Source: a virus. Taken from it: DNA of 30,180 nt. Below the pieces are notes generated by a model, which saw only the letters and a program-made list of their open reading frames with translations, was not told the DNA's origin and made no database searches. The translations under genes and the position numbers were made by a program. Below are positions 1-30,180 of this stretch, one piece after another. The stretch spans positions 1 through 30,180 of the IMG/VR virus record IMGVR_UViG_3300013119_001059. The stretch is one strand, 5' to 3'. Each line of letters begins with the position of its first letter. Positions within the stretch are counted from its first letter, which is position 1.

Positions 1-1865
1 GGGATGAGGATGTCCTGCGTGCGCACCTTCTGGAAGTAGCGCGCCTCGGGGTCGGCCAGGTACATACCATTGTTGGAGTTGGCTACGGCGTGCTTCTCGA
101 TGATCTGCACCGCCGGCGAACCGCCATCCACGCGGCCGAGGTCGGTCTGCCAGTAGTCATCTGACGGCGACTTGGACCTCGACACGCGGAGACCCACATG
201 TGTGCCAGCGTCATCCATGGCGATCTCTGACTGGGCGCCATTGGCAAGTGCGCTGCCGACTCCTGCGGGTGCTAGCAACACGCTGGTTTTGCCGCCGGTG
301 CTGGCGGGGATCACCCGCACGGTGTGGTCGTTGCCGTCGCTGTTGACGTCGAGGTGGTCGCCCGAACCGCCCACACCAGAACCGACGATCTTAGGTGTGG
401 TCAGCGAGGTGCTGAGCACCCCTGCCGGTGCGTTCACGGTTGTGGCGTACAGCGTTGCCCACCGCTCGCTGCTTGTGCCGATGTCCTGCGGCGTGCCGTC
501 GGTCAGCAGCGCGCCGGCGCTGTTGAGCTCAGAGATGTAGGCGGTGCCGAAGCGTGTAGCAGTCTTCCCCAGGTCGACGGCGACGGAGGCTGCCGACAGG
601 GTGTCGCCGATGACCAGGTCGTTGCCGTCGCCGCTGATCAGGTTCACGAACAGGGCGGTCCAGCGCGCACCAGTGCTTCCCAGCGAGCGCGTGTCGTCGC
701 CGTCGGGGACTACATCCCCCGTGAAGACACCATAGATGGTGAGGTCCTCTGCCAGCACATTCCAGCGCTCGGTGGCCGTACCCAGCGTGCGGGCGTTCAC
801 GTCGGGCGACAGATCTCCCCCGATGCCGTTGTCGCCGCCGCGGAAGATGCGGCTGTTGACCGCCGCCAGTAGGGCGGCCAGCTGCGCGGCCACGGTGCCC
901 TGTGCAAGGTCCGTCGGAGTCGGCGGGGCGCCGCCACCGGTGGTTGCCAGCGCGCCTGTCACCGCGTCCGAGCCGACGCGCTCGTCGCCTGCGACGGTGG
1001 TGTTGTCGGCCAGGTCCGTGACGATGGCCTCGAGGGCGGCTTTGACCTCGGCTGCCGCATCCCAGGTGCCGGCCGCACCGCCCGCCCATGTCGCCGTGGT
1101 GGAGTGGGTGACGTGCTCCGAGGCGTGCTTGTCGGCGGTGCCGGAGGTGTTGGACACGTGCTTGGAGTACAGATCCACCAGCGTCCGGATGGCATCGCGC
1201 GCGTCGCCGGTCTTGACCACCTTGGCGGCGTCGCCATCGCCGGTGATGTTGAGCCACCACTCCGTGCGGGTCAGGTCCACGGCGGAGATGTCCACGCCGT
1301 TCGTCAGGTGGTTCTCCAGCTTGATGTCGGCGATGAGGATCTTGCCGGTCTGGTGCGCCTCCTTGACGGGTGTGGACGCGATCAGCACCTCCTGGCCGAA
1401 GTCCACGAAGAAGCGGAAGCTCTCGTCCTCCTTGTGGTTCACGGTGAGGCTGTAGCCGTCGGTGCGCGGGTCCGACAGCGCCCGTGCATCCTGGATGTAT
1501 AGCGACATCCAGCGGTGATAGCCTGCCGACGGCGTCTTGTCGTTGCCAGCCGGGGTCCCGCCGGCTCCAATGCCGGTGAGCCCCTCGTAGGCGATGTCGA
1601 TGGTGAAGGACGACGTGGTCTTGACCCTCTTGCCGTTGGCGGTGTAGCCCCAGCCAGCGATGACCTGGACATCGGAGGAGGGGTCCCCGGACTGGCTGGC
1701 GGTCCAGCCGGAGATGATGCCCCCGCGCTCGAACGGGTCGGTCTCGTTGACAGCCAGCCCGTGGTCGATGGCGAAGTTCCACAGGGCGCGCTCCGCGTCT
1801 GCGAAGGCAGCGTCGAGCTCAGCCTCGGTGAGTACCTGAAGGTAGAAGAAGTTTTTCCTGTCCAT
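1..1865 (-). CDS. Tail fibre-like protein, 3' end outside window
   Basis: The frame starting MDRKNFFYLQ at 1865 stays open to the left edge, giving at least 621 residues without a stop. The start follows GCGAGGAG about seven bases upstream. The N-terminal third is beta-rich and ends near a DKHASEHVTH segment; an Ala-rich linker follows. Next come four spaced copies of a motif like LGTATERW, LGSTGARW, LGKTATRF and IGTSSERW, roughly at 790, 690, 575 and 480. Such repeats are common in receptor-binding fibres and their knob or stem regions. It is the last gene of the baseplate block, where fibres usually sit. An internal 417-residue frame at 529-1782 is an Arg/His/Gly-rich shadow. The fibre role is inferred from position and repeat style; the C-terminus cannot be seen. 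Confidence 0.75.
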   Translation of the reverse strand, partial: MDRKNFFYLQVLTEAELDAAFADAERALWNFAIDHGLAVNETDPFERGGIISGWTASQSGDPSSDVQVIAGWGYTANGKRVKTTSSFTIDIAYEGLTGIGAGGTPAGNDKTPSAGYHRWMSLYIQDARALSDPRTDGYSLTVNHKEDESFRFFVDFGQEVLIASTPVKEAHQTGKILIADIKLENHLTNGVDISAVDLTRTEWWLNITGDGDAAKVVKTGDARDAIRTLVDLYSKHVSNTSGTADKHASEHVTHSTTATWAGGAAGTWDAAAEVKAALEAIVTDLADNTTVAGDERVGSDAVTGALATTGGGAPPTPTDLAQGTVAAQLAALLAAVNSRIFRGGDNGIGGDLSPDVNARTLGTATERWNVLAEDLTIYGVFTGDVVPDGDDTRSLGSTGARWTALFVNLISGDGNDLVIGDTLSAASVAVDLGKTATRFGTAYISELNSAGALLTDGTPQDIGTSSERWATLYATTVNAPAGVLSTSLTTPKIVGSGVGGSGDHLDVNSDGNDHTVRVIPASTGGKTSVLLAPAGVGSALANGAQSEIAMDDAGTHVGLRVSRSKSPSDDYWQTDLGRVDGGSPAVQIIEKHAVANSNNGMYLADPEARYFQKVRTQDILI

Positions 1866-1895
1866 GCTGAACTCCTCGCTTACCGCGCGCAGCGG

Positions 1896-4316
1896 TTAGG
1901 GTACACCGGATCCACCGGTCCAAACAAGCCTGGCGTAGTGCGTGTGGCACGGCCGGAGCGCGTCCACGATTTCCTTGATGATCAGTTTCTGCGCAGCCGT
2001 CGGCTCCGATGCGGTGAGCACCACCTCGAAGGAGTAGCGCGCCCATCCCAGATCAGGGCCCAGGATGGTGGTCAGCCCGAGTTGGTGCACACCCAGCTTC
2101 CAGTGCGCGTCCGGCCGGTAGTACGGACGCACCGTCGTGGTGATGCTGAGAAAGTACTCGATGGCCTCCTCGATGTTGCTGGCGCAACCCTTGTTGCGAT
2201 AGATGCGCACCAGCAGCGGGATGATCGCACGCTTGCGCTCGGATGACAGGCCGTCGATGAACCGGAAGGGGTTACCCAGATGCTCTAGCAAGTGCGGTAG
2301 CACATGCTCCGGTGTGATGTCGGGATCGAGGATATTGCCGAAGCGGTCCACATCCTGCAGCAGCACCCGCGCCACGTCGTCGAGGCACTTGACCAGCTTC
2401 TCGGCATCCCGCGTGACGTCCTCGTCCTTGTTGAACTGCGGGATCATATCCCACAGACCAAAGTCGCGGCGTGCCAGTGGCCCGCCACTGGCTTCTGGTG
2501 TTGCCCCGGCACCGGCCTTCGTCCAGTACTGCGGCTGCCAGCCGAGGAAGGATGCGGTGCCGCTCACCACGTTGTAGGCGTCATCCGCGCGGTTTGCTGC
2601 ATACAGAGTGCAGTCGCGCCCCGGGGACAGGTCATCGATGAGAGTGAGGATGGCGATCTTGTCTGCCACCTCCCCTGTGCCAAGCGAGAACGTAGAAGGC
2701 GCTGCAGCTGCTTTGACGATGCCGTGCGTGCCGGGGTCCACCACGTTGGCCGCAGCAGGCGTGGGCTCCACTTTGAAGCCTGAGAGATACAGCTGAGGCG
2801 GGTCGTCTTGTGTCGGGTCGGGCGGCGACTCATTTACGATGGTCTCGGCCACCTTGACCTGCGTCGCTGACGTGCGCTCCGTGATGGTCTTCGGCCCGTT
2901 GTTGGGGGCCTTCAGCGCACCGTGCACGCCAATGAACATCCCATCCACTCCAGCTGGGATGTCCGCTGTGGGGCAGTTGATGATATTAGGTGCCACGAAG
3001 GTGTTCTGCCCTGACACATCCAGCACGTAGTACATCGAGCGCCGGTCGGTGCTGTCTGTCAGCATCTCCTCGTTGAACTTGACCTTGACCTTGCGGTAGT
3101 CCCAGCTCACCGCTGACACCAGCGCTGGTGCCAGCACATCCTTGATTGTGAACTGCCAAATTGTTGCGATGCTGCCGCCGCCATCCGTGCTGGCGGTGAT
3201 CTCGACGTACACCACCTCCTCCGAGATGAAGTCGGTGGTGTGCTCTAGCTTCAGGTGGTTCACGTCATCGACGGCCGACCCTGGGGACTGATCGAAGGTG
3301 TCGGTCACCGTCCAGCCGGCGGCGGTCTGCGCCAGCGCTTGATCGTACACCAGGGTCTTGACGGAGTTGGTGGTGACCCACACCTTCAAGTCCTTGCTCA
3401 GCCCGGTGCCAGCTGTACGCGTGTCGAAGATGGAGAAGAGGACGGGCTCATCAGCATCCACGCCGATGGAGTCGGACACCGGAATCCGGTTGGCCAGGTG
3501 CAGGTCGTTCGGCCCGGTCAGGTTCGAGACGTAGTCCAGCCAGACACCGCCCATGGTCATCTTGATCGGGTAGGTCTCGGTCGCGGTCGTGTCGAACGTC
3601 CAGGTGGTATCCAGCACACCCGGTGTGGCTTGCAGATCTTCAGCGTACACAGCCACTGTGACAGTGGTGCCGGCTGGCAGCAGGCAGTGCGGGTTGATCA
3701 CATACTTGAGCGAGGTCCCGTCTGGCTGGACCGTCTTGGTGACACCGAAGTCACCCACGGCCGCACCGTTCTGCCAGCAGATGACGTTCTGCACCTTCAG
3801 CACCACCGAGGACTCATTGATCGACGTGGGGTTGCCGCCGCTGGCCCCCAAGACCATGTTCTTGCCCAGCTTGGTCACGCCGAGTACAGCATGCTCCAAG
3901 CCGTTGATGGTCAGCTCGATGTTACTGTCCAGCGCCACGTCTGAGCTGCTAGGTGCTGGGGTGTTGTCCTTGAGTCCGGGCGCGCTGTACGCCGTGACGA
4001 AGGCGAAGGACTCGTACAGCATGTCGCTGCTGCCATCGTCGGCGATGACATGCACAGCGACACCGGAGCCTACTGAGAGTGCGCTACCCGGCTCAACGGT
4101 GTACTGGTGCCCGCCGGTGACCGGCGTGCGTGTCACCGTGTAGCCGTTCTGCGCGGCCTCGCTCTGCCAGACGAGGACCTCCTGCAGGTAGATCTCGACC
4201 GAGGTCGCGTCCAACCCGGTGCCCCCGTCCACCACCTCGAGGATGATGTCAGACGTCGTCAGGACGTCAAGGGCGCCGTGCGCCGGGGTGGTGTTCTGGA
4301 GAATCGGAGCAGCCAT
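1896..4316 (-). CDS. gpI-like baseplate protein with long Ig-like arm
   Basis: This is an 806-residue protein. About the last 190 residues, from RRDFGLWDMIPQF onward, look like the phage tail protein I family (P2 gpI, the tail domain also found in Afp/PVC injection systems): an acidic helical start, then HLLEHLGNPF, ERKRAIIPLLVRIYRNKG and a final RPCHTHYARL. The first about 600 residues are Thr/Val/Asp-rich beta sequence with several Ig-like units, for example around PAHGALDVLTTSDIILEV. P2 gpI is under 200 residues and stands alone, so this protein carries a large N-terminal extension. It shares one base (TAATG) with the gene upstream. The gpI domain would attach to the outer baseplate; the arm may contact fibres or the host surface, which is inference. 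Confidence 0.8.
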   Translation of the reverse strand: MAAPILQNTTPAHGALDVLTTSDIILEVVDGGTGLDATSVEIYLQEVLVWQSEAAQNGYTVTRTPVTGGHQYTVEPGSALSVGSGVAVHVIADDGSSDMLYESFAFVTAYSAPGLKDNTPAPSSSDVALDSNIELTINGLEHAVLGVTKLGKNMVLGASGGNPTSINESSVVLKVQNVICWQNGAAVGDFGVTKTVQPDGTSLKYVINPHCLLPAGTTVTVAVYAEDLQATPGVLDTTWTFDTTATETYPIKMTMGGVWLDYVSNLTGPNDLHLANRIPVSDSIGVDADEPVLFSIFDTRTAGTGLSKDLKVWVTTNSVKTLVYDQALAQTAAGWTVTDTFDQSPGSAVDDVNHLKLEHTTDFISEEVVYVEITASTDGGGSIATIWQFTIKDVLAPALVSAVSWDYRKVKVKFNEEMLTDSTDRRSMYYVLDVSGQNTFVAPNIINCPTADIPAGVDGMFIGVHGALKAPNNGPKTITERTSATQVKVAETIVNESPPDPTQDDPPQLYLSGFKVEPTPAAANVVDPGTHGIVKAAAAPSTFSLGTGEVADKIAILTLIDDLSPGRDCTLYAANRADDAYNVVSGTASFLGWQPQYWTKAGAGATPEASGGPLARRDFGLWDMIPQFNKDEDVTRDAEKLVKCLDDVARVLLQDVDRFGNILDPDITPEHVLPHLLEHLGNPFRFIDGLSSERKRAIIPLLVRIYRNKGCASNIEEAIEYFLSITTTVRPYYRPDAHWKLGVHQLGLTTILGPDLGWARYSFEVVLTASEPTAAQKLIIKEIVDALRPCHTHYARLVWTGGSGVP

Positions 4317-4999
4317 TACGGATTCCTCAGCACGAGCTCAAGCCGGTAAACCACCGTGCAGACTCCGGTGCACTTTCGCACGTCAACTGCCCAGTTGCTT
4401 GAGCCGATCCACGTGCTGTTGATGCACAGCGGCCCCCAGGTGTCATCGCTGCCGGGGGTCACTGCCAGCTGCTCATCGCCATCGATTAGAATCGAGAACT
4501 TCCACTCGGCGGCCTTGATCACAGCGGTGATGGGCCCTGCATCAGCCTGCACCGGGTAGCGCAGCAGCGCCATGGTGCTGCTCAACACGCTGTCGATGCG
4601 ATTCACGCAGTTGTTGAAGACGTAGGAAGCGCCTGAGATCTTGACAGGCATGCCGTCGTGTGCAGCAGTCAACGCCACGTTCGGCGACAGGATGGCGGAC
4701 AGGTCGTCGCCGGTGGCGGTCACGTCCCCACGTACAAGCTGCGCACCGCTGGAGATGTCCGTGTCGCTCTTGAGCGTCGGCTGCCGGATCTGGGCGTCGA
4801 GAAGCAACATCCGCGCGCTTGACAGGTCCAGGTCCTGCGACACCTGCACGCGGTCGCCGACCTCCAGGTTGTCTAACCGCGCCAGCTCGTCTCCTAGCAC
4901 AAAGACGTAGCTGCCTGCGCCCTGCACCGGGCCATACTCGGTGGGCAAGATGCGCCCCTGGCGGGTGCCGAGGGCAAGCTGGAATGGGCTTCGACTCAT
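4316..4999 (-). CDS. Unknown protein in baseplate/fibre block
   Basis: A 227-residue protein of unrecognised family. I take the ATG at 4999 (MSRSPFQLALGTRQG) because AGGTGAT lies just upstream and it follows the previous stop at 5008. A longer in-frame start at 5068 would add 23 residues overlapping the upstream gene and is Pro/Gly/His-rich like a shadow. The sequence is beta-rich, with a GDRVQVSQDLDL segment early and four cysteines in the second half, two of them near the C-terminus as KCTGVC. There are no membrane segments or signal peptide. It overlaps the gpI fusion by one base, so the two are probably translationally coupled and its product is probably virion-associated. Confidence 0.7.
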   Translation of the reverse strand: MSRSPFQLALGTRQGRILPTEYGPVQGAGSYVFVLGDELARLDNLEVGDRVQVSQDLDLSSARMLLLDAQIRQPTLKSDTDISSGAQLVRGDVTATGDDLSAILSPNVALTAAHDGMPVKISGASYVFNNCVNRIDSVLSSTMALLRYPVQADAGPITAVIKAAEWKFSILIDGDEQLAVTPGSDDTWGPLCINSTWIGSSNWAVDVRKCTGVCTVVYRLELVLRNP

Positions 5000-5007
5000 C
5001 GCATCAC

Positions 5008-5727
5008 CTACTTGGCGCGGGCCACCTCCAGCTGGTCGAAGAACATGCGGCAGTTGGCCTTGATGCACTGGAAGAAGACACCAGCGTACCCGCCCGCCAG
5101 CGGTGTTGTGGCTCCCGTATCGGCGCAGTTGATGCCCAGCGCGTCGTCGACGAAGTCAGTCATGCCTGAGATGGCTTCCCACGAGGGCGCGTCCACGTTG
5201 TCGGTGTCGAGGTCGTTGCTGAAGCACTTGAGCACCACGTCACCGTTGGGGTTCACGATCACGTCCAGCCGCAGGTGGTGCCACGTGTCAGCGTTGAAGG
5301 TCGCCGATGACCTGCGCAGGATGTACGCCGCAGTTGGGCTCAGCCCCGACAGGATGGAGCACTTCGCGAGAACGATCTCGTGCGGGTCGTTGTCGCTCAG
5401 GCCCAGGATGTAGGCGTAGTCCCCCTTGGTCGCTGCCTGCAGGCAGCCGAACAGCCCCCCCGAGAAGCCAGTGGCGTATGCCGACGTCGCCCTCTTCACA
5501 GCGCCTCGCACCGAGCAGCCGGTTGGGCCAGATGCGTCGTCCACCAGCGGCGCGAAGTTGAGCTTGTTGACGTACATGCCCACCGCGTCGGAGGTGGTCG
5601 TGACGGACTGGAAGCCGAGCAGGAACTGGTTGGTTCCGCTGTGCGCCGGTGGGGTGAAGCCGGCCGTGGCCGCTCGCTTGATAGCCGCCGCGTCCGCGCC
5701 GAAGAAAGTGTAATCTGACTCTGCCAT
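5008..5727 (-). CDS. Lectin-like (concanavalin/LamG-type) tail-associated protein
   Basis: A 239-residue protein starting MAESDYTFFGAD, with AGAGGAGCAGG ahead of the ATG. The middle reads ATFNADTWHHLRLDVIV followed by NPNGDVVLKCFSND. The W-H-H-L-R-L-D-V strand followed by a turn and a second strand is the usual signature of concanavalin A-like/LamG jelly rolls. It ends with GGYAGVFFQCIKANCRMFFD and a short strand, also typical of that fold. The gene sits in the distal tail block beside other surface proteins, so glycan or host-surface binding is a reasonable inference but is not shown. The protein is Cys-containing (about six) and has no signal peptide. The family call is by motif only. Confidence 0.65.
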   Translation of the reverse strand: MAESDYTFFGADAAAIKRAATAGFTPPAHSGTNQFLLGFQSVTTTSDAVGMYVNKLNFAPLVDDASGPTGCSVRGAVKRATSAYATGFSGGLFGCLQAATKGDYAYILGLSDNDPHEIVLAKCSILSGLSPTAAYILRRSSATFNADTWHHLRLDVIVNPNGDVVLKCFSNDLDTDNVDAPSWEAISGMTDFVDDALGINCADTGATTPLAGGYAGVFFQCIKANCRMFFDQLEVARAK

Positions 5728-5739
5728 TGCCTGCTCCTC

Positions 5740-7098
5740 TTAGAGGGTGTTGATCGTCCAGTCAGCTCCCTCGAATTCTTCCATGTTGGCCGGGTCGCCC
5801 TTGACCGTCACGACACTATCCGTCGCTCCGGAGATTTCTGCAACCGAGTCGATCTCGGTGACGCCCTTGCCCTCAGACCCCCCAACAGCCGTCAGGTCGA
5901 AGTAGACTACCGACCCGACCGCCGCGCCGGCGGCGATGGTGACGCGCCCCTTCCGGCTGCTGCGCGCGAAGCCATCGGTGAAGGTCACCTCCAGCACCTG
6001 CTGCACCGCTGGCGACGTGACCACCTCCACCCACAGCCGCGGGCTGTACTGGTTACGGCTGTAGCTTGGTGGTGACGGCGCCGCCCAGTCGAGGCCGAAC
6101 GTCCCGAACGTGACGTCGGTTCCCAGCCCAGCGCTTTCAAGCTGGTCCACGGTGCTGTCGGCGCTGTAGGCGAGGATGTTGTTCTCGTTGTCCTTCCACC
6201 CGCTCTCGAAGTCCTCGTAGTCCTTGGCGCCCACGTGGCTCGCCATCTCCAGCTGTGCTCCGGTGAAGCGCCACTCCTCTGCCACCCCATCCCAGTACTT
6301 GGCAGCGAAGCTGTGGTTGAGGTAGTCCAGCCGGTTGCCGGGCAGCATCCAGTTGGCCTCGAAGTTCTCAACGCTGGCGCTCTCGGACTGTAAGTCCGAC
6401 CAGTCGTCGAGGTGCGCCACGTGGCCATCGGGCCAGTCCACGGCGTTGGTGGTGCCTTGCACAGTGGTAGTCGCCAAGCCAAGAGCTGTGGCCACGTCGC
6501 CCGCGTTGACCTTGAGTGTGGCGCTGGCGCCGAAGGCGGTGCCGCGGATCACCAGCGCAGTGCTGCTTCTCTCGATGGCAGTAGCGCCGACCAGATCGCG
6601 CTTCAGGACACGCACCATCTCCTTGACGGTGGCTGCCCCGATGTTGACGAAGTCGGCTGTGGCCAGCGTGATGGTCTTGGTGGCGCCGCCGTCGACGCTG
6701 TACACCAGCGTCTGACCGTTGCTCAGCGCCCACGGGGCTGCATTGGTGCTGTTGACCTCGGGGGCAGTCTTGCCCATGCCGTACTGCTTGCCCTGCTCGT
6801 CGACGTCGTTGTCGAACAGGTCCGGGACGGACCAGCCGCTCTCGAAGTGCTCAGCGGTTAGAGCGGCAATGAGCGCCCACTCCAGCTGTGTGTCAGGATC
6901 TGTATAGCTGAAGATGCTCTCCTCGTTGGTGACAAGCCCGCCCTTGAGATCTGTCCACTGCTCCTCGAAGTCCTCAACCGTCTCGAAGTCGGTCCCGTCC
7001 ACCTCAGCCCAGTCCCGCCCTCCAGACACCTCTGCCAGCGTCCAGCTGGCTGCTGAACCCTTGGTGGTTCCTGCTGTCCCGAAGTCTTCGTTGGCCAT
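5740..7098 (-). CDS. Baseplate-region protein with FExxW repeats
   Basis: A 452-residue protein of unrecognised family. The ATG at 7098 (MANEDFGTAG) follows GCGAGAAG and the upstream stop at 7109; the in-frame ATG at 7131 overlaps the gpJ gene and is less likely. Four copies of an acidic-aromatic motif stand at residues about 43 (DFEEQW), 84 (HFESGW), 245 (NFEANW) and 296 (DFESGW), with a degenerate EFEGADW near the C-terminus. Between the second and third, residues about 126-215 form a beta-rich module that closely resembles one inside the tail sheath of this phage (VDGG, TIT, DFVNIGAAT, LGLAT). Residues 355-450 look like another beta domain. Position after gpJ suggests an outer baseplate protein. 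Confidence 0.7.
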   Translation of the reverse strand: MANEDFGTAGTTKGSAASWTLAEVSGGRDWAEVDGTDFETVEDFEEQWTDLKGGLVTNEESIFSYTDPDTQLEWALIAALTAEHFESGWSVPDLFDNDVDEQGKQYGMGKTAPEVNSTNAAPWALSNGQTLVYSVDGGATKTITLATADFVNIGAATVKEMVRVLKRDLVGATAIERSSTALVIRGTAFGASATLKVNAGDVATALGLATTTVQGTTNAVDWPDGHVAHLDDWSDLQSESASVENFEANWMLPGNRLDYLNHSFAAKYWDGVAEEWRFTGAQLEMASHVGAKDYEDFESGWKDNENNILAYSADSTVDQLESAGLGTDVTFGTFGLDWAAPSPPSYSRNQYSPRLWVEVVTSPAVQQVLEVTFTDGFARSSRKGRVTIAAGAAVGSVVYFDLTAVGGSEGKGVTEIDSVAEISGATDSVVTVKGDPANMEEFEGADWTINTL

Positions 7099-7108
7099 GG
7101 TCTTCTCG

Positions 7109-8647
7109 CTAGATGGTGGCCCCCGTGTCAACGTCGACGATGGACGTGGTGCCCAGCCGAGGGAACTGCTTGTTCTGCATCACCACGGACTGGCGCAGCG
7201 TGTTGAGCAACAACCCCGTTGTGCTCTCGCTGACCTTGCGCACGCCAGTGGTGTCGCGGATGACATTGAAGACGTCGCTCCAGACCACCTCAGCGACGAT
7301 GGTGCCAGCCGCGTTTTTCAGATTGGCACCGAAGTCGATGTCGGGGTTCGCCACACCCGCGCTGAGCTGCGCCGCGAAGAAGTCAGCCAGGTTGGTCCGG
7401 ATGGCGTTGCCGACCGTAGTCGAGTTGACGCCCTGCTCCAGGTACACGCGGGCGGCGATGTTGATGTCCTTGAAGACAGCAGCTCGCGCCTCCCAGGTGA
7501 ACGTGAGCATCGGTGGCTTGCTGGTGTTGATGTAGGTCTCGATGTTGGTCAGCAGCGTAGTGGACGGCGCCGCCGGCGCGATGCGCCCAGAGGCCAGCGT
7601 GGTGCCGCGAGCCACCACGTACATGATGCCGGAGTTCTCCGCGATGGAGCTGCCCTCGTTGCTGGTCAGCATCAGCGCCCGCGCCACGCCGCTGACGGAC
7701 TGCCCGGCGTCCTCGAAGTCTTGCTTGCTGACGGTGCGTGTCAGGGTGCGCAGCGAGGCTGGAAGCTGGGCGCGGACTTCCTCGATGCCCATCCTGTCGG
7801 TGCCGCCGGAGCAGGCTGCGGCGTTGGTCACCTCCAAATACACGTTGGCGTTGAGGTCGTCGACCAGGGTGACGTCCATGACGTTGATCATGTCCGCTTC
7901 GACGTTGCCTGCGACACCGCCTCCGGTCTTGTAGCTGACGCTGATCTCGCCTGAGGGAATCTCCCCGTTCACGCCATTGCCGAACTGGATGTAGCCGCGG
8001 TCCTCCTGGTCTACTGACACCACAAACACCTTCGAGGTGGAAGTGGACCCAAGGAAGGTGGTCTGCTCAGTGTACGGTGCACCGGCCACGGTCACGGTGG
8101 CGCTGCTGTCGAGGAACGGGGTGTAGTCCAGCGGCACGCGCTGGTTGGGAGTCCCATCCGCTTGGAACAGCTGTAGATGGGCTTCAGCCTGCTCCACCGC
8201 CACGTCCTTGGTGAGCTCTCCGATGGCGACGGTCTGTAACGCGGTGGTTCGGAAGTACACCGGGTCCTCTGGATCATCCGTTCGCACCACGGTGCCGACA
8301 GGGATGGGAATGGCGCGGGTGTGCGCTGATGCTAGCGAGAAGGTCACCGTGCCTGTGGCACTTGCAGCACCCTGGATGGTGTAGTTGAGCAGCCGCGCCA
8401 GCCGGATGGCTGAGATGCGCTGGGACATGGTCCCAAGAAAGCACTCCGCGGCTTGGTTGTCCTGATAGAAGCCGATCACGTCGCCGACGTGTGCCATCAT
8501 TTCCAGCAGGATGTTACCAAAGGTCGCCTCGTTGAAGTCCGTCCAGTTGCTGTACACACCCTGAATCAGGTCCTGCAACCGGAAGCGCAGGCTGGCGAAG
8601 TCGCGGTCGGTGTAGTCCAGATTCCGCTGCAGTGTTGACGTGGTCAT
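7109..8647 (-). CDS. Baseplate J-like wedge protein
   Basis: A 512-residue member of the baseplate J family (P2 gpJ, related to T4 gp6), a wedge component that helps form the ring around the hub. The N-terminus DYTDRDFASLRFRLQDL, then FGNILLEMMAHVGDVIGFY and SQRISAIRLARLLNY, is the classic start of this family. It is followed by IPIPVGTVV and, mid-protein, RGYIQFGNGVNGEIP and GNVEADMIN, also family hallmarks. The start at 8647 (MTTSTLQRNL) overlaps the gp25-like gene by four bases (ATGA), indicating coupled translation. A longer frame to 8764 adds a basic, low-quality N-terminus that shadows the upstream gene. Length is in the normal range for larger gpJ proteins. Confidence 0.93.
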   Translation of the reverse strand: MTTSTLQRNLDYTDRDFASLRFRLQDLIQGVYSNWTDFNEATFGNILLEMMAHVGDVIGFYQDNQAAECFLGTMSQRISAIRLARLLNYTIQGAASATGTVTFSLASAHTRAIPIPVGTVVRTDDPEDPVYFRTTALQTVAIGELTKDVAVEQAEAHLQLFQADGTPNQRVPLDYTPFLDSSATVTVAGAPYTEQTTFLGSTSTSKVFVVSVDQEDRGYIQFGNGVNGEIPSGEISVSYKTGGGVAGNVEADMINVMDVTLVDDLNANVYLEVTNAAACSGGTDRMGIEEVRAQLPASLRTLTRTVSKQDFEDAGQSVSGVARALMLTSNEGSSIAENSGIMYVVARGTTLASGRIAPAAPSTTLLTNIETYINTSKPPMLTFTWEARAAVFKDINIAARVYLEQGVNSTTVGNAIRTNLADFFAAQLSAGVANPDIDFGANLKNAAGTIVAEVVWSDVFNVIRDTTGVRKVSESTTGLLLNTLRQSVVMQNKQFPRLGTTSIVDVDTGATI

Positions 8648-9060
8648 ACCGTGACCTCCTGCGTGACCGGACCCACGATCACGTTGTTGTCGGCCTTGGC
8701 CTCGGTGACGATCTGCCAGCGGACCTTGACGCGAGCCCTGTTTTCGATCTTGCCCGCATCGCACTCGACGATCTCGATGCGCGGCTCATAGTCGGTCAGG
8801 GCCTCGAGCACCTCGCCAGCGATGGCTGCCACGAGTGCATCCGTCAGGTTGCGGTGCCGGTAGCGCTCCACATCCAAACCGAAGGACGGCTTCCATGGCA
8901 GCTCGCCCTTCTTGGTGTGCAAGATCTGCTCAACCGCTGCCTTGATCAACTCGGCACCCTGCGCCGCGAGGTAGTCGCCGGAGCCTCCGCGGCGCAGTGG
9001 CTGCGCGATGCACTTCCCCAGCTGTGCGTTCTTGTACGCCTCTGCTGTCGTGATGGACAT
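8644..9060 (-). CDS. gpW/gp25-like baseplate wedge protein
   Basis: A 138-residue protein with the gpW/gp25 family pattern: an upstream helix (AAQGAELIKAAVEQILHT), then KKGELPWKPSFGLDVERYRHRN, a helix (LTDALVAAIAGEVLEALTDYEPRI) and closing beta strands. The G-E-L-P-W-x-P-S-F-G stretch corresponds to the conserved GERxxxPxFG core. In T4 and P2 this protein links sheath initiation to the baseplate wedge. It stands immediately before gpJ, the canonical W-J order, and overlaps it by four bases. Its start shares one base with the preceding stop (TGATG). Confidence 0.9.
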   Translation of the reverse strand: MSITTAEAYKNAQLGKCIAQPLRRGGSGDYLAAQGAELIKAAVEQILHTKKGELPWKPSFGLDVERYRHRNLTDALVAAIAGEVLEALTDYEPRIEIVECDAGKIENRARVKVRWQIVTEAKADNNVIVGPVTQEVTV

Positions 9061-9920
9061 CAGTCGAGCCCCGTTGCTGGATTATTGAAAGTGGGCCAGT
9101 CGATATCTGGTGCGGTGAACTGCATGCCGAGGATGGCCTTACCCGCCGACTCGACGTAGAGGATAGCCTCTCGGCAGACCTGCAGCAGCAGCAGCAGGTT
9201 TCTCAGGTCCGGCCAGTCCGTAGACGCGTCGAAATCACCGATGGCGTCCTGGGCCGTAGTGATCTTCTGCGTGACCGAGTACAGCTTGCCCGCAGGCGTG
9301 TCGGGGTCGTTCTTGTTGCCTGGCAGGAAGGACTCGATGATCATCATCTGGTTGATGAAGCTCTGCACGATGCCTGCGATCAAGCCTGCGATGATGAGGA
9401 TGTTGGCCGACTCCTGCTTGAGGTTAGCCTGCGCGCAGTTACCGATCTCCACCGTGTACGGGTCGGGGTCGAGCAGTGCTGCCTTGATCAGCGTGATCTG
9501 CGCGTCGATGGCGTCCAGCAGGCTGATGATGTCGTCGATCATGCTGCGCAGGGCGACCATGATGTCCACCAGTAGCTTGACGTAGGCTATCGGGGGGAAC
9601 AGTGCGGCCAAGTCCGCGAGCGCTGCGGTCAGCTTCTCGAGGCAGTTGATCACCGGCATGGGTGATAGCTCCTCGACTGCGTCCTTGACCGCCCGGGCGC
9701 ACTTCTCCAGCGCCAAGATCACCGCCAAGATCTTGAGGATGGTCCAGAAGGGCGCAGCAGCCGGCAGCGCGGCATTCAGTAACCGGAAGGCGTGCGTCGA
9801 GACTCTGGGCACCTCGTTGAGTGAGCTGGCGAAGGCTTTCAGCGAGCCCATGCCAGGGATGGTGATCTCCAGGTCTTCTGGGCGTAGAGGAAGCTCAACA
9901 CATGTGACTGGCGTAGCCAT
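9060..9920 (-). CDS. Unknown hydrophobic helical baseplate-core protein
   Basis: A 286-residue protein that I do not recognise. It is mainly helical and unusually hydrophobic: AAAPFWTILKILAVILALEKC, LFPPIAYVKLLVDIMVAL, MIDDIISLLDAIDAQITLIK and ANILIIAGLIAGIVQSFIN. These could be membrane-spanning or buried in a helical bundle; charged residues within several of them favour a bundle with one or two genuinely hydrophobic stretches. The C-terminus ends TAPDIDWPTFNNPATGLD. It is wedged between the CIS-tube-like gene and gp25 with one-base overlaps on both sides, so it is almost certainly expressed with the hub and wedge. A role in the baseplate core or in inner-membrane contact during injection is possible but unproven. 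Confidence 0.75.
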   Translation of the reverse strand: MATPVTCVELPLRPEDLEITIPGMGSLKAFASSLNEVPRVSTHAFRLLNAALPAAAPFWTILKILAVILALEKCARAVKDAVEELSPMPVINCLEKLTAALADLAALFPPIAYVKLLVDIMVALRSMIDDIISLLDAIDAQITLIKAALLDPDPYTVEIGNCAQANLKQESANILIIAGLIAGIVQSFINQMMIIESFLPGNKNDPDTPAGKLYSVTQKITTAQDAIGDFDASTDWPDLRNLLLLLQVCREAILYVESAGKAILGMQFTAPDIDWPTFNNPATGLD

Positions 9921-10546
9921 TACTTCGTCTTCCCCGTTTGCGCATTGTAGCCCAAGCCCTGCGCCATGACCTTGGGAGTCACACGCAGCTGTGTCGCAGT
10001 TTCCAAGAATGTCAGCGCGAGCTTATACTCTAGCGGGTAGCCCGACCGGTTGAAACGCTCATAGGTGATATCCAGCTGTGTCACCACGCCGATGAAGGCC
10101 AAGCTTGCATTTGGCCAGATGATCTCCACACGGGGCGGCGAGCGCCTGGGGCCTGTCGGCACCGTGAGCGACTGGAAGAAGTTGCGGTACTGCAGTGGGT
10201 TGATCTTGTCAGACTCCCACCCCTTGGCAATGAAGATGCCGTAGGCGACCCACAGCTCCATCGAGATCTCGCGCGCGGCAGTGCGGGTGTACTGCACGAT
10301 CTCCTGCGAAAGCCCAATCACCGGCCGCCTGGCATACTGCGGCGCGACCGACTCGCGAAACGACTCGGGGTTGAGCAGTGCGTGTAGCTCGCGCACGGAG
10401 CCGATGCGCTTCGCATTGCGCAGCCGGAACAGCACCAGGTCAGACCTCGCGATGCGGCCGAAGGGGTCGCCCTCGCCCGCCGGCGGGTCGAGAGCCAACT
10501 CGTCCTTGCCGTAGTATGGCGGTACATATTTGCCAGTTGTGGTCAT
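9920..10546 (-). CDS. CIS-tube/Afp7-like baseplate hub protein
   Basis: A 208-residue protein resembling the tube/hub-adaptor proteins of contractile injection systems (Afp7/Pvc7). Visible hallmarks are ALLNPESFRESVAPQY near residue 55, a middle strand ISMELWVAYGIF, then RSPPRVEIIWPNASLAFIGV and QLDITYERFNRSGYPLEYKLALTF. In the family, NPx-S, PPxVxFxWG, GVVxxVxxxxTxFxxxGxPxRA and a final strand occur in this order; here the WG is WP and PxRA is PLEY. Afp7-type proteins often carry a LysM domain at their end; none is visible here, while a separate LysM gene lies at 12484-12828. The start overlaps the gpV gene by four bases (ATGA). Confidence 0.65.
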   Translation of the reverse strand: MTTTGKYVPPYYGKDELALDPPAGEGDPFGRIARSDLVLFRLRNAKRIGSVRELHALLNPESFRESVAPQYARRPVIGLSQEIVQYTRTAAREISMELWVAYGIFIAKGWESDKINPLQYRNFFQSLTVPTGPRRSPPRVEIIWPNASLAFIGVVTQLDITYERFNRSGYPLEYKLALTFLETATQLRVTPKVMAQGLGYNAQTGKTK

Positions 10547-11115
10547 GCGATCTGCTTACCTCCAAGAACGGACACCACACGCTCTTGAAGCTGCACCATC
10601 AGCCCCTTGACGTCGACCAGCTTCCCATTGATCGTGAACTGGTTTTTAGCTTTCAGCTCGATCATGCCCTTACCGTGGTCTATCTCAAGGTAGCAAGTAT
10701 CGGCCTTGTTCCCGATGCGTAGCGTCTTCGCGTCGTCGTCGATGACGAGCTGGAAGTACTTGGTCTCCAGCGCAACGAGGTCCGTCTGCTTCACCTTATC
10801 CCGCGCAGCCACTGCAGCCAAGCGCTGGCTCACCGGCTGCGTGCCGGGGATGTAGAAGGCCTCCTCGAGGTTGCCCTGAATGAAGCCCACCAGCACCTGC
10901 GAGCCCTGGCGTGGGAGCATGTGTGCGCCGTAATCCTCGTAGCCAGCAGGGTAGCCAACTGGTGCTGCCCAGACCGCGCCGCGCTTCGACGTAACAGTGG
11001 TGACCTGAACCAAGACGCGGCCGACGCCCTCCTGATCTTCGTTGTTGATCACGGTGCCCCAGTGCATGCCGAAACGGCGCTGCAGTGCCAGCTCCTGTGC
11101 GTCTGTAAAAGCCAT
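10543..11115 (-). CDS. gpV/gp5-like baseplate spike protein
   Basis: A 190-residue protein with the phage baseplate assembly protein V/VgrG OB-fold. The N-terminal part has the pattern HWGTVINNEDQEGVGRVLVQ, then AVWAAPVGYPAGYEDYGAHM, LPRQGSQVLVGFIQGNLEEA and a short FYIPGT. After a linker near residue 100 the sequence becomes short beta repeats (YFQLVIDDDAKTLRIGNK, TCYLEIDHGKGMIELKAK), consistent with the beta-helical spike. In P2 and T4 the protein forms the membrane-piercing tip. No lysozyme insertion is present, unlike T4 gp5. No PAAR-type tip gene is visible nearby. It shares one base (TAATG) with the gpD gene. Confidence 0.88.
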   Translation of the reverse strand: MAFTDAQELALQRRFGMHWGTVINNEDQEGVGRVLVQVTTVTSKRGAVWAAPVGYPAGYEDYGAHMLPRQGSQVLVGFIQGNLEEAFYIPGTQPVSQRLAAVAARDKVKQTDLVALETKYFQLVIDDDAKTLRIGNKADTCYLEIDHGKGMIELKAKNQFTINGKLVDVKGLMVQLQERVVSVLGGKQIA

Positions 11116-12479
11116 TACCGCTTGCCTCCAGACCCGGCGACAGCCCGAAACTTCTTCGTCACTCGGCTCACTGCATCTAGCGCACGCTCTAGCGTAGTCT
11201 GTGGCAGTCGAGCCTTCCCCTTGCGCCTGCGGCAGCCCTTCTTTTTCGGCCGGATGGGACCGTGGTAATCCACCGCTACGCCGATGGTGCCGGTCTTCGG
11301 ATCATAGGTGTACTTAATTCTGCGTGGGTGCGTTTTGCAAGTGCCGCGCCCGGTCCCACGCAAAGCCAGCTCGGTCGTGTAGCCGCTGTCGTTGATGGTG
11401 TGCTTCGCGGCGAGCACAGTCCACTTGCCGTCAATGATCCGCCCGAAGTTCTCTAAGTCGAGAACCGTGCCGCGGAAGATGCGCGGGTCTCCCACCAGTT
11501 TCAACTTGAGCTTCCAGCGATTCAGTACGTGCCGCTTGAGCCGCACTACAGCCTTCCGCCGGGCGTTGGGCGTCACAGCCTTGATCACGTCGGCAGGTGT
11601 CACAGCAGGCCGCTCTAGCACCTTCTTCAACTCCGTGTTAGCAACACCCGGCAGCTTCAGCTTCTCGTTGTAGGTCCAGAGCGTGTTCTTGCGCCGGTTG
11701 TGCGCTACCGCCTTCACACCCTGCAGGTTGATGCGGTAGTCCCCCTCGACATCCCACTCCAGCAGATCGGGCCCGGCGAAGTAGGTGAGCTCGTTAACCG
11801 GCGCCCGCGGGTAGGCAGGCGAGTGCATGTGAAACTCATCACCCTCGATGTAGAACTCCAGTCCCGCTGAGTCGGCGAGCCGCTCAAGCCCCTGCCACAT
11901 GCTCTCGTCGGTGGCCAGCTCCCAGTAGTCGAAGCGCGGATCGTTGGCGACCGAGTTAGGCGGCGGCGCGGAGGCGCCCCACTCCGTGCCCTCGATATAG
12001 CAGTTGGCCTTCCGGAAGCCCATGGCCAGGGCGGCCTTGAGGGCGATCTGCGACACGCGCGCGTTGGCATACCCGAACTTCCAGTTGCTTTCGATGCGCG
12101 AGTGCGCGGAGACCTTGTGGCAGTTGGCGATCATAGTCACCACGCCGGCGGCGCCGCCCATCGGCGACTCGGTGTCAGCCGCACGGATGGCGGTTCCCTT
12201 GATCTTGACCAGCACCGCATCGTACGGACGCTTGGTTAGCAGGCCGTCGTAGCCCCACGTGATGCGAAACTTCAGCCCCAGGATGAGCACCGCCAGGTTC
12301 ATGGCCTTGCCGTCCGAGTTGTCGAAGCCCATCTCGAACCGCGGGAACTTGCGTGGCTCATTGATGTACTCGAAGGATACCAGCCGCTCCTCCAACTCAC
12401 GAGCCGTGACACACTTCGGCCCCGAGAGGATGCGAAGCCTCACATGTGGATGCAGCGTGTCGTAGTTGCCCAGGGTCAT
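11115..12479 (-). CDS. gpD/gp27-like baseplate hub protein
   Basis: A 454-residue protein placed exactly where the late control D family (T4 gp27, VgrG N-terminal part) sits, between gpX/LysM and gpV. Evidence is the order plus sequence features: a beta-barrel start (HPHVRLRILSGPKCVTARELEE), the central WELATDESMWQGLERLADSAGLEFYIEGDEFHMHSP segment typical of the hub family (a helix followed by an active-site-like strand in gpD proteins), then a second barrel with WTVLAAKHTINDSGYTTELALRG. The last about 90 residues are very basic (KKKGCRRRKGKARLP), a tail not usual for P2 gpD. It would form the trimeric hub on which gpV stands. Confidence 0.82.
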   Translation of the reverse strand: MTLGNYDTLHPHVRLRILSGPKCVTARELEERLVSFEYINEPRKFPRFEMGFDNSDGKAMNLAVLILGLKFRITWGYDGLLTKRPYDAVLVKIKGTAIRAADTESPMGGAAGVVTMIANCHKVSAHSRIESNWKFGYANARVSQIALKAALAMGFRKANCYIEGTEWGASAPPPNSVANDPRFDYWELATDESMWQGLERLADSAGLEFYIEGDEFHMHSPAYPRAPVNELTYFAGPDLLEWDVEGDYRINLQGVKAVAHNRRKNTLWTYNEKLKLPGVANTELKKVLERPAVTPADVIKAVTPNARRKAVVRLKRHVLNRWKLKLKLVGDPRIFRGTVLDLENFGRIIDGKWTVLAAKHTINDSGYTTELALRGTGRGTCKTHPRRIKYTYDPKTGTIGVAVDYHGPIRPKKKGCRRRKGKARLPQTTLERALDAVSRVTKKFRAVAGSGGKR

Positions 12480-12483
12480 GTTT

Positions 12484-12828
12484 CTACAAAGCCGACAGCG
12501 GTTGATCCGGTGTGCTGGCCATAGCCTCCTGCGCGATGCTCGCGGGTGGAATCAAGATGGTCTCACCCGGCACCAGTGCCAGTGTCGGGTCGTGGATTGG
12601 CGTCGGCTGGAAGTCAGCGATGACCCACCAGTACTCCGACGCGTCTGGAAGCGCCTCGTCCCAGTACCGCTCCGCGAGGTTGTGCAGCGTGTCGCCGGCC
12701 TCAACGGGATGTGGGGTGATACCCTCCACATCCTGGAAGTATACCCGGTCCCGCAGGGTGAGCACCTTGGCGCCGTTGTCGTCGAAGAAGATCTCCGACA
12801 GGGCGTATCTGCTATCCTCAAAAATCAT
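12484..12828 (-). CDS. LysM/gpX-like tail protein
   Basis: A 114-residue protein with one LysM-type domain in the second half: HPVEAGDTLHNLAERYW, then EYWWVIADFQPTPIHDP and LVPGETILIPP. The G-D-T-L and A-x-x-Y-W plus final I-x-I-P-P are the LysM/phage tail protein X signature. In P2-like and CIS systems the domain joins tail tube or hub to surrounding baseplate parts rather than binding peptidoglycan. Spacing is ten bases from the tape measure stop at 12838 and five to the gpD start at 12479. It matches the order tape measure, X, D, V found in many myophages. Confidence 0.85.
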   Translation of the reverse strand: MIFEDSRYALSEIFFDDNGAKVLTLRDRVYFQDVEGITPHPVEAGDTLHNLAERYWDEALPDASEYWWVIADFQPTPIHDPTLALVPGETILIPPASIAQEAMASTPDQPLSAL

Positions 12829-12837
12829 TCCATCACA

Positions 12838-15800
12838 CTACTTGAACATGTTGAGGAGCCAGAGGCCACCGCCGCCTTCTGGTGGAGCATCGGGGCCGCC
12901 GGATTCGGTGGTCTTGCCTGAGACTGCTGGGCTGTTTGACATCTTTCGCAGATGCCCCTCCATGCTCTTGAGCACCTTGCTGTCGTCCGCCCCTCTGTTG
13001 TTCATTGCTGTCAGCGCATGCACCGCCGGGTCATCGCTCTCGGCTGCGGCGCGCTCACGCTTCGTCATGGTGGCCTTCTTGATCACACCATGCAGCGGGC
13101 TGAGGTCAACACCCGTGCCTGTGACACCAATGCGACTCAGTGAGTTGACCAGCTTCTTCTCCTCGGTGAGGTTGGTCGCTGGCTGCATTACCCGTGCACG
13201 CGTATTCTTCATGCGGGCTGTGCTCTTGGTGATCTGCTCCTGCAGATTTCGCTGGTGACTCAGAAGCCGCTGCAGCTCTGCCACAGGTGCCTTCGTGAGC
13301 CTGGCTAGGTTGCTTTTCAGCTCCTTACCCTCATACGCCTCAGCCGACGGCCAGCCTAATACACCCTCACCTATGTCAGCCATGAAACGCCGCGCTAAAC
13401 TCTGCGAAGTCCCTGGATCTGCTACGTCTTTGCTGCCCCACTCATACGGCTTCGCCGATATTGCGTAAGCCTTGGCTAGCTTTTTCCTCGAATGCCACTT
13501 TGCCGGTGCACTTCCGGTTCTACCCCACACCTGCGGCCCCAAGTGCGTGCGGTGTTTATCCGGGCCGTAGGAGCCATACCACTTGCGCCGCGCTGCCCGA
13601 GCCTCAAGGGCAGCCTTCATCTCTGCGTGTTGTATACTGTCGCGGGCGTCAGATATCTCCCTTGCCAAGCTCTTCAAACGGGCCTTTGCTGTCCTGATTA
13701 CCACCCTGTCTCGCCCCGTCTCGACATCGGCCGCCTGACCCAGCTGCTTCTTCTCGGCAGCCAGCTTCTTGTCCAGCATCGCGTTGTACTTCTCCGTCTG
13801 GATCCCCAACGCATGGCCAGCTGCAGCGGTCACCGACGAATTTTTGTGGAAGTTGTTGAGCCCCTTGCCAATAGAATCCAGTGCGGCCTTGAACGTCTTG
13901 GACTCGTTGGTTGTCAACTTCAGCCCCTGGCTCAACAGGGCGAAAGCAATCTGCGCCTTCTTCAGCGTATCACTGTCCACCCGGCCGCGGGCCTCGAACA
14001 CACTCTTGATCACGCCGAACTGCTGACGCGCGAGTGCGGTCTTGGTGATGCCGCCGCCCTCTTTACCCAGCGAGATGGCGGCCTCTAGCTTCGCACCCAT
14101 GAGATCCAACGCCTTGTGCGAGAGCATCGGCGCTTTCTGCTTCATGGTCTTGACCCACCGGTCGACAGCCTCGTCCAAGCTGCTTGCGGTACGCGCCAGG
14201 TCCTTCGACGCGCCGCCGAAGCCGCCGAGCACCTTGAGGAAGTCGCTGTTGCCACGCTTGGCGTCGGCCATCATCCGGTTGATGTCTGCGTCCATGCCGC
14301 CCTGTCCAAACCGGCCCCAGATGGACTCCATCGCGTACATGAGCGCCTCGACGGCAACGAAGGCGATGATCAAGGGGCCAGTTGAACGCGCCAGGACCCG
14401 CACCGCCGCAGTCAGCCCGTAGGCCATGCGCGTGGCAAGCGTCATAGCGCCTGCCCATGCTCTGGTGCTGACAGCAGCACCTCGCATGACATGCGCCTGT
14501 GTAGCTATGGCCACTGTGCTGCTTGCTGTCGACCCTCGTAGAAACTGCATCGCCAGCCCGATGGCCACCTGCGATGCCTTGAATGCCATCGCCAAGCCAG
14601 TGGCCATGACCCAGGTCCCCGCCAGGACGATGATCCCGCCCGCGAGCTTGCGCATTATCATGGCCGTGGTGCTGGTGCCGGAGAACAGCGACTGCAGCTT
14701 GTTCACCAGATCCGTGATCGTGTTGATCATCAACGCCAGCGGTGGCACCACATCCTGCGACACAGTCATAGCCAGCTTCATCAACGCGTCGCGAAGCAGC
14801 GTGAACTGGTTCTCCGTCGTCATCATGAACTCGGTGGTGACGCCCTTGAGCAAGCCAGGGGACTTCATACCCTTGTCCTGCAGATACGCCAGCGCATCAC
14901 CCATGCGTACGATCTTACCCTCGTCGGTGGGGATGCCTGCCATCAGCTGCTGCATCAGCGAGATCCACGGCTTGCCGGCGCGCTTGCCGAAGGCCTTGTC
15001 AATCTCGTGCATGAACCCGCGCCACGTCTGCTCGTTACCCTCTGCAGCACGGGCTAGGTCCATCATGATATCGGAGATGGGACGCAGGCGCTCGCCGGTG
15101 TGAATCACAACGCCAAGCCGCTCCTCGAGCCGGCTGTAGATCCTGGGGTCGGACATCCGCAGCATACCCGTCAGCCAGCCGGTGGCCGCAGACGAGGAGC
15201 TGCGGAAGCCGCGGACGGACAGTGCGAACAGCGGCAGCAGGTCCTTGAAGCCCTTGATGCCGGTCTGCCCCGCAACGGTTGTGACCAACCCCAGCTTCTT
15301 CATGCCCTCAGCCATCTCCGAGACCTGGATGCCGGTGCCACGCTGCATGGCCACCAGATAGTCCAGCGCCTCGGCCGCCTCCCTCGTGCGCAGGTTGAAC
15401 CCACCGATGATCTGCGAAGCGAGCTGTGTTGACTTGGCGACGTTGCCCTCCATGAAGACGTGAGCCATCGACAGGGTGGGAATCAGAGTAGCGGCGGAGC
15501 CCTCAACATCGCGTAGGGCCAGGTTCAGCTTGGTTGCCGCGCTGACCGCCTCGGTCGGAGTGAAGGGGGTGACCTTGGCTGCATCGAACGAAGCACGGCG
15601 CAAGCGCTCGAGGCTGTCCGCGCCAAGACCAGTGGCAGCCCGCATGCGCCCCATCTCGTGCTCCAGGTCCACCGCGGGCTTGATGACTGCCGTCATGGCA
15701 GCTGCTGCCTTCCGGGCCACGATCAAGGCGTTGTACGCCCCGGCCAGCGCCCGGAGCCCGCCGGCTGCTTGCCGCGCAGACTTGTTCGTCTCCTTCATGG

Positions 15801-15906
15801 TTTTGTTCGAGCCCTTCATGGCTCGATTGCCCGCCTGCATTCCCTTCACCACCCCCTTGTCGGTGAAGGTCCAGACGAAACCATATTCGAAGACGGTGCG
15901 GGGCAT
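12838..15906 (-). CDS. Tape measure protein
   Basis: A 1022-residue protein with the typical tape measure layout. The N-terminus is Ala/Lys-rich helix (AMKGSNKTMKETNKSAR), then residues about 80-200 show EHEMGRMRAATGLGADSLERL and EAVSAATKLNLALRDVEGSA, the conserved minor-tail core region. Two hydrophobic segments stand near residues 420-442 (LAGGIIVLAGTWVMATGLAM) and 510-527 (GPLIIAFVAVEALMYAM). The C-terminal half is basic helical sequence. It follows the chaperone pair directly and starts three bases after the -1 extension stop. It sets tail length; at about 1.5 angstrom per residue the tail would be near 150 nm. No lytic transglycosylase or peptidase domain is apparent. Confidence 0.93.
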   Translation of the reverse strand: MPRTVFEYGFVWTFTDKGVVKGMQAGNRAMKGSNKTMKETNKSARQAAGGLRALAGAYNALIVARKAAAAMTAVIKPAVDLEHEMGRMRAATGLGADSLERLRRASFDAAKVTPFTPTEAVSAATKLNLALRDVEGSAATLIPTLSMAHVFMEGNVAKSTQLASQIIGGFNLRTREAAEALDYLVAMQRGTGIQVSEMAEGMKKLGLVTTVAGQTGIKGFKDLLPLFALSVRGFRSSSSAATGWLTGMLRMSDPRIYSRLEERLGVVIHTGERLRPISDIMMDLARAAEGNEQTWRGFMHEIDKAFGKRAGKPWISLMQQLMAGIPTDEGKIVRMGDALAYLQDKGMKSPGLLKGVTTEFMMTTENQFTLLRDALMKLAMTVSQDVVPPLALMINTITDLVNKLQSLFSGTSTTAMIMRKLAGGIIVLAGTWVMATGLAMAFKASQVAIGLAMQFLRGSTASSTVAIATQAHVMRGAAVSTRAWAGAMTLATRMAYGLTAAVRVLARSTGPLIIAFVAVEALMYAMESIWGRFGQGGMDADINRMMADAKRGNSDFLKVLGGFGGASKDLARTASSLDEAVDRWVKTMKQKAPMLSHKALDLMGAKLEAAISLGKEGGGITKTALARQQFGVIKSVFEARGRVDSDTLKKAQIAFALLSQGLKLTTNESKTFKAALDSIGKGLNNFHKNSSVTAAAGHALGIQTEKYNAMLDKKLAAEKKQLGQAADVETGRDRVVIRTAKARLKSLAREISDARDSIQHAEMKAALEARAARRKWYGSYGPDKHRTHLGPQVWGRTGSAPAKWHSRKKLAKAYAISAKPYEWGSKDVADPGTSQSLARRFMADIGEGVLGWPSAEAYEGKELKSNLARLTKAPVAELQRLLSHQRNLQEQITKSTARMKNTRARVMQPATNLTEEKKLVNSLSRIGVTGTGVDLSPLHGVIKKATMTKRERAAAESDDPAVHALTAMNNRGADDSKVLKSMEGHLRKMSNSPAVSGKTTESGGPDAPPEGGGGLWLLNMFK

Positions 15907-15908
15907 TA

Positions 15909-16082
15909 CTACCCTCTTATGCCAGATCGGGCGCGGCGGTGCGCCTGCGCTAGGTCGTCGTTCGCTTTCTCAAGAAACTCGGCCAGTCTGTCGCGCCGGC
16001 TCACGTCAAACTCCTGAAGCTCACTCCACGACACGTTCACAGAGATGCTTTCAGGGGACTGCGCGATGAGCCGAAAAGCCAT
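15909..16082 (-). CDS. Tail chaperone T-part, reached by -1 frameshift or TAATG restart
   Basis: The 57-residue region MAFRLIAQSPESISVNVSWS to the stop at 15909 is the part of the -1 frame downstream of the zero-frame stop. The same frame is open upstream to 16322, but only residues after the slippery site at 16148-16154 look like protein (LLEPEEIYPIPSTADRD); before it the frame is Arg/Pro/Gly-rich shadow. Frameshifting would give a 308-residue fusion: 229 residues of zero frame then 79 of -1. Independent initiation at the ATG overlapping the zero-frame TAA (TAATG, AGGGA upstream) is also possible. Position just before the tape measure matches gpT of lambda and E' of P2. The long form would bind tape measure or tube subunits. 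Confidence 0.7.
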   Translation of the reverse strand: MAFRLIAQSPESISVNVSWSELQEFDVSRRDRLAEFLEKANDDLAQAHRRARSGIRG

Positions 16083-16834
16083 TAGGTCCCTGTCCGCCGT
16101 CGACGGGATCGGGTAAATCTCTTCCGGCTCGAGAAGAACCCCGCCTCGAAAGGGAGGGGAATGTCGAACTGCTGGCCGCAGAACGTGCACTCCATCGGCA
16201 GCATGGTGTCCACGCCACCGCCCAGGTCGTCCACCTGGTCCCACAGGTCGTCGCCGATCCGCGCCGGCAGATCCTCCACCGCGGCGAGGATCTCGTCCGG
16301 GTCGTCGATCTCGCCGAGGCACACCACGCGCCGCGCCAGCTGCAGCGTCAGCAGCCGGTGCTCTTCGGACTTGGGGATGGCGGCGAGGTGCTCCTCGTCG
16401 ACTCCTGTCGCCATGCGCAGCAGGACCTCCGTCTCGTCCAGCAGCTGGGTCTTGATGGGCTGGTTGGTGCGCACCGCCTGCTTGCCCTTCTCAGACACAG
16501 GGGCTACGTCGAGTACGTCCAGCCCCACGGTGTGCTTGAAGTTGCGCTCACACGCTGGGCAGTCGGCCCTGAAGGTGTACTCCGGGCCGTAGGAGAGGAT
16601 GCGCAGCTGGATCAGCGCGAACGTCCTGTCGGCCATCAGCACGCGCTCCCACTGTGGCTCTTCGCCTTCGTAGGGGCCCATGTCGAGGGTGCGCAGCCAG
16701 CAGGTCTGTAGCAGCTCGGTGATGAGGCGGCCCGACTGGGCCAGCTTGCGGTTCGCGAAGAGCTCTTCGTCTTTGACCCGCATCAAGCGGACCACCCCGC
16801 GCAAACCGGAGGGGCAGGTGATTTCGGTTTCCAT
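16082..16834 (-). CDS. Tail assembly chaperone, zero-frame product (G-part)
   Basis: A 250-residue protein with two CxxC pairs: residues 92/95 (RADCPACERNF) and 216/219 (MECTFCGQQFD), suggesting one zinc-binding site. A helical N-terminus (LFANRKLAQSGRLITELLQTC) and the RTFALIQLRILSYGPEY segment resemble T4-type gp26/baseplate-assembly proteins found before tape measure genes. The last 21 residues (SSRKRFTRSRRRRTGT at the end) are Arg-rich and unlike the rest, as expected if they are read only when frameshifting fails. AGGAGA lies seven bases ahead of the ATG. The gene follows the tail tube after a 119-base hairpin-rich gap. The chaperone role is inferred from position and the slippery site. 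Confidence 0.82.
   Translation of the reverse strand: METEITCPSGLRGVVRLMRVKDEELFANRKLAQSGRLITELLQTCWLRTLDMGPYEGEEPQWERVLMADRTFALIQLRILSYGPEYTFRADCPACERNFKHTVGLDVLDVAPVSEKGKQAVRTNQPIKTQLLDETEVLLRMATGVDEEHLAAIPKSEEHRLLTLQLARRVVCLGEIDDPDEILAAVEDLPARIGDDLWDQVDDLGGGVDTMLPMECTFCGQQFDIPLPFEAGFFSSRKRFTRSRRRRTGT
16119..16154 (-). promoter_or_regulatory. Programmed -1 ribosomal frameshift site
   Basis: Reading the minus strand, the heptamer C CCT TTC occupies 16154-16148 and fits X XXY YYZ exactly in the chaperone frame (codons CCT, TTC preceded by a C). After slipping to CCC TTT both tRNAs can re-pair. The -1 frame then stays open for 79 codons to 15909. A possible stem follows with a nine-base spacer: TTCTTC at 16138-16133 pairing with GAAGAG at 16124-16119 across an eight-base loop. 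It is short and A/T-containing, so its strength is uncertain. Protein-like composition switches from zero to -1 frame at the heptamer. Confidence 0.8.
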
Positions 16835-16859
16835 CTCTCGTTCTCCTGTACCTTGGGCT

Positions 16860-16944
16860 CAGCCTCTCCGGAGCGAGGCTGGCGGCCTGGAAGCGAGCCA
16901 GGCAGCTCGTATGCGGCTCCTTGTCCGCGACCGGCCCCGGCCGG
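16860..16944 (-). terminator. Three tandem hairpins after tail tube gene (attenuator candidate)
   Basis: The 119-base gap between tube and chaperone holds three stems in a row: CCGGC/GCCGG around 16931-16944 (four-base loop), GCCTGG/CCAGGC at 16885-16903 (seven-base loop) and CAGCCTC/GAGGCTG at 16860-16881 (eight-base loop). No U-run follows in the direction of transcription, so this is not a textbook intrinsic terminator. It could cut readthrough from the highly expressed tube gene, or protect the tube mRNA 3' end. The rest of the gap holds the chaperone Shine-Dalgarno. Confidence 0.4.
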
Positions 16945-16953
16945 CCATGCTCG

Positions 16954-17451
16954 TTACAGGACCTTGCGGAAGCTGTCGAAGACCAGCTCCAGGGACTCGA
17001 TGATCACCTCGTCGGTGCTGGCGTCCCAGTCGCCCGCCACGTACTTGCGCGGCCAGCAGTTCCGGAGGCCCCAGACCCGCCGCTTGGTCACGCCGTTGCG
17101 GTCCAGCTGGATGACCTTGACCTCCTTCATGTAGACCGCGAGGTTGGCGCCGACGCCGCGCTGCAGCGACCCGGCGCCTCCGGCGATGTAGGCGACCTGC
17201 CTCATCCAGTCGTAGAACTTGGACGACGTGGACGCCCCTCGCTCGAGGGTCACGTTGGGGACGGTGGCGCGCCCGGGGATCTTCCACGGGATCATGTTGC
17301 CGCCCTCGTGGTACGAGATCTCGGCCAGCTCGTAGCTTAGCTCGCTCATCTTCTGGAAGGTGGCAGACCAGCCACCAGCCACCTGGATCAGGAACTGGTG
17401 CTTGGGGAACAGCTCCCGAACGCCGCCGGTCACCAGTTTGATGTCACCCAT
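16954..17451 (-). CDS. Tail tube protein (T4 gp19-like)
   Basis: A 165-residue protein of the T4 gp19/tail tube family. Typical features are the N-terminal PKHQFLIQVAGGWSATFQ strand-turn, SYELAEISYHEGGN, then KIPGRATVPNVTLERGA followed by FYDWMRQV, and the ending VIIESLELVFDSFRKV. The GxxxVPNVTLERG plus later E-L-x-L-x-F-D are hallmarks of contractile tail tubes. Hexamers of this protein form the inner tube inside the sheath. GGAGGAAATCC precedes the ATG, a strong site fitting high expression. Length is standard for the family. It lies directly after the sheath gene, the conserved order. Confidence 0.95.
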   Translation of the reverse strand: MGDIKLVTGGVRELFPKHQFLIQVAGGWSATFQKMSELSYELAEISYHEGGNMIPWKIPGRATVPNVTLERGASTSSKFYDWMRQVAYIAGGAGSLQRGVGANLAVYMKEVKVIQLDRNGVTKRRVWGLRNCWPRKYVAGDWDASTDEVIIESLELVFDSFRKVL

Positions 17452-17469
17452 GGATTTCCTCCGTGTAGC

Positions 17470-17487
17470 GCTGAGCCTCGACTCAGC
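17470..17487. other. Hairpin between sheath and tube genes
   Basis: A perfect six-base stem (GCTGAG/CTCAGC, six-base loop) lies in the 64-base gap between the sheath stop at 17516 and the tube start at 17451. On the plus strand it is followed by a T-rich run (17488-17508), as in an intrinsic terminator facing rightward. On the minus strand it lies just before the strong tube Shine-Dalgarno and after an A-rich stretch, so it might adjust tube translation or stabilise the mRNA. Confidence 0.4.
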
Positions 17488-17515
17488 CGTTTGCTTTTAC
17501 CTTTTCTCGTCGGCC

Positions 17516-19825
17516 CTAGATCTGACCGAACAGCTCCTCAGACAGCGCACGCGTGTCCTTGGTGACCTTGATCACGATGAACTCGGCCGGGGTGTTGGTC
17601 GCCAGCCCCACCCGCATCACCACCTTGCCCTCGCGGACCACGGACGGCGGGTTCAGGGCGTCGGACACATCCACGAAGAAGGCCGTGTCAGGGTCGCGGG
17701 TGGCGAAAGCGCCCTTCTGCATCCACTCGTAGAGCAGCGCATAGACCTGGCTCTCGATGTCCTCGCGCAGGTCGGGGGTGTTGTTTCGGTGCCGCACCCA
17801 CTGCAGGCCCGCCTCGAGCAGCCGCTCGATGTGGCTGACGCCGCGGCGCTCGCCCACGCTGGGGAAGTTGCCGTCGCCCTTGAGCGTCCGCGCGCCGTCC
17901 ACGAAGACTCCGTAGCCCTTCATGAAGGTGATCGGGTTGATGCGATCTGGGAACACCAGGTTCCGGTGGGCCTCCAGCCGCGCCTTGTGGTTGTTGCCCG
18001 GGGTGCCGTCCTCGTCCTCCAGCGCCACGACGCCCACCGGCTTTCCAGCCTCCACCCCGGCCGGCTGGTAGAACGGGCCCTCGTCCTCGCCGGAGTCGCG
18101 GGCCGCCATGATGCCGGCCACCACGCCCGACGGGGCCATGTTGATGCTCTTGGTCGCCTTGCCATAGACCGTGTTGGACGGGTTGATGATCTTGACCCAG
18201 GGCCAGTACATGGCGCCGTTCTCGAAGTAGGCGGTGTTGGACAGACCGGCCTTGAAGGTCTTGGCCAGCGCGCCCGTGCTGCGGTCCTCCGACGTGTCCA
18301 GGATGGCGAAGACCATCCCCTGCCGCTCGTCTGCGTGCCCGCAGTAGTACAGCAGCTTGTCCATGGTGGTCGCCGTTGGCCGATCCGGGGCGCACATCAG
18401 CGTGATGTCCGACACGTTGTCGAATGCATACACGCCGGACTCGGCGCCCTTGTAGCCGGTGAAGTCGGTATCGGTCAGGCCGGTCAGGCCGTCGCCGCCG
18501 CCGGTGAGCGCGGCGCCGGACGTGTCAGCCGGTCGGCGGTTGGTCGCAGACCCCGCGGCGGCCTGGTCGGTCACTGCGATGTAGTCCGAGCCCTTGGACG
18601 CGTCGTTGATGATGGTCTCGGCGAAGCGCTCCGCGGTGGCGGTGGTGGCCGACGTGGCCATGGTCAGGTTGGTCCAGGTCTCAAGCACCACGGTGCCATC
18701 GAGGACCTGCAGGTTGAACTCCGACGCGAGCCCGCTGCTCGCGGCGTAGATCCTGGGCTTGATGGTGTTGATGTACGCGCCCGGGGTCTTGCCGTCCACC
18801 TTGAGGGTGTTCACCGCGGAGCCGGCGCTGCCGTTCACGATGGTGGTGGACAGCCCCAGGATGGTCTCCGCCGACGAGGTCGCCTTGACCTCCACGCTGG
18901 CGCTGGCACCGGTGGCCACCGTGGTGATCACGATCTTGCTGGCGGTGAACGTCACGCTCACGCCGCCGCCGCCGGTGAAAGCGGCAGTCAAGATCGTGTC
19001 CATCTCGGCGGTGGTGACCGCGTCGATGTCGGAGATGCCCGCGGTGCTGGCGCCAGACACCTGCGCCGTGGCGAAGCCCAGCGCCGTGTTGGCGGTGCCG
19101 CCGGTCACCTCGATCTTGGACCCGGTGCCCTTGCGGTCGGAGGTGATGGTGACCTTGGTGCCGCTGCTGGTCACCGTGGCCGTCGCACCGACGATCTCGT
19201 TGTTGATGGCCTGCGCCACCTCCTCCGCCGTGGCGGCGCCGATGTCGACGAACTCCGCGGTGTCGAAGGTGATGGTCTGCGCGGTGGTCTCGGCGTCCAC
19301 CTTGACCGTCAAGGTCTGCTGGTCGACGAGCACGTAGGTCTCGGCGGTAGCGTTCTCGCGGGCTGCAGCCGTCGCGTCGAAGGTCGCGGTGTCGTCCCCC
19401 GCACCGTCGATGCTCGCGATCAGCGTGTCGTTGGGGGTCATCTTCCACGGCCCCGCCACGGTGCCGGTCAGCACAGCCGGTGACGCAGCCCCTGCTGCGG
19501 TCTGCAGCGTCTGTGTGCCGGTGGTGGCGTCGGACGTGGCCACAGATGCGCTATGGGTGCCGTAGTGGGCCACCCGGCTGACGTAGCACTGCTTGCCGCC
19601 GTTGAGGAAGAAGGCGCGCACTGCCAGCGCGCACTGCCGCCCGCTGATGAACCCGCCGTACACCTGCTCGAACTCCTCGTAGGAGGTAACCAGCTGGGGC
19701 GTGCGCAGGGGTCCTCGCTCCGTGACACCCATAATGCCCAGCACAGCTGTGGCATATGTGGGGAACGTACGAAGCTTGGGCTCCTCCTCACTGATGGTAA
19801 TCTTTGAAGAAAGCAGATCCGCCAT
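17516..19825 (-). CDS. Tail sheath protein
   Basis: A 769-residue sheath. The N-terminus (YATAVLGIMGVTERGP, PQLVTSYEEFEQVYG, FFLNGGKQCYVSRV) and C-terminus (RRGVSHIERLLEAGLQWVRH, then NTPDLREDIESQVYALLYEW, FFVDVSDALNPPSVV and EFIVIKVTKDTR) are diagnostic for the phage sheath family. Also visible are WPWVKIINP and INPITFMKGYGVFVDGARTL. Length exceeds P2 (about 396) and T4 (659); residues about 117-335 form an inserted beta-rich region containing a module that recurs, in part, twice (VDAETTAQTITF to ALGFATAQ, then a shorter copy ending ILGLSTTIV). The sheath contracts to drive the tube through the envelope. GGAGGCC sits before the ATG. A 707-codon frame on the opposite strand is a shadow. Confidence 0.96.
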   Translation of the reverse strand: MADLLSSKITISEEEPKLRTFPTYATAVLGIMGVTERGPLRTPQLVTSYEEFEQVYGGFISGRQCALAVRAFFLNGGKQCYVSRVAHYGTHSASVATSDATTGTQTLQTAAGAASPAVLTGTVAGPWKMTPNDTLIASIDGAGDDTATFDATAAARENATAETYVLVDQQTLTVKVDAETTAQTITFDTAEFVDIGAATAEEVAQAINNEIVGATATVTSSGTKVTITSDRKGTGSKIEVTGGTANTALGFATAQVSGASTAGISDIDAVTTAEMDTILTAAFTGGGGVSVTFTASKIVITTVATGASASVEVKATSSAETILGLSTTIVNGSAGSAVNTLKVDGKTPGAYINTIKPRIYAASSGLASEFNLQVLDGTVVLETWTNLTMATSATTATAERFAETIINDASKGSDYIAVTDQAAAGSATNRRPADTSGAALTGGGDGLTGLTDTDFTGYKGAESGVYAFDNVSDITLMCAPDRPTATTMDKLLYYCGHADERQGMVFAILDTSEDRSTGALAKTFKAGLSNTAYFENGAMYWPWVKIINPSNTVYGKATKSINMAPSGVVAGIMAARDSGEDEGPFYQPAGVEAGKPVGVVALEDEDGTPGNNHKARLEAHRNLVFPDRINPITFMKGYGVFVDGARTLKGDGNFPSVGERRGVSHIERLLEAGLQWVRHRNNTPDLREDIESQVYALLYEWMQKGAFATRDPDTAFFVDVSDALNPPSVVREGKVVMRVGLATNTPAEFIVIKVTKDTRALSEELFGQI

Positions 19826-19864
19826 TTTGTGGCCTCCAGTTTGGGCAGCTTGCGATCTACCCTA

Positions 19865-20833
19865 TCACAAAGTTTTTGTCTGCACCAGAGTCCCGGTCAA
19901 AGTCTGCGACTGCAACTGGATCGTCAACACCGGCCACGTGCGCAAACTCGGTGGCAGGTACAGCACCGGCACGCGGCGCACCTCGAACGTTGTCCGGAAC
20001 TGTCTGATGTTGCTTTCCGCCGAACCCCCTGAAATGTCTACAGGACCCACCTGCTGCAAAGGCATGCGCAGGGTGCTATCCGCCGGGACGTCGGCGGTCA
20101 TCACCAGGTACGGGTTGCGCTTGAAGAACTGCAAAACCGCTGATGCCAGCGCAGCATTCTCCCGATGTGAGTCGCTGTCACCCACCAGCTGGTACGCGAA
20201 CGTGTGCACCTCCATCTGGCAGTGCAGCAGCGCACTACCGTCGCCCTGGGCCTCATCATACAGTGGCACGCGCTCTTGGTACGCCGCCGGTGCGACATCT
20301 GGACCTTCCAGCACCAGCGAGGGGTTGCTGGCCTCCTCAATCTGGATCCCATCGCGGGAGTAGTCAGCGTGAGTCACTGGCCCAGCATTTCGCAGCACCT
20401 GCCGCTTGAGCATCTGCATGAGCTGCCGCGTCACGCGCTGTAGCGGGTGCCCTAGATCCGGGATGCTATCCGACGGCCGGATCGGCTCTCGGCGGTAGGT
20501 GTAAGCGCTGGCCTTGGTCGCGGTCTCACCCGAAATTGCAACCCCGCTGTCATCCAAGTTCGTGACGACAACACTTACCGCAGTGAAAGCCTCAGCGTCG
20601 GCGTCACCGGTGTAGGCCGGCGTGACAACGGAGAGGTGGGTTGCTGAGTGAACGTGCACCTGCTCAGCCGCGACTCCATTGAACTTGACCTGCACCCGCG
20701 ACGTCAGCGTGCCAGCTTGGCCGCTGGTCGGCGCGGTGTACACGCGAAAGTTGGTGCCGGTGATCTCCACCAGCGTGCCGCCGCCCCCGTTGCCGGTGGC
20801 TGGCGTGCAGGTGCTTATGGTTGGCACGGCCAT
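19865..20833 (-). CDS. Probable tail terminator with IPT/TIG N-domain
   Basis: A 322-residue protein. Residues 1 to about 115 look like an IPT/TIG (Ig-like, transcription-factor) fold: TISTCTPATGNGGGGTLVEI, TGTNFR, VQVKFNGVAAEQVHVHSAT and LSVVTPAY. After a linker, residues 130-300 run through DLGHPLQRVTRQLMQMLKR, YQERVPLYDEAQ, MEVHTFAYQLVGDSDSHREN and FFKRNPYLVM, a pattern resembling tail completion or terminator proteins. It sits immediately before the sheath, where a sheath or tail terminator is usually encoded. The role is by position; the IPT call is by sequence pattern. The next gene upstream ends three bases before its start. Confidence 0.6.
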   Translation of the reverse strand: MAVPTISTCTPATGNGGGGTLVEITGTNFRVYTAPTSGQAGTLTSRVQVKFNGVAAEQVHVHSATHLSVVTPAYTGDADAEAFTAVSVVVTNLDDSGVAISGETATKASAYTYRREPIRPSDSIPDLGHPLQRVTRQLMQMLKRQVLRNAGPVTHADYSRDGIQIEEASNPSLVLEGPDVAPAAYQERVPLYDEAQGDGSALLHCQMEVHTFAYQLVGDSDSHRENAALASAVLQFFKRNPYLVMTADVPADSTLRMPLQQVGPVDISGGSAESNIRQFRTTFEVRRVPVLYLPPSLRTWPVLTIQLQSQTLTGTLVQTKTL

Positions 20834-20836
20834 TGG

Positions 20837-21526
20837 CTACATCCCAAAAGACTGCCGCGCTACGTTGCGGCTCTGGACCGTCGGCAGCCTGTTCCCCAGC
20901 TCACCCGCCAGCTCGTTGCGGAACCACCTCTCAGTGTTCGGCTTGGTGTTGGTCTGGTTAACGTGCCAAGCAATGGGGCGACCCGGCACAGACACGCGAA
21001 CGCGCAACGTGCGGTACTTGTGCGATGTTCCACCTCCCAACTTCCGGGCCAGCCACGCTTGAACGCCCCCCGGGATGACAATGGTCTGACTGTATCCGAG
21101 CTCCAGCCGTTTGGCGAGGCGGGCTAGTGGCGTTGGCCGTGGACCTGCGGTTGTCGCACCAGGCATGAACGTGACCGAGTAGCCGGCTGACCCCTTCGCC
21201 AAGCCGGCAACCTTCTGCACCTTGAGGCTGTTGGCCATGTGCCCGCTGCGAAACCACCCCGCCTTTGCCGCCGTAAACGCCGGTGCAGCCCACGCTGTAC
21301 TGTACTGCGAGGGTACACCGTGTTGATACAGCGCCCGGGTCATCGGTGCCAGCGGGTGGCCGGCGTTGTATCCGCTCTTCATTTTCGAGGTCAACCAGAC
21401 GTGGGTGTTCCGTGCAGGTTTGTGCGTTGCTTTCATGTTCGCCGCGCGGAAGTTCTTGCTCAGGGCCTGAAACCACGCCGTGACCTCCTTGTGCAGCTTC
21501 TCGGTCTTCTTGTCGAAGGTGATCAT
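20837..21526 (-). CDS. Probable tail completion/neck protein
   Basis: A 229-residue basic protein (many Lys/Arg/His), start MITFDKKTEKLHKEV. Features include a helical N-terminus, HPLAPMTRALYQHG, a repeated-looking FRSGHMANSLKV segment, and a C-terminal ERWFRNELAGELGNRLPTVQ helix. The gene lies among neck proteins between a connector and the tail terminator, in the position of gp10/gpS-like tail completion proteins of Mu, HK97 and P2; R-x-G-x-x-x-x-S resembles motifs of that group. The start overlaps the stop of the preceding gene by four bases. Confidence in exact role is modest. Confidence 0.6.
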   Translation of the reverse strand: MITFDKKTEKLHKEVTAWFQALSKNFRAANMKATHKPARNTHVWLTSKMKSGYNAGHPLAPMTRALYQHGVPSQYSTAWAAPAFTAAKAGWFRSGHMANSLKVQKVAGLAKGSAGYSVTFMPGATTAGPRPTPLARLAKRLELGYSQTIVIPGGVQAWLARKLGGGTSHKYRTLRVRVSVPGRPIAWHVNQTNTKPNTERWFRNELAGELGNRLPTVQSRNVARQSFGM

Positions 21527-22062
21527 AACGCCTGCGTCCTCTCCTCCAACGAGACCAGCATCAGGTCGGTGCCGGGCCCGAAGCCCGGCGATCCAGGCGC
21601 CACCTGCTGTACATACAGACCCTCACCTGCAATAGGCACCTGCACATCCCCATCGCGCCCGGAGCCAGGCCCATACTCGATAGCTGACACCCGGTCACCC
21701 TTGCGGATCTCGCACTCGCCGGTCTTGGTGTCCAGCAGCTTCTGCTCCTCCAGATCTGTACGATGTAATACCAAAATCAGCACGGTGTTCGGGCTCTGCC
21801 CGGAGCCCAGCTGCTGCAAGTCCTCGAACCGCGGGTATTCCACCTGGCACTCGATGCGGATCGGAGGTAGCTCCTGACGCGCACTCTCCCGCACCGTGCC
21901 AGTGCCGACAGGCTTCGCCTCGTCGTAGATGATAGGCTCACGGAAGTCAGGGTCGTAGCCAGACGTGGCACTGGTGTGCGGTTGCACGGTCTTGGTGCTG
22001 GCTAGGTTGAGCCGGTGGAGCACCGCCACCGACGTCTGAAGTAGCAGCGGGACGCGGATCAT
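21523..22062 (-). CDS. Probable head-tail joining/neck protein
   Basis: A 179-residue protein starting MIRVPLLLQTSVAVLHR. The rest is beta-rich with a GDRVSAIEYGPGSGRDG turn and an acidic middle (PPIRIECQVEYPRFEDLQQL). No named family is evident. It lies between the connector-like gene (stop at 22066) and a tail completion candidate with a four-base overlap, so a head-closure or neck role is inferred from order. No signal peptide or transmembrane segment; the initial hydrophobic stretch is interrupted by Arg and His. Confidence 0.55.
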   Translation of the reverse strand: MIRVPLLLQTSVAVLHRLNLASTKTVQPHTSATSGYDPDFREPIIYDEAKPVGTGTVRESARQELPPIRIECQVEYPRFEDLQQLGSGQSPNTVLILVLHRTDLEEQKLLDTKTGECEIRKGDRVSAIEYGPGSGRDGDVQVPIAGEGLYVQQVAPGSPGFGPGTDLMLVSLEERTQAL

Positions 22063-22065
22063 TGT

Positions 22066-23103
22066 CTACCCCGCAACGCCCACGTGGGGCGGCCGCATGA
22101 AGCCCTCGAGGATGGCATCGAGCCGCGGGTCTCCCGTCAGGATCGCATCACGGGATCGCGACGTGTCATAGGCCACCGCTTGGTCCCGGGTCTTGGCCAT
22201 CTTGATGCGGCCAGGCTGGTTCAGGAACGGGTCGGCTGACGTGCCAGTGCTGCTCAGCCGCCGCCCAGCCAGCGCCAACGCGACCTCCTCGATGCCGGAG
22301 GGGACACAGCCCATGGGGCCTCCGTCGGGATCGGTGCAGCCGAAGGCGCCCTTGACCTTCAACCCGAGGTTGCTTTCTGAGAACCGCGGCGGGGCGATGC
22401 CTTGGGTGGCGCTGCCGGTAGACGCGAACTGGATCTTGGGATTCTGTCGATCGTCCGGAGACAGCAACCTGTCGAGGTGCCTGTTGAACACTCGCAGGTA
22501 GTTGTTGTCCATGCTGTACGTGGAGGTCTGGCCCGTCACCAGGTTCTCGGTGAGGATGTCGATGCCGGACAACCCAATGACCGGCTGGTCAAGCCACAGC
22601 GTCGAGGACTTGGGCCGCACGCTGTGCCGCATCTCCAGATACCGCGGGAAGAAGAACCGGCCCGTGATCCGCTCGATCTCCTGCGAGGCCCACAGAAGCG
22701 CGCTTTGCCGCTCCTCCACCTTGTACTTGCTCAGCTTGGCCTGCGCAGAGTCGGCGTAGTTGACGAACTGCCGACTGCTGCGGAAGTACAGGTTGCTGAG
22801 CACCTCGAAGGTGTACGAGATGGTCTCTGTGGGCCCGCCGCTGCTGACGACGTAGCTCCAGACGATCTCGTAGGGGCCAGCTGTCAGCGCCGGGCTGAGC
22901 CCGCTTGGGTCCAGCACAGCGATGTAGTAACCGGTGGAGACCTTGGTGCCTGTGCCGTTGGCAAGCGACGTGGTGCGCGCGCTGAGCGCATAGACGTCCC
23001 ACGTGACGCTGGTCACGTCCGCAAGGAAGCCGTTTGCCTGGTGAAAGAAAGGCAGTAGCGGATTCGTTGTCGAGGAGCTGTCGCCTAGTACGATCCCAGG
23101 CAT
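22066..23103 (-). CDS. Head-tail connector-like protein with Ig-like N-domain
   Basis: A 345-residue protein. The first about 105 residues are beta-rich and Ig-like (TSVTWDVYALSARTTSLANG, STGYYIAVLDPSGLSP, YEIVWSYVVS). From about residue 108 (FRSSRQFVNYADSAQAKLSK) the pattern is that of gp6/gp15-type connectors: an early helix ERQSALLWASQEIERITGRF, FPRYLEMRHSVRPKSSTLWL and DQPVIGLSGIDIL. The helix plus E-x-x-T-G-R-x-F followed by a strand is typical of this class. The C-terminal third is loop-rich with a Cys pair (GCTDPDGGPMGC). AGGTGATAG sits before the ATG and the upstream stop is four bases away. Likely adaptor between portal and neck. Confidence 0.65.
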   Translation of the reverse strand: MPGIVLGDSSSTTNPLLPFFHQANGFLADVTSVTWDVYALSARTTSLANGTGTKVSTGYYIAVLDPSGLSPALTAGPYEIVWSYVVSSGGPTETISYTFEVLSNLYFRSSRQFVNYADSAQAKLSKYKVEERQSALLWASQEIERITGRFFFPRYLEMRHSVRPKSSTLWLDQPVIGLSGIDILTENLVTGQTSTYSMDNNYLRVFNRHLDRLLSPDDRQNPKIQFASTGSATQGIAPPRFSESNLGLKVKGAFGCTDPDGGPMGCVPSGIEEVALALAGRRLSSTGTSADPFLNQPGRIKMAKTRDQAVAYDTSRSRDAILTGDPRLDAILEGFMRPPHVGVAG

Positions 23104-23106
23104 CTA

Positions 23107-23427
23107 TCACCTGCCTCCAGACGGCACCGACCGGACCGCCTTCTTTAGTCGCCGAACAGAGTCCGCGAACCGAGCGCAATCCGAGTTGGTGTAGTCCAGA
23201 GACAGGCCATCAACCAGCTCCTCAGTGTCCGCGAAACGGAACACGAACTTGCTGAAACCATTCCTCCTACCGTCCCGCCGCGGCGCTCGCTCTTCCACGA
23301 GATCCGCGATGACCAGCCCACGCATCAGGCAGTAGGCGGCGAAGTCCAGATCGAAGATCTCGACGACACCGTCTTCCGCCCGCTGGTAGGCCAGAGAGCG
23401 CCTCGGCGGCTTCCTACCTCCCCCCAC
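23107..23427 (-). CDS. Small unknown protein, start uncertain
   Basis: A small protein that I do not recognise, with a clean core: EDGVVEIFDLDFAAYCLMRG, FSKFVFRFADTEELVDGL and DCARFADSVRRLKKAV. The sequence is open upstream to 23538, but residues before about 23430 are Arg/Pro-rich and overlap the preceding gene. I chose the GTG at 23427 (106 residues) as a possible start; no good Shine-Dalgarno precedes it, and a strong GGGGGGAGGT stands just inside, without a suitable start 5-10 bases further on. It overlaps the upstream gene by about 14 bases and ends four bases before the connector start. It is probably a head-block accessory protein. Confidence 0.55.
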   Translation of the reverse strand: MGGGRKPPRRSLAYQRAEDGVVEIFDLDFAAYCLMRGLVIADLVEERAPRRDGRRNGFSKFVFRFADTEELVDGLSLDYTNSDCARFADSVRRLKKAVRSVPSGGR

Positions 23428-23884
23428 GACGACGACGCGACTTGGGCACCACGTTGGCCGTGGAGATCTCCCCGCCCTCCTTCGGGGGCGGCAGAGCCGC
23501 GGAGCGCCCGCCCGCCGGCGCCGGCTCGGGCCGGACATCCTCGGTGGTCGGGTTGTTCGCGGCCACGGTGGCTGCGGCAGCCCCCAGAGCCTGCAGAGCC
23601 AAGCCCTGCTCCTCCGCCTCGATCTGCTGCTTCTCCTCGCCGGTTACGACCTGGAAGAGCTGCTTGGCGTCGGGGTCGTTGAACTCCATCCCCTCCTGCC
23701 GGAGGGGTTCAAGCTCAGCGGCCTGCTCTCGGGTGACCCGATACCACGTGGGGCGCGGGCCGCCCTCGAACAGCTGGCCGTCCCAGTGCGAGTAGCGCTG
23801 AACCAGCCTGCCTTTTCGGGGGTTGTGAGGAAGGAGCCGGACGAAGATCTGGTCCTTCAAATTCTCGGTTGCGGTTTCAGTCAT
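23414..23884 (-). CDS. Unknown protein with Ala/Pro-rich basic tail
   Basis: A 156-residue protein. The first about 75 residues look ordered: DQIFVRLLPHNPRKGRLVQR, HWDGQLFEGGPRPTWYRVTR and EQAAELEPLRQEGMEFNDPD. The rest is Ala/Pro/Glu-rich linker ending KSRRRRGGR, probably disordered. The start is preceded by an A-rich leader (ATAGAAAAAAG), a weak Shine-Dalgarno. Position after the decoration protein suggests a head-related role such as capsid decoration or packaging accessory, but no family is recognised. About 90 bases separate it from the upstream gene. Confidence 0.65.
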   Translation of the reverse strand: MTETATENLKDQIFVRLLPHNPRKGRLVQRYSHWDGQLFEGGPRPTWYRVTREQAAELEPLRQEGMEFNDPDAKQLFQVVTGEEKQQIEAEEQGLALQALGAAAATVAANNPTTEDVRPEPAPAGGRSAALPPPKEGGEISTANVVPKSRRRRGGR

Positions 23885-23973
23885 CTTTTTTCTATACCTT
23901 GCTGTCCGTCGGTCGAACCGGTTGCCGCCTCATCGCCCGACGGGGCACGACGGGGCGACATGCTGCAGCGCTG
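23885..23973 (-). other. Gap with weak hairpin potential, no gene
   Basis: This 89-base stretch between the decoration-like gene and the next holds a TCGCCC/GGGCGA six-base inverted pair around a 14-base loop (plus a small GCCC-CGTC-GGGC alternative). No open reading frame or promoter-like sequence is evident. Confidence 0.3.
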
Positions 23974-24318
23974 CTAGTAGCAGAGCACGTTGACCTTGAA
24001 GGTCGTGGCGGACAGGTCGCCGGTGGCTGCGACCTCGACCAGCGGGCCGTCGGCCGACTCGCTGTAGTCGCCCTGCAGGACCATCAGCGTGTCGTTGGCG
24101 ACGTCGTACAGGGGGATATACCCGCCGCACTTGTCTGCCATGAACACGCCGATGATGTTGACCTGCCGGGCCAGCGCGGCTCGGACCAGGGCCCTGAAGC
24201 CGGTGGTGCCGCCTGTGGGGTAGGCGCCGTCGCCGGGGAAGCTGAGCAGCACCGCCTGGATGGGCGCCGAGGCGGCCTTGACCGTCTGGCTGGTGACGGT
24301 GATTGTTCCGAGTGCCAT
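23974..24318 (-). CDS. Probable head decoration protein
   Basis: A 114-residue protein directly downstream of the major capsid gene. The sequence is beta-rich: GTITVTSQTVKAASAPIQAV, FPGDGAYPTGGTTGFRALVR, VNIIGVFMADKCGGYIPLYD and a final TTFKVNVLCY. The FPGDGAYPTGG and Y-x-P-x-Y-D segments fit small capsid-associated proteins that often follow major capsid genes in tailed phages. GGAGGAAAAGAAC precedes the ATG, a strong site. Role is inferred from position and size; outer capsid stabiliser is the most likely job. Confidence 0.65.
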   Translation of the reverse strand: MALGTITVTSQTVKAASAPIQAVLLSFPGDGAYPTGGTTGFRALVRAALARQVNIIGVFMADKCGGYIPLYDVANDTLMVLQGDYSESADGPLVEVAATGDLSATTFKVNVLCY

Positions 24319-24336
24319 GTTCTTTTCCTCCGCGGT

Positions 24337-24360
24337 GCGGGCCGGACGGTGCCGGCCCGC
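24337..24360 (-). terminator. Strong hairpin between capsid and decoration genes
   Basis: A perfect nine-base stem GCGGGCCGG/CCGGCCCGC with a six-base loop lies in the 75-base gap after the major capsid stop. All paired bases are G or C. There is no U-run, and the decoration Shine-Dalgarno begins six bases after the stem, so full termination is unlikely; partial attenuation or protection of the capsid mRNA end is more plausible. Confidence 0.5.
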
Positions 24361-24393
24361 GGGTTAGTACAGATCTTCGGGTCCGCGCGTGGG

Positions 24394-25311
24394 CTAGGAG
24401 CCCGTGACGGCGGTGGCCTTGACCCAGGCGGTCTCCTCCAGGATCTTGACGTCGAACCGCATGGTCACGACGATGATCACGACGCCGGCCGAGATGTCCT
24501 CGTCGACCTTGATCCGGATCTTCCGGTAGATGCCCAGCATGATGCTGGACGGGTCGCCCAGGATGCACTGGGTGTTGCTGCTGACCACGGGGAACTCGGG
24601 CACCGGCACGACGTCGTAGTCGTTGTAGATGCCCGGCTTCCGCTGCAGCAGGTGGTTGTCGCCCGCGGGGGTCGCCCGCTGCGCCACCTCGTCCTTGTAG
24701 TCCAGGACGGCCTTGCGGTTGGTGTAGTACTTCAGGTCCATGTTGGCGAACTCGTCCGGCATGGTGCGGAGCATGTCGCGCAGGTACTGGCGGGCCAGCT
24801 TGTTGCTGCCGGCGTTGACGGTGTTGCTGGTGATCTGCTTCAGCACGCCGTCGAACTTCTGCAGCGTGAGGTCGGAGCTAGTGGTGTCGCCGTTGATGGA
24901 CATCCACTCCATGTCGCGGCCGACCGCGTGTGACAGCTCGGTCATCACGGTGTCCTGGAACTTGCCGCGCTCGATCTGGTCCTCGAGCACCTCGTCGGTG
25001 ATGCGCACCTCCGCCTTGAAGAGCTGCGCGTCCAGCTGGACCATGGCCAGCGAGGGCTTGGCCCAGTCGGCGTTGGGCAGGGCGGTTCCTTCGGTGCCTC
25101 CGCGCAGCACGCGGTTGGCGAACCTCATCTTGTCCCTGTCCTCCTTGAAGGCGTTCATGGGGGTGACGGCGATGTCTTGGAGCAGCACGGGCTCCTTGAT
25201 GGCCAGCTGGATGAACTTGTCCGCCTGAGCCGGCCGAAGGATGCCGCTGCTTGTGAAGTCAGCGACGGCGATCTCCGCCTTGCGCAGGAGAGTCCTGTTG
25301 TCCTCGGGCAT
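24394..25311 (-). CDS. Major capsid protein (HK97-fold)
   Basis: A 305-residue capsid protein. Family features are the N-arm (ILRPAQADKFIQLAIKEPVL), E-loop region (RANRVLRGGTEGTALP-like, here RFANRVLRGGTEGTALP), a spine-helix region (EDQIERGKFQDTVMTELSHA, VGRDMEWMSINGDTT), the P-domain (YLRDMLRTMPDEF, MDLKYYTNRKAVLDYKDEVA) and late GDPSSIMLGIYRKIRIKVDE with VVIIVVTMRFDVKILEE. The order and the N-G-D-T-T motif match HK97-like capsids of the shorter, about 300-residue kind. AGGAGGAACAGG precedes the ATG. A [VL]-x-K-x-E site near residues 9-13 (LRKAE) might be a maturation cleavage site. It lies immediately after the scaffold-like gene, the expected order. Confidence 0.93.
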   Translation of the reverse strand: MPEDNRTLLRKAEIAVADFTSSGILRPAQADKFIQLAIKEPVLLQDIAVTPMNAFKEDRDKMRFANRVLRGGTEGTALPNADWAKPSLAMVQLDAQLFKAEVRITDEVLEDQIERGKFQDTVMTELSHAVGRDMEWMSINGDTTSSDLTLQKFDGVLKQITSNTVNAGSNKLARQYLRDMLRTMPDEFANMDLKYYTNRKAVLDYKDEVAQRATPAGDNHLLQRKPGIYNDYDVVPVPEFPVVSSNTQCILGDPSSIMLGIYRKIRIKVDEDISAGVVIIVVTMRFDVKILEETAWVKATAVTGS

Positions 25312-25357
25312 TGTCCTGTTCCTCCTTGTCAGAACTGTTGTAAAGGGTCGCCGTGGG

Positions 25358-26821
25358 TTAGCTTTCCTGCGCCCGCTTGGCGACAGCCTCCTTGTACGCT
25401 GGATCGTTGTAGTTCATGGGGAAGAGGAGTACGTCCTCGTCACCCTCCGACGGGTCGTCGTCCGCGCCGTCCGATGCGGGCACGCCCACGCTCTTCCGGG
25501 CCTTGACGATGATGCCCTTGAGCCGCTCCACCTCGCTCTCGAGGTGCTCGATGGTCTTGAGCTGCTCGGCCTTCTCGACGTCTTCCTCGTCCTCCGACTC
25601 GGGGTCGTCCCCCTCGGCGGGCGTCGGGTCGTCCTCGTCCTCTGACTCGGGGTCGGGGTCAGGGTCGTCCTCGCTCTCGGGGTCGTCGTCCTCGTCCTCC
25701 GCGGGTGCCGGGTCGTCGTCCTCGTCGGCCTCGGGGTCGGCGGGTGGGTCCTCGTCCTCGGAGGGCTCCTCCGGGTCAGGGTCCGGGTCGGCGGGCGGGT
25801 CCTCGGAGGGCGTGGGCTCGGGGTCGTCCTCCTCGCCCTTGGCGACGGTGTCCTCCACCGTGTCCAGTCGCCCTTCGATGTCCATGAGCTGCAGGGACAT
25901 CGAGGCCTCGTCCACGTCCTCGGACTTGCTGACGGCCGCGGCGTGGCGGTCCACCAGCCCCTGGACGATGTCGCGCAGGCGGCGTGCTTCGCGCAGCGTG
26001 CGGGCGTCGACGTCGTTGTTCTTCTCGGCCCTGGTGCAGAGGTTGAGCGCCCGGGTGGCCACGTCGCGCAGCGTGCTGGCGAACTTGCGCGCCCCCTTGG
26101 CGACGCACAGCCCGTCGTATAGGGCTTGCAGGTTGTCGCGGATCCGGCCGATCTCGGCCTTGGCCACGTCGGACACTTCCTCGCCGGCGGTGCTGGCCAG
26201 CAGCGCTGCGTCCTGGGCCAGGCCTCGCATGAAGTCGTGGGCGGCTTTGCCCAGCGCGGCCTCGTCCGGCTCGTCCTCTCCGAAGGGCGCCGGCAGCTTG
26301 GGCAGCTTCTCGCTCTTGGCGACGCCGAGCTCGGCGGCCATGTCGATCATGCGCCCCAGCTCCTGCTCGATGGTCGGCAGTAGGGCCGGGTCCATCTCGC
26401 CGAAGTCCACCATCATGTGGGCGGTGTTCAGCCCCATCTCGGCGAACTCGCGCAGCTGAGCACCCGGGTCGCACTTGACGGCCGGTTCGGGCTCCGGCTC
26501 GGGCTCCGGCTCGGGGTCTGACTCCGCAGGCTCCGGGTCGGCCGGTGGATCGCCCGAGGGCCCGGGGTCGTCGCCTCCGAGCTTCTTGGACAGATCGGCC
26601 ACCTGGCCGCTCAGGTCGTTGAGAAGCTCCACCGCTTCCTGCAGGTTCTCGACCGCGCCCTCCGTGGGGGTGATCTCCGGCTCGTTGGGCATTGCCTCCT
26701 CCTTGAACACGAGAAACCGACGCTGGTTCGCAGCCCTGTCTACCAGGTCCACCTTGTCCGGCTCGATTTCCTTGAGGCGGCGCCGGCGTCGATCTTGCTC
26801 GTCTGATGGTGTATCGGCCAT
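25358..26821 (-). CDS. Scaffold-like protein with acidic tracts and coiled coil
   Basis: A 487-residue, very acidic protein. After five arginines (11-15) residues 23-40 read KVDLVDRAANQRRFLVFK, a pattern common at the N-termini of XkdF-related phage head proteins. A helix at 55-80, a DPEPEPEPEPEP run near 102-113, a helical middle (120-325), an Asp/Glu/Pro tract at 330-415 and a coiled coil at 416-443 (AEQLKTIEHLESEVERLKGI) follow. V-x-K-x-E occurs at residues 38, 167, 297, 326 and 415. Its place just before the major capsid and its length and composition fit a scaffolding or prohead-core protein, probably removed by the protease upstream. The Shine-Dalgarno is weak, but the gap upstream holds a promoter candidate. 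Confidence 0.7.
   Translation of the reverse strand: MADTPSDEQDRRRRRLKEIEPDKVDLVDRAANQRRFLVFKEEAMPNEPEITPTEGAVENLQEAVELLNDLSGQVADLSKKLGGDDPGPSGDPPADPEPAESDPEPEPEPEPEPAVKCDPGAQLREFAEMGLNTAHMMVDFGEMDPALLPTIEQELGRMIDMAAELGVAKSEKLPKLPAPFGEDEPDEAALGKAAHDFMRGLAQDAALLASTAGEEVSDVAKAEIGRIRDNLQALYDGLCVAKGARKFASTLRDVATRALNLCTRAEKNNDVDARTLREARRLRDIVQGLVDRHAAAVSKSEDVDEASMSLQLMDIEGRLDTVEDTVAKGEEDDPEPTPSEDPPADPDPDPEEPSEDEDPPADPEADEDDDPAPAEDEDDDPESEDDPDPDPESEDEDDPTPAEGDDPESEDEEDVEKAEQLKTIEHLESEVERLKGIIVKARKSVGVPASDGADDDPSEGDEDVLLFPMNYNDPAYKEAVAKRAQES
26487..26516 (-). repeat. 12-base tandem repeat coding (Glu-Pro)n
   Basis: The unit TCGGGCTCCGGC stands twice in tandem at 26487-26498 and 26499-26510 and begins a third time. 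It encodes the Glu-Pro run of the scaffold-like protein. The unit preserves the frame, so copy-number change would vary the linker length. Confidence 0.7.
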
Positions 26822-26835
26822 GTGTTGATCCGCTT

Positions 26836-26866
26836 ACTATTTTCAAGATTCACGCGGCAAAGTCAA
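26836..26866 (-). promoter_or_regulatory. Promoter candidate before scaffold-like gene
   Basis: The minus strand has TTGACT (26866-26861), then a 19-base spacer and AATAGT (26841-26836), resembling sigma-70 -35 and -10 boxes; the spacer is long and the -10 matches at four of six bases. The patch is the most AT-rich noncoding stretch in a GC-rich window and the ATG follows about 15 bases after. It could let head scaffold and capsid genes be expressed apart from the protease fusion. Confidence 0.4.
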
Positions 26867-26878
26867 GAATATTTCACA

Positions 26879-26907
26879 GCAACACCATTCCGCTAAACTG
26901 ATGTTGC
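26879..26907 (-). other. Inverted repeat upstream of the promoter candidate
   Basis: GCAACA and TGTTGC form perfect six-base arms around a 17-base AT-rich loop, in the gap between the protease-fusion stop at 26941 and the scaffold gene. It could be a small hairpin ending the upstream message or a protein-binding site; nothing here decides. Confidence 0.3.
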
Positions 26908-26940
26908 GTGACGCACACGTGGATTTTGAGGTGCTTAGAG

Positions 26941-29682
26941 CTAGTTCAGCTCCATGGCGAGCGCGGTGCCCTCGATGCTCCAGCCCGTCAAGCGGCCGGC
27001 CTTGATGGCAGCCCACAGGGCGTCGTCCAGCACTCGGGCGGCGAGCAGCCACGTGCCCTCCGTGACGTGCTGACCCTCCATGTCGAAGTCGACGGGTGCC
27101 AGGTAGGACTCGAGGATCTTGATCTTGGCCTCTGGCAGAGTCCGCTCGTGCATCAGGCCCAAGACCGGCGAGAACTCCATAAAGAAGTGAGCTGCCTTAC
27201 GAACCTCCTCCTCGCTGTAGATGTCCCCCTGGGAGTCCACTTCGTTCGGCACCAGCACCACACCCAGAACGTAGCGCTCCTCCTCATCCTCATCATCCAC
27301 CGGTGGCTTGGTCTCGTATTTGAGCAGCTGAATCTGGGTGTCTTGCAGCAGCGTCTTCGGTAGATCACTCGGCAGCTCCGGCATCTCCATCTTCTGAACC
27401 GAGGCCAGCAGCCGGCGCGCCTTCGCCGCTGTCTTGTCCTTCACGGACTGCGGCAGCTTGCTCTGCGGGATGCGGGACAGGGCATTCCGCAAGTGCGGCG
27501 CGTCCAGCTTGCCGTTGTGGTCCCGCACGGGGAAGTGCCGCAGGGCCCTCGGCACGGTCTTGCCCTCCGAGTCCTTCTTACCACCGGACTCGATGTGCAG
27601 GAATGCGCTGTCCGGCAAGTCGTTGATGTACTTGGTGCTCCACTTGATCTTGGAGACAGTTTCCGCCACGTCCTCATCGGTGGCGTCCTCGATCAGCTCC
27701 TCCATGTAGTACTTGGTGACCACCTTGCCGATGGCACCCCCGACAAACATGAGCTGCTCCCCGGTCACGAAGCCGGAGGCCATCAGCTCATCCCGGCGCT
27801 GAGTCCGCTTGGCCACATCGCTCTCACGCCAGTACTGCATCTCCCGGGGCACCAGCTTCTTCACCCCCACCGGCAACCCCGACCACCCTTGTGGCGGCAC
27901 GTCAGCCTCGGCCTTGAGCACATTAGGTAACAGGTCGTCTGTCAGCGTGGCGGTCCAGTAGGGATCCTCCTCACCCTGCTTCTCCACCAGCAGCCGGCCG
28001 AAGAGCTGCTTATCCCGCTCCAAGAAGTACTCATGGCTGCTCTTGGTGATGAGCCCGCAGGTCACAGCCGGCCGCGCCACCGCCAACATCGCACCCACTT
28101 CGTCGTCGGCTGCTCCGGTCTCACCCGGCGCGAAGGACTCCTCCTCGACATCCAGCCACGGGTTGGGCTGCGCACCCTTGCACACGCAGAACACCCGCTC
28201 GGGCGCCAGCAACGCCTTGATGTGCGAGCTGCCGGTGACGGTGAAGGCCTTGGCCAGCCCGCGAAGTCCCTCAAGGTCTAGCGGCGGCATGTCCGCCGCC
28301 GCATGTTGACAAGCCAGCGCGTAGCTCACCGTCTCGTCGCCCACCTCCATCCGCATGTCAACGTGCAGCCTGTTGCCGCGGGCATGTAGGTGCAACACAC
28401 CTCGACCCGGGCGGTCCTCGCCCACAAGCCGCGGGGCGCCCTTGTTGATAGGCTCCACCCCGGCTGCCAGCAACTCGACCTCGCTGCAGCGGGCCTCGCT
28501 GCGCTTGGCGATCTGGTTATACAGGGTGGCAAGGCGGTCCTCAACCTCATCAGGCGGCAGCTCGTCCGGAGCGCTCTGGGCGTCCTCCAAGCTAGGCAGA
28601 TCTGGGCGCCGCACAGCCTCCTCTACAGTAAACTCCACCCCGCACTTTGCGCCCGCTTCTTTGAGCAGGCGCTGCGCGTCCTGCGCCATCTGCTCGGTCA
28701 GAGCACCGAGCGTCGGCGCTCTCGAAAGCGGCCCGTCGAGTAGCTCTTGTGCTCGCGAGTGCAGCGGCTGCAACATCTCCACCGGCAGCCCTTTGATCAC
28801 ATCCTCCGCCACGTCTACGAAGAACACCCATGGGGTGGGATCGGGCCCGACGGCCTTCTCCAACGACAACATGGTGCGCACGCTCTTCAGCAGCTGCTCG
28901 GCATGTGCAGCCTGCCGGCAACGTGCCGGCAGCATGCCTGCCAGCGACTCCACACTGCCAGCGAGGACAGCCCCCAACTCGAACGGTGGGGTGGTGCTCT
29001 CCATGCGCGGCAGCGGGTCCTCGTCGACGGCTTTGAGCACCCCGGCGCTCTCAGCATGCACCATCTCCAGCAGCGGCTCCAGATGCGCCAGGTCGATACG
29101 GGCCTGCCCACGCACCTCCAAAAGCTTTTCCAGTCTGGCAGCCACAGCCGGCAGCTGCTGCAGGGCAACTCCTGTGGCTGAGTGCGCCAGCGACAGGATG
29201 CTGACGCCCTCACCGGATATGCTCTGGACGAAGCCACTGTCCTTGGTGACATCCTCCTCGTATCGTGGTGGCGGCAGCTCCTTGCTGACAGCCAGCAGCC
29301 GCGGCGACGGCCATGCTTGCGCTTGCTTCACCACGTTGCAGTAGAGCCGGCGCTGTTTGGGCCAACGCTCCTTCCGCATCTCGTCGGTCATGCCGTGCTT
29401 CTTGACGGATAGCCGGAACTCAGGGATGGACATGGGTCGGGGCTCGTCCAGCTGGACGGTGCCGTAGGCCATGTCCTGGTCCGTGAGCAGGAGCGAGCCG
29501 CTGCAGGCCAGCGGCTCGCGCGAGACCACAAGGGTGATCTCGCCCTTGCACACCCGCTCGGGCATACCTGGGGGAAGCATCAGCCTGTTCGCGGGCGTCT
29601 CCGCCGCTTGCTGCGCGGCCGCCTGCAGCATCCTGTTCGCGCGCTGCAGCGCCTCCCGTACTTCTCTCAGCTCATCGGACAT
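26941..29682 (-). CDS. Multi-domain prohead protease fusion (XkdF-like, LigD-PE-like)
   Basis: A 913-residue protein from the ATG at 29682 (GAGGAG just upstream; a longer start at 29751 overlaps the previous gene). Residues 55-125 contain TDQDMAYGTVQLDEPRPMSI and MRKERWPKQRRLYCNVV. Residues about 425-565 resemble the LigD 3'-phosphoesterase fold: LHLHARGNRLHVDMRMEV gives His433, His440, Asp442 and Arg444, with HEYFLERD at 550. Residues 684-760 carry YINDLPDSAFLHIESGGKKD and RALRHFPVRDHNGKLD, DAPHLRNALSRIPQ, a module known from phage head proteins. Residues 803-908 are the XkdF/S78-type protease: VPNEVDSQGDIYSEEEVRKA, LMHE with His845, and GWSIEG with Ser902. It would cleave scaffold and capsid precursors. 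Whether the phosphoesterase-like part is active is unknown. Confidence 0.78.
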   Translation of the reverse strand: MSDELREVREALQRANRMLQAAAQQAAETPANRLMLPPGMPERVCKGEITLVVSREPLACSGSLLLTDQDMAYGTVQLDEPRPMSIPEFRLSVKKHGMTDEMRKERWPKQRRLYCNVVKQAQAWPSPRLLAVSKELPPPRYEEDVTKDSGFVQSISGEGVSILSLAHSATGVALQQLPAVAARLEKLLEVRGQARIDLAHLEPLLEMVHAESAGVLKAVDEDPLPRMESTTPPFELGAVLAGSVESLAGMLPARCRQAAHAEQLLKSVRTMLSLEKAVGPDPTPWVFFVDVAEDVIKGLPVEMLQPLHSRAQELLDGPLSRAPTLGALTEQMAQDAQRLLKEAGAKCGVEFTVEEAVRRPDLPSLEDAQSAPDELPPDEVEDRLATLYNQIAKRSEARCSEVELLAAGVEPINKGAPRLVGEDRPGRGVLHLHARGNRLHVDMRMEVGDETVSYALACQHAAADMPPLDLEGLRGLAKAFTVTGSSHIKALLAPERVFCVCKGAQPNPWLDVEEESFAPGETGAADDEVGAMLAVARPAVTCGLITKSSHEYFLERDKQLFGRLLVEKQGEEDPYWTATLTDDLLPNVLKAEADVPPQGWSGLPVGVKKLVPREMQYWRESDVAKRTQRRDELMASGFVTGEQLMFVGGAIGKVVTKYYMEELIEDATDEDVAETVSKIKWSTKYINDLPDSAFLHIESGGKKDSEGKTVPRALRHFPVRDHNGKLDAPHLRNALSRIPQSKLPQSVKDKTAAKARRLLASVQKMEMPELPSDLPKTLLQDTQIQLLKYETKPPVDDEDEEERYVLGVVLVPNEVDSQGDIYSEEEVRKAAHFFMEFSPVLGLMHERTLPEAKIKILESYLAPVDFDMEGQHVTEGTWLLAARVLDDALWAAIKAGRLTGWSIEGTALAMELN

Positions 29683-29692
29683 GTGCTCCTCG

Positions 29693-30040
29693 CTATGTTG
29701 GGGTCCAGATGCTGGCCTCCGCGTTGGGCTCAGGGTCGAAGTCCACCCCATCGATGGCGCAGCGTAGCGCGTGCGGCATCAGGTCTAGCGTGCGCTCGAG
29801 GCCGAAGCCGAGGTCGCCGCGCGCCCGCCGGAACCAGGTCTCACACATCTTGAAGCGGCGCTTTGTTTCTGCCTGTGTGACCTTGACCTCTCTGTCAGGC
29901 TGCCGCTTCTGGTCCTCACCGAAGCTGCGCAGGATCGTGTCGTGCAGAACCTGCGCCACGCGAGCCATGTCCTGCTTGTTACTCAGCAGCTGCGCAAACG
30001 CCGTCTGCGACGAAGCTCCTGACGTGATGATGTGGGCCAT
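29693..30040 (-). CDS. Small unknown head-block protein
   Basis: A 115-residue protein starting MAHIITSGASSQTAFAQLLS, with AGGAGAA five bases ahead of the ATG. It is helical and basic in the middle (QDMARVAQVLHDTILRSF, QAETKRRFKMCETWFRR) and ends DFDPEPNAEASIWTPT. No family is recognised. The frame is also open upstream to the right edge, but the good Shine-Dalgarno favours this start. The protease-fusion start lies 11 bases downstream of its stop, so the two are probably co-translated and its job is likely in head assembly. Confidence 0.65.
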   Translation of the reverse strand: MAHIITSGASSQTAFAQLLSNKQDMARVAQVLHDTILRSFGEDQKRQPDREVKVTQAETKRRFKMCETWFRRARGDLGFGLERTLDLMPHALRCAIDGVDFDPEPNAEASIWTPT

Positions 30041-30062
30041 ACCCTTCTCCTGTACCTGTGGG

Positions 30063-30099
30063 GCCGCTACTCGCCCGGCGAGCCGGGCTTGTGGGCGGC
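30063..30099 (-). other. Nested hairpin at right edge
   Basis: GCCCGG/CCGGGC (30073-30088, four-base loop CTCG on the minus strand) sits inside an outer GCCGC/GCGGC pair (30063-30067 with 30095-30099). No U-run follows. It may mark an attenuator before the small protein gene, or simply reflect GC-rich coding sequence. Confidence 0.35.
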
Positions 30100-30180
30100 T
30101 AGTGGGGCCAACGGAGTGCCTGCGCGGTTTTGCAGTGGCTCCGGGCGCCGGTTGTCGTGGTTCGAGGACCGGGCTGAAGG
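30067..30180 (-). CDS. Possible C-terminus of upstream gene (partial)
   Basis: A frame open from the right edge to a TAG at 30067 gives 37 residues, rich in Pro, Arg and Asn (HDNRRPEPLQNRAGTPLAPL). This looks like a disordered C-terminal tail and the spacing to the next gene (26 bases) is right for this operon. Portal would be expected upstream in this gene order, but nothing in 37 residues shows it. The alternative is non-coding leader. Confidence 0.35.
   Translation of the reverse strand, partial: PSARSSNHDNRRPEPLQNRAGTPLAPLAAHKPGSPGE

Follow-up and report, generated by a model that had tools for sequence, protein, structure and literature searches.

Reading frames at the tail chaperone locus

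The question raised by this locus is whether a tail assembly chaperone (TAC) gene, lying next to the gene of the tape measure protein, is decoded into one protein or into two. The window (the whole stretch of DNA that was analysed, an IMG/VR virus record of 30,180 bases) carries on its minus strand, in this order, genes for head proteins, the sheath, a T4 gp19-like tube, a TAC of 250 aa, the tape measure protein and the baseplate; judged by its sheath gene, the phage has a contractile tail. The features needed in the following are:

17516..19825, minus strand: tail sheath protein, 769 aa (phrog_15814, E 1.1e-148; phrog_23 tail sheath, E 7.8e-32)
16954..17451, minus strand: tail tube protein, T4 gp19-like, upstream of the TAC gene (PF06841, E 2e-28)
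16082..16834, minus strand: TAC-N, zero-frame tail assembly chaperone, 250 aa, T4 gp26/gp51-like (PF12322, phrog_150)
16550..16561, minus strand: first CxxC pair, C92 and C95, invariant in 8 diverse homologues
16178..16189, minus strand: second CxxC pair, C216 and C219, nine residues ahead of the slip codons, invariant in 8 diverse homologues
16148..16154, minus strand: predicted C CCT TTC slippery heptamer; on a −1 slip the P-site CCT would become CCC and the A-site TTC would become TTT
16082..16147, minus strand: two-frame stretch, comprising the Arg-rich TAC-N tail and the start of the −1 extension; ends in TAATG
15909..16148, minus strand: predicted −1 extension (TAC-C domain), 79 aa past the slip plus the stop codon at 15911..15909
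12838..15906, minus strand: tape measure protein gene, 1022 aa, next downstream (PF10145, E 1.1e-11; phrog_28 and others, tail length tape measure)

The heptamer CCCTTTC was located at 16154..16148 on the minus strand, with CCT as codon 228 and TTC as codon 229 of the ORF 16834..16082, and C CCT TTC in the TAC zero frame is an exact X XXY YYZ. After the heptamer the zero frame reads PFEAGFFSSRKRFTRSRRRRTGT and terminates with a TAA stop at 16084..16082; the −1 frame begins with PFRGGVLLEPEEIYPIPS and meets its first stop at 15911..15909, thus ending three bases ahead of the tape measure ATG at 15906. From these frames, a −1 fusion of 308 residues was computed. The first-pass annotation of this DNA had claimed the exact heptamer in the chaperone frame, the −1 direction with a frame running to the tape measure gene, the 308-residue product and a zero-frame partner of the CxxC-CxxC type, all of which were confirmed.

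CCCTTTC occurs once in the window, against 2.6 occurrences expected from shuffles, so that the heptamer by itself is not rare. In-frame X XXY YYZ sites numbered 13 in the 21 predicted genes; of these, the TAC site alone has A/T in its YYZ part, and at no other X XXY YYZ in the stretch are both frames open. Going by the sequences compared below, it is conservation, and not the bare heptamer, that sets this site above chance.

Other minus-strand genes of the window were noted in passing. In the 936-aa protein at 26941-29751, a match to XkdF-type serine proteases (PF14550) is confined to residues 819-933, the first 800 residues being without any match. In the 463-aa protein at 5740-7131, residues 122-229 match positions 151-257 of the sheath family phrog_15814, which indicates a domain common to this protein and the tail sheath. 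The product of 9920-10546, among the phage baseplate genes, matches CIS_tube (PF19266, E 1.9e-16), a family known from contractile injection systems.

Collection of homologues and conservation of the slip site

Over 200 loci were gathered by scanning viral contigs and genomes for the tube, the sheath and the TAC. Scanning the viral contigs with the single window TAC protein gave no relatives, and the tail tube and sheath proteins were used as queries in its place; an alignment of 8 TAC sequences was too diverse to scan with, and a first genome scan with the window TAC subgroup gave no matches. The judged set comprised 102 GC-rich homologues after duplicates and truncated ends had been dropped, with L194 and L201 excluded as misaligned fragments. 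C CCT TTN was found in frame at the aligned column in 96 of these 102 homologues, and the heptamer was present in 47 of 51 clusters (<70% aa identity).

Such constancy might be attributed to the Leu-Pro-Phe/Leu peptide or to codon bias, and the −1 ORF to high GC content: Pro228 hardly varies within the TAC family, GC-rich DNA often contains long alternative ORFs, and the +1 control frames reached 100 codons in some loci. CCT, however, is the rarest or second rarest Pro codon, used at 37 of 435 positions (8.5%) upstream in the same genes, yet it is the Pro codon of the site in 47 of 49 clusters (binomial P about 5e-48, a value that assumes independent clusters, which is not fully the case; with clusters formed at 50%, 30 of 32, P about 4e-29). 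Other Pro columns contain mixed codons, the top codon accounting for 31-64%, and the codons CCT, CTC and TTC of the site take ranks 1-3 for synonymous constancy among 69 conserved columns. As the base after CCCTTT varies between C, T, A and G, and the residue is Phe or Leu, what is retained is the nucleotide pattern rather than the peptide. Beyond the zero-frame stop, the −1 frame moreover has protein-type divergence and a conserved domain (next section). In an alignment that does not consist of near-identical sequences, this divergence and the CCT statistics refuted the attribution to peptide, codon bias or GC content, which is now scarcely credible, and the comparison demonstrates selection for the heptamer.

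The heptamer is absent from six GC-rich homologues, which belong to four clusters (L093, L116, L135 and L013-L015). In all six, the zero frame contains T TTT TTN 15-18 bases (5-6 codons) further downstream, with the −1 frame open beyond it. The first-pass annotation had named as a refuting case homologues in which the heptamer is lost by synonymous changes while both frames persist. Taken literally, L135, which retains Leu-Pro-Phe with other codons (CTT CCC TTC), and L093, which reads TTG CCA CTA at the site, are such cases, but both gained T TTT TTN 5-6 codons downstream into the same −1 frame, so that these exceptions support the relocation of a functional site. CCCTTT and T TTT TTN were found together in only 2 of 98 heptamer loci (L165 and L177), and this near-exclusive distribution is the trace that would be expected of a functional site relocating. 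L165 and L177, which are Myxococcota loci, have C CCT TTC as well as T TTT TTC in their zero frame and are possible intermediates of this relocation.

Coding character of the −1 frame

The −1 extension measures 73-128 codons in all judgeable clusters except L192; the conservation of heptamer and −1 frame at homologous loci, which the first-pass annotation had suggested comparing, was confirmed. At L192 the heptamer is present, but the −1 frame is open for just 25 codons and the zero frame extends far beyond its usual stop, possibly owing to an indel or an assembly error in the MAG contig. Beyond the zero-frame stop, positions 1/2/3 of the −1 codons diverge by 0.214/0.138/0.415 (642 pairs), which is the pattern of a selected protein; in the two-frame overlap of the homologues it was even over the codon positions (0.285/0.22/0.237). 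The −1 domain follows the pattern F-L-Y-HGGSGL-S-DVLEL-R. AF2 modelling of the −1 extension alone, using an alignment of 28 sequences, gave a mean pLDDT of 87.9 with helices at residues 19-30, 43-48 and 51-79, and the extension is accordingly modelled as a helical domain. Selection on the −1 frame as protein is evident from these substitution patterns.

The best viral fold matches of the extension were weak, Mu FS-gp41 at E 0.48 and the TAC of phage Loki at E 0.64, neither being significant alone. PDB sequence and fold searches gave nothing significant, with the HK97 TAC (2ob9) at rank 13 (E 2.0), and hhalign of the extension against lambda T gave nothing. Against the single gp51 sequence, hhalign aligned the right region (216-245), but at a probability of 0.1%, which does not show homology.

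A −1 frame under selection could also be expressed as a separate small gene by translational coupling, without any frameshift. At the end of TAC-N, the zero-frame stop overlaps a −1-frame ATG (16083..16081) in the sequence TAATG, with AGGGA five bases upstream, and some close relatives (L009, L105) have TGATG. Among the homologues, however, no more than 20 of 48 clusters have ATG, GTG or TTG within 30 bases of the zero-frame stop; in 15 of 48, no start codon is so placed that a separate gene of at least 45 codons would result. The −1 frame is open and protein-like all the way back to the heptamer, and coupling explains neither the invariant CCT nor the replacement heptamers. While coupling is thus quite improbable, one gene very probably gives rise to two TACs by a programmed −1 frameshift at C CCT TTC.

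AT-rich relatives with the extension in another frame

The AT-rich relatives are mainly marine contigs, together with the cultured Microcystis phage Mel-JY01 and the Flavobacterium immuto phages. Their zero frame ends with F-F-W-P within few codons, and the extension is located in the +1 (= −2) frame. The zero-frame TAC is closed by a near-invariant TTTTTTTGGCCT (L021 3735-3761, L054, L057, L077 2315-2343 and others), and the slip stretch TTTTTTTGG was found in 12 of 14 AT-rich clusters; the second CxxC pair is missing from several of these relatives. Decoding in this class may proceed by a +1 or −2 frameshift, or by polymerase slippage.

Comparison of the −1 extension of the window group with the +1-frame extension of the AT-rich group by hhalign resulted in 96.7% at E 3.8e-10, from which the extensions of the GC-rich and AT-rich groups are judged homologous. 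In the two groups, different frames entered at almost the same position lead to one and the same domain, which argues strongly for the fusion as the product under selection, and selection for the fused architecture is shown by this comparison across frames.

Slippage during transcription, with the polymerase adding or skipping a base, would produce the same fusion in place of a ribosomal slip, and runs of seven or eight T in some relatives (the TTTTTTTGG class, L093 and L116) make it possible there. The window site, with runs of just three C and three T, is too short for known polymerase slippage, and the X XXY YYZ phase is retained in 98 loci; for the window, a transcriptional origin is therefore highly improbable, and the ribosomal −1 frameshift is retained as the reading of C CCT TTC.

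In the deposited phage records inspected, the extension was missing or fragmented in 5 of 5. For Flavobacterium phage immuto, Bacillus phage SP-15 and Microcystis phage Mel-JY01 it is unannotated or split into hypothetical proteins of 36-78 aa. Unannotated or split TAC extensions lie at:

L078, 2213-2458
L079, 2235-2460
L077, 2327-2548

Identity and fold of the zero-frame chaperone

The window TAC matched PF12322 with 24.5 bits, exactly the Pfam cut-off, and its relatives scored higher (49.6 and 53.4 bits); against phrog_150 it reached E 3.5e-10. T4 gp26 and T4 gp51 each match PF12322 and phrog_150, as the window TAC does. The AF2 model of the zero-frame TAC had a mean pLDDT of 94.7; values of 95 give way to 77 and 56 just past residue ~230, so that the modelled zero-frame fold ends at the heptamer. 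Foldseek searches of BFVD with this model returned 62 matches at E <= 0.001 (best E 3e-16), and the named ones were mostly T4-type baseplate hub proteins, gp26 of Aeromonas phage 25 among them.

T4 gp26 and gp51 have been named hub assembly chaperones (PMC3004832). Vladimirov et al. 2022, as quoted in PMC10274946 and PMC12846349, assigned both as tail assembly chaperones of T4-like phages and, by the same quotations, described short and long TAC forms in T4 as arising from separate gene copies. With the PF12322 and phrog_150 matches, the fold of the hub proteins and this assignment, the naming of the gene as a tail chaperone holds.

Relation to known systems and hosts

The lambda heptamer, GGGAAAG, is other than that of the window. 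As in lambda gpG/gpGT, the ORFs overlap just ahead of the tape measure gene, a −1 X XXY YYZ slip is placed near the end of the short frame, and a short form is accompanied by a long form with a C-terminal domain, the window forms being predicted; in contrast to lambda, two CxxC pairs are present in the window TAC and the tail is contractile, and no sequence relation was detected between the protein families. The lambda TAC frameshift (Xu 2004) was reviewed in Atkins 2016, by which −1, −2 and +1 variants among phages were already known and T4 was listed as an exception ('except T4') (PMC5009743). Frameshifting TACs in T4-like phages were then described by Vladimirov 2022, as reported in PMC12846349 and PMC10274946. 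In phage Adele (Vandenendeviridae/Andersonviridae), comparative evidence likewise indicates a −1 frameshift in a myophage TAC ahead of the tape measure gene, there at a conserved GTTTTT instead of CCCTTTN and in other phage families (PMC12846349). The window TAC and the T4-like TACs are of the same protein family (PF12322, phrog_150), with short and long forms, which in the window are predicted. Other T4-like groups reportedly do frameshift, a statement ascribed to Vladimirov, Gautam and Davidson 2022. Unlike the T4 forms, which are separate genes, those of the window would result from a slip in one gene, by which the window falls among the frameshifting T4-like groups.

Among eukaryotic RNA viruses, C_CCU_UUN is familiar as a slip heptamer (West Nile virus, giardiavirus). 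The heptamer class and the −1 direction are the same as in the window; eukaryotic ribosomes and a downstream pseudoknot are involved there, whereas no downstream structure was found here. The search of the literature on CCCTTT(C)/CCCUUU frameshifting found no TAC with this heptamer, a provisional result given incomplete coverage. The earlier remark that the site is not a usual textbook case therefore stands for the C CCT TTN site of a TAC, of which no report was found, but goes too far in other respects, as frameshifting T4-like TACs had been described and C_CCU_UUN was known in eukaryotic viruses. Frameshifted TACs and T4-like TACs as such are already known; as far as searched, and provisionally, the near-invariant C CCT TTN slip site of a TAC, the mutually exclusive occurrence of T TTT TTN in its place and the homology of the extensions across frames are new.

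Homologues 67-100% identical to the A4 query were found in genomes of Myxococcus, Corallococcus, Archangium and other Myxococcota, and the window virion structural protein (phrog_1623) was present in 5 of 5 Myxococcota genomes tested. By these matches, the relatives include Myxococcota prophages; the window TAC is about 40% identical to the Myxococcota group. Two copies of the TAC locus were observed in Myxococcus xanthus AM003 (L163, L168) and three in Myxococcales SKS1.bin3 (L183, L186, L187), several copies per genome representing multiple related prophages.

Proposed decoding and its implications

In the proposed mechanism, most ribosomes would finish the zero frame and release the 250-aa short form, TAC-N. 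In a minority, the P-site tRNA-Pro and the A-site tRNA-Phe would slip back together by one base onto CCC TTT, after which 79 residues would be added in the −1 frame to give the 308-aa long form, TAC-NC. Downstream RNA structure gave no signal relative to dinucleotide shuffles (mean z −0.1 to −0.3, 49 clusters), and an upstream SD-like element was borderline across homologues (P 0.05) and absent in the window. A stimulatory element is not required in all known cases of frameshifting.

If the system works as lambda gpG/gpGT does, the tape measure protein would be coated by the short and the long form alike, and the long form, which is the rarer one, would bring in tail tube subunits through its additional C-terminal domain; the short:long ratio set by the slip would then matter in tail assembly. 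For this role, in which the long form delivers tube protein to the tape measure, lambda is the model (PMC5009743). Whereas selection was shown by comparison, it is inferred that ribosomes slip here, how often they do so, in what short:long ratio the forms result and how the two share the work of assembly.

For the family as a whole, a reading that we favour with some reserve is that the same two-form output has been kept under changed decoding: by a near-invariant C CCT TTN −1 site in GC-rich phages, many of them of Myxococcota; by a T TTT TTN −1 site 5-6 codons downstream where the former was lost; in AT-rich phages, by shifting +1 or −2 at TTTTTTTGG; and by gene duplication without a shift in T4, the short cassette working without conserved RNA structure. 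The finding would add a large unannotated group, contractile-tail phages and Myxococcota prophages, that decodes two chaperones per gene, and would extend frameshifting to the T4 gp26/gp51 family, formerly counted as an exception. It would be of direct use to annotators, as the TAC extension is missing or fragmented in deposited phage records, and it would make slip-site evolution testable, with relocation and change of direction inside one protein family.

Follow-up and report, generated by a model that had tools for sequence, protein, structure and literature searches.

Prohead proteases work inside the procapsid, and LigD-type 3'-phosphoesterase (LigD-PE) domains are known from cellular end-joining repair. 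The DNA analysed here, referred to throughout as the window, is a viral stretch of 30,180 nucleotides (IMG/VR record IMGVR_UViG_3300013119_001059, positions 1 to 30,180), in which a sequence-only reading had placed a LigD-like motif within the same chain as a predicted head protease. This raises the question of what such a domain does there, and in particular whether it is an active enzyme processing nucleic-acid ends within the capsid or an inert fold retained as internal scaffold. The explanation that we judge best, with about an even chance of being right, is that the gene encodes, in the form of a polyprotein, the head-maturation protease of a tailed phage, and that its phosphoesterase would be a packaged enzyme for healing 3' ends.

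Gene organisation of the window

The polyprotein gene lies directly upstream of an acidic scaffold-like gene and then the major capsid gene, which is the position of a head protease, and the window phage also has a tail sheath. The principal genes are as follows; relatives described below are denoted by L numbers.

29693..30040, minus strand: small ORF upstream of the polyprotein, whose homologues in L011-L018 immediately precede the PE polyprotein
26941..29682, minus strand: 913-aa polyprotein, an ORF with an RBS-like GAGGAG ahead of the ATG at 29682
25358..26821, minus strand: acidic protein in scaffold position, between protease and major capsid protein, with weak homologues at the same place in L004, L007 and L011-L013
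24394..25311, minus strand: major capsid protein (Pfam PF05065, E 1.2e-9; phrog_1623, E 6.5e-77)

The single chain of 913 residues proposed earlier is confirmed and is encoded on the minus strand, where GCGAGGAGC immediately precedes the ATG; the plus-strand frame over the same interval is interrupted by stops. The ORF can be extended to 29751, giving 936 aa. Residues previously numbered H433, H440, D442, R444, H845 and S902 are all correctly placed in the translated ORF. GC3 is broadly uniform along the polyprotein (0.71-0.91) and so gives no hint of a chimera. The order of small ORF, polyprotein and major capsid protein is conserved in L011-L017. The small ORF has a weak match to a SidE mART model, which is probably due to chance. 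No DNA ligase was found anywhere in the 30-kb window, and the contig ends approximately 500 bases upstream of the polyprotein gene.

Domain architecture of the polyprotein

From the N-terminus, the chain comprises an ASCH domain, an unassigned region, a LigD-PE-like domain, a head module and an XkdF protease, with the following features.

29302..29580, minus strand: ASCH (PUA-superfamily) domain, residues 35-127, from AlphaFold and PDB matches
28405..29301, minus strand: residues 128-426, without a recognised domain (phmmer, comparison of architectures)
27718..28404, minus strand: LigD-PE-like domain, residues 427-655, from AlphaFold, LigD-PE PDB matches and hhalign
28351..28386, minus strand: HARGNRLHVDMR, containing H433, H440, D442 and R444, the predicted metal/phosphate site, from family conservation
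28027..28035, minus strand: His550-Glu551-Tyr552, invariant motif of the viral PE branch (39/39 sequences)
27388..27666, minus strand: head module LPDSAFxxIExGGKKD, residues 673-765
26947..27282, minus strand: XkdF/Peptidase_S78_2 protease, residues 801-912, with His845 and Ser902

Across the whole chain XkdF (Peptidase_S78_2) is the only Pfam match (PF14550, E 5.9e-26). PHROG head maturation protease families match the same region, and alignment to the family places His845 and Ser902 as the sequence-only reading had them, so that its C-terminal XkdF/S78 protease stands. The module that it had described as a known head-protein element is also real, being 54% identical to part of a protein in the head gene region of Thermoanaerobacterium phage THSA-485A; its longer consensus is LPDSAFxxIExGGKKDxxGKTVPR, and no Pfam family matched it. 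At the other end of the chain, the AlphaFold model of the ASCH region (pLDDT 85.3) finds its best PDB matches in 2dp9 (Z 13.6), ZmASCH 5guq (Z 11.8) and YqfB (Z 10.7), Pfam matches ASCH in three of 11 homologues, and the domain is likely to bind nucleic acid. The intervening residues 128-426 gave no match with phmmer; in close relatives an NTase immediately precedes the PE domain. Typical XkdF proteases (PF14550) resemble the C-terminus of the window chain in the catalytic His and Ser and in gene position before scaffold and major capsid protein, but ahead of this part the window chain bears approximately 800 more residues, among them nucleic-acid-acting domains.

A predicted divergent LigD-PE fold

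Residues 407-655 were modelled by AlphaFold from an alignment of 34 rows, from which the archaeal virus ANMV-1 was omitted, with pLDDT 91.6 and pTM 0.89. When compared with the PDB using Foldseek, the model places seven LigD-PE chains at the top (E <1e-3), with nothing else at that level. VIA-align gives 3p43 as best match (Z 12.3; 122 of 124 residues at 2.0 A, for the predicted model), followed by 3p4h (12.1), 3n9b (10.8), 3n9d (10.5), 5dmp (9.5) and 2lj6 (8.6), and the next fold after these six entries reaches a Z of only 2.5; the model matched all LigD-PE entries that came up in the PDB search. The fold predicted for this region is thus that of LigD-PE, as had been proposed from the motif. 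Profile comparison agrees, since hhalign relates the viral PE family to 18 cellular LigD-PE sequences with E 1.4e-8 and probability 95.5.

Simpler sequence searches recover little of this. A Pfam scan with the window PE domain alone returned no match up to E 10, LigD_N included, while LigD_N appears below threshold in the PE domain of three of 34 homologues and, likewise below the cut-off, in extra PE copies. A five-sequence PE profile had no match in a PDB sequence search; weak matches of a two-sequence profile to MamM and polb4 were dropped as chance. A structural search of BFVD produced nothing beyond one weak match to a protein without a name. Judged by predicted structure and sequence profile, the window domain belongs to the LigD-PE superfamily as a divergent branch and is not a canonical LigD-PE. 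It shares the beta-barrel of PF13298 (3n9b, 3p43, 5dmp) but is longer, having insertions as well as a helical extension at its C-terminus, and sits within a phage head polyprotein.

Conservation of the putative active site

In LigD, His42, His48 and Asp50 hold the metal, and Arg52, His84 and Tyr88 hold the phosphate (PMC8656161, PMC4797286). H433, H440 and D442 are the equivalents of the metal-binding triad and R444 that of Arg52, in a motif that has gained one residue relative to LigD (HxRGxxxHxDxR). Among 39 aligned viral PE domains, the window's included, each of the first three is present in every sequence and R444 in 38, and W509, H550, E551, Y552 and W576 are also invariant. The HxxxxxxHxDxR pattern originally noticed is therefore not a chance resemblance, given that it is kept across the 39-member family in a domain predicted to adopt the LigD-PE fold; the conservation of its four residues, which had been named as a check, is borne out.

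The remaining phosphate ligands have changed. By hhalign mapping rather than superposed coordinates, the position of His84 is Q505 in the window, Gln or Glu in 34 of the 39 domains and His in one, and by the same mapping the position of Tyr88 is W509, with Trp in 39 of 39. Both His84 and Tyr88 are essential in Pseudomonas aeruginosa LigD (PMC8656161). In the Methanocella enzyme, the H82A mutation, equivalent to His84, abolished both the 3'-phosphatase activity and the cutting of annealed ends but left flap trimming possible (PMC4797286), and this effect suggests that the viral PE may act on a different range of substrates, or that the invariant His550-Glu551-Tyr552 may substitute for His84 and Tyr88. 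The third catalytic histidine, which the sequence-only reading had asked after, is thus mostly Gln or Glu at its canonical position, while an invariant His550 occurs elsewhere in the domain.

Relatives and their architectures

Scans of viral_contigs with the whole protein or short fragments found no relative, and relatives were found only through an iterated PE-domain alignment started from the window and ANMV-1, which yielded 41 viral contigs together with four loci from genome bins of bacteria or archaea. No PE match was found in plasmids. Among named phages the PE region matched only ANMV-1, an archaeal virus, and a made-up LigD-PE consensus matched none; ANMV-1 AJP62006 is the sole named phage record found to carry the viral PE. 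Annotated as an ATP-dependent DNA ligase and encoded after the portal gene, AJP62006 has the same PE domain at ~29% identity, but its order is NTase-ligase-PE-PE and its chain is without XkdF. ANMV-1 AJP62005 (L002:1913-3193), annotated as a 'MutT-like phage hydrolase', is likely the portal protein (Pfam Phage_portal_3, E 3.2e-22).

Domains were counted with local profiles in 43 relatives, some of them near-duplicates, so that the counts do not represent independent events. An ATP-dependent DNA ligase accompanies the PE in 37 of 43: in 25 it is part of the chain itself, and in 12 a different ORF of the locus encodes it. Four of the six relatives without one (L018, L038, L044, L050) are truncated where the contig stops or come from a very short one; in L037 and L039 no ligase was found in the stretch of sequence examined. 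LigD, the multi-tool of NHEJ, likewise combines PE and ligase, whereas the window chain has no ligase domain. Of the 25 same-chain ligases, 23 retain the catalytic lysine; those of L011 and L025, where it is replaced by Glu and Arg, are probably dead, and the PE metal site alongside is intact. NTase occurs in 25 chains, XkdF in 21 and N6A methylase in 14.

Many relatives have a second PE domain, and some archaeal-virus-like proteins a third. In L032, L033, L042 and L046 three LigD-PE-like domains stand in tandem, the third with an H...HxDxR-like motif, and the ligase is in the adjacent upstream ORF. L048 and L049 are two different polyproteins of ~2000 aa, encoded close to opposite ends of a single 105.8-kb contig from a Myxococcales bin (JACPVI010000063.1), of the type methylase-methylase-NTase-PE-methylase-PE-ligase. 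Myxococcota and Planctomycetota are leads as host groups of such phages. At L022:7932-9086, PE is fused to a cysteine-rich stretch that by eye looks like the C-terminal end of a minor head (head-morphogenesis) protein.

These architectures bear on where the enzymes act. They might work late in the infected cell, on nicks and gaps of replicating or packaging DNA, and not be injected, with fusion to the protease serving mainly for co-expression or recruitment to the packaging site. Ligase, NTase and PE do occur in chains lacking XkdF, or apart from one another in neighbouring ORFs, so their linkage needs no protease fusion, but fusion to a head protease before the major capsid gene recurs in many relatives and is something that a repair enzyme of the cytoplasm would not obviously require; we consider this account rather unlikely. 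An improbable alternative is counter-defence, in which ASCH and PE would process modified or damaged RNA or DNA arising from host defences and not repair the genome. The ASCH domain, the N6A methylases of relatives and the proposal that polyvalent proteins act in conflicts with the host (PMC5512222) are in its favour; yet the commonest partner is a DNA ligase, together with NTase, and the LigD-PE superfamily makes 3'-OH ends for ligation (PMC8656161).

The window protein as a probable reduced member

The closest kin of the window phage (L007, L011-L014, L016, L017) have homologous capsid proteins, in most cases the same upstream small ORF, and a set of NTase, PE, second PE, ligase and XkdF. 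Set against these, the window chain, which is without ligase, NTase and second PE, looks like a reduced, fast-evolving descendant; the searches found no close relative that is reduced in the same way. Its PE domain stands on the longest branch in the family (2.05, against a median of 0.32) and carries changes at otherwise conserved residues (GWT to SYA, QKP to ITK). Long branch, missing partners and altered residues together indicate that the window chain may be relaxing, and all three, with the replacement of His84 and Tyr88, count against the packaged end-healing explanation.

The same features would fit a PE that became vestigial or structural after ligase loss, persisting in the polyprotein only to bind nucleic acid or as internal scaffold. 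This we think unlikely for the window phage, where H433, H440, D442, R444, W509, H550, E551, Y552 and W576 are all intact in the most diverged copy of the family. As between active end-processing and inert scaffold, the two options originally put forward, the metal ligands and the repeated pairing with ligase favour a predicted active enzyme, with the qualification that the window copy has so long a branch.

Discussion

Under the packaged end-healing explanation, the whole polyprotein would enter the procapsid by means of its C-terminal XkdF protease, while ASCH and the LigD-type 3'-phosphoesterase in its N-terminal part would be packaged with the genome and freed by maturation cleavage. The PE would then heal 3' ends (3'-phosphate, 3'-ribonucleotide or frayed) of packaged or freshly injected DNA, after which a ligase would seal them; in most relatives this ligase would come from the same chain or locus, and in the window phage it would have to be supplied by the host or encoded where the genome is not yet sequenced. 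Because prohead proteases act where they do, fusion to one would place end-healing enzymes with the packaged DNA, in the manner of P1 DarB. In favour of this explanation are the predicted LigD-PE and ASCH folds, the profile link to cellular LigD-PE, the conserved metal site, the fusion of domains, the gene position and order, and the linkage to ligase, all of them shown by the analysis; packaging, cleavage, injection and catalysis are inferred. Against it, ANMV-1 and several relatives have PE without XkdF in the chain, and packaging by protease fusion therefore cannot be general.

DarB is packaged in the head of P1 and has a protective effect on injected DNA (PMC5512222). It and other polyvalent proteins are likewise large multidomain viral chains combining methylase with other nucleic-acid enzymes, but here the carrier is a head protease and the enzymes are for end-healing, plus ligation in relatives; the text of PMC5512222 mentions neither XkdF nor LigD, and ligase only in passing. 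Proteins of phrog_1530 from PAK_P3-like phages of Pseudomonas, labelled DNA methyltransferase, have an XkdF part homologous to the window's, but the match is limited to that part and its vicinity and no PE match was found in those phages. Each component is already known; for the combination of head protease, LigD-PE and ligase, and for a head protease, XkdF or other, fused to LigD-PE or ligase, no description was found in the literature searched, the coverage of which was incomplete. A broader reading, which we offer tentatively and incline somewhat against, is that an undescribed class of bacterial and archaeal tailed viruses packages an end-joining kit by head-protease fusion, comprising LigD-type phosphoesterases, ATP-dependent ligase and NTase, with N6A methylase and ASCH, and with the PE active site rewired such that His-Glu-Tyr replaces His84 and Tyr88.

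The presence of LigD-PE, mostly with ligase, in polyproteins of viral head proteases suggests that the particles of some phages bring along enzymes for repairing DNA ends, and offers a testable candidate for how linear phage genomes become ligatable on entry. With two catalytic residues replaced and a new invariant His-Glu-Tyr, the viral domain also provides a natural variant with which the mechanism of PE can be dissected, and recognising it improves how proteins currently labelled 'ATP-dependent DNA ligase' or 'head maturation protease' are annotated.
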